Positions 1 through 64,000 of a stretch of 64,000 nucleotides of DNA are shown one piece after another (within the stretch, counting starts at the first letter, position 1; every line of letters starts with the position of its first letter). This stretch comes from Pseudoroseomonas cervicalis (GTDB lineage: Bacteria > Pseudomonadota > Alphaproteobacteria > Acetobacterales > Acetobacteraceae). A program made the position numbers and the translations under genes. Under the pieces are notes generated by a model. That model did not search any database and was not told where the DNA came from. It saw nothing but the letters and a program-made list of their open reading frames with translations. Location of the stretch: NCBI RefSeq assembly GCF_030818485.1, contig NZ_JAUTAJ010000004.1, forward strand, positions 558,001 through 622,000, in the 5' to 3' direction.

Positions 1-1135
1 AGACCATGCCGAGCACCGGCATCGCATAGGGGGCGAGCGGGCCGAGCGCGCCGCCGGCCTGCTCGGCCAGGCTGGCGGCGATGCCGGAACCGGCCAGCCA
101 GCGGCCCAGCAGCACATAGAGCAGCATGGCCAGCGCCGGCCGCCTTGCCCGCGCCAGCGCCGCCCGCACCGCCTGCGGCGCGCCCCGTGGCCGCAGCGCC
201 AGGATCAGCGCGGAGACGAGGGCCAGGACCACCGCCACATGGGTGGCCGGCAGGGCGGGCAGGGTGGGGAATGGCTTCCAGGCCGGCGCGCCATGCCAGG
301 AGCGCGCCAGCAGCAGCGCCGCCGCCAGCCCGGCCCAGGGGGCCAGCGCCAGCAGCGCCCGGCGCCAGCCCGCGGCCCCCTGCGGCGGGTCCAGCCGCCA
401 CAGCACCCAGAGCAGCGGCAGGCCGGAGGCGAGGATGCCCGCCGCCTCGAAGGGCAGCAGCAGGTTGGCGGCCAGCAGCAGGGCGGCGACCAGCCCCATC
501 AGCCCGAACTGCGCCAGCTTCTCCGCCGCCGGCACCGGCACCCCGGCCAGGGCGGACAGGCGCCAGAACACCGGCGCCAGGCAGAGCAGCCAGGTGGCGT
601 GCGGCCAGGCGGTGGCCAGCGCCACCGCCTGCGGCGGCACGCCGATCAGCGCCGCCCCCAGCGCCGTGCCGGGGCCGAGCCCGCCCCAGGGCACCAGCAC
701 CAGCGCCATCAGCGCCAGCGCCGCCGCCGGCGTGCCCAGCAGCCCCATGCGCCGCAGCTGGGCCAGCGCGAAAACCCCGCCGACGGCGAAGCCGGTGACG
801 CTCTCGACAAAGGTGCCGGCCAGCAGGGTGGCGGCGAAGATCCGGCGCGGCGTGGCCGGCAGGCTGGCCTGGTCCGGCGGGCCGAGGCGCGAGACCGCGG
901 CATGGAACAGCAGCCCGCCGGCCAGCACGCCGATCGGCTGCAGCGCCAGATAGGCGCCGCGCAGGCTCTCGGCGGAGAGGAAGGGCAGCAGCGCGGCACC
1001 GGGCGGCAGGGTCAGCAGGATGGCCGGCAGGCTGGCGGCCAGCGCGGCCAGGCAGGCCGGCACCGGACCGGCGCGTCCGCTCAGCAACAGGGACAGCAGC
1101 AGGAGGAGCGGCGCGGCTTGCAGCAGCAGGAGCAT
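1..1135 (-). CDS. LctP-like L-lactate permease family transporter (3' end cut by window)
   Basis: The gene starts at ATG 1135 and reads open to the window edge, so at least 378 residues are present and the C-terminus is missing. The product is almost entirely hydrophobic, with about ten membrane segments, so it is an inner-membrane transporter. Two spots match the lactate permease (LctP) family. One is FVESVTGFAVGG near residue 110, the counterpart of the family's FLEGAAGFG-type motif. The other is near residues 345-378, a segment with SGIAASLAEQ followed by a proline- and glycine-rich loop, which precedes the family's GSN motif. Substrate (lactate, glycolate or another carboxylate) is inferred from family only. 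A chemoreceptor gene lies 75 bases upstream in the same direction. Confidence 0.6.
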   Translation of the reverse strand, partial: MLLLLQAAPLLLLLSLLLSGRAGPVPACLAALAASLPAILLTLPPGAALLPFLSAESLRGAYLALQPIGVLAGGLLFHAAVSRLGPPDQASLPATPRRIFAATLLAGTFVESVTGFAVGGVFALAQLRRMGLLGTPAAALALMALVLVPWGGLGPGTALGAALIGVPPQAVALATAWPHATWLLCLAPVFWRLSALAGVPVPAAEKLAQFGLMGLVAALLLAANLLLPFEAAGILASGLPLLWVLWRLDPPQGAAGWRRALLALAPWAGLAAALLLARSWHGAPAWKPFPTLPALPATHVAVVLALVSALILALRPRGAPQAVRAALARARRPALAMLLYVLLGRWLAGSGIAASLAEQAGGALGPLAPYAMPVLGMV

Positions 1136-1210
1136 GGCGGCGCATCCTCCCCCCGCGCGGCGCGGCGCGCCAGGGGGGGGACGCCAGGGGGAGGACGCCA
1201 GGCCGGGCGG

Positions 1211-2878
1211 TCAGGCGGCGCGGATGCCGCTCAGCAGCCCCTCGATCCGCTGGCGCAGCGCGCTGGACTGGTCGGCCATGCCGGTGGCGGCGGCGCGCAG
1301 CTGCTCCGCCGCCTGCCCGGTGCGCTGCGCCGCCTCGCCGACCGTGGCGGTGTTGCGCGTCACCTCCTGCGTGCCGCGCGCGGCCTCGGCCACGGCGCGG
1401 CCGATCTCCTGCGTCGCCACCGCCTGCTGCTCGGCGGCGGCGGCCACCTGGGTGGTGATGCGCTCCATATCGGCGATGGTGCGGGCGATGTTGCCGATGG
1501 CCTGCACCGCGCCCCGCGTCTCGCCCTGCATGCTGTTGATCTGCTGGCTGATCTGCTCGGTGGCGCGGGCCGTCTGACTGGCCAGGTTCTTGACCTCGCT
1601 GGCCACCACGGCGAAGCCCTTGCCGGCATCGCCGGCCCGCGCCGCCTCGATCGTGGCGTTCAGCGCCAGCAGATTGGTGCGGCTGGCAATGTCGGTGATT
1701 AGGTCCACCACATCGCCGATGCTGCGCGCCGCCTCGGAGAGGGATTGCACGGCGCCATCGGTGGCCCGGGCATCCTCGCCGGCGCGGCGGGCCACGGCGG
1801 CGCTTTCGCTGACCTGCCGCGCCACCTCGGCGATGGACGCGGCCAGCTCCTCGGCCGAGGCCGCCACGGTCTGCACATTGGCGCTGGCGTCATTGGCCGC
1901 GCCCATGACGTTGCGCACCAGCGCGCTGCTCTGCTCCGCCGCCTGGCTGATCTCCTGCGCCGAGCCGCGCAGCAGCTGCACGGCGCGGCCGACATCGTCC
2001 AGATCGCGCGCCGCCTCGGTGTCGAAGCTGCGCAGCAGCGCCTCGATCGTGTCGCCGCGCGCCAGGCGGCGCTGATTCTCGGCCTCCTGCCGCGCCTGCA
2101 GGGCATCGGCCTGCTGCAGCCCGTCGCGGCACTGCGCCAGGGCGGCCGACATCTCGGCGATATCCCTCGGCTGCCGCCCTCGCGGCAGGGTGAAGCCGTA
2201 ATCGCGCGCCGAGAGGCGGCGCATCGACTCGACCATGGCCGCCAGCGGGGTGGACACCGTCTTCTGCATCAGCAGGACCAGCCCCATGGCGGCGGCCAGC
2301 ATCACCGCCAGGCTGGCCAGCAGCAGGGTGGCGCTGCGGTCGAAGGCGGCGGCCTCCGCCGCCTCGCGCTGCCGCGCCAGCCCCTGCTCCTCGGCCTTGG
2401 CCTCGGCCAGCAGGATACGGATGCGGTCCATCATCGGCTTGGCTTCGGCGGCCAGCACGGCGGTGCGGGCGGCCTCCATCCGGCCCTCCCGCGCCGCCGG
2501 GGCCACGTTCTGGGCGATCCGCCCCTGCCACTGCCCCACCAGCTGCTCCAGCTCGCGCAGCCGCGCCTGCTGGGCGGCATTGTCGGCGGTGAGACGCAGC
2601 AGCTCGGCCAGGCTCTCCGCCACCATGCGCTCGCCGGCGGGCAGCGGCTCCAGATAGGCGCCGCCGCCCAGCGCCGCGCCGCGCAGCGCGGTCTCCTCGT
2701 TCAGCAGGCCGAGCAGCAGCGTGTCCAGCCGCGCCAGCACGACCTGGGTGTGGCGGCTCCAATGATTGCTGTCCTCGATCCCGCTCAGCTCCCGCCACAC
2801 CATGGCGCTGCCCAGCGCCGCCACCAGCACCAAGGTGCCGAACATGCCCATCAGACGGGCCCTTATGCTCCCACCCAT
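1211..2878 (-). CDS. methyl-accepting chemotaxis protein with CHASE3-type sensor
   Basis: Membrane chemoreceptor that would pass a periplasmic signal to CheA/CheW. I start it at ATG 2878 ([13 protein letters not shown]), because the first TM follows at once and the upstream in-frame residues look non-coding. Order: TM about 10-30; a helical extracellular CHASE3-like region with LNEETALRG near residue 65; a second TM about 184-205; a HAMP region; then the signalling domain to residue 555. The conserved hairpin tip is present ([20 protein letters not shown], continuing into the FAVVA segment). No che genes are nearby, so the ligand and cluster are unknown. The dedicated CHASE3 call is less certain than the MCP call. 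Confidence 0.92.
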
Positions 2879-2997
2879 GTTTGAGACCTCCGGCTGAGGC
2901 AGGCAGACTGGGCCGGTTGGGTTAAGAAAATCCCGCCCGCCGCGGATGCGCCGCCCGGCGCTGCCTGCGGGGGCCACCACGAAGGGAGGAAGATCGC

Positions 2998-4161
2998 GTG
3001 ACCTTTTCCTGCTACGCCCCGCGCCGCCTGCTGATGGGGGGCGGCGCGCTGGCCGGCCTGCCGGCGCTGATGAAGGAGCTGGGGCTGTCCCGCCCGCTGG
3101 TGGTGACGGATCCCTGGATCGTCTCCTCCGGCATGGTGGACCGGGTGCTGGCGCCGCTGGCGGGGGCCGGGCTGCGCGCGCAGGTGTTTTCCGACACGGT
3201 GGCCGACCCGACCGACACGGTGGTGCAGGCCGGGGTAGCGGTGCTGAAGCGCGGCGGCTTCGACTGCCTGATCGGCTTCGGCGGCGGCAGCCCGATGGAC
3301 ACGGCCAAGGCCATGAACATCCTGGCCGCCGCCGCGCCCGGCCAGGCGATGCGCGAATTCAAGGTGCCGGCCAGCGCCGACCGCGCCGCGCTGCCGCTGA
3401 TCTGCATCCCGACCACCGCCGGCACCGGCAGCGAGGCGACACGCTTCACCGTCATCACCGACACGGCGCGGGACGAGAAGATGCTGATCGCGGGGCTGGG
3501 CGCGCTGCCGCTGGCGGCGATCGTCGATTACGAGCTGACGCTGTCGGTGCCGCCGCGCATCACCGCCGATACCGGCATCGACAGCCTGACCCATGCGCTG
3601 GAGGCCTATGTCTCCCGCCGCGCCAATTCGGTGGCCGACCTCTATGCGCGCGCCGCCATGGGGCTGATCGGCGCGAATCTGCGCGCCGCCTTCGCCGAGC
3701 CGCAGAACCGCGCCGCCCGCAGCGCGATGATGGAGGGGGCGACGCTGGCGGGGCTGGCCTTTTCCAACAGCTCGGTGGCGCTGGTGCATGGCATGAGCCG
3801 GCCGGTGGGGGCGCATTTCCATGTGCCGCACGGCTTGTCCAACGCCATGTTGCTGCCGGCGGTGACCCGCTTCGGGCTGAAGGCGGGGGAGGCGCGCTAT
3901 GCCGAGGCGGCGCGGCTGATGAATCTCTCCCCCGCTGGCAGCCCGGATGGCGAGGCGGCGGCGGCCCTGCTGGCCGAGCTGGAGGCGCTGAACCGGGAGC
4001 TTGGGGTACCGACGCCGCGGCAATTCGGCATCGACCCGGCCGCCTGGGAGGCGGCGCTGCCGGTGATGGCCGAGCAGGCGCTGGCCTCGGGCAGCCCGGC
4101 CAACAATCCGCGCGTGCCGGATGCGGCCGAGATCGTGGCGCTGTATCGGGAGGCCTACTGA
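2998..4161 (+). CDS. iron-containing alcohol dehydrogenase
   Basis: NAD(P)-dependent group III (iron-type) alcohol dehydrogenase of 387 residues, the usual length. It starts at GTG 2998 behind a clear AGGGAGGA. The nucleotide-binding [13 protein letters not shown] is near residue 96. The PTTAGTGSE motif follows, and the metal-site pieces are all visible: [14 protein letters not shown] (Asp and His ligands), VHGMSRPVG and VPHGLSNA (His ligands). The substrate cannot be read from sequence; members of this family act on short-chain alcohols, maleylacetate-like or 1,3-propanediol-type substrates. The gene is monocistronic, divergent from the chemoreceptor and convergent with secF. Confidence 0.93.
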
Positions 4162-4203
4162 CGGCGGGGTCCGGGGGGACCCTGTCCCCCCGGCCGAGGG
4201 GGT

Positions 4204-4228
4204 CTGGGGGAGGCGGAGCCTCCCCCAG
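4204..4228. terminator. GC-rich hairpin between convergent genes
   Basis: An 11-base perfect stem (CTGGGGGAGGC, loop GGA, GCCTCCCCCAG) sits between the stops of the alcohol dehydrogenase and secF. It is followed by a short T-containing stretch and can serve both strands. A second C/G palindrome (near 4170-4195, GGTCCGGGGGGACC) precedes it. Confidence 0.6.
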
Positions 4229-4239
4229 GAGTCTTGCTG

Positions 4240-5196
4240 TTACTGCCCCTTGGAGGGCACGGCCGCCACCGCCTCGGTGCCGCGGCGCAGCCGGTTCTCG
4301 CCCAGGAAGAGCAGGATCGGCGCGGCGATGAAGATCGAGGAGGAGGTGGAGGCGACGATGCCGAACACCATCGTCCAGGCGAAGCCGGAGAGGGCGTCGC
4401 CGCCGAACAGCGCCAGCGGCAGGGCCGAGAGCAGCAGCGTCATCGAGGTGCCGATGGTGCGGTTCAGCGTCTCGTTGATCGATTTGTCGATCAGCTGCTG
4501 CAGCGGCATCGTCTTGTATTTGCGCAGGTTCTCGCGCATCCGGTCATACACGACGACCTTGTCGTTGACCGAGAAGCCGATGATGGTCAGCACCGCCGCC
4601 ACGGTGGTCAGGCTGAACTCGATGCGGGTCACCGCCAGGAAGCCCACCACCTTGGTGGTCTCCAGCAGCAGGGTGACGATGGCGCCGACGGCGAACTGCC
4701 ATTCGAAGCGGAACCAGATATAGGCCATCATCGCCAGCATCGAGATGCCGAGGGCGATCAGCGAGCCCTGGAACAGCTCGGCCGAGACGCGGTTGCCGAC
4801 CGCCTCGGTGCGCAGCAGGCGGGCGCCGGGGGCGGCCTCCTCCAGCGCGCCGCGGACGCGGTTGACGGCGGATTGGGTGGCACCCTCATCCCCCTGCACC
4901 GGCAGGCGCAGCAGGACGGTGGAGGCATCGCCGAATTCCTGCACGCCGACATCGCCGAGGTCGAGGGCGCTGACGCCGGCGCGGATGGCGGCCAGGTTGG
5001 CCGGCGCCGGGGTGCGGACCTCCATGATGATGCCGCCGCGGAAATCGATGCCCTTCTCCAGCCCCGGATAGAAGGCCAGGACCAGGGAGAGCACCGAGAG
5101 CAGGGCGGAGAAGGCGACGCCGAGCACGCGCCCCCGCATGAAGGGGATGTTGGTGTTGTCCGGGACGATCCGGAACAGCGGGCGGGAGAGGAACAT
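4240..5196 (-). CDS. secF: protein translocase subunit SecF
   Basis: Inner-membrane partner of SecD. The pair uses the proton gradient to help SecYEG-exported proteins leave the translocon on the periplasmic side. The start is ATG 5196 (MFLSRPLFRIVPDNTNI), giving 318 residues, normal for SecF. Features: first TM about residues 23-42, the characteristic GIDFRGGIIMEV right after it, a periplasmic domain, then five TM segments containing GFSVNDKVVVYDRMREN and NETLNRTIGTS, both family signatures. It lies 14 bases downstream of secD and is clearly co-transcribed. Confidence 0.97.
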   Translation of the reverse strand: MFLSRPLFRIVPDNTNIPFMRGRVLGVAFSALLSVLSLVLAFYPGLEKGIDFRGGIIMEVRTPAPANLAAIRAGVSALDLGDVGVQEFGDASTVLLRLPVQGDEGATQSAVNRVRGALEEAAPGARLLRTEAVGNRVSAELFQGSLIALGISMLAMMAYIWFRFEWQFAVGAIVTLLLETTKVVGFLAVTRIEFSLTTVAAVLTIIGFSVNDKVVVYDRMRENLRKYKTMPLQQLIDKSINETLNRTIGTSMTLLLSALPLALFGGDALSGFAWTMVFGIVASTSSSIFIAAPILLFLGENRLRRGTEAVAAVPSKGQ

Positions 5197-5210
5197 GGTG
5201 CGTCGTCTCC

Positions 5211-6797
5211 TCAGACCGGCAGGGCCTTGGGGCGGCGGGAACGGTACCAGGCCGAGACCATCAGCCGCACCAGCACGGTGGCCGACCACATGGAGGCGAT
5301 GGTGCCGACGGCGACAGTGACGGCGAAGCCGCGCACCGGGCCGGAGCCGAAGCCGTAGAGGCAGGCCATGGCGATGAGGTTGGTCAGGTTGCTGTCCAGG
5401 ATGGTGCCGGAGGCCTTGGTGAAGCCGGCGTCCAGCGCCTGGATCGGCGACCTTCCGGCCCGGACCTCCTCGCGGATGCGCTCATTGATCAGGATGTTGG
5501 CGTCCACCGCCGTGCCCAGGGTGAGCACGATGCCGGCGATGCCGGGCAGGGTCAGCGTCGCGCCCATGACCGAGAGCGCGGCCATCAGCAGCAGGATGTT
5601 CACCACCAGGGCGAGGTTGGCGAACCAGCCGAACAGCCCGTAGGCCAGGCCCATATAGCCGATGACGAAGGCGGCGCCGACGCCCAGGCTGACCAGGCCG
5701 GCGCGGATCGCATCCGCCCCCAGCTCGGGGCCGACGGTGCGCTCCTCGACCACGGTGAGGGGGGCGGGGAGCGCGCCGGCGCGCAGCAGCACGGCCAGGT
5801 CGTTGGCGCCCTGGGCGGTGAAATTGCCGCTGATCTGGCCGCGCCCGCCGGTGATCGGCTCGCGGATCACCGGGGCGGTGATCACCTTGTTGTCCAGCAC
5901 GATGGCGAAGGGGCGGTTGACGTTCTGCCGGGTGATCTCGGCGAAGCGGCGGGTGCCCACCGAGTCGAAGGAGAAGCTGACCACCCATTCGCCGGTGCGG
6001 CTGTCCTGCGCCGCGCGGGCGTCGGAGAGGTTGGCGCCATCCACCTCGATGCGCCGGCGCACGGCGAAGCGGGTGCCGCCCTGCTCGCCTTCCAGGAACT
6101 CGACGCCCGGGGGCGGCAGGGCGGCGGTCGGGTTGGCGTTGTCGTCCACCAGGCGGAAGGTCATGCGGGCGGTGCGGCCCAGCAGCTCCTTGATCCGGTT
6201 GGGGTCCTCGACGCCGGGCAGCTGCACCAGGATGCGGCTCTGGCCCTGGCGGGCGATCAGCGCCTCGGCCACGCCGGTCTCGTCGATGCGGCGGCGGACG
6301 ATCTCGATCGACTGCTCGACCGCGCCGCTGGCGCGCGCCCGCAGGGCCGCCTCGCTCAGCGTCGCGGTGATGGTGCCGTCGGGCTGGCTGGCGAATTCCA
6401 CATCCGGGGCGGTGGCGCCGCCGCCGACCGGCACGGGGCTGGCCAGCTCCCGCAGCGCCGCCAGCGCCGCCTGGGTCTGGCCGGCATCGCGCAGGCGCAG
6501 GCTCAGCCGCTCATTGGCGGCGTCGGCCTGCAGGTTGAGATAGCCGATATTGGCCTGGCGCAGCCGGGTGCGGGTGCCATCCGCCAGGCTTTCCAGCCGC
6601 TCGCGCACCACCGCGTTCAGGTCGACCTCGAGCAGCAGGTAGGACCCGCCGCGCAGATCGAGGCCGAGCGAGATGGTCCGGGCGGGCAGCCAGGACGGCA
6701 TGGCCGAGCGCGGCACCAGGTTGGGCAGCGACAGCAGCACGCCAAGCAGGATGACGCCGAGAATGGCGGCGACCTTCCACCGCGCGAAATACAGCAT
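5211..6797 (-). CDS. secD: protein translocase subunit SecD
   Basis: Large subunit of SecDF, 528 residues. TM1 is at residues 8-28, followed by the SecD motif SLGLDLRGGSYLLLEVD near residue 45. A long periplasmic P1/head domain runs to about residue 350. The C-terminal TM bundle contains GTAVDANILINERIREE and SNLTNLIAMACLYGFG. The N-terminal residue run (MLYFARWKVAAIL) fits an ATG start at 6797. yajC, often found just upstream of secD in proteobacteria, is not here: the next gene upstream is divergent. Confidence 0.97.
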   Translation of the reverse strand: MLYFARWKVAAILGVILLGVLLSLPNLVPRSAMPSWLPARTISLGLDLRGGSYLLLEVDLNAVVRERLESLADGTRTRLRQANIGYLNLQADAANERLSLRLRDAGQTQAALAALRELASPVPVGGGATAPDVEFASQPDGTITATLSEAALRARASGAVEQSIEIVRRRIDETGVAEALIARQGQSRILVQLPGVEDPNRIKELLGRTARMTFRLVDDNANPTAALPPPGVEFLEGEQGGTRFAVRRRIEVDGANLSDARAAQDSRTGEWVVSFSFDSVGTRRFAEITRQNVNRPFAIVLDNKVITAPVIREPITGGRGQISGNFTAQGANDLAVLLRAGALPAPLTVVEERTVGPELGADAIRAGLVSLGVGAAFVIGYMGLAYGLFGWFANLALVVNILLLMAALSVMGATLTLPGIAGIVLTLGTAVDANILINERIREEVRAGRSPIQALDAGFTKASGTILDSNLTNLIAMACLYGFGSGPVRGFAVTVAVGTIASMWSATVLVRLMVSAWYRSRRPKALPV

Positions 6798-6935
6798 GGC
6801 CGAGAAGGCCCCCCATCATAGAGCGCCGGAAAATGCTGGGTCGCCGCCGTGGATGCAACCCACCAAGCGCGCACATGCGTCCCCGGCAACTCTCTGCTAC
6901 ATGCCCGGCCGCAGGCAGAGAAGGCAGGAGCGGCG

Positions 6936-7892
6936 ATGCGGCTGAAGCTGGGCATTGTGGGTGCGGGTCATTTCGGGCGGTTCCACGCGCTGAAGGCGGC
7001 CCGCGCCCCCCGCGTCGAGTTCCTGGGCCTGGCCGATGCCAGCGCCGAGCGGGCGGCCCAGGTGGCGGCCGAGGCCGGCTGCCGCGCCTGGGAGGACACG
7101 GCCGCCCTGATGGCGGCGGCGGACGCGGTGATCATCGCCGCCCCCACCGCGCACCACCACGCCCTGGCCAGCCAGGCCCTGGCGGCGGGCTGCCATGTCT
7201 TCGTGGAAAAGCCGATCGCCGCCGACCTGGCCCAGGCCGATGCGCTGGTGGCCCAGGCCGCCGCCGCCGGCAAGGTGCTGCAGGTCGGGCATGTGGAGCG
7301 CTTCGGCGCCGGCATGGCGACGCTGCGCGGCAGCGCCGGGGTCGGCCGGCCGCTCTATATGGAGGCGGTGCGCATCGCCCCCTTCCGGCCGCGCAGCCTG
7401 GACGTGACCGTGATCCTGGACCTGATGATCCACGATCTGGACCTGGTGCTGTCCCTGGCGGCGTCCGAGCTGGTGGCGGTGGAGGCGGTGGGCAGCGCCG
7501 TGGTGTCGGAGAAGATCGACATCGCCAATGCCCGGCTGCGCTTCGCCAATGGCGCCCAGGCGACCATCACCGCCAGCCGCGCCAGCCTCAAGATGGAGCG
7601 CCGGCTGCGGGTGTTCGGCGCGGAAGGCTATGCCAGCCTGGACTTCCTGGCGCGCGAGCTGAAGCTGGTGCGCAAGGGCCAGGGTGCGCCGCTGGAGCAG
7701 GTGCCGGGCCATGGCATCGAGACGCTGTCCTGGCAGGACCACGACAATCTGGAGGCCGAGCAGGCCGCCTATGTCGCCGCCTGCCTGGACGGGGCGCCGG
7801 CCGTGGTGGACGGCGCCGCCGGGCGTGCTGCGCTGGATGCTGCGCTGCGGGTGGAGCGGGCGGTGGAAGAAGCCTTGAAGAGAGTCAGCTAA
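6936..7892 (+). CDS. Gfo/Idh/MocA family NAD(P)-dependent oxidoreductase
   Basis: Predicted sugar or sugar-nucleotide dehydrogenase of 318 residues. I start it at ATG 6936, preceded by AGGCAGGAG; the open frame upstream is not conserved-looking. The N-terminal Rossmann fold has GIVGAGHFGRFH (residues 5-16). The family's catalytic EKP motif is present (VFVEKPIA, near residue 90), followed by GHVERF and the IHDLDLVL segment. The GHVERF motif and N-terminus resemble UDP-GlcNAc 3-dehydrogenases (GnnA type) used in lipid A modification, but no gnnB or lpx gene is adjacent, so that reading is tentative. It has its own promoter region, divergent from secD, and is convergent with the RidA-like gene. 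Confidence 0.85.
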   Translation: MRLKLGIVGAGHFGRFHALKAARAPRVEFLGLADASAERAAQVAAEAGCRAWEDTAALMAAADAVIIAAPTAHHHALASQALAAGCHVFVEKPIAADLAQADALVAQAAAAGKVLQVGHVERFGAGMATLRGSAGVGRPLYMEAVRIAPFRPRSLDVTVILDLMIHDLDLVLSLAASELVAVEAVGSAVVSEKIDIANARLRFANGAQATITASRASLKMERRLRVFGAEGYASLDFLARELKLVRKGQGAPLEQVPGHGIETLSWQDHDNLEAEQAAYVAACLDGAPAVVDGAAGRAALDAALRVERAVEEALKRVS

Positions 7893-8014
7893 GGGTTCTT
7901 TTTTGGAAAAAAGAACCAAAAAACTTTTTCAGTTGGCGTCCCGCGTATGGCCGTAGGCGGGACGCCAAACTGAAAAAAGTCTTTTTGCTTCTTTTTCTTC
8001 AGAAAAAGAAGATC
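7893..8014. repeat. A/T-rich triple-hairpin intergenic repeat, copy 1
   Basis: Three stem-loops fill the gap between two convergent genes. Hairpin one is GGTTCTTTTTT/AAAAAAGAACC (7894-7917). Hairpin two has arms GGCGTCCCGC (7935-7944) and GCGGGACGCC (7957-7966), extended outwards by T-rich/A-rich flanks. Hairpin three is CTTCTTTTTCT/AGAAAAAGAAG (7988-8011). The A/T content is unlike the rest of the window. A related copy lies at 58829-58954. Probable role: bidirectional terminator within a dispersed repeat. Confidence 0.8.
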
Positions 8015-8404
8015 TTAGACAATTGCTGTTGCCTCGATTTCCAGCCGCGCCTCTGGTTCCACCAACCCGGCCACCTGCACCAGCGCCATGGCCGGGAAGT
8101 TCTTCCCCATCACCTCGCGATACACGGCGCCCAGCTCCTTCAGGCAGGCGCGGTATTCGGCGATGTCCAGCACATACCAGGTCAGCCGCGCCACATGCTC
8201 CGGACCGGCGCCGCCGGCGCGCAGCACGGCCACGATGTTCTCCAGCGCCTGGCGGGTCTGGGCCACGAAGCCCTCCGGAAAGCGCCCCGCCGCGTCCCAG
8301 CCGACCTGACCACCGACGCAGAGGATGCGGCCCTCGCCCATCATGCCATTGGAATAGCCGCGCGGGGTGGGCCAGCCTTCGGGCTGCAGCGGGGTCAGGC
8401 TCAT
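8015..8404 (-). CDS. RidA/YjgF-family protein, non-canonical
   Basis: 129-residue trimer-type RidA-fold protein, last gene of the catabolic operon. Its ATG at 8404 overlaps the thioesterase stop (ATGA). Family features are the GVGGQVGW-like early strand (CVGGQVGWDAAGRF), VLRAGG, TWYVLDIAEY and the C-terminal LEIEATAIV. Canonical RidA uses an arginine in the PARSCVEVA segment to hydrolyse enamine/imine intermediates; here the segment reads PAMALVQVAG, so that arginine is replaced by Met. It therefore belongs to a Rid subgroup without the known catalytic residue. Given its operon, it may act on, or bind, an enamine-type CoA intermediate, but that is inference. Confidence 0.88.
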   Translation of the reverse strand: MSLTPLQPEGWPTPRGYSNGMMGEGRILCVGGQVGWDAAGRFPEGFVAQTRQALENIVAVLRAGGAGPEHVARLTWYVLDIAEYRACLKELGAVYREVMGKNFPAMALVQVAGLVEPEARLEIEATAIV

Positions 8405-8877
8405 GACGTGGTCTCCGGCGGCGCGCAGCGCGCCTGGTAGGATGCGAGGGCGGCGCGCAGATCCTCTGGGATCGGCACCGGTTTTCGCGTGTCGAGGTTG
8501 GTGGTGGCGGTGACCAGGCGCAGCCGCACCAGCTCCGCCTCGCCCCGGTGGATATGCACGCGCAAGCCATAGGAGGCACCGCCGATCCGCTCCACCAGCG
8601 GGGTGATGGCGATGTGCTCCCCCATCACGCCAGGGGCGAAGTAGTCGGCCTCGGCATGGGCGAAGCCGGTGCCGGTGCGGCGCTCGGCATGCAAAGCGTG
8701 GAAGTCGATGCCCAGCGCGGCGCCGAACCACTCCTCCACCGCCACATTCGCCAGGGCGAACCAGTTGGCGAAGAAGACGATGCCCGCCGGGTCGCATTCA
8801 TGGAAGCGGATGCGCGCCGTCGCGCGGAAGGCGCCTTCCGGCAGGGCCGAGGCGGGCAGGGGGGTGGGGCGGCTCAT
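8401..8877 (-). CDS. acyl-CoA thioesterase, 4-hydroxybenzoyl-CoA thioesterase (hot-dog) family
   Basis: 158-residue hot-dog-fold thioesterase. The N-terminal strand carries RFHECDPAGIVFFANWF, the signature of the 4-HBT group, whose Asp is the catalytic residue. The start at ATG 8877 overlaps the ligase stop (ATGA), and its stop overlaps the RidA-like start, so the three genes are translationally coupled. In this operon it would release dead-end aromatic or alicyclic CoA thioesters and recycle CoA; the exact substrate is inferred. Confidence 0.9.
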   Translation of the reverse strand: MSRPTPLPASALPEGAFRATARIRFHECDPAGIVFFANWFALANVAVEEWFGAALGIDFHALHAERRTGTGFAHAEADYFAPGVMGEHIAITPLVERIGGASYGLRVHIHRGEAELVRLRLVTATTNLDTRKPVPIPEDLRAALASYQARCAPPETTS

Positions 8878-10541
8878 CGCGGCGGCGGGGCCTCGCCGGC
8901 GGCCATGCGGCGCAGGGCGAAGCGCTGCACCTTGCCGGATTCGGTGCGCGGCAGGGCGTCCACGAAGTCGATGGCGCGGGGATATTTGTAGGGGGCGATC
9001 TCGGCCTTCACGAAGTCCTGCAATTCCTTCACCAAGGCCGGGCCCGGGAAATGCCCCGGTTCCAGCACCACATAGGCCTTCACCACCACGCCACGCTCCG
9101 CATCCGGGGCGCCGACCACGCCGCATTCGCGCACCTTGGGATGGGCGAGCAGCGCCGCCTCGACCTCGGGCCCCGCGATGTTGTAGCCGGCGGCGACGAT
9201 CATGTCGTCGCTGCGCGCCTGGTACCAGAAATAGCCATCCTCGTCCTGGATGAAGGTGTCGCCGGTGATGTTCCAGCCCCAGCGCACCTGCCGCGCCTGG
9301 CGCGGATCGGCGAGGTACCGGCAGCCGGTCGGGCCGCGCACCGCCAGATGCCCCGGCATGCCGCGCGGCACCTCTTTTCCGGTGTCATCGAGGATGCAGG
9401 CCTCGAAGCCCGGCACCACCAGCCCGGTCGCGCCCGGCCGGATCCTTTCCAGTGGAGCACTGATGAAGATGTGGAGCATCTCGGTGCCGCCGATGCCGTC
9501 CATCAGCTTCAGGCCCGTGGCGGCCAGCCATTGCTCATAGACCGGGCGCGGCAGATTCTCTCCGGCCGAGACGCAGCGGCGCAGGCTGGACAGGTCGAAC
9601 TCCGCCGCCCGCGCGGCCATGGCGCGATAGGCGGTGGGGGCGGTGAAGCAGATGCTGGCGCGGTGTTGCTGGATGGCGGGCAGCAGCTCGTCCGGCCCGG
9701 CCTTCTCCAGCAGGATGCCGGTGGCGCCGATGCGGAAGGGGAACAGCACCAGCCCGCCCAGCCCGAAGGTGAAGGCCAGCGGCGCCGAGCCGATGAATCG
9801 GTCCTCGGGCGTGGGCCTCAGCACCTCGGCCGAATAGGTGTCGCAGATCGCCAGCATGTCGCGATGCGCGTGCAGCGTGCCCTTGGGCTCCCCCGTGGTG
9901 CCGGAGGTGAAGCCGATCAGGCAGATATCCTCGGCCGAGGTGTCGCAGGGCGCGAAATCGGGCGCGGCGGCGTCGCACAGCGCCTCCAGCTCGCCATCGC
10001 CCCAGTAGCGGACATGCTTCAGGTCCGGCGCCTCGGCGGCGGCCTTCTGCATCTCGGCGGACAGGCGCGCATCGCACAGGGCGTGGCTGATGCGCGCCTT
10101 GCGCAGCATGAAGCCCAGCTCCTTGGCGCGCAGCAGCGGCATGGTGGCGACGACCACGCCGCCCGCCTTCAGCACGGCGAAATAGGCCGCGACCATCCAG
10201 GGGTTGTTGGCGCTGCGCAGCATCACCCTGTTGCCCGGCACCAGGCCGAGATCCCGCACCAGCACATTCGCGATGCGGTTCACCCGCCCGGCCAGCTGGC
10301 GGTAGGTCAGTGTCTCGGTGGGCGCGATCAGCGCGGGGTGGTCGCCGCGCCCGGCCGCGATATTGCGCTCGATGAATTCGGTCGCGCAGTTCAGCCGCGG
10401 CGGGTAGCGCAGTGCCGGCAGCTCATGGCGCATCACCGGCCACGTCTCGCGCGGCGGCAAATTGTCGTGGACGAAGCGGTCCACATGCGCGCTGCGCTCC
10501 GCGCCCGCCGGCACGGCGTGCTCCTTCATCATCCCGTCCAT
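8874..10541 (-). CDS. benzoate/2-aminobenzoate-type CoA ligase (AMP-forming)
   Basis: ANL-superfamily acyl-CoA synthetase of 555 residues. It activates a carboxylic acid to its acyl-adenylate and then the CoA thioester. The P-loop motif GFTSGTTGEPKGTLH is near residue 216. SAPLAFTFGLGGLVLFPF and GIGGTEMLHIFIS follow, then GDTFIQDEDGYFWYQARSDDMI and the C-terminal PRTESGKVQRFALR containing the catalytic lysine. The GIGGTEMLHIF segment and the overall shape are those of benzoate-CoA ligases, including 2-aminobenzoate-CoA ligase. The start at ATG 10541 has AGGAGG seven bases before it. The divergent monooxygenase/reductase fusion makes 2-aminobenzoate (anthranilate) the best substrate guess. Confidence 0.9.
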   Translation of the reverse strand: MDGMMKEHAVPAGAERSAHVDRFVHDNLPPRETWPVMRHELPALRYPPRLNCATEFIERNIAAGRGDHPALIAPTETLTYRQLAGRVNRIANVLVRDLGLVPGNRVMLRSANNPWMVAAYFAVLKAGGVVVATMPLLRAKELGFMLRKARISHALCDARLSAEMQKAAAEAPDLKHVRYWGDGELEALCDAAAPDFAPCDTSAEDICLIGFTSGTTGEPKGTLHAHRDMLAICDTYSAEVLRPTPEDRFIGSAPLAFTFGLGGLVLFPFRIGATGILLEKAGPDELLPAIQQHRASICFTAPTAYRAMAARAAEFDLSSLRRCVSAGENLPRPVYEQWLAATGLKLMDGIGGTEMLHIFISAPLERIRPGATGLVVPGFEACILDDTGKEVPRGMPGHLAVRGPTGCRYLADPRQARQVRWGWNITGDTFIQDEDGYFWYQARSDDMIVAAGYNIAGPEVEAALLAHPKVRECGVVGAPDAERGVVVKAYVVLEPGHFPGPALVKELQDFVKAEIAPYKYPRAIDFVDALPRTESGKVQRFALRRMAAGEAPPPR

Positions 10542-10558
10542 CCTTCGCCCTCCTGTGT

Positions 10559-11737
10559 TCAGGCTTGGGGCGTGCGACTGCCTTCCCCCGCCAGGGCCCG
10601 TTCGGCCCGGGCGATCACGATGCGCTGCACTTCGCTGGCGCCTTCATAGACGCGGAGCGCGCGCACTTCCCGGTAGAGCTCCTCGGCCTTGTGGCCGCGG
10701 GTGACGCCGAGCCCGCCATGGATCTGCACGGCGCGGTCCGCCGCGCGCTGCGCGGCCTCGGTGGCGTAGAGCTTGGCCATCGAGGCCTCGCGCGAGATGC
10801 GCGGGCGCCCCGAATCCTTCAGCCAGGCGGCGCGGTAGACCAGCAGCGCCGCCGCCTCCACCTCCGTCGCGCTGTCGGCGATGGCGACCTGGCTCTGCTG
10901 CTGCTCGAAGAGCGGCCCGCCGAACAGATGCCGGTTTTCCGCGCGTTCCACGGTGAGGTCGAGGGCGCGCCGCGCGAAGCCGAGCGCCGCCGCGCCGACC
11001 GTGGCGCGGAACACGTCGAGCGTCGCCATCGCCACCTTGAACCCATCCCCCGGCGCGCCAAGGCGGTGGCTGTCGGGCACACGCACATCGTCGAAGCGCA
11101 GCGTCGCCAGCGGGTGCGGCGCCGTCACCTCGATGCGCGCCTCGACCGAGAGGCCGGGGCTGTCGGCCGGCACCACGAAGGCGGAAAGGCCGCGCGCCCC
11201 CGGCGCCTCGCCGCTGCGGGCGAAGACGACGTAATGGCCGGCGATGCCGCCATTGCTGATCCAGGTCTTTTTGCCGGAGATCCGCCAATGGCTGTTGCCA
11301 TCGCGCGTCGCACTGGTGGCCAGCGCCGCCACATCGGATCCGGCCTCGGGCTCGGACAGCGCGAAGGCTGCCAGCGATTCGCCGCGCCGCACATCGGGCA
11401 AATAGCGCGCCTTCAGCGCATCATCGCCGAACAGGGTGATGCTGCCGGTGCCGAGCCCCGCCATGGCGAAGGCGAAATCCGCCAGCCCCGCATGCCGCGC
11501 CAGGATGTCGCGGGCGATGCAGAGGCAACGCACATCCAGCCGCCCATCCTCCGGCACCGCCGCGCGCAGCAGCCCGGCCTCGCCCATGGCGCGGGTCAGG
11601 CGGAGCGTGCTGGCATCGGCGTCGTGATGGTCGACCAGCGCCTCGGCATGCTCTGCGGCCCAGGCTTCCACCTCGCGCGCCCAATCGGCGTGGCGCGGTT
11701 CGAAGAAGGGCCAGTCGAGGAAGGCGGAATCGGCCAT
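10559..11737 (-). CDS. acyl-CoA dehydrogenase
   Basis: FAD-dependent acyl-CoA dehydrogenase, 392 residues, full length. [15 protein letters not shown] (near 126-140) and the KKTWISNGG loop bind flavin and substrate. [22 protein letters not shown] and [15 protein letters not shown] close the C-terminus, and the Glu of YEGASE is the usual catalytic base position. It is 17 bases upstream of the CoA ligase and 6 bases downstream of the enoyl-CoA hydratase. In this operon it would oxidise the reduced, non-aromatic ring CoA ester or its ring-opened acyl-CoA. Confidence 0.93.
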
Positions 11738-11743
11738 GGCGTG

Positions 11744-12553
11744 TCAGTCGCCCTGGAATTCGGGGCGGCGCCTGGCGGCGAAAGCCTCATAGGCGCGGCC
11801 GAAATCGCGGGTGGTCATGCACAGCGCCTGGGCCACCGCCTCGGCCTCCACCGCCTGCTCGATCGACATGGCCCATTCCATCGCCAGCATGCGCTTGGTC
11901 ATGCTGTGGGCGAAGGCGGGGCCGGTGGCGATGTCGCGCGCCAGGGCCACCGCCTCCGGCAGCAGGGACTCCGCCGCCACCACGCGGTTGAAGAAACCCC
12001 AGGCGAGGCCTTCCTCGGCGCGCAGCGAGCGGCCGGTATAGAGCAGCTCGCTCGCCCTTCCCTGGCCGATGATGCGCGGCAGGATGGCGCAGGCGCCCAT
12101 GTCGCAGCCGGCCAGGCCCACCCGGTTGAACAGGAAGGCCACCTTGGCCTCCGGCGTCGCCAGCCGCAGATCGGAGGCCATGGCGATGATGGCGCCCGCC
12201 CCGGCGGCGATGCCGTCCACCGCGGCGATCACCGGCTGCGGGCAGGCGCGCATCGCCTTGACCAGCCCGCCGGTCATGGCGGTGAAGCGCATCAGCCCGC
12301 GCGTGTCGCGCTTCAGCAGCTCCCCGATGATGTCATGCACATCGCCGCCCGAGCAGAAATTGCCGCCGGCGCCGGTGATGACGAAGGCGCGCACCGCCTC
12401 GTCCCGCTCGCCCATGCGGAAGATGTCGGTCAGCTCCTCATAGCTGTCGAAGGTCAGCGGGTTCTTGCGCTCTGGCCGGTCCAGCGTGATCCGCGCCACG
12501 CCCTCCTCGACTTCGAGCCGCACATGCCGTGCCGGATGCGCCGCGATGCTCAT
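11744..12553 (-). CDS. enoyl-CoA hydratase/isomerase family protein
   Basis: Crotonase-fold enzyme of 269 residues. The oxyanion-hole pieces are visible: FCSGGDVHDI near residue 65 and a DGIAAGAGAIIAMASDLR segment near residue 113. FNRVGLAGCDMGACAILPRIIG corresponds to the second catalytic-loop region. Its ATG (12553) overlaps the MarR stop as ATGA. It probably hydrates or hydrolyses a ring CoA ester in the aromatic-CoA pathway encoded here. It is unlike the DSF-synthase crotonase at 44.6 kb. Confidence 0.92.
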   Translation of the reverse strand: MSIAAHPARHVRLEVEEGVARITLDRPERKNPLTFDSYEELTDIFRMGERDEAVRAFVITGAGGNFCSGGDVHDIIGELLKRDTRGLMRFTAMTGGLVKAMRACPQPVIAAVDGIAAGAGAIIAMASDLRLATPEAKVAFLFNRVGLAGCDMGACAILPRIIGQGRASELLYTGRSLRAEEGLAWGFFNRVVAAESLLPEAVALARDIATGPAFAHSMTKRMLAMEWAMSIEQAVEAEAVAQALCMTTRDFGRAYEAFAARRRPEFQGD

Positions 12554-13050
12554 GTCTCACTGTCCTCCCGCAGCGCCGCGCGGACCGAGGATTTGGCGCG
12601 GCCCAGCAGTGCCATCAGCGTGCCGCGCTCGCCTTCGTCCAACCCGCCCAGCAGCGTCGCGATCCATTGCTCATGCGCCGCCGATTGCCGGGCGAATTCG
12701 CGCCGCCCGCGCGGCGTCAGCCGCAGCGTCACCACGCGGCGGTCATGCGCCTCGGTGCGGCGGGCGATCAGCCCCTCTTCCTCCAGCCTCGCGGCGAGGC
12801 CCGTGACATTGCCGTTCGACACCATCATGCGGCGCGACACCTCGCCCAGCGTCAGCCCCTCCGGCGCGCGTTCGAGCGCCGCCAGCAGGTCGAAGCGGGG
12901 CAGGGTGGTCGAGAAATCCTGCCGCAGCCGGCGGCGGATCTCGCTTTCCATCAGCGTGGTGCAGGTCAGCAGCCGCAGCCACAGGCGCAGCTCGTCCTTG
13001 TGGCCGGCGGGCTGGTCGGCCAGCGCGGTCTCGGCATCCACCGGGCTCAT
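12550..13050 (-). CDS. MarR-family transcriptional regulator
   Basis: 166-residue winged-helix regulator. The recognition part is LTLGEVSRRMMVSNGNVTGLAARLEEEGLI, and the wing contains RRVVTLRLTPRGR. The start at ATG 13050 is fused to the SDR stop (ATGA), so the repressor is made as the second cistron of the operon it most likely controls. MarR proteins of aromatic-CoA operons usually repress until a CoA-thioester ligand binds. Two copies of TTGAAGCYTAAA in the divergent promoter (13802-13876) are the candidate operators. Confidence 0.93.
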   Translation of the reverse strand: MSPVDAETALADQPAGHKDELRLWLRLLTCTTLMESEIRRRLRQDFSTTLPRFDLLAALERAPEGLTLGEVSRRMMVSNGNVTGLAARLEEEGLIARRTEAHDRRVVTLRLTPRGRREFARQSAAHEQWIATLLGGLDEGERGTLMALLGRAKSSVRAALREDSET

Positions 13051-13781
13051 GTCTCGCCCCCATCCACCGCCAGCGCCTGGCCGTTCACCGCGCCGGCGCC
13101 GATCAGATAGAGCACCGCCTCCGCCACCTCCTCCGGCCGCACCAGGCGGCCCTGCGGGTTGTGGCGCGTCAGCTCGGCCCGCGCCGCGGCCTCGTCCCGC
13201 CCGGTGCGGGCCATGATGCGCGCGACGCTTTCGGTGACGATCTCGGTCTCGGTGAAGCCGGGGCAGATGGCGTTCACCGTCACGCCCTTGCCGGCCACCT
13301 CCAGCGCCAGGGCGCGCACCAGGCCGAGCAGCCCGTGCTTCGCCGCCGTATAGGCGGTGACATAGGGATAGCCCTTCAGCGCGGCGGTGGAGGCGATATG
13401 GATGATGCGCCCATGCCCCGCCGCCAGCATGCCCGGCAGCACGGCGCGGCTGATGGCAGCGGCGCCGAGCAGGTTGACCCGCAGCATGCGCTCCCACAGC
13501 GCGGCATCGCTCTTCAGGAAGGGCGCGCTTTCGGCGGCGCCGGCGGCGTTGACCAGGATGGGGAAGGGGGCCTGGCCCTCCAGCGCCACCTGCAGCCAGG
13601 CATCCTCGGTGATGTCGGCGACCAGGGCATGGGCGGCATGGCCGGCGCGGCGCACCGCCTCCAGCCGCTCCGCCCGGCGGCCGAGGATGGTGACCTCATG
13701 CCCGGCGGCGGTCAGCGCGGCGGCGATGGCGGCGCCGATGCCGCTGCCCCCGCCCGTCACCAGAGCCCGGCTCTCCGCCAT
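13047..13781 (-). CDS. short-chain dehydrogenase/reductase
   Basis: Classical SDR of 244 residues and first gene of the leftward catabolic operon. TGGGSGIGAAIA (residues 9-20) binds the cofactor. NAAGAAE, the catalytic Ser in IIHIAS, the YxxxK motif in YTAAKHG, and the PGFTETEI segment are all present. It likely oxidises or reduces a hydroxyl/keto group on the alicyclic or ring-opened CoA intermediate, as a 3-hydroxyacyl-CoA dehydrogenase would. The start at ATG 13781 is 124 bases from the divergent fusion gene. Confidence 0.92.
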   Translation of the reverse strand: MAESRALVTGGGSGIGAAIAAALTAAGHEVTILGRRAERLEAVRRAGHAAHALVADITEDAWLQVALEGQAPFPILVNAAGAAESAPFLKSDAALWERMLRVNLLGAAAISRAVLPGMLAAGHGRIIHIASTAALKGYPYVTAYTAAKHGLLGLVRALALEVAGKGVTVNAICPGFTETEIVTESVARIMARTGRDEAAARAELTRHNPQGRLVRPEEVAEAVLYLIGAGAVNGQALAVDGGET

Positions 13782-13801
13782 GGCCTCTCCCCCTCGATTG
13801 C

Positions 13802-13876
13802 TTGAAGCCTAAAACGATCTCTTGCCGCCCCGCAAGGGCGCTTTGCGGTTGCGGCGGCGAATTGTTGAAGCTTAAA
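13802..13876. promoter_or_regulatory. paired direct-repeat operators in divergent promoter (candidate MarR sites)
   Basis: TTGAAGCCTAAA at 13802-13813 and TTGAAGCTTAAA at 13865-13876 lie 63 bases apart (about six helical turns), each close to one of the two divergent genes. The second is a 10-of-12 palindrome, as expected for a dimeric MarR site. Both are followed within a few bases by an ATCT tail. The MarR gene is in the left operon. Confidence 0.6.
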
Positions 13877-13905
13877 CTATCTGCCGAGCAGGGGAGACAG
13901 CGCGC

Positions 13906-16212
13906 ATGCGCATCGCGGTGATCGGCGGCGGGCCCGCCGGGCTGTATTTCGCCATCCTCATCAAGCGCGACCGGCCGGAGGCGCAGGTCACTGTGGTCGA
14001 GCGCAACCAGGCCGACGACACCTTCGGCTTCGGCGTCGTCTTCAGCGACCAGACGCTGGATGCCTTCGCCGCCGCCGACGAACCCTCCTACCGCGCCATC
14101 ACCGGGGCCTTCGCCTATTGGGATGATATCGAGATCCAGGCGAAGGGGGCCACGCACCGCATCGGCGGCAATGGCTTCTGCGGCTGCTCCCGCCGCACCC
14201 TGCTGCTGCTGTTGCAGCAGCGCGCGCGGGAGGTGGGTGTCGAGCTGGTCTTCGGCCGCGAGGCGCAGCCGGAGGATTTCCCGGATGCCGACCTCATCGT
14301 GGTGGCGGATGGCATCAACAGCCCGGTGCGCGAGCGTTTCGCCGACCATTTCCAGCCCAGCATCGATCTGCGCCCCAACCGCTTCGCCTGGATGGGCTCC
14401 ACCCGGCCCTTCGACGCCTTCACCTTCTTCTTCAAGGAGACCGAGGCCGGCATCTTCATCGCCCATTGCTACCAGTATGAGGCGAATGCCAGCACCTGGG
14501 TGCTGGAGACCGACCCCGAGACCTTCGCCCGCGCCGGCCTCGCCGACATGGACGAGGCGCAAAGCGCCGCCTACCTCGAAAAGGTCTTCGAGGAGGAATT
14601 GCAGGGCCACCGCCTGCTGACCAATCGCAGCCTGTGGCGCCGCTTCCCCGCCCTGCGCTGCGCCCGCTGGGTGAAGGGCAACATGGTGCTGCTGGGCGAC
14701 GCCAAGGCCAGCGCGCATTTCTCCATCGGCTCCGGCACCAAGCTCGCCATGGAGGATGCGATCGGCCTGCACGCCGCCTTCATGGCGGGCGGCGACGTCG
14801 CCACCTGCCTCGCCCGCTACGAGACCGCCCGACGCACCGAGGTGGAGAAGACCCAGCACGCCGCCGATGTCTCGCTGGTCTGGTTCGAGCATGTGAAGCG
14901 CTTCTGGCACATGCCGCCGACGCAATTCGCCTTCGGCGTCATGACCCGCAGCAAGGCCATCACCTGGGAGAATCTGGCGCTCCGCGCCCCGGATTTCGTG
15001 GCCGATGCGCAATCCATGTTCGCGCAGCAGGCGCGGGAGGCCGGGCTGCCGGCGCGCGACAATGCCGCCCCCGCCTTCCAGCCCTTCCGGCTGCGCGGCA
15101 TGGAACTGGCCAACCGCCTCGTCGTCTCGCCCATGTGCCAGTACAGCGCCGCGGACGGCCTGCCCGGCGACTGGCACCTGGTGCATTACGGCAGCCGCGC
15201 CACCGGCGGCGCCGGCCTGATCTTCACCGAGATGACCTGCCCCGCGCCGGAGGCCCGCATCACCCCGGGCTGCGCCGGCCTCTGGAACGACGCGCAGGAA
15301 GCCGCCTGGGCCCGCATCACGCGCTTCGTCCACGCCCATGGCCAGGCGCGCATCGCCCTCCAGCTCGGCCATGCCGGGCGCAAGGGCGCGACCAGGCTGA
15401 TGTGGGACGGCATGGACCGGCCGCTGGAGCAGGGCGCCTGGCCGATCCTCTCGGCCAGCCCCATCCCCTACTACCCGGACAGCCAGGTACCGAAGGAAAT
15501 GGACCGCGCCGATATGGACCGGGTGCGCGACCAGTTCGTGCAGGCCGCCCAGCGCGGCGACCGCGCCGGCTTCGACATGCTGGAGCTGCACTGCGCCCAT
15601 GGCTACCTGCTGGCCAGCTTCCTCTCGCCCCTGACCAACACCCGCACGGATGACTATGGCGGCAGCGTGGAAAACCGCCTGCGCTACCCGCTGGAGGTCT
15701 TTCACGCCCTGCGAAAACTCTGGCCGCAGGACAAGCCGATGAGCGTGCGCCTCTCCGCCACCGACTGGGCGGCGGGTGGCATCTCGGATGAGGACACGCT
15801 CGCCATCGCCCGCGCCTTCGCCGAGGCCGGCGCCGATCTGGTCGATGTCTCCACCGGCCAGACCGTCGCCGACGCCGCCCCGCATTACGGCCGCATGTTC
15901 CAGCTCCCCTGGTCCGACATGATCCGCAACGAGGCCGGCATCGCCACCATGTGCGTCGGCTCCATCACCAGCATCGACCAGGTGAACACCATCCTGGCCG
16001 CCGGCCGCGCCGATCTCGTGGCCCTCGGCCGGCCGCATCTGGCCGACCCGGCCTTCACCCTGCGGGCGGCGGCGGATTACCAGGAAAAATCGGTCGCCGT
16101 GCCGGTGCAGTATCGCTGGGGCAAGGACGCCATCTTCCGCACCGCCGAACGCGAGCGCGCCGACCTCATGGAGCTGAAGCGCAAGGCGCGGCCGAAGCGG
16201 CACAAGGCATAA
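13906..16212 (+). CDS. 2-aminobenzoyl-CoA monooxygenase/reductase-type flavoprotein fusion
   Basis: Two flavoenzymes in one 768-residue chain. Residues 1 to about 375 are an FAD monooxygenase (VIGGGPAGLYFA at 5-16; the FAD segment LLGDAKASAHFSIGSGTKLA near 265). Residues about 385-750 are an old-yellow-enzyme NAD(P)H:flavin oxidoreductase (SPMCQYSA, HYGSRATGGAGLIFTE, HCAHGYLLASFLSP, TNTRTDDYGGS). This fusion is the known layout of 2-aminobenzoyl-CoA monooxygenase/reductase, which hydroxylates and then dearomatises 2-aminobenzoyl-CoA. Databases also name such fusions salicylyl-CoA 5-hydroxylase/oxidoreductase, so salicylyl-CoA is the alternative. The start at ATG 13906 follows AGGGGAG. It is divergent from the ligase/beta-oxidation operon. 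Confidence 0.9.
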   Translation: MRIAVIGGGPAGLYFAILIKRDRPEAQVTVVERNQADDTFGFGVVFSDQTLDAFAAADEPSYRAITGAFAYWDDIEIQAKGATHRIGGNGFCGCSRRTLLLLLQQRAREVGVELVFGREAQPEDFPDADLIVVADGINSPVRERFADHFQPSIDLRPNRFAWMGSTRPFDAFTFFFKETEAGIFIAHCYQYEANASTWVLETDPETFARAGLADMDEAQSAAYLEKVFEEELQGHRLLTNRSLWRRFPALRCARWVKGNMVLLGDAKASAHFSIGSGTKLAMEDAIGLHAAFMAGGDVATCLARYETARRTEVEKTQHAADVSLVWFEHVKRFWHMPPTQFAFGVMTRSKAITWENLALRAPDFVADAQSMFAQQAREAGLPARDNAAPAFQPFRLRGMELANRLVVSPMCQYSAADGLPGDWHLVHYGSRATGGAGLIFTEMTCPAPEARITPGCAGLWNDAQEAAWARITRFVHAHGQARIALQLGHAGRKGATRLMWDGMDRPLEQGAWPILSASPIPYYPDSQVPKEMDRADMDRVRDQFVQAAQRGDRAGFDMLELHCAHGYLLASFLSPLTNTRTDDYGGSVENRLRYPLEVFHALRKLWPQDKPMSVRLSATDWAAGGISDEDTLAIARAFAEAGADLVDVSTGQTVADAAPHYGRMFQLPWSDMIRNEAGIATMCVGSITSIDQVNTILAAGRADLVALGRPHLADPAFTLRAAADYQEKSVAVPVQYRWGKDAIFRTAERERADLMELKRKARPKRHKA

Positions 16213-16214
16213 AA

Positions 16215-16325
16215 AAGATCCGGGGGAATGAATTCCCCCAAAGGCAAAAAAAGATCCCGGGGGAATGAATTCCCCCGGGACCCCCTTCTTTTTTCTGTCG
16301 GGGCCGGGCGCCGGTGGCGCCCGGC
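16215..16325. repeat. GGGGGAATGAATTCCCCC-type intergenic repeat, tandem copies
   Basis: Two direct copies of GGGGGAATGAATTCCCCC (16222-16239 and 16259-16276) are each preceded by AAAAAAGATC-like sequence. After the second copy come GACCCCCTTCTTTTTTCTG and a perfect hairpin, GCCGGGCGCC/GGCGCCCGGC (16303-16325). The block fills the gap between two convergent genes. The same modules, partly inverted, recur at 61738-61863. Confidence 0.85.
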
Positions 16326-16328
16326 GGC

Positions 16329-17360
16329 TCAGTTCCAGCCGGCGCGCTGCAGGATCTGCAGCGCCTCGGGCGTGCGGTCCAGATTGCCGGCGGCATTCAC
16401 CGGCTCGGCGCGGAACTTGCCCATCGCCGCCAGCGCCGGATGCAGCGGCGCATCCTCCACCACCGGATATTCCATATTGCCCAGCGCGAAGGCCTCCTGC
16501 GCCTTCGGCGTGGTCATGAACTCCAGGAAGCGCAGCGCATTGGCGCGGTTCGGCGCCGTGCGCACCAGCCCGCCGCCCGAGATGTTCACATGCGTGCCGC
16601 GATCGCCCTCGCCCTGGTTGGGGAAGATCACGCCGATACGCTGGAACAGCGCCTGGTCCTCTGCCTTGTCGGAACGCCCGAACTGGCCGAGATAATAGCT
16701 GTTGGCGATCGCCAGGCCGCACTGGCCCGAGGGGATGGCGCGGAACTGGTCGCGGTCGCCGCCCTGCGGCGGACGCGCCAGATTGGCCACCAGCCCGCGC
16801 GCCCAGGCCTCCGTCCGCTCCGGCCCGTCGGCGATCAGCACCGAGGCCGCCAGGCTGGTGTTGTAGGGATGCGCGCCGCTGCGCGTGCAGATCATGCCGC
16901 GGAAGCGCGGATCGGCCAGATCCTCATAGCGGTTCAGCCCCTCGGGCCGGCCCTTCTCGCGATCATACATGATCAGCCGGGCGCGCTGGCTGAAGGCGAA
17001 CCACAGCCCCTGCGGATCGCGCAGCGAGGCCGGCACGCGGCTGTCGATGGTCTGCGACTGGTAGGGGGCCAGAATGCCGGCCTGCGCCGCGCGCGCCAGC
17101 CGCGCCGCATCCACCGTCAGGAACACATCCGCCGGGCTGTTGGCGCCCTCATTGCGGATGCGCTCGATCAGCTGGTCCGCCTGGCCCTCGATCACCCGCA
17201 CGCGGATGCCCGTCTCCTGGGTGAAGGCGTCATAGAGCTGACGGTCCGTGTCGTAATGCCGGGCGGAGTAGAGATTGATCTCCCCCGCATTCTGCGCATG
17301 CACCGCCGGCGCGGCGAGCACGAGGGCGGAGAAGGCTGCGAGCACGGTACGGCGGAGCAT
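16329..17360 (-). CDS. Fe(3+) ABC transporter substrate-binding protein (FutA/AfuA type)
   Basis: Periplasmic ferric-iron-binding protein of 343 residues. The start at ATG 17360 gives a classic Sec signal peptide (MLRRTVLAAFSALVLAAPAVHA, cleaved before QNAGEI). Tyrosines used for iron in this family are visible in NLYSARHYDTD (mature N-terminus) and in ANSYYLGQF. TGIRVRVIEGQADQLIERI and SPADVFLTVDAARL are typical of the group. No permease or ATPase gene is adjacent, so it must work with components elsewhere. A Fur-like dyad lies 43 bases upstream. Confidence 0.9.
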   Translation of the reverse strand: MLRRTVLAAFSALVLAAPAVHAQNAGEINLYSARHYDTDRQLYDAFTQETGIRVRVIEGQADQLIERIRNEGANSPADVFLTVDAARLARAAQAGILAPYQSQTIDSRVPASLRDPQGLWFAFSQRARLIMYDREKGRPEGLNRYEDLADPRFRGMICTRSGAHPYNTSLAASVLIADGPERTEAWARGLVANLARPPQGGDRDQFRAIPSGQCGLAIANSYYLGQFGRSDKAEDQALFQRIGVIFPNQGEGDRGTHVNISGGGLVRTAPNRANALRFLEFMTTPKAQEAFALGNMEYPVVEDAPLHPALAAMGKFRAEPVNAAGNLDRTPEALQILQRAGWN

Positions 17361-17402
17361 GGCGTCGTCCCTGTTGGATTTGGCGCCGATGCCTATTCGA
17401 AA

Positions 17403-17417
17403 TGCGAGGCATTCGCA
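17403..17417 (-). promoter_or_regulatory. candidate Fur-type iron box upstream of the iron-binding protein gene
   Basis: A perfect inverted repeat TGCGA-N5-TCGCA sits between the start of the ferric-iron-binding protein (17360) and the end of treY. On the coding strand the context is TTGCGAATGCCTCGCAT, close in form to proteobacterial Fur sites. The regulator itself is not in the window. Confidence 0.45.
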
Positions 17418-17436
17418 AGAAAAACCGGAACCTGGC

Positions 17437-17454
17437 GGCGGCCCGGGGGCCGCC
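17437..17454 (-). terminator. hairpin just downstream of treY
   Basis: GGCGGCCC/GGGCCGCC arms with a two-base centre lie 12 bases past the treY stop. A TTTTT tract follows some 15 bases further along on the minus strand. It probably marks the end of the glucan operon before the iron-protein promoter. Confidence 0.45.
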
Positions 17455-17466
17455 ACCCGCCGCCCC

Positions 17467-20127
17467 TCAGCCCGCGCTGCCGTGCAGCACCAGCAGCGGC
17501 AGCCCATGCCCCGACAGGCGCAGCCCGTCCTGTGTCACGGCCGGCGCCGTGCCGCCCAGCAGGCAGCGCCAGCGCCGCCCCGCCAGCGCCGGCGGCAGCG
17601 GCAGGGTGGTGTCGCCCCAGCCTTCCGCCCGCGGCCGCAGCGAGGCCGCGCCCGGCGGCACCAGCCCCAGCGACCGAAGCGGCACCGCCACCAGCAGCGC
17701 CTCCTGCCCCTGTCGGCGCAGGAATGCCAGCACCGCATCGGCCGGCCCGCCCTGCGGCGCCAGCGGCTCATGGCTGCCGTCGCGGAACAGGCCGGGGCTG
17801 GCCTGCCGGGCCCGCAGCAGGGCGTGGATCAGCCGCTGCTTCACCCCCCCGTCCTGCCAGGCTTCCAGCAGCGCCTCCAGCGGCCGCTCCTGCGCCAGTG
17901 CCGCCTGCCGCGCGGCATAGTCGACGGGGCGGCGATTGTCGGGATCGACCAGCGAGAAATCCCAGAACTCGGTGCCCTGGTAGAGATCCGGCGTCCCCGG
18001 CACGGTCAGCCGCAGCGCCGTCTGGCTGAGCGATTTCAGCGCCGCCGGCGCCGCGATGCGCTGCGCGAAGCCATGCAGCGCGCGCGGCAGCTCCGGATCG
18101 GCCGCGCGGTCCAGCAGCCCGTGCAGGAAGCCATGCGCGGCCTGCTCATAGGCATCGTCCGGCATGGCCCAGCCGGAGCGGCGCTTGGCCTCGCGCATCG
18201 CCTTGCGCTGCCAGCCCTCCAGCCGCTCCGCCCAGGCGGCCAGCGCCGCGCCATCGGCCGGGTCGAGGTCGAGCGGCCAGGCGGCGACGATCATCTGCAC
18301 CGCCATGGCGGCCTCGCCGGGCTCCGGCGCCGGGCCATCGGGCAGGGCCTGCACCAGCCCCTTGGCGCGGCCCAGAATGCCGCGCAGGAAACCGGCCCAT
18401 TCATCCGGCATCTCGGACAGCAGGGCGAGGCGCATGCGCAGATCCTCGCCCCGCTTGTGGTCATGCGTGGCGGTGGCCAGCAGCGCATCCGGGAAATCGC
18501 GCCCGCGCGCCGCCGCGGCCGCATGGAAACCGCCAGGCGACAGGGAAAAATGCCCGGGATGCGAGCCGACCTCGTTGCGCGACAGCAGCCGCCCATAGCG
18601 GTAGAAGGCGGTATCCTCCACCGACTTGGCGGCGGTGGGGGAGGAGAGCTGCTGGAAACGCTGCCGCGCCCGCAGCAGCGCCTGGCGGGCTTCCCCGGGG
18701 GCACGGTCGCGCAACCGCTCCTCGGCCAGCCAGAACAGCAGATGCGCCAGCACAATGTGGTCGGTCGGGTGCAGATGCGCGCGCGCGCCCTCCGCCGCCT
18801 GGCGCAGCACCGCCTCATCCTGCGCGCTGGGCTGCCCGGCGCGGACATAGATGCGATAGACCGGGAAATGCACCAGCAGCTGCGCCACCACCCGGCGGAT
18901 GGCATTGAAGGAGAAATCGCGCGAGCGCAGATGGCCGCGCGCCAGATGGTGCAAAGCGCGGGCGCAGGCATCGAGCTCGGCGGCGAGGTTGTCGCGCAGG
19001 ATCTGCTGCCGGGCGATGATCTCCTCGGCGGCGAAATCGCGCTCGCTGCCGCTGATCTCGCGCCACAGGGCGGAGAGCGGCGCCTCGCCGGCCGCGTCAT
19101 GCAGCACGCCGCCCACCTGGTCCATGAAGTCATAGCCGGTGGTGCCGTCCGTGCCCCAGCGCTTCGGCAGTTCCTCGCCGCCCGCCAGGATCTTCTCGAC
19201 GACGATATAGGGCTCGCCCTGCGGCGCGCCGGCCGGGCGGCGGGCGCCTTCCTGCCGCATGCGGCGGCGCAGCCGGCGGCAATAGCCGGCCGGGTCGGCG
19301 AGGCCATCGACATGGTCGATGCGCACGCCATCGATCAGCCCCTTGGCATAGAGGCGCAGGATCAGCTCATGGGTGGCGTCGAACACCGCGGGATCCTCCG
19401 CGCGCAGCCCGGCGAGACCCGTGACATCGAAGAAGCGGCGCCAGTTGATCTCATCCGTCGCGGTGCGCCACCAGGCCAGGCGGTAATGCTGGCGCTCCAG
19501 CAGCGCGTGCAGCCGCGCCGCGCCATCCAGGCCGCGCGGGTCGTGGCTGGCCAGCCCGTCGCGCGAGTCGAGGATCGGGCGCGCATCCTCCTCGCGGATC
19601 GGGAAGCGGTTGTCGAAATAGGCGACGGAGAGGCCGGTCGGGCCCTCGGCCACCAGCGACAGCTCCCCCTCCGCCAGCGCCTCGCCATAGGGGCGGCCGA
19701 GGAAGGGAGCCAGCATCCGGCCGGCGAGCGCCGGATCGGCGCTGTCCCAGTCGATGTCGAAGAAACGGGAGAAACGGCTGTCGCGGCCGCGCGCCAGCAC
19801 ATCCTGCCACCAGGGATTGTGCGGCCCGTCCACCCCCATATGGTTCGGCACGATGTCGAGCAGCAGGCCGAGCCCTTCGGCCCTGAGCGCCGCCACCAGC
19901 CGGCGCAAGGCCGGCTCGCCGCCGAGGGCCGGGTTGATGGCATCGGTCGCGGTGACGTCATAGCCATGGGTGGAGCCCGGCGCCGCCGGCAGCAGCGGCG
20001 AGGCGTAGAGATGGCTGACCCCGAGCCGCGCCAGATAGGGCACCAGCCCCACCGCGTCGTCCAGCGTGAAGCCGGCATGGAACTGCAGGCGGTAGGTGGC
20101 GCGCGGCGCGGTGCGGGCGGCGGTCAT
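17467..20127 (-). CDS. treY: malto-oligosyltrehalose synthase
   Basis: Converts the reducing-end alpha-1,4 bond of maltodextrins to alpha,alpha-1,1, giving maltooligosyltrehalose. The 886 residues fit the family. ATYRLQFHAGFTLDDA is the TreY N-terminal signature. GH13 motifs: DIVPNHM (near 91), GVRIDHVDGLADP with the nucleophile Asp (near 269), VVEKILAGGE with the acid Glu, and TATHDHKRGEDLRMRL with the third Asp. It ends the operon; its ATG overlaps the malQ stop (ATGA). Its normal partner treZ, upstream in the operon, is frameshifted, which leaves the product of TreY without its usual hydrolase. Confidence 0.96.
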   Translation of the reverse strand: MTAARTAPRATYRLQFHAGFTLDDAVGLVPYLARLGVSHLYASPLLPAAPGSTHGYDVTATDAINPALGGEPALRRLVAALRAEGLGLLLDIVPNHMGVDGPHNPWWQDVLARGRDSRFSRFFDIDWDSADPALAGRMLAPFLGRPYGEALAEGELSLVAEGPTGLSVAYFDNRFPIREEDARPILDSRDGLASHDPRGLDGAARLHALLERQHYRLAWWRTATDEINWRRFFDVTGLAGLRAEDPAVFDATHELILRLYAKGLIDGVRIDHVDGLADPAGYCRRLRRRMRQEGARRPAGAPQGEPYIVVEKILAGGEELPKRWGTDGTTGYDFMDQVGGVLHDAAGEAPLSALWREISGSERDFAAEEIIARQQILRDNLAAELDACARALHHLARGHLRSRDFSFNAIRRVVAQLLVHFPVYRIYVRAGQPSAQDEAVLRQAAEGARAHLHPTDHIVLAHLLFWLAEERLRDRAPGEARQALLRARQRFQQLSSPTAAKSVEDTAFYRYGRLLSRNEVGSHPGHFSLSPGGFHAAAAARGRDFPDALLATATHDHKRGEDLRMRLALLSEMPDEWAGFLRGILGRAKGLVQALPDGPAPEPGEAAMAVQMIVAAWPLDLDPADGAALAAWAERLEGWQRKAMREAKRRSGWAMPDDAYEQAAHGFLHGLLDRAADPELPRALHGFAQRIAAPAALKSLSQTALRLTVPGTPDLYQGTEFWDFSLVDPDNRRPVDYAARQAALAQERPLEALLEAWQDGGVKQRLIHALLRARQASPGLFRDGSHEPLAPQGGPADAVLAFLRRQGQEALLVAVPLRSLGLVPPGAASLRPRAEGWGDTTLPLPPALAGRRWRCLLGGTAPAVTQDGLRLSGHGLPLLVLHGSAG

Positions 20128-22196
20128 GCGGGGGCTCTCCGCGCCCGCGCTAGCCCGCGCAGGCGCTGTTCGATGGCGGGGTCCTGGAACATCCGCTCGA
20201 CCGGTGGGGAGAGGCGGCGTCGCCAGTTCGGGTGCTCATCAACGGTGCCGGGCAGGTTCGGTTGCTCCACCGCCGCCACCGCATCCTCCAGCGGCAGCAA
20301 CGCCAGGTCGCAGCGGGCGCGGCCGATATAGGCGGCGGCCGCGTCGGCGACCCGCGACGCCTCCTCCTCCGGCGGCGGCGGCCCTTCCGCCACGCCGGCG
20401 CGGCGGAAGGCGGCCCAGAGCTTCGGCCGCTCCGCCGCCCGCGTCTCCGCCTGGCCGGGCAGGGTGCTGCCGAGCTTCTCGCGCCATTCCAGGTCGCGCC
20501 CCTGCCACCAGCCGGCGACCGTGGGCAGGTCATGGGTGGAGGTCATGGCGACGGCCTCGCGCGTCCAGCGCTGCGGCGGCTTGAAGCCGCCCCCGGCCTG
20601 CTCGAACCACATCACCCGCATGCCGGCGAGGCCCGCGCGCTCCAGCTCCGGCCGGAAGCCCTCCGGCACGGTGCCGAGATCCTCGCCGATGGCGATGGCG
20701 CGGTGGCGCAGGGATTCGAGCGCCACCAGCCGCAGCATGTCGCGCTGCGGGTAGCTTATGTAGCAGCCCTCCGCCGGGCTCGCCCCCTGCGGCACCAGCC
20801 AGAGGCGGCGCAGGCCCAGCACATGGTCCAGCCGCACCCCGCCGCCATGGCGGAAGGCGGTGGCCAGCATCTCGCGGAAGGCGGCGAAGCCGGTGGCGCG
20901 CAGCCCGTGCGGCGCATAGGTGGTGATGCCCCAGCCCTGGCCGCTGGCGTTGAAGATGTCGGGCGGCGCGCCGATCTCGATGCCGGTGAGGAATTCCTCC
21001 TGCCGCGACCAGGCATCGCTGCCGCCGCCATCGACGCCGATGGCGAGGTCGGCGATCAGCCCGATCCGCGCCCCGGCCTGCCGCGCGGCCAGCTGCGCGG
21101 CACCCAGGCCGCGATCGGCCATCCATTGCAGGAAGGCGTGGTAATCGACCTCTGCCCGCGCCGCCTCGGCGAAGGCCAGCACATCGGGGCCGTTCGGGTC
21201 GCGCAGGCCCACCGGCCAGTCCTTCCAGTGCCAGCGCGCCGGGTCGTCCGCCAGCTGCGCGGCGTGCAGCGCCTCGAAGAGGGCGTGGCGCTGCAGCGCG
21301 GCGCCGCCCTGGGCGCGGAACGCCGCGAATTCGGCGCGCAGCGAGTCCGGCGCCACCTGCTGGAAGGTTTCGAAAAGCTGGCGCAGCCGGGCCAGCCGCG
21401 CGCGCGCCACGCCGGGCCATTCGACCAGATCCAGCCCTTCCAGCCGCGCCCATTCGGCGGCGAGCTCGGGCGGAAAGGCGGGGGAGAGCTCGCCCAGCAG
21501 CGCCTCGCCATCGGCGTGCCGCACATCGAGCCGCAGCCGGCTGGAGGGCGCATAGGGGCTGAAGCGGGAGGGATCGGCGCTGAACTGCGCATGCACCGGG
21601 CTGATGGCGATGGCATCGGCGCCGAGCCCGGCGGCCCCGGCGGCGAAACCGGCCAGGGCGGCATAGTCGCCGACCCCGCCATCGCCATGCCGGCGCAGCG
21701 AATAGAGCTGCACGGCGAGCCCCCAGGCGGCCGCACCCGAACGCCCGCCTTCCGGATCGGCGCAGGCATCGGCGATGCGGTGGCCATGCTCCGGCGCGAC
21801 CGCCAGCGTCAGCGCCGCCTGGCCCAGCTCCAGCGAATAATAGCCGGGCAGGGAGGGCATGGTGAGCCGCGCGCCCTGGGCATCGCCCTCGGCCTGGCCT
21901 TCCACCTCGGTGCCGTCCTCGGCGGTCAGGCGGTAGCGGCCGGCGGGCAGCTTCAGGCGCAGTGCCTCGCCCGGCGAGGCCGTCACCAGCGGTGGCGCGA
22001 CGCTGCGATGCGCTTCATGCCAATGCGCCAGGCTTTCCTTCCGCTGCGCCGCGCTGGCGCAGGGCAGGCCGAGGGCGGTGAGCACGGCGCGCAGCGTCTC
22101 CGGCGTGGTGCTGCGCGGCGTGCCATGCGCATCCTCCCACTCCGCCATCAGCCCGACGGCGCGGGCCAGGCGGCGGAGCTCGGCCTCCTCGCTCAC
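20124..22196 (-). CDS. malQ: 4-alpha-glucanotransferase (amylomaltase)
   Basis: GH77 enzyme that disproportionates maltodextrins in the cytoplasm. The start is GTG 22196 (VSEEAELRRLARAVG), preceded by GGGAGGAGG and overlapping the treZ stop as GTGA, giving 690 residues. Motifs: PSRFSPYAPSSRL, GVRLDHVLGLRRLWLVPQG (nucleophile Asp), IGEDLGTVPEGF (acid Glu) and STHDLPTVAGWW. The reading frame stays open upstream into the middle part of treZ, but that part is TreZ sequence and not a MalQ extension. Confidence 0.94.
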   Translation of the reverse strand: MSEEAELRRLARAVGLMAEWEDAHGTPRSTTPETLRAVLTALGLPCASAAQRKESLAHWHEAHRSVAPPLVTASPGEALRLKLPAGRYRLTAEDGTEVEGQAEGDAQGARLTMPSLPGYYSLELGQAALTLAVAPEHGHRIADACADPEGGRSGAAAWGLAVQLYSLRRHGDGGVGDYAALAGFAAGAAGLGADAIAISPVHAQFSADPSRFSPYAPSSRLRLDVRHADGEALLGELSPAFPPELAAEWARLEGLDLVEWPGVARARLARLRQLFETFQQVAPDSLRAEFAAFRAQGGAALQRHALFEALHAAQLADDPARWHWKDWPVGLRDPNGPDVLAFAEAARAEVDYHAFLQWMADRGLGAAQLAARQAGARIGLIADLAIGVDGGGSDAWSRQEEFLTGIEIGAPPDIFNASGQGWGITTYAPHGLRATGFAAFREMLATAFRHGGGVRLDHVLGLRRLWLVPQGASPAEGCYISYPQRDMLRLVALESLRHRAIAIGEDLGTVPEGFRPELERAGLAGMRVMWFEQAGGGFKPPQRWTREAVAMTSTHDLPTVAGWWQGRDLEWREKLGSTLPGQAETRAAERPKLWAAFRRAGVAEGPPPPEEEASRVADAAAAYIGRARCDLALLPLEDAVAAVEQPNLPGTVDEHPNWRRRLSPPVERMFQDPAIEQRLRGLARARRAPA

Positions 22197-23958
22197 GCCG
22201 CCTCCTCCCGCAGCCAGGCGATGGCGCTGCGCGGCGGCAACTCGGCACTGGCCACGGAATCGGCGACACCGGGCGCGGATTCCGCCAGCAGCGTGTGCGG
22301 CGGCAGGGAGAGCGGCAGCGCCTCGTCGCCGAATTGCGCGGCGAGGCCGAGCACCAGCCCATTCGCCAGCCGCCATTCGGCCCGCACCGCCTGCGGGCCG
22401 GGCGTGCTGGCGCCGAGGCTGGTGGCCCCCGCCAGATGCGGCGCCAGCCGCTCCCGCCGCAGCGCCAGCAGCCCGGCGACATAGGCCTCGTATTCCGCCT
22501 TGGGCGGGGCGGGTGCGCTCGGCCGGGTCGAGGCGGCTGGCCTCGAACGTGTCCGGATGGTTGGGGTCGGGGATGCGCGCGCGCCGCTCCGGATCCTGGA
22601 AGGCGGCAAACTTGGCGAATTCCTTGCGCCGCCCCTCGCGCACCGCCTCGGCCAGCTCCGGCGAGGGGAAGCCGGTGAAGAACAGGAAGGGCCGTTCGGA
22701 GGCGAATTCCTCGCCCATGAACAGCATCGGCACCGGCGGCGAGAGCAGCTGCACCAGCTGCGCCGCGCGCAGCGCATCGGTGGAGGCCAGGGTGGCAATG
22801 CGGTCGCCAAAGGCGCGGTTGCCGACCTGGTCGTGATTCTGCACGGCGTTGACGAAGGCCGAGGGCGGCAGATGCCCCGAAGGCTTGCCGCGCGCATGGC
22901 CGAGATTCTTCGAGGTTTCGCCCTGATAGACGAAGCCTTCCGCCAGGGCACGCGCCAGATGCTCCGCCGGCCGGTCGGCGTAATCGGCGTAATAGGCCTC
23001 CGACTCCGCCGGTCAGCAGCACATGCAGGCAGTGATGCGCATCGTCATTCCACTGGGCGTCGAAATGGCGCTCCAGCAGGGTGGCGTCGTTGGTCTCGTT
23101 CTCCAGCACCAGATAGACCGGGCGGGGAAGCGCGTCGCGCACACGCTGCGACAGCTCGGGCAGGAAGCTGTCGCTGGCGATGGCGTGCACCGCGTCCAGC
23201 CGCAGCCCGTCGAAGCGGTATTCGCGCAGCCAGAACAGCGCGTTCTGCATGAAGAAATCGCGCACCGCGTCGCGCCGGAAATCGATGGCGTCGCCCCAGG
23301 GGGTGGAGAGGTCCTCGCGGAAGAAGCCGGGGGCGATGCTGTGCCAGTAATTCCCGGCCGGGCCGAAATGGTTGTAGACCACGTCGAGCATGACGGCGAG
23401 GCCATGGCCATGCGCCGCATCGACCAGCGTCTTCAGCTCCTCCGGCGTGCCATAGGCCTCGTCGGGCGCATAGGGCAGCACGCCGTCATAGCCCCAGTTG
23501 CGCGCGCCGGAGAAGTCGTTGACCGGCATCAGCTCGATGGTGTTGACGCCGAGCTGCGCCAGCCGCGGCAGGGCGGCGATGACGCCGCGGAACCCGCCCA
23601 TGGCGCCGACATGCAGCTCATACACCACGCTTTGCGGCCAGGGATGGGTGCGCCAGTCGTCATGCTTCCAGCGATGCGCGGCGTGGTCGACCACGATGCT
23701 CCAGCCATCGACATCGCCATCCTGCGCGTGCGAGGCCGGGTCGGGCACGGTCGGGCCGTCGCCCAGGGCGTAGCGGTAGCGCGTGCCGGGCGGCGCATCG
23801 GCCTCCAGGCTCCACCAGCCCTCGGGCTCGGACTGCATCGGCAAAGGCGGGGCGTCGCGCCGCAGCAGGGTCACGCCGGGCTGGCCGGGCGCCCAGAGGC
23901 GGAAGCGGGTTCGCCCGCCGGCAAGAGGCAGGGCGCCGAAGGCGTAGGCGTGGCTCAT
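22193..23958 (-). pseudogene. treZ: malto-oligosyltrehalose trehalohydrolase, interrupted by two frameshifts
   Basis: TreZ would release trehalose from maltooligosyltrehalose. The reading is split over three frames. Residues 1 to about 316 run from ATG 23958 and include VYELHVGAMGGF, the nucleophile motif DGLRLDAVHAI and the acid LVLENETND. One extra base at 23005-23010 shifts the frame into the piece with AVQNHDQVGNR and MLFMGEEFASERPFLFF. A second extra base at about 22500-22518 shifts it again into PPKAEYEAYVAGLLALRRE and the C-terminal domain ending at 22193. With both bases removed, a normal TreZ of 587 residues is restored. The third catalytic Asp lies beyond the first shift, so no fragment should be active. 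Real decay or two sequencing errors are both possible. Confidence 0.85.
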
Positions 23959-26069
23959 GGGGAGGCCTCTTGCGATGGGGGCAGCGCGGCCAGCAGGCAG
24001 GCCGAGCGCGCGGCGAGGGTGAGGACGGGGCCGTTCACCGCCGCCTCCTCGGCCTGGGGCTGGGCGCTGTTCAGCAGCAGCGTCCAGTGCAGCGCCGGGG
24101 GCGGCAGCACGAAATCGACCGGCGTGGCGCCGGCATTCAGCAGCAGCAGCGTCACCTCGACACCGCCTTCCTCCGCCGCGCCGGCACGGCGCAAGGCGAG
24201 GGTGCGGCCCTGCGGCGCGTTCCAGGCCTCCGGCGTCAGCGGATGGCCATCGGCGTCGAACCAGGCGGTGTCGGGGATGCCGGGCAGGGGTTCGGTGCGG
24301 CCATGCAGATAGGTGGCGCTGCGCAGGGTCGGGTGGCGGCGGCGCAGCGCCGCGGCGCGGCCGATGAAATGCGACAGCTCGATGCCGTGCTCCGACCCGG
24401 CCAGGGACCAGTCGAGCCAGGAGATCTCATTGTCCTGGCAATAGGCGTTGTTGTTGCCCTGCTGGGTGCGGCCGAACTCGTCGCCGCCGAGCAGCATCGG
24501 CGTGCCATGCGAGGCGAAGAGCGTGACCAGCATGGCGCGTTTCAGCCGGTCGCGCGTGTCGCGGATCAGCGGATCGTCGCTCGGGCCCTCGGCGCCCCAA
24601 TTGGCGCTGAAATTCTCGCCATGGCCGTCGCGGTTGTCCTCGCGATTGCCCTCATTGTGGCGGTGCTCGTAGCTGACCAGATCCTCCAGCGTGAAGCCGT
24701 CATGCGCGGCCAGGAAATTCACCGAAGCCCAGGGGCGGCGGCGCCGCCGCTCGAACAGGTCGCCGGAGCCGGAGAGGCGGGCGGCAAGGTCCGGGCGCAG
24801 GGAATCATCGCCGCGCCAGAAGCGCCGCACCCCGTCGCGGAAACGGTCATTCCATTCGGAGAAACCGGGCGGGTGATTGCCGAGCTGGTAGCCGCCCGGG
24901 CCGATATCCCAGGGCTCGGCGATCAGCTTCAGCCGCGACAGCACCGGATCCTGGCGGATGGCGTCGAAGAAGCCCGAGGCCGGGTCGAAGCCATGCGCCT
25001 CCCGCCCCAGCGTCGAGCAGAGGTCGAAGCGGAACCCATCCACCCGGTATGCGGTGGCCCAGTGGCGCAGGCTGTCCATCACCATCTGCAACACGCGGGG
25101 ATGCGAGAGGTTCAGCGTGTTGCCGCAGCCGGTCTCGTCGATATGCTGGCGCGGATCCTCGGGGTTCATCCGGTAGTAGCTGGCATTGTCCAGCCCGCGC
25201 CAGGAGAGGGTCGGGCCCAGCAGCCCGGCCTCGCAAGTGTGGTTGTAGACGACATCGAGGATCACCTCGATGCCGGCGGCGTGCAGCCGGCGGATGGCGA
25301 CGCGGATCTCGTCCAGCGCGCCGGAGGACAGATAGGCGGGCTCGGGCGCGAAATAGGAGAGGGGGGAGTAGCCCCAGTAGTTGCGCAAGCCCTTCTCCAC
25401 CAGGAAACGATCCTGGCAGAAGGCCTGCACCGGCAGCAGCTCCACCGCCGTGACGCCAAGCTTCTGCAGATGCTCGATCACCGGCGGGTCGGCCAATGCC
25501 GCAAAAGTGCCGCGCTCGCGCGGGACCAGGTCGTCACGGCGGATGGTCAGGCCGCGCAGATGCGTCTCGTAAATGACGGTGCGGTCCCAGGGCACCATCG
25601 GCGCGCGGTCATCGCCCCAGTTGAAGGCATCATCCACCACGACCGATTTCGGCATGGCCGCGGCGCTGTCGCGGCGGTCGAAGCTGAGATCGGCGCGCTG
25701 CGCGCCGAGCCGGTGGCCATACAGCGCGTCCGTCCAGCGCAGGCTGCCATGCAGCTGCTTGCCATAGGGATCGAGCAGCAGCTTGTTGGGGTTGAAGCGA
25801 TGCCCCTGTTCCGGCTGGTAGGGGCCATGCGCGCGATAGCCATAGATCAGCCCGGGGCGCGCCTCGGGCAGATAGCCGTGGAACACCTCATCGGTGCATT
25901 CGGGCAGCGGCAGGCGGGCGACCTCGCGCCGGCCCGCCGCGTCGAACAGGCAGAGATCGATCTGCTCGGCATGGGCGGAGAACACCGCGAAATTGACGCC
26001 GAGCCCGTCCCAATGCGCCCCGAGCGGGTCGGGGCGCCCGGGGAGCAGCCAGTCGGGCAGCAGCGGCAA
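23955..26069 (-). CDS. glgX: glycogen debranching enzyme (isoamylase type)
   Basis: GH13 isoamylase-type debranching enzyme of 704 residues, cutting alpha-1,6 branches of glycogen. An N-terminal CBM48-like module (GLGVNFAVFSAHAEQIDLCLFD) precedes the barrel. Catalytic motifs: DVVYNHTCE, VDGFRFDLCSTLGRE (nucleophile Asp), LIAEPWDIGPGGYQ (acid Glu) and NFLAAHDGFTLEDLVSY (third Asp). GHRFNPNKLLLDPYGK is typical of GlgX/TreX. The start at ATG 26069 is two bases after the glgB stop. Its stop overlaps the treZ start. Confidence 0.95.
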   Translation of the reverse strand: MPLLPDWLLPGRPDPLGAHWDGLGVNFAVFSAHAEQIDLCLFDAAGRREVARLPLPECTDEVFHGYLPEARPGLIYGYRAHGPYQPEQGHRFNPNKLLLDPYGKQLHGSLRWTDALYGHRLGAQRADLSFDRRDSAAAMPKSVVVDDAFNWGDDRAPMVPWDRTVIYETHLRGLTIRRDDLVPRERGTFAALADPPVIEHLQKLGVTAVELLPVQAFCQDRFLVEKGLRNYWGYSPLSYFAPEPAYLSSGALDEIRVAIRRLHAAGIEVILDVVYNHTCEAGLLGPTLSWRGLDNASYYRMNPEDPRQHIDETGCGNTLNLSHPRVLQMVMDSLRHWATAYRVDGFRFDLCSTLGREAHGFDPASGFFDAIRQDPVLSRLKLIAEPWDIGPGGYQLGNHPPGFSEWNDRFRDGVRRFWRGDDSLRPDLAARLSGSGDLFERRRRRPWASVNFLAAHDGFTLEDLVSYEHRHNEGNREDNRDGHGENFSANWGAEGPSDDPLIRDTRDRLKRAMLVTLFASHGTPMLLGGDEFGRTQQGNNNAYCQDNEISWLDWSLAGSEHGIELSHFIGRAAALRRRHPTLRSATYLHGRTEPLPGIPDTAWFDADGHPLTPEAWNAPQGRTLALRRAGAAEEGGVEVTLLLLNAGATPVDFVLPPPALHWTLLLNSAQPQAEEAAVNGPVLTLAARSACLLAALPPSQEASP

Positions 26070-26071
26070 GG

Positions 26072-28243
26072 TCAGCCCTCCGTCGGAACCAGCACCAGGG
26101 TGGACAGGCCGGGCAATTGCAGGTCCAGCGCCGCGTCGAAACCGTGCGAGGCGGCCTCCACGCTGCGCGCCATGCCGCCATTGCCATTGTTGGCGCCGCC
26201 ATAGATGGCGGCATCGGAATTGAACACCTCGCGCCAGGCACCCGCGATCGGCACGCCGACGCGATAACCCTGGCGCAGCACTGGGGTGAAGTTGCAGATG
26301 ACCAGCGCCGGCTGCGTGCCCTCCGCGCCATAGCGCAGGAAGGCGTAGACGCTGTTGGCGGAATCATCCAGCACCACCCAGCGGAAGCCCTCGGGCTCGG
26401 CATCGCGCTGGTGCAGGGCGGGGGTGTCGGCATAGAGCCGGTTCAGGTCGCGCAGCATGCGCTGCAGCCCGGCATGCGGCGGCTGGTCCAGCAGGTGCCA
26501 GTCGACCGAGGAATCATGGTTCCATTCGCGCCGCTGGCCGATCTCGCCGCCCATGAAGAGCAGCTTCTTGCCGGGATGCGTCCACATGAAGCCGAAATAG
26601 GCGCGCAGATTGGCGAATTTCTGCCACTCATCACCCGGCATCTTGCCGATCAGCGAGCCCTTGCCATGCACCACCTCGTCATGGCTCAGCGGCAGCATGA
26701 AGCGCTCGGAGAAGGCATAGACCAGGCCGAAGGCGATGCCGCCATGGTGGTATTGCCGGTAGATCGGCTCACGCTCCATGTAGTGCAGCGTGTCGTGCAT
26801 CCACCCCATGTTCCACTTGAAGTCGAAGCCCAGCCCGCCTTCATCCGCGCGGCGGGTGACGCCGGGGAAGGCGGTGCTTTCCTCGGCGATCAGCAGCTTG
26901 CCGGGGCAGCGCTCCGCGATGATGCGCGACAGCTCCTGCAGGAAGGAGATGCTCTCGAGATTCTCGCGCCCGCCATGGATATTGGGCACCCATTCATCAT
27001 GCTTGCGGCTGTAGTCGCGATAGAGCATCGAGGCCACGGCATCGACGCGCAGCGCGTCCACGCCGTAATTCTCCAGCCAGTGCAGCGCGCTGCCGATCAG
27101 GAAGTTCCGCACCTCCCGCCGGCCGAGATTGTAGATCAGCGTGTTCCAGTCCTGGTGGAATCCCTCGCGCGGGTCGGCATGCTCATAGAGCGCGGTGCCG
27201 TCGAAGCGGGCCAGGCCGTGGCTGTCGGTCGGGAAATGCGCCGGCACCCAGTCGAGGATGACGCCGATCCCCGCCTCATGGCAGCGCTCGACCAGCCGCG
27301 CGAAATGCTCGGGCGGGCCGAAGGGCGCGTGCGGCGCGTATTGCCCGAGCGGCTGGTAGCCCCAGGAGCCGCCGAAAGGATGCGCCATGATCGGCAGGAA
27401 TTCGACATGGGTGAAGCCCATGCCCTGCAGATAGGGGATCAGCCGGTCGCCCAGCTCCTCCCAGCTCAGCGTGCTGTTGCCCTCGCCGCGCATCCACGAT
27501 CCGGCATGCACCTCATAGACCGAGATGGGCTGCGCCGCGGCCGGCGCATCGCCGCGCCGCAGCGGTGCCGGCGGGGTGAGGCGCGCCGTGTCCATGACGA
27601 TGGAGCCGGTGGCCGGCGGCGGCTCGCTCTGCCAGGCGAAGGGGTCGGCCTTCAGCGGCAGCAGGCTGCCATTCGGGTCCAGCAGCTCAAATTTGTAGAT
27701 GGCGCCGGGGCCGATGCCGGGGATGAACAGCTCCCACACCCCGGGCCCATGGCGCAGCCGCATCGGATGGCGGCGGCCATCCCAACTGTTGAAGTCGCCG
27801 ACGACGGAGACGCGGCGCGCATTCGGCGCCCAGAGCGCGAAGCGCACGCCGCTGATGCCCTGCACCACCATCGGATGCGCGCCGAGGCAGCGGCCGATGT
27901 CGCGATGCGCGCCCTCGCCCAGCAGATGCAGGTCGAGCTCGCCCAGCAGCGGGCCGAAGGCATAGGGGTCGTCGATCTCTTCCGCGGTGCCGTCACGCTC
28001 GACACGAAGCCGGTAGGGTTCGCCATCCGGCAGCGGGCCTTCGAACAGCCCCGCCGGATGGATCTGCGCCAGGGGTGAGAGCCCCTGGCGCGTCACCGCC
28101 GAGACCGCGGCGGCACCCGGCAGCAGGGCGCGCAGCACGCGCCCCCCTTCCGTCTCATGCGGGCCCAGCAGGGCGAAGGGGTCGCCGTGACGGGCCTCGA
28201 CCAGGGCGGCGATGGCGTCCGGATGCAGTGCGGTCTCGGCCAT
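26072..28243 (-). CDS. glgB: 1,4-alpha-glucan branching enzyme
   Basis: Makes alpha-1,6 branches in alpha-glucan. It has 723 residues, the long form with two N-terminal beta modules (the second begins near [20 protein letters not shown]). Barrel motifs: [28 protein letters not shown] (nucleophile Asp), [13 protein letters not shown] (acid Glu) and [15 protein letters not shown] (third Asp). It is the third gene of the operon, three bases downstream of treS. In the GlgE pathway it branches the linear chains built by GlgE. Confidence 0.96.
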
Positions 28244-28246
28244 GCG

Positions 28247-31501
<3,255 letters not shown>

Positions 31502-31504
31502 GGA

Positions 31505-34500
31505 TCAGGCCTTGTCGGCGGCGCGGATGCGCCAGATGGCGAAGGGCGTGCTGTGCGGGTCCAGGCGGACATGGCGATGCGTGCCGTGCCATGCCTCCTC
31601 CCCGCCATGGATCAGATCCTCGGCCAGCAGCCCGGCGCCGGGCGGCAGGCCGAGGGCGGTCTGCGGCAATTCGAAATGGGTCTCCAGCGGCTGGTTCGGG
31701 TCCATCGAGACCGCGACCAGCACGATGTTCTCGCCCTCCGGCGTCGCCTTCACATAGGTGAGGATGCCGTCATGGTTGGAACGCAGGAAGGTGGTGCCGA
31801 GATGCGTGTGCAGCGCCGGGTTCTGCCGGCGGATGCGGTTCAGCATCGTGATCTCGGCGGTGATGTTGCCCGGGCGGTCGTAATCCCAGACCTTGATCTC
31901 GTATTTCTCGCTGTCGAGATATTCTTCCTTGCCCGGCACGGGGCGCGCCTCGCACAGCTCGAAGCCGTTATAGACGCCCCAGAGGCCGGACAGCGTCGCC
32001 GCCAGCCCGGCGCGGATCAGATGCCCGCCGCGGCCATTGTTCTGCAGGAAGACTGGGTTGATGTCCGGCGTGTTGACGAAGAAATGCGGGCGGAAGAAAT
32101 CCGACACCGGCGCGCGGTTCAGCTCCTCCAGATATTCCCGCATCTCCCAGGCGGTGTTGCGCCAGGTGAAATAGGTGTAGCTCTGCGAGAAGCCGATCTT
32201 GGCCAGGCGGTACATCACCTTGGGCCGGGTGAAGGCTTCCGACAGGAACACCGCATCGGGCGCCTTGGCGCGCACCTCGCCGATCATCCACTCCCAGAAG
32301 GGCAGGGGCTTGGTGTGCGGGTTGTCCACCCGGAACAGGCGCACGCCTTCCTTCACCCAGAACAGCACCACGTCGCGCAGCGCCAGCCACAGCGCCGGCT
32401 TGGCGCCCTCGGCGTAGAATTCGACGTTGACGATGTCCTCGTACTTCTTGGGCGGGTTCTCGGCGTAGCGGATGCTGCCATCCGGCCGCCAGGCGAACCA
32501 TTCGGGATGCTCGCGCAGCCAGGGATGGTCGGGCGAGCACTGGATGGCGAAATCCAGCGCCAGCTCCAGCCCATGCTCCTTGGCCGCCGCCACCAGCCGG
32601 CGGAAATCCTCCAGCGTGCCGAGCTCCGGATGCAGCGCGTCATGCCCGCCCGCCTCGGAGCCGATGGCATAGGGGCTGCCCGGATCGCCGGGCTCGGCCT
32701 TCAGGCTGTTGTTGCGGCCCTTGCGGTTCTTCTGGCCGATCGGGTGGATCGGCGGGAAGTAGAGCACGTCGAAGCCCATGTCGCGCACCCGCGGCAGGGT
32801 GCGGATGACATCGTCGAAGGTGCCGTGCCGGTCGGTGCTGCCGCTCTGCGAGCGCGGGAAGATCTCGTACCAGGACGCGAAGCCGGCCTCGCGCCGCTCG
32901 ACATCCAGCGGCATCGCCTCGGAGCGCGCCAGGAAGGGGCGGGCATCGGCCTCGGTCATCAATTCGCGGGTGCGCGGCGCGGTGAACAGCGCCACCGCCT
33001 CGGCGTCAGAGGCATCGGCCAGGCGTGCGACCAGGGCGCGCAGCTCCTCGGCCTCGGCGCCCGACAGGCGGGGCAGCGCCTCCTCCAGATGGGCAACACC
33101 CTCGCGCCGCTCCAGCGCGATCGGCACGCCGGCCTTGTGCTTCTTGGCGATCTCGTCGCGGAAGGCCTCGAAATGGTCGACCCAGGCGATGACGCCATAG
33201 ACATGGCGGCCGATGCGCTCCGGCACGAAGCTCGCCGCCCAGATGTCGTTGACCACCGGCAGCATCGGCACCTCGTGCCAGGCTTCCTCATCGGCGGCGC
33301 GCCACAGCAGGCGGGCGGCCAGCTTGCCATGGCCCTCGGTGAAGATGTCGGCGGTGACGCGCACCGCCTGGCCCACCGCGCGCTTGACCGGGAAGCGCCC
33401 CTCATCCACCGCCGGCCGCACCGCCTCGATGGCGATGCGCGCCGCCTCCAGCGCCGCCTCCACCGGCAGATCGGGCAGGGTGATCGGGGTGACGTCCTCG
33501 ATGGTCATGCAGCGAACCTCTCCGCGGTCGAGGCGCAGCGCGCCATCCTTCAGGGCATCCTTGGGCAGGCGGCCGGGGCGCGGCAGCAGGCCGGTGAGCT
33601 GCCCGGCCGACAGGCGCGCCGGGCGTTGCAGGGAGGAATTGGCTACCACCAGCACGCGGCCCGCCGCGCCCTCGCGCAGCAGCGCCACCGGCGCGCGCGG
33701 GGCGGAGAGCAGGCGTGGCGTGCCGAGCGGCCGCGGCAGGGCGCGGCGCTCCGCATTGGCCTCGCGCACCGCATCGGTCAGGTCGATGCGCGGCGACTGG
33801 CGCAGCGCGGCGAAATGCGCCGCCTCCTGCGCGCCCTGGCCGGCGCGGTGCAGCGCGCCGTATTCGAAGCCCATCGGCATCAGCCAGGCGCCGCCCGCCA
33901 GCGCGGCGAAGCGCAGGGCGCGCCGCGCGGCGCGGGCGGCGATGGCGCGGTCGCTGTGCTGCGCCGCCAGGCGCTGGCCGAGCGGTGCCTCCGGCGCCAT
34001 CAGCAGCGGCGCGATGGGGGAGAGGCGCTCGGTCTCCTCCGCCCACCAGCCGGCGCCGAAATCCCACCAGGGCAGGGAGGAGGCGGCGAAGGCGAAGCCC
34101 GCCTGGCGCAGCGCCGGCAGCGCCCCGGCCGGGGTGCCGGGGGTCCAGGCGATGAAGCCGGCCCGCGGCAGCGCCGCGATCTGCCGCGCCCAGAAATCGC
34201 CGCCCCAGGCCGGGTCCAGCACGCGGAAGCCGGCGATGCCGGCGGCGTGCCATTCGGCCAGGCGCGCCTGCCACCATTGCGCCAGCGCCTCGGGCGCCGG
34301 GCTCGCCAGGCGCGCGGCGGCGTCGCTGCCCGGGGCGCGGCGTGGATCGGGCGGCAGGTCGGCCAGGCCCGGCGCCGCGATCAGCCCGCCCTGCTGGCGC
34401 AGCAGCGGCGCCTGGCGGGAGAGCCGCCCGGCCTCGACATCCAGCAGCAGCGCCAGGCCATGGCCGCGCGCCGCCTCGGCCAGGCGGGCGAGCGCCGGCA

Positions 34501-34711
34501 GCGCCTCGCCGCCGCCCAGCGCCTCGTGCAGCCGGGCGGGGTCGCGCAGCAGCCCGGCCTGGCCGGGCGCCGCATCGAAGGGTGAGGCCAGGCAGACGGC
34601 ATCGAAGCCGAGGCCGGCGATGCGTCCCAGCTCGGCCGGGGCCGCGTCCAGCGGGCCGAGGGCGAAGGGGTTGAGGTGGTAGAGGGCGTTCGGCAATGCG
34701 GCTTCAGGCAA
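31505..34711 (-). CDS. glgE: alpha-1,4-glucan:maltose-1-phosphate maltosyltransferase with extra N-terminal domain
   Basis: GlgE transfers maltosyl units from maltose-1-phosphate onto growing alpha-1,4-glucan. The canonical part (about residues 405-1068) has FASWYEIFPRSQSG, VLYFPPIHPIG, GVRLFRVDNPHTKPLPFWEW (nucleophile Asp), AVFLSEAFTRPKVMY (acid Glu) and NTPDINP. Before it lies a domain of about 400 residues that begins ALYHLNPFALGPLDAAPAEL and looks like a degenerate alpha-amylase barrel. I favour TTG 34711, which follows GAAAGGACG. The in-frame ATG at 34783 (24 residues longer) has no ribosome-binding site but cannot be excluded. It is the first gene of the seven-gene operon and divergent from egtB. 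Confidence 0.93.
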   Translation of the reverse strand: MPEAALPNALYHLNPFALGPLDAAPAELGRIAGLGFDAVCLASPFDAAPGQAGLLRDPARLHEALGGGEALPALARLAEAARGHGLALLLDVEAGRLSRQAPLLRQQGGLIAAPGLADLPPDPRRAPGSDAAARLASPAPEALAQWWQARLAEWHAAGIAGFRVLDPAWGGDFWARQIAALPRAGFIAWTPGTPAGALPALRQAGFAFAASSLPWWDFGAGWWAEETERLSPIAPLLMAPEAPLGQRLAAQHSDRAIAARAARRALRFAALAGGAWLMPMGFEYGALHRAGQGAQEAAHFAALRQSPRIDLTDAVREANAERRALPRPLGTPRLLSAPRAPVALLREGAAGRVLVVANSSLQRPARLSAGQLTGLLPRPGRLPKDALKDGALRLDRGEVRCMTIEDVTPITLPDLPVEAALEAARIAIEAVRPAVDEGRFPVKRAVGQAVRVTADIFTEGHGKLAARLLWRAADEEAWHEVPMLPVVNDIWAASFVPERIGRHVYGVIAWVDHFEAFRDEIAKKHKAGVPIALERREGVAHLEEALPRLSGAEAEELRALVARLADASDAEAVALFTAPRTRELMTEADARPFLARSEAMPLDVERREAGFASWYEIFPRSQSGSTDRHGTFDDVIRTLPRVRDMGFDVLYFPPIHPIGQKNRKGRNNSLKAEPGDPGSPYAIGSEAGGHDALHPELGTLEDFRRLVAAAKEHGLELALDFAIQCSPDHPWLREHPEWFAWRPDGSIRYAENPPKKYEDIVNVEFYAEGAKPALWLALRDVVLFWVKEGVRLFRVDNPHTKPLPFWEWMIGEVRAKAPDAVFLSEAFTRPKVMYRLAKIGFSQSYTYFTWRNTAWEMREYLEELNRAPVSDFFRPHFFVNTPDINPVFLQNNGRGGHLIRAGLAATLSGLWGVYNGFELCEARPVPGKEEYLDSEKYEIKVWDYDRPGNITAEITMLNRIRRQNPALHTHLGTTFLRSNHDGILTYVKATPEGENIVLVAVSMDPNQPLETHFELPQTALGLPPGAGLLAEDLIHGGEEAWHGTHRHVRLDPHSTPFAIWRIRAADKA

Positions 34712-34919
34712 CGGGACGCGTCCTTTCGCCAGGGGGCTTTGGAAGGGAAGGCCTCTGGGTCTCGCGGGCCAACGTTGAGGCATGGCCAGGGTTGCGTTGC
34801 GCCGCATGGCATTTCCGCGACGCGCGCAACCCGCCCGGTGCCCTGGCGTTCGCATCCCCGAGTGGGATGAGGACGCACGCCATGGAACCTGCCACCCCGC
34901 CTCGGGGCGTGCCCTGCCG

Positions 34920-36182
34920 ATGCTGACGCTGCGGCCCGACGCCCCGAATCTCGAAACCCGGGACCCGCCTGACAACCCCGACCCCGGTCACGACATCGCC
35001 AAGCCGGACATCGCCGCCCTGGCCGCCCGCTGGCGCCGGGTGCGCGCCCATACCGAGGCGCTGGCGGCCGATCTCAGCGCCGAGGACCAGTGCATCCAGT
35101 CCATGCCGGATGCCAGCCCGGCGAAATGGCACCGGGCGCATACCAGCTGGTTCTTCGAGCAGTTCCTGCTGACGCCCTTCCTGCCGGGCTATGAGCCCTG
35201 CGACCGGCGCTTCGCCTTCCTGTTCAACTCCTATTACGAGCAGGCCGGGCCGCGGCATGCGCGGCCGCAGCGCGGCATGCTGACGCGACCCTCGGCCGAG
35301 GAGGTCGGCGCCTATCGCCGCCATGTCGATGCGGCGATGGAGCGGCTGCTGGCCACGGCGCTGCCGCTCGGGGCGCTGGAGCTGGTCGAGCTCGGCCTGC
35401 AGCATGAGCAGCAGCACCAGGAGCTGCTGGTGACCGATCTGCTGCACGGATTTTCCCTCAATCCGCTGCGCCCCGCCATGCTGCCGAATTGGCAGGAGCC
35501 GGCCGGCCCCTCGCGCGAGGCGGCGGCGATGCACGTCGTGGAAGGCGGGGTGGTGCGCATCGGCGCGCTGAACAGCGGCTTCGCCTTCGACAATGAGCGG
35601 CCCTGCCACGAGGTGCTGCTGCAGCCCTTCCGCATCGCCTCCCACCTGGTGAGCAATGCCGAATGGTGCGGCTTCATCGCCGATGGCGGCTATCGCCAGC
35701 CCCTGCTGTGGATGTCGGAAGGATTCTCGGCGGTCCAGGCCGAGAGCTGGGAATCCCCGATGCACTGGGAAAAGCGCGACGGCCACTGGATGCAGATGAC
35801 GCCGGGCGGGATGCGGCCGCTCGACCCCGCCGCACCGGTGCGCCACATCTCCTGGTACGAGGCCGATGCCTTTGCCCGCTGGGCCGGCAAGCGCCTGCCC
35901 ACCGAGGCGGAGTGGGAGCACGCGGCGCGGCGCGGCCTGCTCGAGGATGCGGCGCGCTTCGTCTGGGAATGGACCGGCAGCGCCTACCGCCCCTATCCGG
36001 GCTTCCGCACCGCCGAGGGCGCGGTCGGCGAGTACAACGGAAAGTTCATGATCAACGCGATGGTGCTGCGCGGCGGCTCGCTCGCCACGCCGCCGGATCA
36101 TGCGCGGCTGACCTATCGCAATTTCTTCCATCCCGACCGGCGCTGGCAATTCACCGGCCTGCGCCTCGCCGAGGAGGCGTGA
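34920..36182 (+). CDS. egtB: hercynine oxygenase (ergothioneine sulfoxide synthase)
   Basis: Non-haem iron enzyme that joins a thiol (gamma-glutamylcysteine or cysteine) to hercynine with O2. I start it at ATG 34920 (420 residues); residues upstream in frame look non-coding. The N-terminal DinB-like half has [17 protein letters not shown] and [20 protein letters not shown], which contain the HExxHxE-type iron ligands. The C-terminal sulfatase-modifying-factor half has [20 protein letters not shown] and [13 protein letters not shown]. It is followed after four bases by egtD. egtA, egtC and egtE are not in the window. Confidence 0.95.
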
Positions 36183-36186
36183 GAGC

Positions 36187-37137
36187 ATGCATCCGATCCC
36201 GACGCTCGCCGCAGCCGCCAGCGCCTTCGACCCGCTGGTGGCGGAGACCGCGCTGCGCGGCCTGACGGCGCCGCGCAAGACGCTGCCGCCGCATCTGCTC
36301 TACGATCCGGAAGGCTGCCGGCTGTTCGAGGCCATCACCACCCTGCCGGAATACTATGTCACCCGCACCGAGCTGGCGCTGCTGCGCCAGATCGGCCCGG
36401 ATCTGGCGCGCCGCATCGGTCCCGACGCGGCCGTGGTCGAATATGGCGCGGGCTCGGCCACCAAGGCGGCGCTGCTGCTGGCGGCCCTCGACCGGCCTTC
36501 CGCCTATGCGCCGCTCGACATCGCGCCGGGCGCGGTGGCGGCGACGGCGGAGGCGGTGCGGCAGCGTTTCCCCGGCCTCGCCGTGCAGCCGATCACCGGC
36601 AATTTCATGGAGGCGCTGGCACTGCCCGAGCTGCCGGGCCGGCTGCTCGGCTTCTTTCCCGGCTCCACCATCGGCAATCTGGAGGAGGCGGCGGCGATCG
36701 ACTTCCTGCGCGCCGCGCGGCAGACGCTGGGCGAGGGGGCGCGCTTCCTGGTGGGGGTCGACCTGCCGAAGGACCCTGCCGTGCTGGTGCCGGCCTATGA
36801 CGATCCGGCCGGTGTCACCGCCGCCTTCAACCTGAATCTGCTGCACCGGCTGAACCGCGAGGCGGCGGCCGAGTTCGACCCGGCCGGCTTCGCGCACAAG
36901 GCGGTGTGGAACGCGGCGCAGAGCCGCATCGAGATGCATCTGGAAAGCCGCCGCGACCAGCGCGCGACGGTGGCCGGTGTCGAGCTGCATTTCGCGGCCG
37001 GCGAGACCATCCACACCGAGAGCAGCCACAAGCACGCGCCGGAGCGTTTCCTGGCGATGGCGGAGGCCGCCGGCTGGCGGGGCGAGGCGCTGTGGACCGA
37101 TGCGCAGCGCATGTTCTCGCTGCATCTGCTGGGCTGA
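36187..37137 (+). CDS. egtD: L-histidine N(alpha)-methyltransferase
   Basis: SAM-dependent trimethylation of histidine to hercynine, the first step of ergothioneine synthesis. It has 316 residues, the usual EgtD length. PPHLLYDPEGCRLFEAITTLPEYYVTR is reduced here to its key piece LPEYYVTRTE (near residues 55-65). The SAM-binding stretch VVEYGAGSATKA is near residue 82. FFPGSTIGNLE and HTESSHKHAPE are EgtD signatures. It is co-transcribed with egtB, and a strong hairpin terminator follows. Confidence 0.96.
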   Translation: MHPIPTLAAAASAFDPLVAETALRGLTAPRKTLPPHLLYDPEGCRLFEAITTLPEYYVTRTELALLRQIGPDLARRIGPDAAVVEYGAGSATKAALLLAALDRPSAYAPLDIAPGAVAATAEAVRQRFPGLAVQPITGNFMEALALPELPGRLLGFFPGSTIGNLEEAAAIDFLRAARQTLGEGARFLVGVDLPKDPAVLVPAYDDPAGVTAAFNLNLLHRLNREAAAEFDPAGFAHKAVWNAAQSRIEMHLESRRDQRATVAGVELHFAAGETIHTESSHKHAPERFLAMAEAAGWRGEALWTDAQRMFSLHLLG

Positions 37138-37158
37138 AGCAGCAGGGCGCTGAATGCA

Positions 37159-37198
37159 GGAAGGCCCGGGGCGATCGCTCGCCCCGGGCCTTCCTTTT
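37159..37198. terminator. strong intrinsic terminator after egtBD
   Basis: A perfect 16-base stem (arms 37159-37174 and 37179-37194, loop TCGC) is followed by TTTT. It lies between the convergent egtD and DUF2383 genes and can act on egtBD transcripts. The lower arm ends CCTTCC before the T run. Confidence 0.9.
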
Positions 37199-37212
37199 CG
37201 ACCTGCGCCGCT

Positions 37213-37854
37213 TCAGCGGTAGCGATGGCCGCGCAGCAGCCGCGCCGTCAGCACCGAGACGGCGGTGACCGCGATGGCCGAGAGGATCGGGTTGGACACC
37301 ACCGGCTGGGTGAAGCGGTTGAAGCGCGCCACCAGCCCCTTGCCCTGCACCGGAACCAGCGGCTGCTCGCCGCCATCCTCGTCCAGCATGGCGGCGTAGC
37401 GGTCGCGCGTGGCACGCACCTGGCGATGCTGGCGCTGCAGCAGGGCACGCGCCTCGGCCGGCAGGTCGTGGCTGTCCAGCGCCTCGTCATAGGCGTCTTC
37501 CAGCGCCGCCTCGCCGCGCACCACCTCGCGCAGCACGCGGGCGCGGCCCTGGCCGAACAGGCTGCCCTTCAGGTCCAGATAGACACGATGCGCGGCGCCC
37601 AGCGTGCTGCCGCCCTTGCGCGGCGCCTCATTGTGCTGGCGCAGCAGCGTGTCGACCTCCTGCGCCATGCGCTCGCGCTTCTCCGCCAGCTCGGCGAATT
37701 CGATGCGCAGGAAGCGGTCCGAGGTCAGGCGCCGCCCCTGGTCATAGCCGCGATGGCTGTCATGCAGATAGGCGCTGAGGGTGCGCAGCGCGCCGGGCTG
37801 GATGCCGTCCGCCGCGGCGACCAGCCGCTCCTCCCTGCCGGTGGTGATGCTCAT
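37213..37854 (-). CDS. DUF2383 (PA2169-type) four-helix-bundle protein
   Basis: 213-residue soluble helical protein with a C-terminal hydrophobic segment (NPILSAIAVTAVSVLTARLL) ending in basic residues, suggesting membrane anchoring. The start at ATG 37854 follows AAAGGAGG. The central part (ELAEKRERMAQEVDTLL, HRVYLDLKGSLFGQGRARVL, EDAYDEALDSHDLP) matches the DUF2383 ferritin-like bundle seen in stress-regulated genes. No metal ligands can be assigned with confidence and the function is unknown. A sigma-EcfG-like promoter precedes it (37897-37921). Confidence 0.8.
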   Translation of the reverse strand: MSITTGREERLVAAADGIQPGALRTLSAYLHDSHRGYDQGRRLTSDRFLRIEFAELAEKRERMAQEVDTLLRQHNEAPRKGGSTLGAAHRVYLDLKGSLFGQGRARVLREVVRGEAALEDAYDEALDSHDLPAEARALLQRQHRQVRATRDRYAAMLDEDGGEQPLVPVQGKGLVARFNRFTQPVVSNPILSAIAVTAVSVLTARLLRGHRYR

Positions 37855-37896
37855 ACTGCCTCCTTTCCGGCCATGCCTGATGGCCCATGCAGGGAG

Positions 37897-37921
37897 AACG
37901 CAGGGGCCGCCGCTTCGTTGA
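37897..37921 (-). promoter_or_regulatory. possible EcfG-type promoter of the DUF2383 gene
   Basis: On the minus strand TCAAC, 16 bases, then CGTT. The -10 element matches the EcfG consensus exactly. The -35 element matches only in its AAC. Support comes from the identical 16-base spacing at the neighbouring sites. Confidence 0.4.
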
Positions 37922-37936
37922 CGCTCGCCCCTGGTC

Positions 37937-38986
37937 TCAGGCGCTGCGGCGGCGCGGCGCGGCGGGCTTGCTGGCGGGCTTCGCGCGGGTCGCCGCGCTC
38001 TTCTTTGGCGCCGCTTGCTTCGCCGGCGGCTGACCGGCGCTCTTGGCCGTGGTTTTGCGAGCGGCGGGTTTCGCCTTGGACTTGGCGGGGGCGGCCTTGC
38101 TGCTGGCGGTGGCACGGCGGGGCGGCGGCTTCGTGGTGCCCCGGGAACCCGTCCCGGCGGAACCGCGCCGCGACCCGCCGCCGCCATCGCCGCCACCCGC
38201 CTGGCCCAGGCTGCGCTTCAGCGCCGTCATCAGGTCGATGACATTGCCGCGCGGCGCCTCCTCCTCTTCCGGCTCCAGCTCCTGGCCCTCGCGCTTCGCC
38301 TCGATCAGCTGGCGCAGCCGCGCCTCGTAGCGATCCTCGGCATCGGCGGGGTCGTATTCATCGGCCTGGCGCTCGATCAGCTGACGCGCCAGCTTCACCA
38401 TGGCGCGGTCGGGGCGCTCATGCGGGATGTCGGCGAAGGCATCCTCGGCGGCGTGCAGATCGCCTTCCTCCAGCAGCGTGTGCAGCACCATGCCATCGCC
38501 GCGCGGCATGACGGCGACCGCGCGCTCGCGCCGGAACAGCACCAGCCGGGACAGCGCCATCATGCCGCTCTGCGCCAGCGCCTCGCGCAGCACCGCATAG
38601 ACATCGGCATTCTCGTCGCCATCCGGCACCAGATAGTAGCCGGCATCGTAATGCAGCGGGTCGATCGCATCGCGGGGGATGCATTTGCCGAGCGACAGGG
38701 TGCGGCTGCTCTCCACCCGGGCGGAGTCGAAATCCTCCTCCGTCAGGGTAACGTATTCGTCCTTCTCCACCTCATAGCCGCGCAGGAGATCGCGGCGCTG
38801 CAGCTCCTCGCCGGTCTCGGCATCCACCGTCAGCATGCGCACGCGGTTGCCGGTGTCGGGGTTGATCATGTGGAAATGCAGATTGTTCCGCTCATGCCGC
38901 GCCGGCAACAGCGCCACCGGGCAGGAGACGAGCGCCAGGCGCAGCGTGCCGCGCCAGAGGGGGCGGGGCGTGTGGTCGCTCATCAT
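37937..38986 (-). CDS. ku: Ku DNA end-binding protein
   Basis: Homodimeric ring protein that binds double-strand ends and recruits LigD for non-homologous end joining. It has 349 residues. PLWRGTLRLALVSCPVALLPA and ERNNLHFHMINPDTGNRV are the Ku N-terminal signature, and the core runs to about residue 255 (NVIDLMTALKRSL). The tail, about residues 265-349, is rich in Lys, Ala, Pro and Arg, as in bacterial Ku proteins that use it for DNA threading. Its ATG (38986) overlaps the ligD stop as ATGA; a second ATG directly follows in frame. Confidence 0.96.
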   Translation of the reverse strand: MMSDHTPRPLWRGTLRLALVSCPVALLPARHERNNLHFHMINPDTGNRVRMLTVDAETGEELQRRDLLRGYEVEKDEYVTLTEEDFDSARVESSRTLSLGKCIPRDAIDPLHYDAGYYLVPDGDENADVYAVLREALAQSGMMALSRLVLFRRERAVAVMPRGDGMVLHTLLEEGDLHAAEDAFADIPHERPDRAMVKLARQLIERQADEYDPADAEDRYEARLRQLIEAKREGQELEPEEEEAPRGNVIDLMTALKRSLGQAGGGDGGGGSRRGSAGTGSRGTTKPPPRRATASSKAAPAKSKAKPAARKTTAKSAGQPPAKQAAPKKSAATRAKPASKPAAPRRRSA

Positions 38987-41757
38987 CGGCTCCGCTTGGT
39001 TTTGGGGGCGGCGTCGGGCGGCGCGGGCAGGCGCTGGCGCAGATCGTGCCAGCCCTCCCACGGGTCGCGGCGCTGCCGCGCCAGCCGCTTCGGCACGGTC
39101 TCCAGCGTGAAGGCCAGCGGGTCCAGGCCCGGCTTCACCTCGCGCCAGGCGAGCGGCGTCGCCACCGGCGCGCCCGGCCGGGCGCGCGGCGAGAAGCTGG
39201 CCACCGCCGTGGCGCCGCGCCCGTTGCGCAGCCAGTCGATCAGGATGCGGCCGCGCCGCTTCGCCTTGGAGACGGTGGCGACGAAGCGGCGCGGCGCGGC
39301 GGCCGACAGCGTCTCGGCGATGCCGCGCGCGAAATCGCGCAGCGAATCCCAATCCGCCCCCGGCGCCAGCGGGGCGACCAGATGCAGCCCCTTGCCGCCG
39401 CTGGTGCGGCAGAAGCTCTCCAGCCCGATGCCCCGCAGCGCGTCGCGGATGTCGCGCGCCGCCTGCACCACATCGTCGAAGACCACGCCCTCGCCAGGGT
39501 CGAGGTCCAGCACCAGCCGGTCCGGCTGGTCGGGCTCGGATTCGGGCGCGCCCCAGCCATGCAGCTCGATCGCCGCGAGCTGGGCGCAGGCCAGCAGCCC
39601 GTCCAGGCCATCCACCGCCAGATAGGGGTCGCCCTGGCTCTCCCCGGCGCGCAGGGCGGGCGGGTTGCCGCGCATGGCGTGCTTCTGAAAGAAGCTCTCT
39701 CCGTCGATACCCTCCGGGCAGCGCAGCAGGGCCAGCGGCCGCTGGGCGATGCCGGGCAGGGCATGCTCCGCCACGGCGCGCCAGTAATCGGCCAGATCCT
39801 GCTTGGTGATGCCGGGCCAGAGCTCACGTTCGGGATGCGTCAGCCGTGGCGCGGCCGGGTCGCCCTTGCCCTTTCCGGCCGCGCGCGCCGGGCTGGCACG
39901 GGCCGGTTTCGTGGGGGGCGGCTCGGGCGGGTCTTCCGGCGCGGCGCGGGCGCCGCCGCGCGTGGCGGGCAGCCGGTGTTCCTTGCCCTCGGCCTCCACC
40001 ACGGCGCGGCGCACCTGGCCGGCGCGCTTGTCCTCCCGCAGGCCCAGGAAGACGGCCTGCCGTACCCGTCCGGCGGCGGTCCAGCCGATGAAGCGGATCT
40101 CGGCCACCAGCTCCGGCCGCACCCAGTGGATCGCGCGCTCCGGCGGGTCGCCGGCATGGCGCAGCGCCGGGCGGCCGGCGGCGAGCCGGTCCAGGCGGCG
40201 GCGCAGATCGCGCAGCGTGCCGGCATCGAAGCCGGTGCCGACGCCGCCCGCATAATGGAGCGCGCCGTCGAGGTCGTAATAGCCCAGATGCAGCGCGCCG
40301 AAATGCTGGCGGCTGCCGGCGGGGGGCGTCCAGCCCAGGATCACCAGCTCCTCCCGCCCGCCGCATTTCAGCTTGCGCCAGGCGGTGCTGCGGCCGGCGG
40401 CGTAGGGTGCGTCGGCGCGCTTGCTGATGATGCCTTCCAGCCCCATGGCGCAGGCGCGGGCCCGCATCGCCTCGGCCTGGCCTTCGACATGGTCGCTGTA
40501 GCGCAGCCGGTCGTCGAAGCCGACCAGCCGCTGCAGCGCCGCCTTGCGCGCCACCAGCGGAGCGCGGCGCAGATCCCAGCCCTCCCAGTGCAGCAGGTCG
40601 AACAGATAGAGATGCAGCCCGCCGGTGCGGCCCTCCGACAGGGCTTTCTGCAGATCGCCGAAGGAGGAAAGCCCGTCGCGCCGCAGCGCCACCAGCTCGC
40701 CATCCAGGAGCGCGTCGCGCGGGCCCAGCGCCTCGGCGGCTTTCGCCAGCTCCGGCAGGCGGTGGGTCCAGTCCTGCGCGCCGCGGGTGATCAGCCTTGC
40801 CTTGCCGCCCTGCAGCCGCAGCAGGATACGGTAGCCATCGAACTTCACCTCGCTGAGCCAGCCGGGCTCCTCGGGCAGTTCGGTGGCCAGGCTCGCCAGC
40901 TGCGGGCGCGCCTCCTTCGGCAGGCCGGCGCGGCGGGCGCCGGGGGCAGGGGGCGTGTCCGGGCGGGCGGGGGCGGCGCGGCCTTTCGTCCCGGGTGCCG
41001 CCGGCCGGCCGGGGGCGGTCGCCTGGGCGGCGATCCGGGCGGGGGTCGCGCCGGAGCCACGCGATGATCCTTTTTCCGCGGCCCGCGACGCTGCCTTGCG
41101 GGAGGCCTCCCGCGTCTCTGCCGACGCCGTCCCGCTGGCACGGCCTGCCTGGCCCCGGCTGGCGACGGGCTTGCCGCCCCGCGCCCGGCCTGGCGCCGGT
41201 GGCGCTTCGATCGCTGCCTCCAGCCGCGCCGCATCGGCGCCGGGCTGGACGAAATCGTCGCGCTCCTTGATCAGCAGCCAGTTCTCACCCTTCTCCCGCC
41301 CGCGTGGCGCCATGCGCACCAGCACGAAGCGGCCCCGCAGCCGGCGGCCCTCCAGGGTAAATTTCAGCTCGCCCCTGGCCAGGGCGGCGGCGGGGTCGGC
41401 CGGGCCGTCCCACCGGCCATAATCCCAGCGCTCCACCGTGCCGGCGCCATACTGGCCCTCCGGGATGGTGCCGGCGAATTCGGCATAGGCGAGGGGATGG
41501 TCCTCGGTGCGCACCGCCAGGCGCTTGTCGGCGGGGTCCAGGGAGGGCCCCTTCGGCACCGCCCAGCTCCACAGCACGCCGCCATGCTCCAGGCGGAAAT
41601 CCCAGTGCAGGCGGCGCGCATCATGCTTCTGCACGACGAAGATGGGCGGGCGGCGGCCGGCGCGAGGCGCGGCGGGGCCGGGCTCCGGCGTGCGGTCGAA
41701 ATGCCGTTTCTGCCGGTAGCGCTCCAGGCTCGGCGCGGGGGACGGCGAAGCCGCCAT
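38983..41757 (-). CDS. ligD: multifunctional ATP-dependent DNA ligase D
   Basis: 924-residue NHEJ end-processing and sealing enzyme with order phosphoesterase-ligase-polymerase. Residues about 15-170 are the 3'-phosphoesterase (FVVQKHDARRLHWDFRLE; EGQYGAGTVERWDYG). A low-complexity Ala/Arg/Gly/Pro linker covers about 175-290. The ligase domain begins with WLSEVKFDGYRILLR, whose lysine takes AMP, and includes DGELVALR and LEGIISKRADAPY. The primase-like polymerase domain (about 640-924) has LTHPERELWPGITKQDLADY, LVLDLDPGEGV and GGKGLHLVAPL. It is translationally coupled to ku. Confidence 0.96.
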   Translation of the reverse strand: MAASPSPAPSLERYRQKRHFDRTPEPGPAAPRAGRRPPIFVVQKHDARRLHWDFRLEHGGVLWSWAVPKGPSLDPADKRLAVRTEDHPLAYAEFAGTIPEGQYGAGTVERWDYGRWDGPADPAAALARGELKFTLEGRRLRGRFVLVRMAPRGREKGENWLLIKERDDFVQPGADAARLEAAIEAPPAPGRARGGKPVASRGQAGRASGTASAETREASRKAASRAAEKGSSRGSGATPARIAAQATAPGRPAAPGTKGRAAPARPDTPPAPGARRAGLPKEARPQLASLATELPEEPGWLSEVKFDGYRILLRLQGGKARLITRGAQDWTHRLPELAKAAEALGPRDALLDGELVALRRDGLSSFGDLQKALSEGRTGGLHLYLFDLLHWEGWDLRRAPLVARKAALQRLVGFDDRLRYSDHVEGQAEAMRARACAMGLEGIISKRADAPYAAGRSTAWRKLKCGGREELVILGWTPPAGSRQHFGALHLGYYDLDGALHYAGGVGTGFDAGTLRDLRRRLDRLAAGRPALRHAGDPPERAIHWVRPELVAEIRFIGWTAAGRVRQAVFLGLREDKRAGQVRRAVVEAEGKEHRLPATRGGARAAPEDPPEPPPTKPARASPARAAGKGKGDPAAPRLTHPERELWPGITKQDLADYWRAVAEHALPGIAQRPLALLRCPEGIDGESFFQKHAMRGNPPALRAGESQGDPYLAVDGLDGLLACAQLAAIELHGWGAPESEPDQPDRLVLDLDPGEGVVFDDVVQAARDIRDALRGIGLESFCRTSGGKGLHLVAPLAPGADWDSLRDFARGIAETLSAAAPRRFVATVSKAKRRGRILIDWLRNGRGATAVASFSPRARPGAPVATPLAWREVKPGLDPLAFTLETVPKRLARQRRDPWEGWHDLRQRLPAPPDAAPKTKRSR

Positions 41758-41776
41758 CGCCGCCTCCCGCCCCGGC

Positions 41777-42070
41777 TCAGCGCTTGGCGGGCGGCGGCTC
41801 GACCGGCTCGGCCGTGCCGTATTGCGTGCCCGGGAATTCCTTGTGCGCGGTGGGCGGCACCGGGCGCGGCTGCGGGTCCTCGCGCGGCGGCGCCTCCGGC
41901 GGCGGCGGGCTGGGCGCGGGCGGCGCCTCGGCCGGCCGCTCCGGGATGCTGGGCGGCGGCTGCGGCGTCTCCGGCGTCAGCTGCGCGCGGCGCGTCTCGG
42001 CCTGGCCGGCATGGGTGCTGGCCTGGCCATCGCCGGCGGGCGGGCGGGGCGGCTGTCGGGTGTCGGACAT
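41777..42070 (-). CDS. small proline-rich hypothetical protein
   Basis: 97-residue protein of low complexity (about a third proline, with Gln, Ala and Glu), with no TM or signal. I consider it real because AAGGAGGATCC lies at the right distance before ATG 42070. It sits 19 bases upstream of ligD in the same direction. The C-terminus HKEFPGTQYGTAEP is the only non-repetitive part. The family is not recognised. It is probably co-transcribed with ligD-ku. Confidence 0.6.
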   Translation of the reverse strand: MSDTRQPPRPPAGDGQASTHAGQAETRRAQLTPETPQPPPSIPERPAEAPPAPSPPPPEAPPREDPQPRPVPPTAHKEFPGTQYGTAEPVEPPPAKR

Positions 42071-42131
42071 GGCGGATCCTCCTTGCAGAACGGGTGCGGC
42101 GGCCGGGGCGCCCGCGGGCGCCGCGCGGCCG

Positions 42132-42335
42132 TCAGCGCGATGCGGCCAGCCGCAGCTCGCCCAATGGACGCCCCGCCTGCTCGGCCGCGGCCGGCAGGCC
42201 CTGGCCGAGCCGCAGCGCGGCCTCCCGCACCGAGGCGCGATGCGCGGCCAGGCGCTGCGCCAGCGCCGCCCGCAGCGCGTAGGACGGGCTGTCTTCCTGG
42301 GTTTCGGAAAGCGGCGCGAAGCGGGTCAGGGGCAT
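42132..42335 (-). CDS. small hypothetical protein
   Basis: 67-residue predicted helical protein (YALRAALAQRLAAHRASVREAALRLG) starting at ATG 42335, with only a weak upstream purine stretch. It lies in a run of small same-strand genes in the stress island. No family is recognised; it could be spurious, but the frame is clean and spacing to neighbours is regular. Confidence 0.45.
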   Translation of the reverse strand: MPLTRFAPLSETQEDSPSYALRAALAQRLAAHRASVREAALRLGQGLPAAAEQAGRPLGELRLAASR

Positions 42336-42401
42336 CAATCGGGTTCCAGGTGGGATCTCGGCCTCGGCGACTGCCGGCGCGGGACCGCGCCGGCCGGTGC
42401 G

Positions 42402-42701
42402 TCAGGCCTCGCCGGCGGCCGGCTCGCTGGCGGAGCGGCCGGTCTTGCTGTGGGTCGCCTGGCCGCCCTTGCGGCCGGCCTGCGCCGCCAGGCTGCGGTC
42501 GCGGGAGAAGGAACGGTCGGCCGCCTTGACCGCCTGGCCGCCCTTGCGGCCGGCCTCGGCGGCGAGGCTCGGATCCTGGGCGAAGCTGCGCTTGGCCGCG
42601 GGCACGGACTGGCCGCCCTTGGAGGCGATGCTGCGCTGCTTCTCCTGGTCCATCGAGGCGAAGCCCTGCTTGCCGCCGCCGCTGCTGCGAGTCTGACTCA
42701 T
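42402..42701 (-). CDS. KGG-repeat stress-induced protein (con-10/YciG type)
   Basis: 99-residue hydrophilic protein with three KGG motifs: SIASKGGQSVPAAKRSFAQD, EAGRKGGQAVKAADRSFSRD and QAGRKGGQATHSK. These short repeats mark the general-stress KGG/con-10 family (YciG, GsiB relatives), thought to be desiccation or stress protectants. I prefer ATG 42701, with AGGAG seven bases upstream, over ATG 42707. A good EcfG-type promoter lies about 80 bases upstream (42783-42807). Confidence 0.85.
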   Translation of the reverse strand: MSQTRSSGGGKQGFASMDQEKQRSIASKGGQSVPAAKRSFAQDPSLAAEAGRKGGQAVKAADRSFSRDRSLAAQAGRKGGQATHSKTGRSASEPAAGEA

Positions 42702-42782
42702 GGTCATGCTCCTGTCGCTGGCCCCGCGCCGGGGCCGGTGGGGTTGAAGGGGCCGGGCATCGCGACGCCCAGGCTTCCGACC

Positions 42783-42807
42783 AACCGCCCCGCTTCGCTC
42801 AAGTTCC
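42783..42807 (-). promoter_or_regulatory. EcfG-type promoter upstream of the KGG-protein gene
   Basis: Minus-strand GGAAC (42803-42807), 16-base spacer, then GGTT (42783-42786). The alphaproteobacterial general-stress consensus is GGAAC-N16/17-CGTT, so one base differs. The start codon is 82 bases downstream. Confidence 0.65.
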
Positions 42808-42873
42808 CGCCCTGCTGGCGCTGCTGCGGAAAAACCGGCCGGTTCACGCCTGTGTGACCCGGGATGGGGACAG

Positions 42874-43077
42874 TCAGGTGCTCAGCACCGCCGAGAAGAT
42901 GAAGCCCAGCACCACCAGGACCAGGGAGATCAGCAGCACCCAGCGGACGCGGCCGAGGGTGACGCCCTGCCGGGCCTCGTTGGTGGGGATGGGCTTGTCC
43001 GGCATCGGCGCCGCGTGGTGGCCGGGCGGCGGCTCGATGACGCGCTCGCGGGCAGGCTTGTCGCTGGTGTCGCTCAT
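42874..43077 (-). CDS. small single-pass membrane protein, hypothetical
   Basis: 67-residue protein with a hydrophilic N-terminal half and one C-terminal TM (VRWVLLISLVLVVLGFIFSAVL). It starts at ATG 43077 with GAGGGAG upstream. The family is not recognised. It is divergent from the PRC-barrel gene. A weak stress-type promoter candidate (GCAAC-N16-CTTT on the minus strand, 43129-43153) lies upstream. Confidence 0.65.
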   Translation of the reverse strand: MSDTSDKPARERVIEPPPGHHAAPMPDKPIPTNEARQGVTLGRVRWVLLISLVLVVLGFIFSAVLST

Positions 43078-43195
43078 GGCGGCAGGCTCCCTCGATCGTG
43101 CCAGGGGGTACTCCCTGCGCTGGGGGAAAAAGCCTGGCGCCGCTTGAAGTTGCACCGCCGGGCCGGGGCGGGGGGGCTGCGCCACGCGGCGCCGC

Positions 43196-43220
43196 GGAAC
43201 CGCGGGCGGGCCGCCGCGTT
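43196..43220 (+). promoter_or_regulatory. perfect EcfG-type promoter of the PRC-barrel gene
   Basis: GGAAC at 43196-43200, 16-base spacer, CGTT at 43217-43220: an exact match to the general stress sigma consensus of Alphaproteobacteria. It lies 39 bases before the PRC-barrel start codon. Confidence 0.75.
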
Positions 43221-43258
43221 GCAGCGACATGGCCGCAACAGCGACAGGAGGCCCCGAC

Positions 43259-43696
43259 ATGTCCGGCAGCAGCCCCGCAACCCCGCCCCTGGCCCCCGAT
43301 ACCGGCGGCGCGCCGCCGCCGCTCGATCCGCCGCGCGGCGCGCCGCTGATCGCCTCCGACCGGGTCGAGGGCACGGCGGTCTACGACCCCTCCGGCAACA
43401 GGCTCGGCGCCATCGAGACGCTGATGATCGACAAGGTCGAGGGCCGCGTCGAATACGCCGTGCTGAGCTTCGGCGGGTTCCTGGGCTTCAACACCTCGCA
43501 CTACCCGCTGCCCTGGGACCGGCTGCGCTATGACACCGGGCTCGGCGGCTATGTGGTCGATGTGACCGAGGCGCAGCTTTCCGCGGCGCCCTCCTATCCG
43601 CAGGACCAGCCGGTGGACTGGTCGGATCATGGCTGGGGGGAGAAGCTGCGCGGCTATTACGGGCCTTCGCCCTATGGCTCGCGCGACGGGCTCTGA
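43259..43696 (+). CDS. PRC-barrel domain protein
   Basis: 145-residue protein with a proline-rich N-terminus and a PRC-barrel at about residues 32-105 (LIASDRVEGTAVYDPSGNRL, then a segment with KVEGRVEYAVLSFGGFLG). The C-terminal HGWGEKLRGYYGPSPYGSRDGL is aromatic-rich. The start at ATG 43259 has AGGAGG seven bases upstream. PRC-barrel proteins of this kind are common members of alphaproteobacterial stress regulons; the molecular role is unknown. It carries the best sigma-EcfG promoter in the window. Confidence 0.9.
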   Translation: MSGSSPATPPLAPDTGGAPPPLDPPRGAPLIASDRVEGTAVYDPSGNRLGAIETLMIDKVEGRVEYAVLSFGGFLGFNTSHYPLPWDRLRYDTGLGGYVVDVTEAQLSAAPSYPQDQPVDWSDHGWGEKLRGYYGPSPYGSRDGL

Positions 43697-43708
43697 GCCC
43701 ATGCGAAA

Positions 43709-43730
43709 GGGGAGGGCGCGCGCCCTCCCC
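43709..43730. terminator. palindromic hairpin between PRC-barrel and sigma factor genes
   Basis: Perfect 22-base palindrome with GGGGAGGGCGC and GCGCCCTCCCC arms between convergent genes. There is no T run, so efficiency is uncertain. Confidence 0.5.
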
Positions 43731-43775
43731 AAATGTCGTCCGCAGGATGCGCCCCCGGGCGGGGCGGCGCGCCGC

Positions 43776-44327
43776 CTAGCTGGCCAGCCGGCGGCGCTCC
43801 TCCAGCGAATGGCTGCGGTGGAATCGCGGCGCCGGCTGGCGCGTCGCATTCTCCTCCTCGAGCAGGGCGTAGAGGGCGGAGCGCGCCCGGTGCACCCGGC
43901 TCTTCACCGTGCCCACCGCGCAGCCCAGCACCTTCGCCACATCCTCGTAGGGCAGGCCGGAGCCGGCCACGAGGGTGAGGATCGAGCGGTGATCCTCCGG
44001 CAGGCGGTGGAAGATGCGCTGGAAATCGGACAGCTCCAGCCCCTCATCCTGGCGGGCGGAGACGGTGATGCGCTCCAGCTCGCTATCGTCCATCTCCCGC
44101 GTCAGCCGCCGCTTCGCCACGAATTCGTTGAGGAAGCGGTTGCGCAGGATGGTGAAGGCCCAGGCCTTGAAATTGGTTCCGGGCTGGAAGCGGTCGGCGG
44201 AATTGAGCATCCGCACCACGGCGTCCTGCACCAGGTCATCCGCATCATGCCGGTTGCGCGTCAGGGACCGGGCATAGGCGCGGAGATCGGGCAGGCAGGC
44301 GAGCAGTTCATCTTCGATCGGCGCCAT
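43776..44327 (-). CDS. EcfG-like RNA polymerase sigma factor (general stress response type)
   Basis: ECF sigma factor of 183 residues. Region 2 is DLRAYARSLTRNRHDADDLV plus FQPGTNFKAWAFTILRNRF. Region 4 is LPEDHRSILTLVAGSGLPYE plus VLGCAVGTVKSRVHRAR. These are hallmarks of the EcfG class, which drives the alphaproteobacterial general stress response. I start at ATG 44327 (MAPIEDELLAC). The ATG at 44351 would be almost leaderless given the promoter at 44362-44386. phyR and nepR, the usual partners, are not adjacent. The surrounding KGG, PRC-barrel and DUF2383 genes carry matching promoters. Confidence 0.88.
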   Translation of the reverse strand: MAPIEDELLACLPDLRAYARSLTRNRHDADDLVQDAVVRMLNSADRFQPGTNFKAWAFTILRNRFLNEFVAKRRLTREMDDSELERITVSARQDEGLELSDFQRIFHRLPEDHRSILTLVAGSGLPYEDVAKVLGCAVGTVKSRVHRARSALYALLEEENATRQPAPRFHRSHSLEERRRLAS

Positions 44328-44361
44328 TTTGACCTGATTTGCTGACTGCATTGCCGGTTCA

Positions 44362-44386
44362 AACGTGCCGCCGGAGGGGGAGTTGC
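44362..44386 (-). promoter_or_regulatory. EcfG-type promoter of the sigma factor gene (autoregulation)
   Basis: Minus-strand GCAAC (44382-44386), 16-base spacer, CGTT (44362-44365): one mismatch to GGAAC-N16-CGTT. Its position just before the gene suggests that the sigma factor activates itself. Confidence 0.55.
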
Positions 44387-44555
44387 GACCCGCCGGCCAC
44401 AGCGGGTGCGAAACGAAAGCGCGAAACCCCTCCACACGCGGATGTTAGGCGCACGTTAAGATGCTGCGCTGCGGCGACCCGATCGCGCCCGCCGGTGGTC
44501 GGCGGGCGGCGCCGCAGCCAGGGCGGCCGCGCCGCCCCAGCAGGAGAGTTCCCCC

Positions 44556-45473
44556 ATGTATCTCGACCGTCCCGTCGCCGCCCAGGACCTGCCCGCCAGC
44601 CGCCAGGGCAGCCTGCAGGCGCGATTCGACAATCTGTCCCTGCGGCTGGAGGAGCAAAGCCGCAGCCTCTGGTGCCACATGACCCCCGCCGGCAAGCCCA
44701 GCTACACCATGGCGCTGATGCGCGACGTGCACGCCATGCAGCACCATGTGGCGGCGCAGTTCTCGGCCAGCGCCACGCCGCCGGCCGATTGGTTCGTCAT
44801 GGCCTCCGCCGTGCCCGGCATCTACAATCTGGGCGGCGACCTGGCGCATTTCGCCGAGCGCATCCGCTCCCGCGACCACGAGTCGCTGGTGCGCTACGGC
44901 CATGTCGCGGTGGAGGCGATCCACCGCAACCACATCGCCTTCGGCCAGCCCATGGTGACGCTGGCCCTGGTGCAGGGCGACGCGCTGGGCGGCGGCTTCG
45001 AGCATGCGCTCTCCTTCGACATGATCGTGGCCGAGCGCAGCGCCAAGCTCGGCCTGCCGGAGGTGCTGTTCAACATGTTCCCCGGCATGGGCGCCTACAG
45101 CTTCCTCTCCCGCCGGATCGACCGGCGCCGGGCGGAGGCGCTGATCAGCTCGGGCCGCATCCACAGCGCCGAGGAGCTGCACGAGATGGGCGTGGTCGAC
45201 ATCCTGGCCGAGGATGGCGAGGGCGAGACGGTGGCGCGCGAATACATCGCCCGGCATGCCCGCAAGCACAACGCGCTGCTGACCATGCTGCGGGCGCGCC
45301 GCCGGGTCGACCCGGTCACGCTGGAGGAGCTGCGCGACGTGGTCGAGATGTGGGCCGCGGCGGCGATGAATCTGGGCGAGGCCGACCTGAAGAAGATGGA
45401 CCGGCTGGTGGCGGCGCAGGACCGGCGCCTGGCCGCCATGGGCTCGCCCGGCTACGCGACCGCGGCCGAATGA
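44556..45473 (+). CDS. rpfF: RpfF-type DSF synthase (crotonase family)
   Basis: 305-residue crotonase-fold enzyme matching RpfF, which makes diffusible signal factor (cis-2-unsaturated fatty acids) by dehydrating 3-hydroxyacyl-ACP and releasing the acid. Diagnostic stretches: VPGIYNLGGDLAHFAERIR (87-105), LVQGDALGGGFEHALS (138-153), GLPEVLFNMFPGMGAYSF (166-183). The two catalytic glutamates of Xanthomonas RpfF (E141, E161) correspond to E149 and E169, with the same 20-residue spacing. AMNLGEADLKKMDRLVAAQDRR at the C-terminus also matches. It starts at ATG 44556 behind CAGGAGAG. It is convergent with the RpfC-like kinase gene. Confidence 0.9.
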   Translation: MYLDRPVAAQDLPASRQGSLQARFDNLSLRLEEQSRSLWCHMTPAGKPSYTMALMRDVHAMQHHVAAQFSASATPPADWFVMASAVPGIYNLGGDLAHFAERIRSRDHESLVRYGHVAVEAIHRNHIAFGQPMVTLALVQGDALGGGFEHALSFDMIVAERSAKLGLPEVLFNMFPGMGAYSFLSRRIDRRRAEALISSGRIHSAEELHEMGVVDILAEDGEGETVAREYIARHARKHNALLTMLRARRRVDPVTLEELRDVVEMWAAAAMNLGEADLKKMDRLVAAQDRRLAAMGSPGYATAAE

Positions 45474-45485
45474 GCCGGCATCGCG

Positions 45486-45517
45486 CCGGCGCGCCGGGAC
45501 CCCTCCCGGCGCGCCGG
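45486..45517. terminator. GC hairpin between rpfF and the kinase gene
   Basis: Perfect 14-base stem (CCGGCGCGCCGGGA/TCCCGGCGCGCCGG) with a CCCC loop, 13 bases past the rpfF stop and between convergent genes. There is no T run. Confidence 0.5.
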
Positions 45518-45629
45518 TGGTTGTGGGGTTGCGGGCGGGCGCCGGCCGGGCCGGTGCCCGGCGGCGGGGAGGCGGGCGCGGCGGCACCGGGGGAGCCCGC
45601 CGCGACACCGTCGCCGCGCCGCGGCGGGC

Positions 45630-48224
45630 TCAGCCGCGATGGCTCTGCCCGTTGCTGGCGGGCAGCAGCGCCTGGCGCAGCCGCTCGAGCTCCGCCCGCG
45701 CGCGCAGCGCCAGATCGGCGCCCTCGCGCATCACCTCCTCGCGGCTCAGCTTGCGCCATTCGCCGCAGAGCCGGGTGATGCCGATGGCGCCGAGATTGGC
45801 GGCGCTGCTGCGCAGCGCATGCGCCTCGGCATGGAAGCGCGCCATGTCGCCCTGCAGCGCCGCCTGGCCGATCTCCTCGATCAGCCGGGCGGCGTCCTCG
45901 AGGAAGTCACGCGCCAGCTGCGCCAGGAAATCCTCGCCGCCCAGGCGGCGCAGATTCTCCACCGTCTCCCCGTCCAGCGCCGGGCCGCTGGCGCGGAAGC
46001 GGGGGTGGGAGGCGATCTCGGCCACCGCCGGGGCCAGGGCGGTGCCGGGGCGCGGCGGGCGCGCCTTCTCCTCGACCACGCGCAGCAGCGTCTCGGCCTC
46101 GATCGGCTTGACCAGATAGCCATCCATGCCGGCCTCCCGGCAGCTCCGCTCGGCCGTCTCGGTGGCGTCCGCCGTCAGCGCCAGGATCGGCAGATGCGGC
46201 TGGCCCAGCGCCATGACGCGGAACAGCTTGGTGGCCTCCAGCCCGTCCATCTCGGGCATGTTCAGGTCCATCAGCACCAGGTCGAGCCGCTCCGCCTCGC
46301 GCTCCAGCACGTCGAGGGCGATGTCGCCATTGTCGGCCAGCAGCACCTCATGCCCGCCGCGCTCCAGGATGCGGGCGAAGACGCGCTGGTTGACCCGGCT
46401 GTCATCGGCCACCAGCACCCGCAGCCGGCGGGAGGGCGCGGGCGGCGGCAGGGCGGGCTGGGCATCCGCCGCCGGCGCGTCGCTCTCGGCCGCGGCCGGT
46501 GCCGCCGCCGCTAGCGCGGCGGCGTTGTGCAGCGCATTGGCGATGGTCGCGTCGTCGGAGGCGGGCGGCAGCAGCGCGACGCAGGCCTGGCGCAGCGCCT
46601 CCTCCGGCAGGCCCTCCACCGGCTCGGCGGCGATCAGCAGGCGCGGATGCCGGGCATGCTCCTCCGGCGGCAGCGCCGCGCCGGCATAGGCCAGCAGCAG
46701 GCAGCGCCCCTCCGGCCCCTCGGGCCGGGCGCGCAGCAGCCGCAGCGCCTCGGCCGCATCGGCCGCCGGCCGCGCCTCGACGCCGAGCCCGGCCAGCCGC
46801 TCGGCCAGCGCCGCGGCGCGGATCGGCGCCGGGTCCAGCAGCACCACGGCGAGGCCCGCCAGCGCCGCCGGCGCCGCCTCGGCCGGCGCCACCGGCACCT
46901 CGAAATGGAAGGTGGCGCCCTCGCCGGGGGCGGAGCGCACGCCGATCGTGCCGCCCATCAGCTGCACCAGGCGGCGGCAGATGGCCAGCCCCAGCCCGGT
47001 GCCGCCGAAGCGGTTGATGATGCTGGAATCGGCCTGGGTGAAGGTCTCGAAGATGCGCTCCTGCGCCTCGGGCGCGATGCCGATGCCGCTGTCCGAGACC
47101 TCGGCGCGGAGCCTGAGCCCGCCGCCCGGCTGCGGCACGGCGTCCAGCGCCACCGTCACCCCGCCCTCGGCGGTGAATTTCACCGCATTGCCGGCCAGGT
47201 TCAGCAGCACATCCAGCAGATGCCGCCGGTCGCCGCGCAGCATGGCCGGGATGCGCGGCGTCAGATGCAGGGAGAAGCGCAGCCCCTTGTCGCGGCTCTG
47301 CGCCGCCAGCAGGGCGCGCAGCTCGGCCAGCAGGGCGGCGGGGGCGAATTCCACCTGCTCGGAGGGCATGCGCCCCGCCTCGATGCGCGACAGGTTCAGG
47401 ATGTCGTCGATCAGCGACAGCAGCGAGCGGGCGGCGCTGTCGACGGTGGCGAGCATCTCGCGCTGCTCGCCATCCAGCTTCGTGCCGCGCAGCAGCCCGC
47501 CCATGCCGATGATGGCGTTCAGCGGCGTGCGCAGCTCGTGGCTGACGCTGGCCAGGAACAGGGATTTGGCGCTGCTCGCCGCCTCGGCCTGCTGCTTGGC
47601 CTGGGACAGCTTGCGGATCAGCGTGCCGGCATAGAGCGGCAGGATCAGCAGCCCGACCCAGAGGCCGATGCCCAGATGCAGCTGCTCCTGCCAGAAGGGG
47701 GTGGCCAGCACCACCGCGCCGAAGCCGGCCAGCGCCCCCAGCATGGCGATGCGCAGCCAGGCCAGGCCGAAGCGGAAGCCATTGCCGAACACCACCCAGA
47801 GATAGACCGGCCAGAACATGGCCACGGCCTCGCCGCCCCAGTGCAGCTGCAGCGAGAGGAAGCCGCAATCCAGCAGCACCGCGGCCAGGCGCCGCGCCCG
47901 GTTGCTGGCGGGGAAGGCGATGATGTGCGCCAGCACGCCGATCGCCAGCAGGAAGAAGGCCGCCATGCCGGCCAGCGCCAGGCCGGGGCCGCCGCTGGCC
48001 CAGACCACCAGCAGGATGATGCCGCCGAAGACCAGGCGGTTCAGGCTCATCTCGTGCTCGCTGTCGGGGCGGGCGCGCAGCCGCGCCAGCAGCGGGCCGA
48101 ACAGCCGCGCCGCCAGGCCGCGCGCGCCGCGCGGCGGCGGCGCGGCCGGGGGCGCCGCGCCTGGCATGGCGGCCCCCGGCGCGGGCGGCGGGAGGGGCGG
48201 CGGCGCGGTCCGGGTCCAGGGCAT
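45630..48224 (-). CDS. RpfC-like hybrid sensor histidine kinase
   Basis: 864-residue DSF-sensor-type kinase. A proline-rich start leads to [18 protein letters not shown] (51-68), equivalent to the RADSEH motif just before the first TM of RpfC. Five TM segments span about 63-200. HisKA has [13 protein letters not shown] with H229; the ATPase has NLAGNAVKF (342-350) and [14 protein letters not shown] degenerate receiver without an acceptor Asp covers about 455-575. A true receiver has [11 protein letters not shown] (D653). The C-terminal Hpt has [10 protein letters not shown] (H802). Apart from the extra degenerate receiver this is the RpfC layout. It lies 11 bases downstream of the GGDEF-EAL gene. 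Confidence 0.85.
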
Positions 48225-48235
48225 GGCGGTCTCCC

Positions 48236-50608
48236 TCAGCCCTGGTCGGGGCGGTGATGGGCGGGCCCGCCGGCGCGCCGCGCCGCGCCGCCGCCCGGCG
48301 CGGCCTGCGCCTCGCCGGCGCCGCCGGCCTCGCGCGCCGTGTCGCGCTGCGCGTCCCGCGCCGTGTCGCGATGCGCTTCCCGCGCCGTGTCGCGATGCGC
48401 TTCCCGCGCCGTGTCGCGATGCGCCTCCCGCGCGGTGTCGCGCTGGGCGCGCGGCCGCGCCTCCTTCTGCCGCAGCAGCCGGGCGAAGCCCTCGGCCGGC
48501 AGCGCCTCGCTGAAATAGAAGCCCTGCACCTCGTCGCAGCCCTCGGCGCGCAGCCGGGCCAGCTGCGCCTCGGTCTCCACCCCCTCCGCCACCACCTGCA
48601 GCCGCAGCATGTGGCCGAGATCGACGATGGTGCGCACGATGGCGGCGTCGTTCGGCTCGCTGGTCATGCCGCGCACGAAGGACTGGTCGATCTTCAGCCG
48701 GTCGATCGGGAAGTTCTTCACATAGTTCAGCGAGGAATAGCCGGTGCCGAAATCATCGACCGAGATGCGCACGCCGAGCGCGCGCAGCGCCTGCAGGCCG
48801 GAGGCGGTGGCGGCGTCCTGCTCCATCAGGATGCCCTCGGTCAGCTCCAGGTCGAGCCGGTCCGGCGCCAGCCCGGTCTCGCGCAGCACCTCGGCCACCA
48901 GCGCCCGCACATCCTGGCGGCGGAACTGCACCGGGGAGAGGTTGACGCTGATGCGCACCGGCGGCAGCCCCTCCGCCGCCCAGGCGGCGGCCTGGCGGCA
49001 GGCCTCGCGCAGCACCCATTCATTGATCGGCACGATCAGCCCGGTCTCCTCGGCGATCGCCAGGAAGGTGCCGGGGCCCGACAGCCCATGCCCGTTGCGG
49101 CGCCAGCGCAGCAGCGCCTCCGCCCCGGTGACGCGGTTGCCGCGCAGGTCGATCTGCGGCTGGTAGTGCAGCTCGAACTCGCCGCGGCCGAGGGCGGCGC
49201 GCAGCTCGGCCTCGATCTGCATCGCCTCGCGCGCGCGGGCATCCATGGCGGCGGCGAAGAAGCGCCAGCCATGCCGCCCCTCCGCCTTGGCGCGGTACAT
49301 GGCGAGGTCGGCATTGCGCAGCAGCTCGTCCGGGTCGGCGCCGTCGCGCGGCGAGAGGGTGATGCCGATGCTGGCCGCCGCCGACAGGCTGTGGCCGTCG
49401 GAGAAGACCGGCTCGCCCAGCGCCGCCATGATGCGGCCGGCGAGCTCGGCGGCCTCGTCCGGGCCCTGGATGGCGGTCTGCACGATGGCGAATTCATCGC
49501 CGCCGAGCCGGGCGACCAGGTCCTCGGCCCGCGCCGTCATCTTCAGCCGCTGCGCGACGGTGCGCAGCAGCGCGTCGCCGACATGGTGGCCGAGCGCGTC
49601 ATTCACCGCCTTGAAGCGGTCGAGGTCGAGGAACAGCAGGGCGAAGGCATGGTCGCCGCGGCGGCCGCGCGCCAGCTCGCGGCGCAGCCGGTCGCGCAGG
49701 AAGGCGCGGTTGGGCAGGCCGGTCAGCGCGTCGTGATGCGCCATATGGCCGAGCCGGCGCTCGGCCAGCTTGCGGTCGGTGATCTCGAGCGAGGTGGTCA
49801 GCACCGCCACCACCTCGCCGCGGCCATTGTGCAGCGGCGCCTTGGTGGTGGAGAAGATGCGCGGCTGCCCGTCCGGCCCCTGGGTCTCCTCCTCCCGCCC
49901 CGGCAGCGGCTGGCCGGTCTCGAACACCAGCTGGTCGAGGGCGCGGGAGCGCGCGGCGCGCTCGCGGCTGAACAGCTGCTCGACCGGCTGGCCGGCCAGG
50001 GCGTCGGGGGTGGTGCCGGCGAAATCCGCCTGGGCGGCGTTGACGAAGACGCAGCGGCCCTGCCGGTCGGCGGCGCTGATCATGGCCGGCACGGTGTCGA
50101 TCACCTGGGCGAGCGCCGCCCGGCTGTCGCGCAGCATCTCCTCCCGCGCGCGGGTGCTGTGTTGCAGCGCCTGCTCCAGCGATTCGGCGCGGCGCTGGAT
50201 CACCTGCTGCTGCCAGCGCATGCGCAGCAGGTTGCGGGCCCGGGTGAGGAATTCGTAATGGTCGACCGGGCTCAGCAGGAAGTCGGTGGCGCCGGCCTCC
50301 AGCGCCCGCATCCGGTAGGCGCGGTCATTATAGGCGGTGATGACGATGACCGGCGCATCCGCCGCCCCCGGCGCGCCGCCCTGGGGCGGGGGCAGGGCGC
50401 GCAGCCGGCGGGTGAACTCGGCCCCGTCCATGCCGGGCATGCGGAAATCGGTCACCACCAGGTCGGCCTCGTGGCCGGCCAGCCAGTCCAGCGCCGCCTG
50501 CGGGTCGCCGAAGGCCTCGACATGCACGTCGCGCTCCAGCGACAGCGCCAGGCGGCTGAAGATGTCGCGGTTCGTGGTCCTGTCGTCCAGGATCAGGATG
50601 GTGGCCAT
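48236..50608 (-). CDS. response regulator with PAS, GGDEF and EAL domains (cyclic-di-GMP turnover)
   Basis: 790-residue cytoplasmic protein. Receiver at 1-125 (DD at 8-9; acceptor D54 in [12 protein letters not shown]). PAS at about 163-285. Diguanylate cyclase with intact GGDEF (369-373 in [10 protein letters not shown]). Phosphodiesterase with intact EAL (497-499 in TGAEALLRW) and [10 protein letters not shown]. Both catalytic signatures are kept, so it may make or degrade c-di-GMP. It is the upstream partner of the RpfC-like kinase and occupies the place of RpfG, which in Xanthomonas is a REC-HD-GYP protein. The C-terminus (721-761) carries five copies of an eight-residue repeat. A start at ATG 50608 suits the receiver N-terminus. 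Confidence 0.93.
48327..48446 (-). repeat. five 24-base tandem repeats inside the GGDEF-EAL gene
   Basis: Five in-frame 24-base units encode [16 protein letters not shown]. The invariant core GTGTCGCG recurs at 48339, 48363, 48387, 48411 and 48435, exactly 24 bases apart. The middle units are nearly identical in DNA, which suggests recent slippage. The peptide is charged, helical and likely a flexible tail. Confidence 0.92.
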
Positions 50609-50787
50609 GACGCTCCGGGGGCCGGCCGCACAGGGCCGCGAAACGGGACAATCTGCCGGGTCGGCCCCCTCTCCTGGGGGCCGGCCCGGCCGGGCTGGGC
50701 GGCGCGGGGCGCTCTCTTGCCGAGGCAGGGGGGGCTCTGTAGCGTCCTGCGGCCGCGCCGAAGCGCCGCCGGCCAGGAGGATCCGCC

Positions 50788-51531
50788 ATGCTCGACCTGT
50801 ATTACTGGACCACGCCGAACGGCCACAAGGTTACCATGCTGCTCGAGGAAGCGGGGCTGCCATACCGCCTGGTCCCGGTGAACATCGGTAAGGGCGAGCA
50901 GTTCCATCCCGATTTCCTCGCCATCGCCCCCAACAACCGCATCCCGGCCCTGGTCGACCATGCCCCGGCCGGCGGGGGCGCCCCTGTCTCGCTGTTCGAG
51001 AGCGGGGCGATCCTGCTCTATCTGGCGGACAAGATCGGCCGTTTCATCCCGTCCCCGGCGGAGGTTGCCGCGCGGGCCGAGGTGCTGCAATGGCTGTTCT
51101 GGCAGATGGGGGGGCTCGGCCCCATGGCCGGGCAGAACCACCATTTCTCCCAGTATGCGCCGGAGAAGATCCCCTACGCCATCGACCGCTATGTGCGGGA
51201 GACCAACCGCCTCTATGGCGTGCTGGACCGCCGGCTGAAGGGGCGCGACTTCGTCGCCGGGCCGGACTACTCCATCGCCGACATGGCGATCTATCCCTGG
51301 ATCGTGCCCTATGCGCGGCAGGGCCAGAATCTGGAGGATTTCCCCGAGCTCGCCCGCTGGTTCAGCGCCATCCAGGCGCGGCCGGCGACGCTCGCCGCCT
51401 ATGCCCGCGCCGCCGAGATCAACCCGACCAGCGCCGCGACGGTGAACGAGCAGTCCCGCGCCATCCTGTTCGGCCAGACCGCAAACAGCGTCGCCATCGG
51501 CGAGGCCGCCTCCGCCGCGGCGAAGGGCTGA
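50788..51531 (+). CDS. glutathione S-transferase, YfcG/YghU-like
   Basis: 247-residue GST. The N-terminal thioredoxin-like domain has YYWTTPNGHKVTMLLEE (5-21) and the GSH-binding NNRIPALVD and LFESGAILLYLA. The C-terminal helical domain has WLFWQMGGLGPMAGQNHHF, characteristic of the Nu-class YfcG/YghU enzymes, which act as GSH-dependent disulfide reductases. The start at ATG 50788 follows AGGAGG. It is followed three bases later by a second GST gene. Confidence 0.92.
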   Translation: MLDLYYWTTPNGHKVTMLLEEAGLPYRLVPVNIGKGEQFHPDFLAIAPNNRIPALVDHAPAGGGAPVSLFESGAILLYLADKIGRFIPSPAEVAARAEVLQWLFWQMGGLGPMAGQNHHFSQYAPEKIPYAIDRYVRETNRLYGVLDRRLKGRDFVAGPDYSIADMAIYPWIVPYARQGQNLEDFPELARWFSAIQARPATLAAYARAAEINPTSAATVNEQSRAILFGQTANSVAIGEAASAAAKG

Positions 51532-51534
51532 GCC

Positions 51535-52224
51535 GTGGCGCGCCGCCTCTACGAGCTGGCGGGGCAGGACCCCGACCGGCGCTTCAGCCCCTATTGCTGG
51601 CGCATCCGCATGGCGCTGGCGCATAAGGGGCTGGAGGTCGAGTGCCTGCCCTGGCGCTTCACCGAGGGCGCGGCCCTGGCCTTCTCCGGCCAGGACAAGG
51701 TGCCGGTGCTGGTCGATGGCGAGCGCGTGATCGCCGATTCCTGGGCCATCGCCGCCTATCTGGAGGCCGCCTATCCGGAGCGCCCAGCGCTGTTCGCCGG
51801 CGGCGATGCCCGCCCCGCCCGCTTCCTGACCGCCTGGGCCGACACGGTGCTGAATGCCGGGCTGGCGCGGCTGATCGTCAGCGACATTCCGCGCTGGCTG
51901 ACGCCCGAGCAGGCCGCCTATTTCCGCCAGAGCCGCGAGGCGCGCTTCGGCATGAGCCTGGAGGCGCTGACCGATGGGCGGGAGGCGCGGCTGCCCGCCT
52001 TCCGCGCCAGCATGGCGCCGCTGCGCCTGGTGCTGCGCGAGCAGCCCTTCCTGGGCGGGGCTGGGCCCGACTATGGCGACTACGCCGTGTTCGGCAGCCT
52101 GCAATGGGCGCGCTGCGTCTCCGAGCTCAGCCTGTTCGAGCATGGCGACCCGGTCATCGCCTGGCGCGAGCGCATGCTGGACCTGTTCGGCGGGCTGGCG
52201 CGCGCGGCGCCGCATTGCGGCTAG
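51535..52224 (+). CDS. glutathione S-transferase family protein (LigE/beta-etherase-like)
   Basis: 229-residue GST-fold protein starting at GTG 51535, directly after the previous GST. The N-terminal domain reads RFSPYCWRIRMALAHKGLEV, with a catalytic-site Ser-Pro-Tyr, then KVPVLVDGERVIADSWAIAAYLE. The C-terminal half includes DYGDYAVFGSLQWAR. The order of these motifs is closest to the LigE-like branch of GSTs. The substrate is unknown, and involvement in lignin-ether cleavage should not be assumed. Confidence 0.85.
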   Translation: MARRLYELAGQDPDRRFSPYCWRIRMALAHKGLEVECLPWRFTEGAALAFSGQDKVPVLVDGERVIADSWAIAAYLEAAYPERPALFAGGDARPARFLTAWADTVLNAGLARLIVSDIPRWLTPEQAAYFRQSREARFGMSLEALTDGREARLPAFRASMAPLRLVLREQPFLGGAGPDYGDYAVFGSLQWARCVSELSLFEHGDPVIAWRERMLDLFGGLARAAPHCG

Positions 52225-52409
52225 GCCGGGCCGGCCGCTGAGCCGCGGCGGGCCCGCGCGCGCGGCCCATGCCGGTCTCGGGCGCCGATCCGGCCGCCGG
52301 CGCCAGGCCGGCGCCGCGCCGCGCTCCCTTCCGCCGCGGCCCGCCCCGGCCCATATGCGGGGCGGACCGCACGGCCCCGCCCGTGCCGGCCGCATGGGAG
52401 AGGAGAGGA

Positions 52410-53684
52410 TTGGACCGCAGCCGCACAGCCCCGCCGGGTGAGGACGCGCCGCAGCGCGCGGGCGCCGGGCGCCGCGCCCTGCTGCGCGGCCTGGCCGGCA
52501 GCGCCGCCCTGGCCGCCATGCCCGCCCGCGCCCAGCCCCTGCCCACCGGCCCGTGGGAGCGTGTGGTGGCGCGGGCCCGCAATCAGGTGGTGCATTTCCA
52601 TGCCCTGGGCGGCGATGCGGCGATGGATGCCTATATCGCCTGGGGGGCGGCGCGGCTGCGCCGCAGCCATGGCATCACCCTGCGCCATATCCGCCTGCGC
52701 GCCCTGGCCGAGGGCGTGGCGCGGCTGGCGGCGGAGCGCGCGGCCGGCCGCGACCGCGGCGGCGCCATCGACCTGCTCTGGTGCGAGGGCCAGCCCTTCC
52801 TGGCGCTGAAGCAGCAGGGGCTGCTGCGCCGCTTCGCCTATGAGCTGCCGAATTTCGCCCTCGTCGACACCGTGGGCAAGCCGGCCACGGCGCTGCATCA
52901 CAGCGTGGCGGTGGAGGGCTATGGCGCGCCCTGGCGCATGACCCAGCTGGTCTTCCTGTATGACAGCGCGCGCCTGCCGCGGCCGCCGCTCTCCATGCTG
53001 GCCATGCCCGACTGGGCGCGTGAGCATCCCGGGCGGCTGACCCATCCGCAGCCGCGCGACCCGCTCGGCGCCGGTTTCCTGACCCAGGCGCTGTACGAGA
53101 TGGTGGCGCATCCCCGCGTGCTGGCGGCGCCGGCCACCGACGACAACGCCGCCCTGGTCACCGCCCCCTTCTGGGAATGGTATGGCGCGCTGCGGCCGCA
53201 TCTCTGGCGCCAGGGCCGCGCCTTCCCGCCCGATGCCGCGGCGCAGCGCCAGCTGCTGCGGGAGGGGGAGACCGACATCGCCATCGCCGCCGGCCCGGCC
53301 GATGGCTCCGCCGCCATCGCCCATGGCCTGCTGCCCGAGACGGTGCGCAGCTATGTGCCCACCATCGGCAGCATCGGCAGCGCCTCCTTCCTGGCCATCC
53401 CGGCCAATGCGGCGCAGCCCGAGGCGGCGATGCTGGCGGCCAATTTCTTCCTCTCGCCCGAGGCGCAGGCGCATGCCCAGGACCCGGCGGTGCTGGGCAG
53501 CCCGACCGTGCTCGACCTCGACCGCCTGTCCGAGGCCGACCAGCAGCGTTTCGCGGCGCTGCCGCGCGGGGTCGCGACGCTGAGCAACGCGGCGCTGGGC
53601 CGCCCGCTGCCCGAGCCGCATCCGAGCTGGGCGGCGCGGCTGACCGAGGAATGGGAGCGCCGCATCGCCCTGCCGATGCGCTGA
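52410..53684 (+). CDS. YnjB-family ABC transporter substrate-binding protein
   Basis: Periplasmic binding protein of 424 residues. I choose TTG 52410, preceded by GAGAGGAGAGG. It yields a twin-arginine-like signal (GRRALLRGLAGSAALAAMPARA) after an unusually long polar N-region. The mature start VVHFHALGGDAAMDAYIAWG resembles YnjB (a tryptophan/glycine-rich strand followed by YIxW). LLWCEGQPFLALKQQGLL and FAYELPNFALVD match further. The ligand is unknown (thiamine-like has been proposed for the family). Permease and ATPase genes are absent here. Confidence 0.8.
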   Translation: MDRSRTAPPGEDAPQRAGAGRRALLRGLAGSAALAAMPARAQPLPTGPWERVVARARNQVVHFHALGGDAAMDAYIAWGAARLRRSHGITLRHIRLRALAEGVARLAAERAAGRDRGGAIDLLWCEGQPFLALKQQGLLRRFAYELPNFALVDTVGKPATALHHSVAVEGYGAPWRMTQLVFLYDSARLPRPPLSMLAMPDWAREHPGRLTHPQPRDPLGAGFLTQALYEMVAHPRVLAAPATDDNAALVTAPFWEWYGALRPHLWRQGRAFPPDAAAQRQLLREGETDIAIAAGPADGSAAIAHGLLPETVRSYVPTIGSIGSASFLAIPANAAQPEAAMLAANFFLSPEAQAHAQDPAVLGSPTVLDLDRLSEADQQRFAALPRGVATLSNAALGRPLPEPHPSWAARLTEEWERRIALPMR

Positions 53685-53771
53685 GGCCGCCGGCCAAGGT
53701 GAAGCGCGGCGGGCAACCCTGAGCGGGGCGGGACCGTTGCCAAGGTATCGCCAACTGGCAAGGAGACCCGC

Positions 53772-54257
53772 ATGCAGAGCGAAACCATCTGGCTGAATGG
53801 CGGCGGTGGCGTGCCGAACAATCCCCGGCTGCCGGTGCTGCTGTACCGCGCCAGCTTCTCGGCCGGCGCGCCGGAGGCGGTGGAGGCGCTGTTCGGCCGC
53901 CATGGCTGGCCGCCGGCCTGGCGCGACGGCATCCACCCTTATGTGCATTTCCACACCACGGCGCATGAGGCGCTGGGCATCGCCGAGGGCGCGGTGCGGG
54001 TGCAGCTGGGCGGCCCCGAAGGGCCGGAGCTGTCGCTCACGGCCGGCGATGTCGTGGTGCTGCCGGCCGGCACCGGCCATCAATGCCTGGATGCCAGCGA
54101 GGATCTGCTGGTGGTGGGCGCCTATCCCAATGGCCAGGTGCCGGACCAGCGCCGTGCCTCGCCCGAGCAGGCGGCGGAAGCCCGCGCCCGCATCGCCCGC
54201 CTGCCGGATCCGCCGGGCAGCCCGGTGACCGGCGAGCCCTATCCGCGCCGGCCGTAA
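53772..54257 (+). CDS. cupin-domain protein (YjlB type)
   Basis: 161-residue single-cupin protein. HPYVHFHTTAHEALGIAEG supplies the metal-binding His-x-His and Glu of cupin motif 1. AGDVVVLPAGTGHQCLD supplies the second motif His. The N-terminus NPRLPVLLYRASF and C-terminus VGAYPNGQVPDQ are as in Bacillus YjlB-like proteins of unknown function. The start at ATG 53772 has AAGGAG seven bases upstream. It stands alone between the binding protein and thiE. Confidence 0.9.
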   Translation: MQSETIWLNGGGGVPNNPRLPVLLYRASFSAGAPEAVEALFGRHGWPPAWRDGIHPYVHFHTTAHEALGIAEGAVRVQLGGPEGPELSLTAGDVVVLPAGTGHQCLDASEDLLVVGAYPNGQVPDQRRASPEQAAEARARIARLPDPPGSPVTGEPYPRRP

Positions 54258-54312
54258 GGGCCGGGTTTCGCGGCGCCGCCGGGCGGGCGGCGGCGTCGCG
54301 GACGCAGCCGCC

Positions 54313-54984
54313 TCAGGCGGCGGCGATCGCCGCGTTCATCGCCCGCACCCCGGCCGCCGGCCCCTCGGGATGGTTCCAGACGGCGCCGACGACCGCCAGG
54401 AAATCCGCCCCCGCCCGCACCAGCGGCGCGCAATTGGCCGCGCTGATGCCGCCAATGGCGACCGAGGGCAGCTCGAACATCTCGCTCCACCATTCGAGGA
54501 TCCCGGGTTCGGCCCGGTGCTCCGCATTCTTGGTGGTGGTGGGGAAGAAGGCGCCGAAGGCCACGTAATCCGCGCCGACCTCGCCGGCTTCCATCGCCAG
54601 GTGCCGGCTGCCATGGCAGGTGATGCCGAGCATCCGGTCGGGCCCCAGCAGCTTGCGGGCGCGGGCATGGTCGCCATCGGACTGGCCGAGATGCGCGCCG
54701 TCGCAGCCGGTCTGCACGGCCAGATCCGCGCGGTCGTTCAGCAGGAAGGCGACATCGCGCGATTGCGCCACCGGGCGCAGGAGGTCGATGGCGCGCCGCA
54801 GCGCGTCGTCCTCCACATCCTTCAGCCGCAGCTGCAGCGCGGCGACATCGCCGGCATCGAGCGCCCGCGCCAGCGGATCGGCGAAAGCGGCCGGGTCCAG
54901 GGCAGGGGGCGTGATGAGGTAAAGGCGGCAGCGGGTCTCCCCGCCGCCGCCCTTGGTCTCCTCCGCCGGGGCGGAGCCGGCCAT
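54313..54984 (-). CDS. thiE: thiamine phosphate synthase
   Basis: TIM-barrel enzyme joining HMP-pyrophosphate and thiazole phosphate to thiamine phosphate. 223 residues from ATG 54984, which overlaps the aldolase stop by one base (TGATG). Motifs: LQLRLKDV, the diphosphate/Mg pocket in [54 protein letters not shown] and [14 protein letters not shown]. It is co-transcribed with fba; no other thi gene is nearby. Confidence 0.93.
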
Positions 54985-55907
54985 CAGGCGACCGGCGACT
55001 TGTAGACGGCGATGATGTCGGACAGCAGCTTCAGCGCCTCTTCCTTCGGGCGCTGGAAGGTGTTGCGGCCGATGATCGAGCCGTTGCCGCCGCCATTGTG
55101 GATGCCGCGCGCCATCTCGACCATCGACTCGGCGGTGCCCGCCTCGCCGCCCGAGAACACCACCAGGCGACGGCCGCCGAAGCAGGCATCGACCACGTGC
55201 TTGATGCGCAGCGCCAGCGTCGAGGCGTCGACCGGGTTCTTCTCGTAGGTCTTCTTGGCGGCGTCCAGGAAGATGGCGTCGGTCGGCGGCTTCACCTTGA
55301 TGATGTGCGCGCCGGTCAGCGCCGCCATGTGCGCGGCATAGGCGCAGATGTCGAGCGCCGTCTCGCCCACCTTGTCCAGCATCGGGCCGCGCGGATAGCT
55401 CCACACCACCACGGCGAGGCCGGCGGCCTTCGCCTCGGCGGCGAGCTCGCGCAGCTCCTCCATCATCTCGAACTGGTATTCGGAGCCCGGATAGATGGTG
55501 AAGCCGATGGCCGAGCAGCCGAGGCGCAGCGCGTCGGCGACCGTCGCCGTCACCGCCTGGTCCTTGGTGGTGGACAGGCTGTTCGAGCTGTTCACCTTCA
55601 GGATGGTCGGGATGGCGCCGGCATAGGTGGAAGCGCCCGCCTCGATCATGCCGAGCGGCGCGGCATAGGCGGAGAGACCCGCCTCGATCGCCAGCTCGAA
55701 ATGGTAGCGCGGGTCATAGGCGGCGGGGTTCGGGGCGAAGCTGCGCGCGGGGCCGTGCTCGAAGCCCTGGTCCACCGGCAGGATGACCAGGCGGCCGGTG
55801 CCGCGGAGCTGGCCCTCCATCAGGATGCGGGCGAGATTCGCCTTGGTGCCGGGATTGTCGCTCTCATACCAGGAGAGGATTTCCTTCACACGGCGCGTGA
55901 GCTTCAT
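54984..55907 (-). CDS. class I fructose-bisphosphate aldolase (DhnA/FbaB type)
   Basis: Schiff-base aldolase of glycolysis and gluconeogenesis, 307 residues. [21 protein letters not shown] (near 40-60) is diagnostic of the DhnA-type class I family. The Schiff-base lysine is in [10 protein letters not shown] (K204 or K206). VFSGGEAG and [14 protein letters not shown] bind the phosphate. The start at ATG 55907 ([11 protein letters not shown]) has GGAAGGAC upstream. It is translationally coupled to thiE downstream. Confidence 0.94.
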
Positions 55908-55943
55908 GGTCCGTCCTTCCGTTACGGCGAGGTTGATGCGGCT

Positions 55944-56495
55944 TTAGCCGAGGGACGCGGCGCTGTCACCTGCACCCGCCGTCAACCACAGCGTGAGCCG
56001 GGCCAGCAGCGCCGCCTCCGCCGCGCTGCCCGCGGCGGGCGGGCGCGGGCCGGGGTCGAAGGCCGGCGGTGCCGCGCGCCAGAGCGGCGTGCCGGCCTGG
56101 CGCGCGGCGCTTTCCACCTGGGGCCAGGCCGGGCAGCCCGCCTCCAGCACCAGCGCCGCCACGCCGCTGCCGAGCGCGGCCAGCGCGAAGCCCGGCATGG
56201 CGCCGCAATCCAGCACGGCCAGCGGCCGCGGCGCGCCTTGCAGCCCCTCCGCCGCCGCCGCCAGCGTCGCCAGCAGCAGGGCGGGCGACATCCAGGCGGC
56301 GGCGCCGGGCGGGGTGAGGAAGGGCAGGGCGGTGGCGGCGTCCTGGCCGGGCCCGGCCTGCGCCGCCGCGCGCAGCGCCAGCCGCGCCGAGGCCGCGCCG
56401 CGCAGCAGCACCGCCGGCAGCCTCCCTGTGGATGGCGACAGCGTCTCGCCGCCGGGCGCGCGGGCGGGGGGCGGTGGCGAGGCGGGCTCGGTCAT
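55944..56495 (-). CDS. hypothetical protein
   Basis: 183-residue protein, Ala/Pro/Gly-rich. It starts at ATG 56495 with GGAG six bases upstream. The centre (LLLATLAAAAEGLQGAPRPL and LAVLDCGAMPGFALAALGSG) looks like a folded alpha/beta core, but no family is recognised. It is 36 bases upstream of the aldolase gene and may share its transcript. No signal peptide is apparent. Confidence 0.65.
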   Translation of the reverse strand: MTEPASPPPPARAPGGETLSPSTGRLPAVLLRGAASARLALRAAAQAGPGQDAATALPFLTPPGAAAWMSPALLLATLAAAAEGLQGAPRPLAVLDCGAMPGFALAALGSGVAALVLEAGCPAWPQVESAARQAGTPLWRAAPPAFDPGPRPPAAGSAAEAALLARLTLWLTAGAGDSAASLG

Positions 56496-56629
56496 GGCTT
56501 CTCCGTCATCCGGCTTGCCGCCGCGTGGCAGAAGCCACGGACAAGTTGTTGACCATCCGTTGACCCTGCCCGCGCGGCCCGCGTAAAGCCTGACAGCATG
56601 AAGTCCAAGGCGCGAGCGAAGGCGGCAGC

Positions 56630-56911
56630 ATGAGCGATGCGGTGAGCGAGGCCGCGACCCGGCTGGAGCAGGCGGTGGAGCGGCTGGCGGCGGCGCTGGC
56701 GCGCCCGGTTCCGCCCGGCGCGGCACAGCCCCAGGGCGTGCCGCCCGAGGCGGTGGCGGCGCTGTCGGCCCGGCTGGACGACACGCTGGCGCGGCTGCGC
56801 ACCGCGCTCGCCGAGGTCGAGGCCGGCGAGGCCGCGGCGGCCGAGGCCGATGCGGCCGAATCGGAGCCGGAAGCGGGCATGGGCCCCGCCGGCATGAGCA
56901 AGGGGAGCTGA
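56630..56911 (+). CDS. small coiled-coil protein upstream of zapA
   Basis: 93 residues with two helical coiled-coil stretches (EAATRLEQAVERLAAALA and ALSARLDDTLARLRTALAEV) and an acidic tail. This position directly before zapA often holds a DUF4164-like protein in Alphaproteobacteria. A function in division is possible by context only. It is separated from zapA by two bases. Confidence 0.75.
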   Translation: MSDAVSEAATRLEQAVERLAAALARPVPPGAAQPQGVPPEAVAALSARLDDTLARLRTALAEVEAGEAAAAEADAAESEPEAGMGPAGMSKGS

Positions 56912-56913
56912 GC

Positions 56914-57243
56914 GTGGGGCAGGTCACGGTTCGCGTTGGCGGCTATACCCATCCCGTCTCCTGCGAGGATGGCCAGGAGGGCCATCTGATCGCGCTGGCC
57001 GCCGAGGTGGACCGCCGCGTCTCCTCGATCCGCGCCATGGGCGGGCAGTTCGGCGAGAGCCGGCTGCTGCTGCTGGCGGCGCTGCTGCTGGCGGATGAGA
57101 TCCACGACCTGCGGGTCGAGCTGTCGCGCGCCAAATCCGCCCCCGCCGGCAGCGGGCCGGCCGCCGACCCGGCGCTGGCCGACCGGCTCTCGCGCCTGGC
57201 CGAGAAGATCGAGGGCATTGCGGCGACGCTCGACGCCTCCTAA
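56914..57243 (+). CDS. zapA: cell division protein ZapA
   Basis: 109-residue FtsZ-ring stabiliser. It starts at GTG 56914. The N-terminal strand-rich half has VTVRVGGYTHPVSCEDGQEG, followed by HLIALAAEVDRRVSSIR. The C-terminal helix (LLLLAALLLADEIHDLRVEL, then a second coiled coil) makes the dimer/tetramer. The zapA-6S RNA-cyclo-ligase order downstream is widely conserved in proteobacteria. Confidence 0.93.
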   Translation: MGQVTVRVGGYTHPVSCEDGQEGHLIALAAEVDRRVSSIRAMGGQFGESRLLLLAALLLADEIHDLRVELSRAKSAPAGSGPAADPALADRLSRLAEKIEGIAATLDAS

Positions 57244-57245
57244 AT

Positions 57246-57388
57246 GGGGTGGGCGGAGCTGCCGGGTGCGTCAGGCAACTTTATCCCTGGGGCCAATAAG
57301 CATCCTCCGGGAGCTGGCTCTGACCGGGCCCTGGTCCGGTTATCTGGCGCCCACCTGCTCACGCAGGCCTTAGGAGGATAAGACGCCA
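57246..57388 (+). ncRNA. ssrS: 6S RNA (ssrS)
   Basis: The 151-base gap between zapA and the formyl-THF cyclo-ligase gene is the standard site of 6S RNA, which binds sigma-70 RNA polymerase and dampens transcription in stationary phase. The segment can fold into a long, interrupted hairpin. GGTGGGCG near the 5' end pairs with CGCCCACC near 57350, an apical ACCGG/CCGGT stem lies in between, and the unpaired middle would form the polymerase-binding bubble. The ends are approximate. The call rests on location and fold, not on a model search. Confidence 0.75.
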
Positions 57389-57394
57389 ACGGCC

Positions 57395-58003
57395 ATGGTG
57401 GCTCCGCACGTCATTCCGCTCACCCCCGCCGCCGATCCGCCGCAGCTGGCCGCCGAGAAGGCGGCGCTGCGGCAGCAGGCGCTGGCGCGCCGCGCCACGC
57501 TGGATGGCCAGGGCGCGGCCGAGGCGCTGGCCGGCATCGTGCTGGCGCATTGCCCGCCGCCGCCGGGCGCCATCGTCGCCGGCTTCTGGCCGATGGGCGA
57601 GGAGATCGACATCCGCCCGCTGCTGGCGCGGCTCGCGGCGCGGGGCCATGCCATCGCCCTGCCGGTGACGCCGCCGCGCGGCGCGCCGCTGCTGTTCCGC
57701 CGCTGGCGCCAGGGCGAGGCGCTGCAGCCCGGGCGCTTCGGCACCTCCACCCCGCCCGAGGAAGCACCGCTGCTGCGCCCGGACTGGCTGCTGGTGCCGC
57801 TGCTCGCCTTCGACCGGCGCGGCGCGCGGCTGGGCTATGGTGGCGGCTATTACGACCGCACCCTGGCGGCGCTGCCCGGCGCCACCACGATCGGCGTCGC
57901 CTATGCGGCGCAGGAGGTGCCGGCGGTGCCGACCGGCCCGAACGACCGGATGCTCTCCGGCATCGCCACCGAGACGGCGTATCTTCCCTCCGAAAGGTTC
58001 TGA
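57395..58003 (+). CDS. 5-formyltetrahydrofolate cyclo-ligase
   Basis: ATP-dependent conversion of 5-formyl-THF to 5,10-methenyl-THF (YgfA/MTHFS), 202 residues. AAEKAALRQQALARRATLD is the usual basic N-terminal helix. FWPMGEEIDIRPLL (near 66-79) and LLVPLLAFDRRGARLGYGGGYYDRTLA (split as LLVPLLAFD and RLGYGGGYYDR) form the active site. The start at ATG 57395 is 13 bases after AGGAGGAT, a long spacing; GTG 57398 is an alternative. Confidence 0.94.
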   Translation: MVAPHVIPLTPAADPPQLAAEKAALRQQALARRATLDGQGAAEALAGIVLAHCPPPPGAIVAGFWPMGEEIDIRPLLARLAARGHAIALPVTPPRGAPLLFRRWRQGEALQPGRFGTSTPPEEAPLLRPDWLLVPLLAFDRRGARLGYGGGYYDRTLAALPGATTIGVAYAAQEVPAVPTGPNDRMLSGIATETAYLPSERF

Positions 58004-58006
58004 GAA

Positions 58007-58828
58007 TTGCGTATCCTGTTCCTGGGTGACGTGGTCGGCCGCTCCGGCCGCGACGCCCTGACGAGCGAGCTGCCCGGCCTGCGCGCCCGGCTGAAGGCCG
58101 ATCTGGTCGTGGTCAATGCCGAGAATGCCAGCCACGGCTTCGGTGTCTCCCCCGACATGGTGCGGGCCTTCCTGGCGGCGGGCGCGGATGTGCTGACGCT
58201 CGGCAACCACAGCTGGGACCGCAAGGAGATCATCGGCTTCATCGATGGCGAGCCGCGGCTGATCCGCCCGATGAACTATCCGCCCGGCACGCCGGGCCGC
58301 GGCGCCACCGTCGTCGAGGTCCCCGGCGGCCGCAAGGCGCTGGTGATGAACGTCATGGGCCGGCTGTTCATGGAGCCGCTGGACGATCCGTTCCGCGCCG
58401 CGCAGGCGGAGCTGGCGAAGCACAGCATGGGGCAGGGCGGCACGGTGCAGGCCATCCTGGTCGACATCCATGCCGAGGCGACCAGCGAGAAGATGGCCTT
58501 CGCGCACAGTTTCGACGGCCGCGTCAGCCTGGTGGTGGGCACCCACACCCATGTGCCGAGCGCCGATCACCGCATCCTGGAGAATGGCACCGCCTACCAG
58601 ACCGATGCCGGCATGTGCGGCGACTATGACAGCGTGATCGGCATGCAGAAGGGCGGCGCGGCGCTGCGCTTCTGGAAGAAGGTGCCGGGCGAGAAGCTGG
58701 CCCCGGCCGAGGGCACCGCCAGCCTGTCCGGCGTGTTTGTCGAGACCGATGATGCGACCGGCCTGGCGAAGCGGATCGAGCCGGTGCGCCTGGGCGGCCA
58801 CCTGGCCCAGGCGATGCCCGTCGTTTAG
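58007..58828 (+). CDS. YmdB-family metallophosphoesterase (TIGR00282)
   Basis: 273-residue metal-dependent phosphodiesterase. It starts at TTG 58007, three bases after the cyclo-ligase stop, with GAAAGG upstream. Metal ligands are in RILFLGDVVGRSGRDAL (Asp), VVNAENASHGFG (Asn, Glu), LTLGNHSWDRKEI (Asn, His), VDIHAEATSEK and VGTHTHVPSAD (His). Family members hydrolyse 2',3'-cyclic nucleotides; the cellular role is unknown. It is followed by an A/T-rich repeat acting as terminator. Confidence 0.92.
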   Translation: MRILFLGDVVGRSGRDALTSELPGLRARLKADLVVVNAENASHGFGVSPDMVRAFLAAGADVLTLGNHSWDRKEIIGFIDGEPRLIRPMNYPPGTPGRGATVVEVPGGRKALVMNVMGRLFMEPLDDPFRAAQAELAKHSMGQGGTVQAILVDIHAEATSEKMAFAHSFDGRVSLVVGTHTHVPSADHRILENGTAYQTDAGMCGDYDSVIGMQKGGAALRFWKKVPGEKLAPAEGTASLSGVFVETDDATGLAKRIEPVRLGGHLAQAMPVV

Positions 58829-58954
58829 TTTCTTCTTTCAGTTTGGCGTCCCGCTTCAGGCCATAGGCGGGACGCCAGCTGACAAAAGTTTTTTGGTTCT
58901 TTTTTTAAAAAAAGAACGCTTTCTTCTTTCGCTTTGATGCTTCGCCTTCGGCGC
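58829..58954. repeat. A/T-rich hairpin intergenic repeat, copy 2
   Basis: Arms GGCGTCCCGC (58845-58854) and GCGGGACGCC (58867-58876) with a 12-base loop closely match copy 1 (7935-7966), including GGCC and TAG in the loop. A perfect GTTCTTTTTTT/AAAAAAAGAAC palindrome (58896-58917) follows; in copy 1 the equivalent palindrome lies on the other side of the core. Like copy 1 it separates two convergent genes. Confidence 0.8.
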
Positions 58955-59605
58955 TCAATACAGGTTGGCGCTGATATGCGGCGCGTGCACCTCGTCGAAT
59001 TCGCGCGCATCGACCAGCCCGCCGGTGTGCGCGGCCAGCAGCTCGCCGCCTGTCGGCGCCGCCGCCGGCTTGGCCCGGCCGCCCCAGAGCTTGGACCGCA
59101 CCAGCGCCCGGGCGCATTGCATATAGACCTCGCGCACCTCGACCAGCAGCACCGTGGCCGGCGCCTGGCCCTGCACGGTGTAGCGCTGCAGCAGGGCAGG
59201 GTCGGCGCTGATGCGGCCCTGGCCGCCGATGCGCAGCGTCTCGCCCACCCCCGGCACCAGGAAGAGCAGGGCGAGCGCCGGGTCGTCCAGGATGTCGCGC
59301 AGCGCGTCCAGCCGGTGGTTGCCGCGCCGGTCGGGCAGGGCCAGGGTGGTCTCGTCCAGCACCTCGACGAAGCCGGGCGCGTCGCCGCGCGGCGTGCAAT
59401 GGGCGCCGCGGGCGCCGCGGGTGGCCAGCAGGCAGAAGGGGCTGGCGGCGATGAAGGCGGCCGAGCGCGGGTCGATGCGGCTGGCCACCTTCTTCATCAC
59501 GATGTCGGAGGCCGGCGGATAGAGCGCCTCCAGCGCGGCATGGCTGGCGACGCGATGCGCCTCGTCCGGGACGATCGGCGGGGCGGGGGGCGGGGCGTCG
59601 GTCAT
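58955..59605 (-). CDS. PPOX-class FMN-dependent flavoprotein (MSMEG_1061 type)
   Basis: 216-residue split-barrel flavin protein of the pyridoxamine-phosphate-oxidase superfamily, starting at ATG 59605. [20 protein letters not shown], then [15 protein letters not shown] and [18 protein letters not shown], follow the family's FMN-binding order. [20 protein letters not shown] is the C-terminal signature. The substrate is unknown. It is convergent with the phosphoesterase gene and divergent from yebC. Confidence 0.9.
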
Positions 59606-59840
59606 GGCGCGGCGGCGGCCTTCTCGGCTCACCGGGCGGCGATGCGCCCGGTGCCTCCGGTGTCGGAGAGGGTTGCGGCACCCCCAGCCATACGGGCCGG
59701 CACGCCATCGCGCCAGACCGGACGGTGCAGCGGCGCCATGCCGGCATGCCCGGCGGGGCCAGGCCCCCTCGCACAGCGGCACGCGGCGCGGTATAGGGGC
59801 CAACCCCCGGAACATCCCGAGAATACCGGAGAGCAAGCGC

Positions 59841-60590
59841 GTGGCCGGCCATTCCCAGTTCAAGAACATCATGCACCGCAAGGGCGCGCAGGACGCCAAG
59901 CGCGCGCGCGCCTTCGCCAAGCTGATCCGCGAGATCACCGTCAGCGCCCGCCAGGGCCTGCCCGATCCCGCCTTCAACCCGCGGCTGCGCTCGGCGGTGC
60001 AGGCGGCGCGTGTCGCCAACATGACCAAGGACACGATCGACCGCGCCATCAAGAAGGCCAGCGGCGCCGCCGCCGGCGAGGATTATGTCGAGGTCCGCTA
60101 TGAGGGCTACGGCCCGGCCGGCGTCGCCATCATCGTCGAGACGCTGACCGACAACCGCAACCGCACCGCCTCCGACATCCGCTCGGCCTTCTCGAAATAT
60201 GGCGGCGCGCTGGGCGAGACCAATTCGGTGGCCTTCCAGTTCGAGCGCAACGGCGTGGTCCGCTACCCGGCCGCCGCGGCCGATGCGGACGCCATGCTGG
60301 AGGCCGCCATCGAGGCGGGCGCGGCCGATGTCGAGAGCGGCGCGGAAGGCCATGAGATCCGCACCGCCATCGAGGACCTCTTCACCGTCCGCGACGCGCT
60401 GGAGGAAAAGTTCGGCCCGGCGGAGAGCGCCAAGCTGGAATGGCGCCCCAATGTCACGGTCGAGCTGGACGAGGAGAAGGCGCGCAGCGTGCTGAAGCTG
60501 ATCGACGTGCTGGACGAGCATGACGACGTGCAGACGGTGACCGCCAATTTCGAGGTGCCGGAAGACGTCCTCGCCCGGCTGTCGGACTGA
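59841..60590 (+). CDS. yebC: YebC/PmpR-family regulator
   Basis: 249-residue protein starting at GTG 59841 ([21 protein letters not shown]), a start that exactly restores the family's conserved N-terminus. [39 protein letters not shown] and [20 protein letters not shown] are signatures. Members bind DNA, and some help ribosomes pass polyproline stretches. It lies directly upstream of ruvC, a common order. Confidence 0.96.
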
Positions 60591-60595
60591 CGGCC

Positions 60596-61102
60596 ATGGT
60601 CCGGCTGCTCGGCCTCGACCCCGGGCTCCAGCACACCGGCTGGGGCGTGGTGGAAAGCTCGGGCAGCCGGCTGCGGCACCTGGGCGATGGGGTGATCTCC
60701 ACCACCGCCGATCTGTCGCTGGCCGAGCGGCTCTGCCAGATCCACCGCGCGCTGAACACGCTGCTCGAGCTGTGGAAGCCGGATGAGGCGGCGGTGGAGC
60801 ACACCTATGTCAACAAGAACCCCGGCGCCGCGCTGAAGCTCGGCCAGGCGCGCGGGGTGGTGCTGCTGGCGCCCGCTCTGGCCGGGCTGCCGGTCGCCGA
60901 ATACCAGGCGATGGAGGTCAAGCGCGCCGTGGTCGGCACCGGCCACGCCGACAAGGTGCAGGTGGCCGAGATGGTGCGCCGCCTGCTGCCGGGCGCCACG
61001 CTGCGTCGCGCCGATGCCTCGGACGCGCTGGCGGTCGCCATCTGCCACGCGCATCACCGCAACACCCGTGTCGCTCTGGCGAAAGGCTACGTCCCGGCAT
61101 GA
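60596..61102 (+). CDS. ruvC: Holliday junction endonuclease RuvC
   Basis: 168-residue resolvase that nicks Holliday junctions with RuvAB. The first acidic residue is in RLLGLDPGLQHTGWGVV (D7). The second is in AAVEHTYVNKNPGAALKLGQ. The last ones are in RRADASDALAVAICHAH. The start at ATG 60596 is five bases after yebC. The stop overlaps the ruvA start (ATGA). Confidence 0.97.
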   Translation: MVRLLGLDPGLQHTGWGVVESSGSRLRHLGDGVISTTADLSLAERLCQIHRALNTLLELWKPDEAAVEHTYVNKNPGAALKLGQARGVVLLAPALAGLPVAEYQAMEVKRAVVGTGHADKVQVAEMVRRLLPGATLRRADASDALAVAICHAHHRNTRVALAKGYVPA

Positions 61103-61722
61103 TCGGCAAGCTCACCGGCAGGCTGGACAGCCAGTTCGACGGCGGCTGCATCTTCGACGTCAACGGGGTGGGCTATCTGGTGGCCTGCTCGGCCCGCACC
61201 CTGGCCGCCCTGCCGCCGCCGCCCGGCATCGGCTCTCTGCTGATCGAGACGGTGGTGCGCGAGGACGCCATCCTGCTCTACGGCTTCGCCGATGCCACGG
61301 AGCGCGACTGGTACCGCACGCTGACCGGCATCCAGGGCGTCGGGCCGAAGGTGGCGCTCGGCCTGCTCTCCACCCTGTCGCCGGCCGATCTGGCCCGTGC
61401 GCTGATCGCCGGCGACAAGGGCGCCATCAACCGCGCCCCCGGCGTGGGCCCCAAGCTGGCGGCCCGGCTGGTGGCGGAACTGTGCGACAAGGTCGGCGCC
61501 CTGCCGACCGGGCCGGGGCTGTCGGCCGGCACCGTGACCATCGCGGCGCAGCTGCCGCCGGCCGACCGGGCGCAGGCGGATGCCATCTCGGCGCTCACCA
61601 ATCTCGGCTGGAAGCGCCCGGAAGCCGCCGGGGCGGTGCAGCGCGTGGCCGAGAAGCTGGGCGAGGGGGCGGGGCTCGAATCGCTGATCCGCGAGGCGCT
61701 GAAGGAACTGGCGCCGCGATGA
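61099..61722 (+). CDS. ruvA: Holliday junction branch-migration subunit RuvA
   Basis: 207-residue tetramer-forming junction-binding protein. MIGKLTGRLD and VNGVGYLVACS form domain I. LTGIQGVGPKVALGLLSTL and INRAPGVGPKLAARLVAEL are the two helix-hairpin-helix motifs. The C-terminal domain III (ADAISALTNLGWKRPEAAGA) contacts RuvB. The stop is 154 bases before ruvB, with the gap filled by a palindromic repeat. Confidence 0.97.
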   Translation: MIGKLTGRLDSQFDGGCIFDVNGVGYLVACSARTLAALPPPPGIGSLLIETVVREDAILLYGFADATERDWYRTLTGIQGVGPKVALGLLSTLSPADLARALIAGDKGAINRAPGVGPKLAARLVAELCDKVGALPTGPGLSAGTVTIAAQLPPADRAQADAISALTNLGWKRPEAAGAVQRVAEKLGEGAGLESLIREALKELAPR

Positions 61723-61737
61723 GGTCCCCGAAAGGCT

Positions 61738-61863
61738 GGGGGAATGAATTCCCCCAGACCCCCATCTTTTTTCTGCCAGTTGGGGCCAGTGCCGGAGGGC
61801 GCGCCAGCGGCGCGCCCGAGAACGGACAAAACGAGAAGGGGGTCCGGGGGAATTCATTCCCCC
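61738..61863. repeat. GGGGGAATGAATTCCCCC-type repeat, inverted pair, between ruvA and ruvB
   Basis: GGGGGAATGAATTCCCCC at 61738-61755 and its reverse complement at 61846-61863 bracket the unit. Inside, ACCCCCATCTTTTTTCTG on the left mirrors GAGAAGGGGGTCC on the right, and a central GGGCGCGCC/GGCGCGCCC hairpin lies near 61797-61817. The whole can form a long cruciform. The same modules occur at 16215-16325. Confidence 0.85.
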
Positions 61864-61876
61864 GGAATCTGCGCCG

Positions 61877-62905
61877 ATGAGCGACCGCATCTCCGACCCG
61901 CATCGCAGCGAGGAAGACGCCGCCGAGGCCACGCTGCGGCCGCAGACCCTGGACGATTTCACCGGCCAGAAGGCGCTGCGCGAGAATCTGGCCATCTTCA
62001 TCCAGGCCGCCCGCACAAGGGGCGAGGCGCTGGACCACGTGCTGCTGCACGGGCCGCCGGGGCTCGGCAAGACCACGCTCGCCCAGATCGTGGCGCGGGA
62101 GATGGGGGTGGGCTTCCGCGCCACCTCCGGCCCGGTGCTGCAAAGGGCAGGGGACCTCGCCGCGATTCTCACCAATCTGCAGCCGCGCGACGTGCTGTTC
62201 GTCGATGAGATCCACCGGCTGCAGCCGGCGCTGGAGGAAACCCTCTACCCGGCGATGGAGGATTTCCAGCTCGACCTCATCATCGGCGAGGGCCCGGCGG
62301 CGCGCACCGTGCGCATCGACCTCCCCCCCTTCACCCTGGTGGGGGCCACGACGCGGGCCGGGCTGCTGGCGACGCCGCTGCGCGACCGCTTCGGCATCCC
62401 GCTGCGCCTGCAATTCTACACGCCGGAGGAGCTGCTGCTGATCGTCCGCCGCGGCGCGCAGAAGCTTGGCTTCGCGCTCACCGAGGAAGGCGCGGCCGAG
62501 ATCGCCAACCGCTCCCGCGGCACGCCGCGCATCGCCGGTCGCCTGCTGCGCCGGGTGCGCGATTTCGCCCTCGTCTCCGGCAAGCCGGCCGACCGCGCCA
62601 TGGCGGATGCCGCGCTGAACCGGCTGGAGGTGGACGGCAAGGGGCTGGACGCCATGGACCGCCGCTATCTCCGCCGCATCGCCGAGCATCATCATGGCGG
62701 TCCGGTGGGCGTCGAGACCCTGGCCGCGGCGCTCGCCGAAGGCCGCGACACGCTGGAGGAGGTGGTCGAGCCCTACCTGATCCAGGAAGGCTTCGTGCTG
62801 CGCACCCCGCGCGGCCGGGTGCTGGGCGACCTGGCCTGGCGGCATCTGGGCATGAGCCCGCCCGCCGGCACCCAGGCCGACCTGCTGGGCGGCGGCCTGT
62901 CGTGA
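61877..62905 (+). CDS. ruvB: Holliday junction helicase RuvB
   Basis: 342-residue AAA+ motor. [19 protein letters not shown] opens the domain. Walker A is [13 protein letters not shown] (near 59-71), Walker [11 protein letters not shown], sensor 1 LVGATTRAG, and the arginine-finger region [14 protein letters not shown]. The winged-helix domain follows ([20 protein letters not shown]). The start at ATG 61877 has only a weak ribosome-binding site (the repeat ends 13 bases before). Its stop overlaps the thioesterase GTG. Confidence 0.97.
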
Positions 62906-63327
62906 GCTGGCCGCATCGCTGGCCGGTCCGGGTCTATTTCGAGGACACCGACGCGGGCGGGATCGCCTATCACGCGAGCTATCTCCGCTGGGCAGAGCGG
63001 GGCCGCACGGAATCCTTGCGTGCCATAAACTTGCCGCATCAAGTTATGATAGAACGTCACTCTTCGATGCTCGTGGTGCGGCGCATCGAAGTGGAGTATG
63101 TGGCCCCCGCACGGCTCGACGATTCCCTGTTCGTGGAAACCGCGGTGCGCCGCTTCGGCGGCGCCTCGGTGGACCTCGCGCAGGACATCCGGGACGAGGC
63201 GGGCGGCTACAAGGCGCGGCTGCGCGTCGGTCTGGTCTGTGTGCGTGCCGGCGACATGCGCCCGGGTCCCGTGCCGGGCCCCTGGCGCGAGGCCTTCCGG
63301 CTGGCGGCGCAGGCGGCGGCCGGCTGA
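62902..63327 (+). CDS. ybgC: Tol-Pal system-associated acyl-CoA thioesterase YbgC
   Basis: 141-residue hot-dog thioesterase starting at GTG 62902 inside the ruvB stop. [27 protein letters not shown] contains the catalytic Asp motif of YbgC ([12 protein letters not shown]). The position before tolQ is the standard start of the tol-pal cluster. In enterobacteria it acts on short or acyl-carrier-bound thioesters at the inner membrane. Confidence 0.94.
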
Positions 63328-63421
63328 ACCGCCGGGCCTTGTGCCGCAGGGTCGCACCGGGCGGCCGGACGGAAAGAAGAGTGTGCCGGCCGCGCCGGCG
63401 GGGTGAGAGAAGGAGAATGCC

Positions 63422-64000
<579 letters not shown>

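Follow-up and report, generated by a model that had tools for sequence, protein, structure and literature searches.

What does a DSF quorum-sensing locus do when its response regulator is built differently from RpfG? This question is raised by positions 44556 to 50608 of the analysed stretch of Pseudoroseomonas cervicalis DNA (64,000 nucleotides, 558001 to 622000 of its contig, referred to here as the window), which an earlier note, made from the sequence alone, had read as a DSF set of three genes with RpfF facing an operon for a response regulator and RpfC: a reading with which both the open reading frames and the Pfam domains agree. The RpfF-type DSF synthase (44556..45473, plus strand, 305 aa) converges with the RpfC-type hybrid histidine kinase (45630..48224, minus strand, 864 aa; transmembrane sensor, HisKA, HATPase, REC and Hpt), leaving a gap of 156 nt between the ORFs. 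The first gene of the operon encodes the RpfG-homologous response regulator, hereafter R (48236..50608, minus strand, 790 aa; REC-PAS-GGDEF-EAL), which ends 11 nt before the start of RpfC on the common strand, again by ORF coordinates. We give a probability of about 0.75 to the locus being a complete DSF-type quorum-sensing circuit of alphaproteobacterial lineage, taken as the whole of the mechanism set out below.

Conservation of the three genes

In a census of 200 genomes of the family, in which RpfF, the RpfC sensor domain and the receiver-PAS part of R were each searched, we found RpfF in 52, RpfC in 53 and R in 55 genomes; all three were present in 49 and none in 142. RpfC never occurred without R (0/200), RpfC and R lacked RpfF in four genomes, R was alone in two and RpfF in three. 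Among these last three, the kinase part of RpfC runs off the contig in G188 and a 3.5-kb contig is involved in G114, while G143 seems to be a true exception. The fairer test of co-occurrence is a sample of 240 genomes spread over the Alphaproteobacteria, to which each family code contributes one or two hits: RpfF was found in 17, RpfC in 17 and R in 18, with all three in 16, none in 221 and, once more, no RpfC without R (0/240). Fisher values of both censuses overstate the case because related genomes are not independent; chance is excluded by the co-occurrence counts, and the conservation of the trio in relatives, the lack of which would have contradicted the note, is borne out in family and class.

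The layout is conserved as well. Of the family loci and the window taken together, 58 hold R or RpfC, and in 47 of these R is encoded upstream of RpfC in the same orientation and no more than 3.5 kb away. The remaining 11 are a single divergent pair and ten loci at which only one of the two genes is on the stretch; where RpfF and RpfC are both present (36 loci), they are convergent in 30, on the same strand in three and divergent in three. We also scanned with the receiver-PAS alignment and analysed the best 80 of 533 relatives of R: RpfC follows within 4.5 kb downstream in 68, and 54 of these 68 also have RpfF on the stretch. Several of the other 12 among the best 80 lie on short contigs, which is not the case for at least L199, L208 and L211; at these three loci and at L195 and L220, R is present, whereas RpfC gives no match and RpfF none above 90 bits on the locus stretch. 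Within the best 80 of 533, the families with GGDEF-EAL trios (names as in the records) include Acetobacteraceae, Roseomonadaceae, Acidocellaceae, Kaistiaceae, Xanthobacteraceae, Methylobacteriaceae, Methylopilaceae, Stappiaceae, Rhizobiaceae and Rhodospirillaceae. Bearers of the trio include the environmental type strains of Kaistia soli (L165), Methylopila turkensis (L161) and Ancylobacter sonchi (L179), which are not known to be pathogens. The trio arrangement is thus class-wide and not peculiar to Acetobacteraceae.

An RpfG-type receiver with exchanged outputs

Pfam assigns Response_reg, PAS_4/PAS, GGDEF and EAL to R. The receiver occupies residues 1-123 (50240..50608, minus strand; Response_reg at 4-123) with D54 as the acceptor, and is followed on the same strand by the PAS domain (residues 166-280, 49769..50113; PAS_4 and PAS), the GGDEF domain (residues 290-445, 49274..49741), the EAL domain (residues 467-701, 48506..49210) and a C-terminal tail, part of which is encoded by a 24-bp tandem repeat (48327..48449). 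We hand-picked 20 loci, each from a different genome, among the 62 genomes that gave a match in the phylum: REC-HD-GYP stands beside RpfC and RpfF in seven of them, all outside Alphaproteobacteria (Pfam was run on L096), and the REC-PAS-GGDEF-EAL form in three alphaproteobacterial loci (L107, L108 and L112). With the window receiver as query against 17 genomes, the top match was RpfG in all eight that bear one, at 101 bits with the next at 49 in G482 and at 93 bits with the next at 47 in G499; seven of the eight RpfG places agree with fetched loci, and for G292 the assignment relies on the length and location of the frame. In a carefully built tree of 62 receivers, including 20 others taken from lower-scoring matches, R and RpfG are united in a single clade (97/92), within which RpfG (98/92) and R (98/90) each form a clade of their own. 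By receiver sequence, R is shown to be a homologue of RpfG that differs in its output, and the proposal that a REC-PAS-GGDEF-EAL protein replaces RpfG stands on this clade and on the Pfam domains. No RpfG was found elsewhere in the genome: the sole HD-GYP match falls in a 271-aa frame whose part ahead of the HD domain is too short to hold a receiver, and the RpfC sensor domain has no second match in its own genome at 1e-6, so that an HD-GYP regulator paired with another RpfC, named in the note as a finding that would contradict it, did not turn up.

The GGDEF and EAL motifs, described as intact in the earlier note, proved to be so at the residues checked, and an I-site (RxxD, here RAED) is present too; the best PDB sequence match of the EAL domain is the GGDEF-EAL motility regulator 4rnh. 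Across 47 long R proteins the checked EAL residues are invariant apart from Ala to Ser at one site in three, the full GGDEF motif is found in 45, and the I-site Arg and Asp are kept in 28 and 38, respectively. Other members end differently. The family holds at least seven R proteins consisting of REC-PAS only, seven rows of which form one clade (100/99). By tblastn on the best 80 of 533 relatives, 65 have GGDEF and EAL parts (both motifs whole in 60), one has GGDEF only and 14 have neither; these 14, within the same best 80, comprise 11 with a HisKA motif, two with REC-PAS only and one other. Of the 15 atypical proteins, seven were run against Pfam: five have HisKA-HATPase, whereas L206 has GAF-PAS and L220 GGDEF. 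Denitrobaculum tricleocarpae (L225) is one bearer of the REC-PAS-histidine kinase form. Among the 17 R-bearing genomes of the class sample other than that of the window, the R beside RpfC carries a HisKA motif in 15 and GGDEF-EAL in two, both of one family, the outputs there being assigned by motif only and R being counted in one genome with no RpfC beside it; two genomes of this sample have a second R-like gene elsewhere.

The type of output follows the kinase. In a quick tree of RpfC with 90 rows, of which 86 differ, the 58 rows with GGDEF-EAL, REC-PAS or GAF-PAS partners make up one side at a support of 100, and six output labels need five changes, which is the minimum possible, against a mean of 32 when shuffled; the GGDEF-EAL rows L248 and L249 lie on the other side with the histidine kinase and HD-GYP types. 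Apart from L248 and L249, the type of output goes with the lineage of the kinase. The REC-PAS core is shown to be constant and the output to depend on lineage, being GGDEF-EAL, a histidine kinase or nothing more. Of the note's overall claim of a complete circuit with a rewired output, the replacement of RpfG holds, and "rewired" is too narrow a term for an arrangement that is class-wide and whose output is often a histidine kinase.

Loss of the receiver lysine, and the signals that R may receive

In CheY-like receivers, the lysine of strand beta-5 touches the phosphoryl group and thereby links phosphorylation to the switch. This lysine is present in 7/7 RpfGs and 20/20 other receivers, and absent from every R receiver in three partly overlapping sets (0/55, 0/80 for the best 80 of 533, and 0/19), where the residue is mostly Ser and otherwise Thr, Ala, Met or Tyr; in the window it is Ser113 (codon at 50270..50272, minus strand). 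Its loss had gone unremarked in the earlier reading of the locus. D8, D9, D54 and T91 are kept in 55/55, 80/80 (best 80 of 533) and 19/19 R receivers. We found nothing in the open-licence PMC literature on the effect of losing this lysine; from its role in other receivers, R would be expected to accept phosphate and yet to signal differently. The exchange of Lys for Ser speaks against a plain RpfG-like switch, and could even mean that R does not switch at all: it may be an adaptor whose receiver only docks RpfC, titrating RpfC or RpfF, with an output that is either always active or under the control of the PAS domain. The universal loss of the lysine and the clade of REC-PAS-only members agree with such a role, which we nevertheless consider rather unlikely, since the retention of D8, D9, D54 and T91 in all checked receivers suggests that phosphorylation is under selection. 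In the phosphorelay that we favour, the serine would mean that R is activated probably through an altered switch, which probably involves the PAS domain and the long REC-PAS helix; judging from these residues, the switching of R may be unconventional.

The PAS domain suggests a second alternative, in which R would be a receptor of the RpfR type whose PAS binds the signal directly, RpfC being a second, parallel sensor. Consistent with this, RpfR-like PAS-GGDEF-EAL proteins adjoin RpfF in L114 and L115, PAS is present in all eight scanned R variants whose output differs, one of them having no further domain, and in L047 and L049 R stands beside RpfF with RpfC on another contig. However, the place of the FI domain of RpfR (PMC6361424, in excerpt) is taken in R by a receiver, R was found in every genome with an RpfC match (53/53 in the family, 17/17 in the class), and the window PAS has no tblastn match in L114 or L115 at 1e-4. 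We therefore regard this alternative as unlikely.

In the favoured circuit it is RpfC that would receive the signal. The RpfC-like kinase described earlier is borne out in its domains: Pfam finds HisKA, HATPase_c, Response_reg and Hpt, the residues H229, D653, K706 and H802 are in place, and the ARPDSEHE motif is located at residues 51-58. Its sensor region gives tblastn matches to the RpfCs of RpfG-linked loci (97 bits in L096). A hydropathy scan yielded four segments above threshold, and for five homologues five segments in two (L045 and L100), four in two and three in one, so that the five transmembrane helices proposed for the window protein are plausible. Residues R15, D17, S18, E19 and Q22 of X. 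campestris RpfC matter in DSF sensing, Q22 being needed for the DSF response (PMC5391125, in excerpt). The window protein has four of these five in its RPDSEHEM segment (residues 52-59, 48048..48071, minus strand), with Met in place of Q22. Over 54 alphaproteobacterial RpfC rows, the window included, position 22 is Met in 37, Ile in 15, Thr in one and Gln in one, whilst Arg is found at position 15 in 24, Asp at 17 in 30, Ser at 18 in 12 and Glu at 19 in 51; rows from other proteobacteria have Glu at 19 and Gln at 22 in 9/9. Given that Q22 is replaced and R15, D17 and S18 are often lost across the alphaproteobacterial RpfCs, the ligand may differ: the motif is degenerate in many members, which need not all sense the same molecule.

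By sequence, the synthase itself belongs with RpfF. E149 and E169, claimed as its two catalytic glutamates, fall in the alignment on the catalytic pair of X. campestris RpfF, E141 and E161 (3m6m; the 16-residue offset between the RpfF numbering and the 3m6m chain was inferred from the chain length), and both positions are Glu in all 72 aligned RpfF sequences (73 were extracted and one of at most 200 residues was left out). The four top PDB matches are all RpfF or RpfF-like chains (3e-53, for 3m6m, to 6.3e-53), the next lying at 1.9e-14, and the nearest RpfF in a protein search is 92% identical and from Pseudoroseomonas cervicalis. Pfam reports ECH_1. The PRK08788 model scores 371.8 bits, above its cut-off of 177, and the NCBIfam RpfF equivalog NF053515 scores 209 bits, below its cut-off of 550; this cut-off is passed in just 3/398 proteobacterial genomes of the phylum sample, and the RpfG-linked RpfFs of loci L098-L100 fall short of it too. 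In a quick tree of 59 rows with SH-aLRT support only, the window protein lies among RpfC-linked RpfFs and seven crotonases of its own genome separate from it at 100, in keeping with the note's expectation that it would not group with ordinary enoyl-CoA hydratases. That it is nonetheless such a hydratase, next to an unrelated two-component pair, is very improbable: the NCBIfam family above cut-off carries only the name "crotonase/enoyl-CoA hydratase family protein", but the PDB matches, the tree and the co-occurrence of the three genes across Alphaproteobacteria all argue against it.

For the complete circuit, family and residues suggest that RpfF makes a cis-2-unsaturated fatty acid, which RpfC would sense via its N-terminal motif and membrane domain; phosphate would then pass through the HisKA, REC and Hpt domains of RpfC to D54 of R, and R should change c-di-GMP in this genome. 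We infer a DSF as the signal, a phosphorelay and an effect on c-di-GMP that could go either way, with net degradation at high density slightly the more probable by analogy with RpfG and RpfR.

A variant among the known DSF systems

A review of May 2026 distinguishes, in the excerpt available, two modes of DSF signalling, RpfC/RpfG and RpfR (PMC13220807). With the RpfF/RpfC/RpfG set of xanthomonads (PMC4504480, in excerpt) the present loci share RpfF, the layout of RpfC, the convergence of the genes and the receiver of the third component. They differ in that PAS-GGDEF-EAL (in relatives PAS-histidine kinase or PAS alone) stands in place of HD-GYP, the receiver lysine is lost in R and Q22 is replaced in RpfC. 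The RpfF/RpfR systems of Burkholderia and Cronobacter resemble them in the PAS-GGDEF-EAL protein adjoining RpfF and in the c-di-GMP output (excerpts of PMC6361424 and PMC4504480). However, the N-terminal domain of RpfR is FI and those excerpts give it no RpfC partner, whereas R has a receiver and was present in every census genome with RpfC. RpfS, the DSF-sensing PAS_4 kinase of X. campestris pv. campestris, shares the class of PAS domain, and the R variants with kinase output also join PAS_4 to HisKA; unlike these variants, RpfS is not credited with a receiver in the excerpt of PMC4504480 and is not placed there in the rpfF-rpfC cluster. In the titles, abstract openings and excerpts of the matches listed from the open-licence PMC literature, including excerpts of PMC5391125, PMC4504480, PMC9040811, PMC8357829, PMC6361424 and PMC13220807, there was no description of REC-PAS-GGDEF-EAL or REC-PAS-histidine kinase proteins with RpfC, and the main text of PMC9756655 contains neither rpf nor DSF.

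These loci make up a class-wide variant of DSF signalling in which an altered RpfG-type receiver is combined with interchangeable outputs. More tentatively, and at less than even odds, Alphaproteobacteria may possess a third class of DSF system in which RpfC is joined to a lysine-less REC-PAS core with lineage-specific outputs; DSF would then not be tied to c-di-GMP breakdown, the relay would operate free of the lysine and the PAS domain would possibly be a second fatty-acid sensor. As a third, widespread mode beside RpfC/RpfG and RpfR, based on an RpfG-type receiver with interchangeable outputs, these loci would allow a clean test of how a single quorum signal is rerouted, with one sensor lineage leading to a phosphodiesterase, a cyclase-phosphodiesterase or a second kinase, as well as a natural set of receivers that lack the switch lysine and whose partner kinase is known by gene linkage.

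Flanking genes and the tail of R

In the window, the ORFs and their domains place two adjacent glutathione S-transferase genes (50788-52224) divergent from the operon encoding R, the REC-PAS-GGDEF-EAL response regulator, and the hybrid kinase RpfC, and an ORF that adjoins the gene for the DSF synthase RpfF (43776-44435) reads, as judged by eye, like a candidate ECF-type sigma factor. The tail of R located C-terminal to its EAL domain is repetitive: it is encoded by a 24-bp tandem repeat (48327-48449, minus strand) of 4.9 copies with 92% matches.

Partial sets and other partners of RpfF

RpfF-RpfC pairs adjoined by neither RpfG nor R are present at two loci (L102 and L103), whose small host genomes belong to one family. 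The family genome G143 exhibits two RpfF genes (loci L067 and L086), with both the RpfC sensor and R lacking a match there at the thresholds used. At a further locus (L106:8199-11125), RpfF is directly followed by a MerR-PAS-GGDEF-EAL protein: its body is like that of the DSF receptor RpfR, but it carries a DNA-binding head. In two alphaproteobacterial cases (L110:6012-9425; L113:8237-11555), RpfF adjoins a PAS_7-GGDEF-EAL protein of about 800 amino acids in which no receiver was identified by Pfam, and no RpfC sensor match was found on either stretch.

Record labels and tree placement

Alphaproteobacterial-type loci also occur in records titled Mycobacterium (L169), Terriglobia (L212) and Burkholderiales (L189), which are probably mislabelled or contaminated; RpfC of L212 is identical to that of L123, a family genome, across the columns of the RpfC tree. 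In this tree, the Kaistia and Ancylobacter systems (L165, L179, L188) join Acidocella (L183) and L177 with a support of 100, and the R tree unites L165, L179 and L183 with a support of 99. These groupings suggest that systems were transferred between orders.
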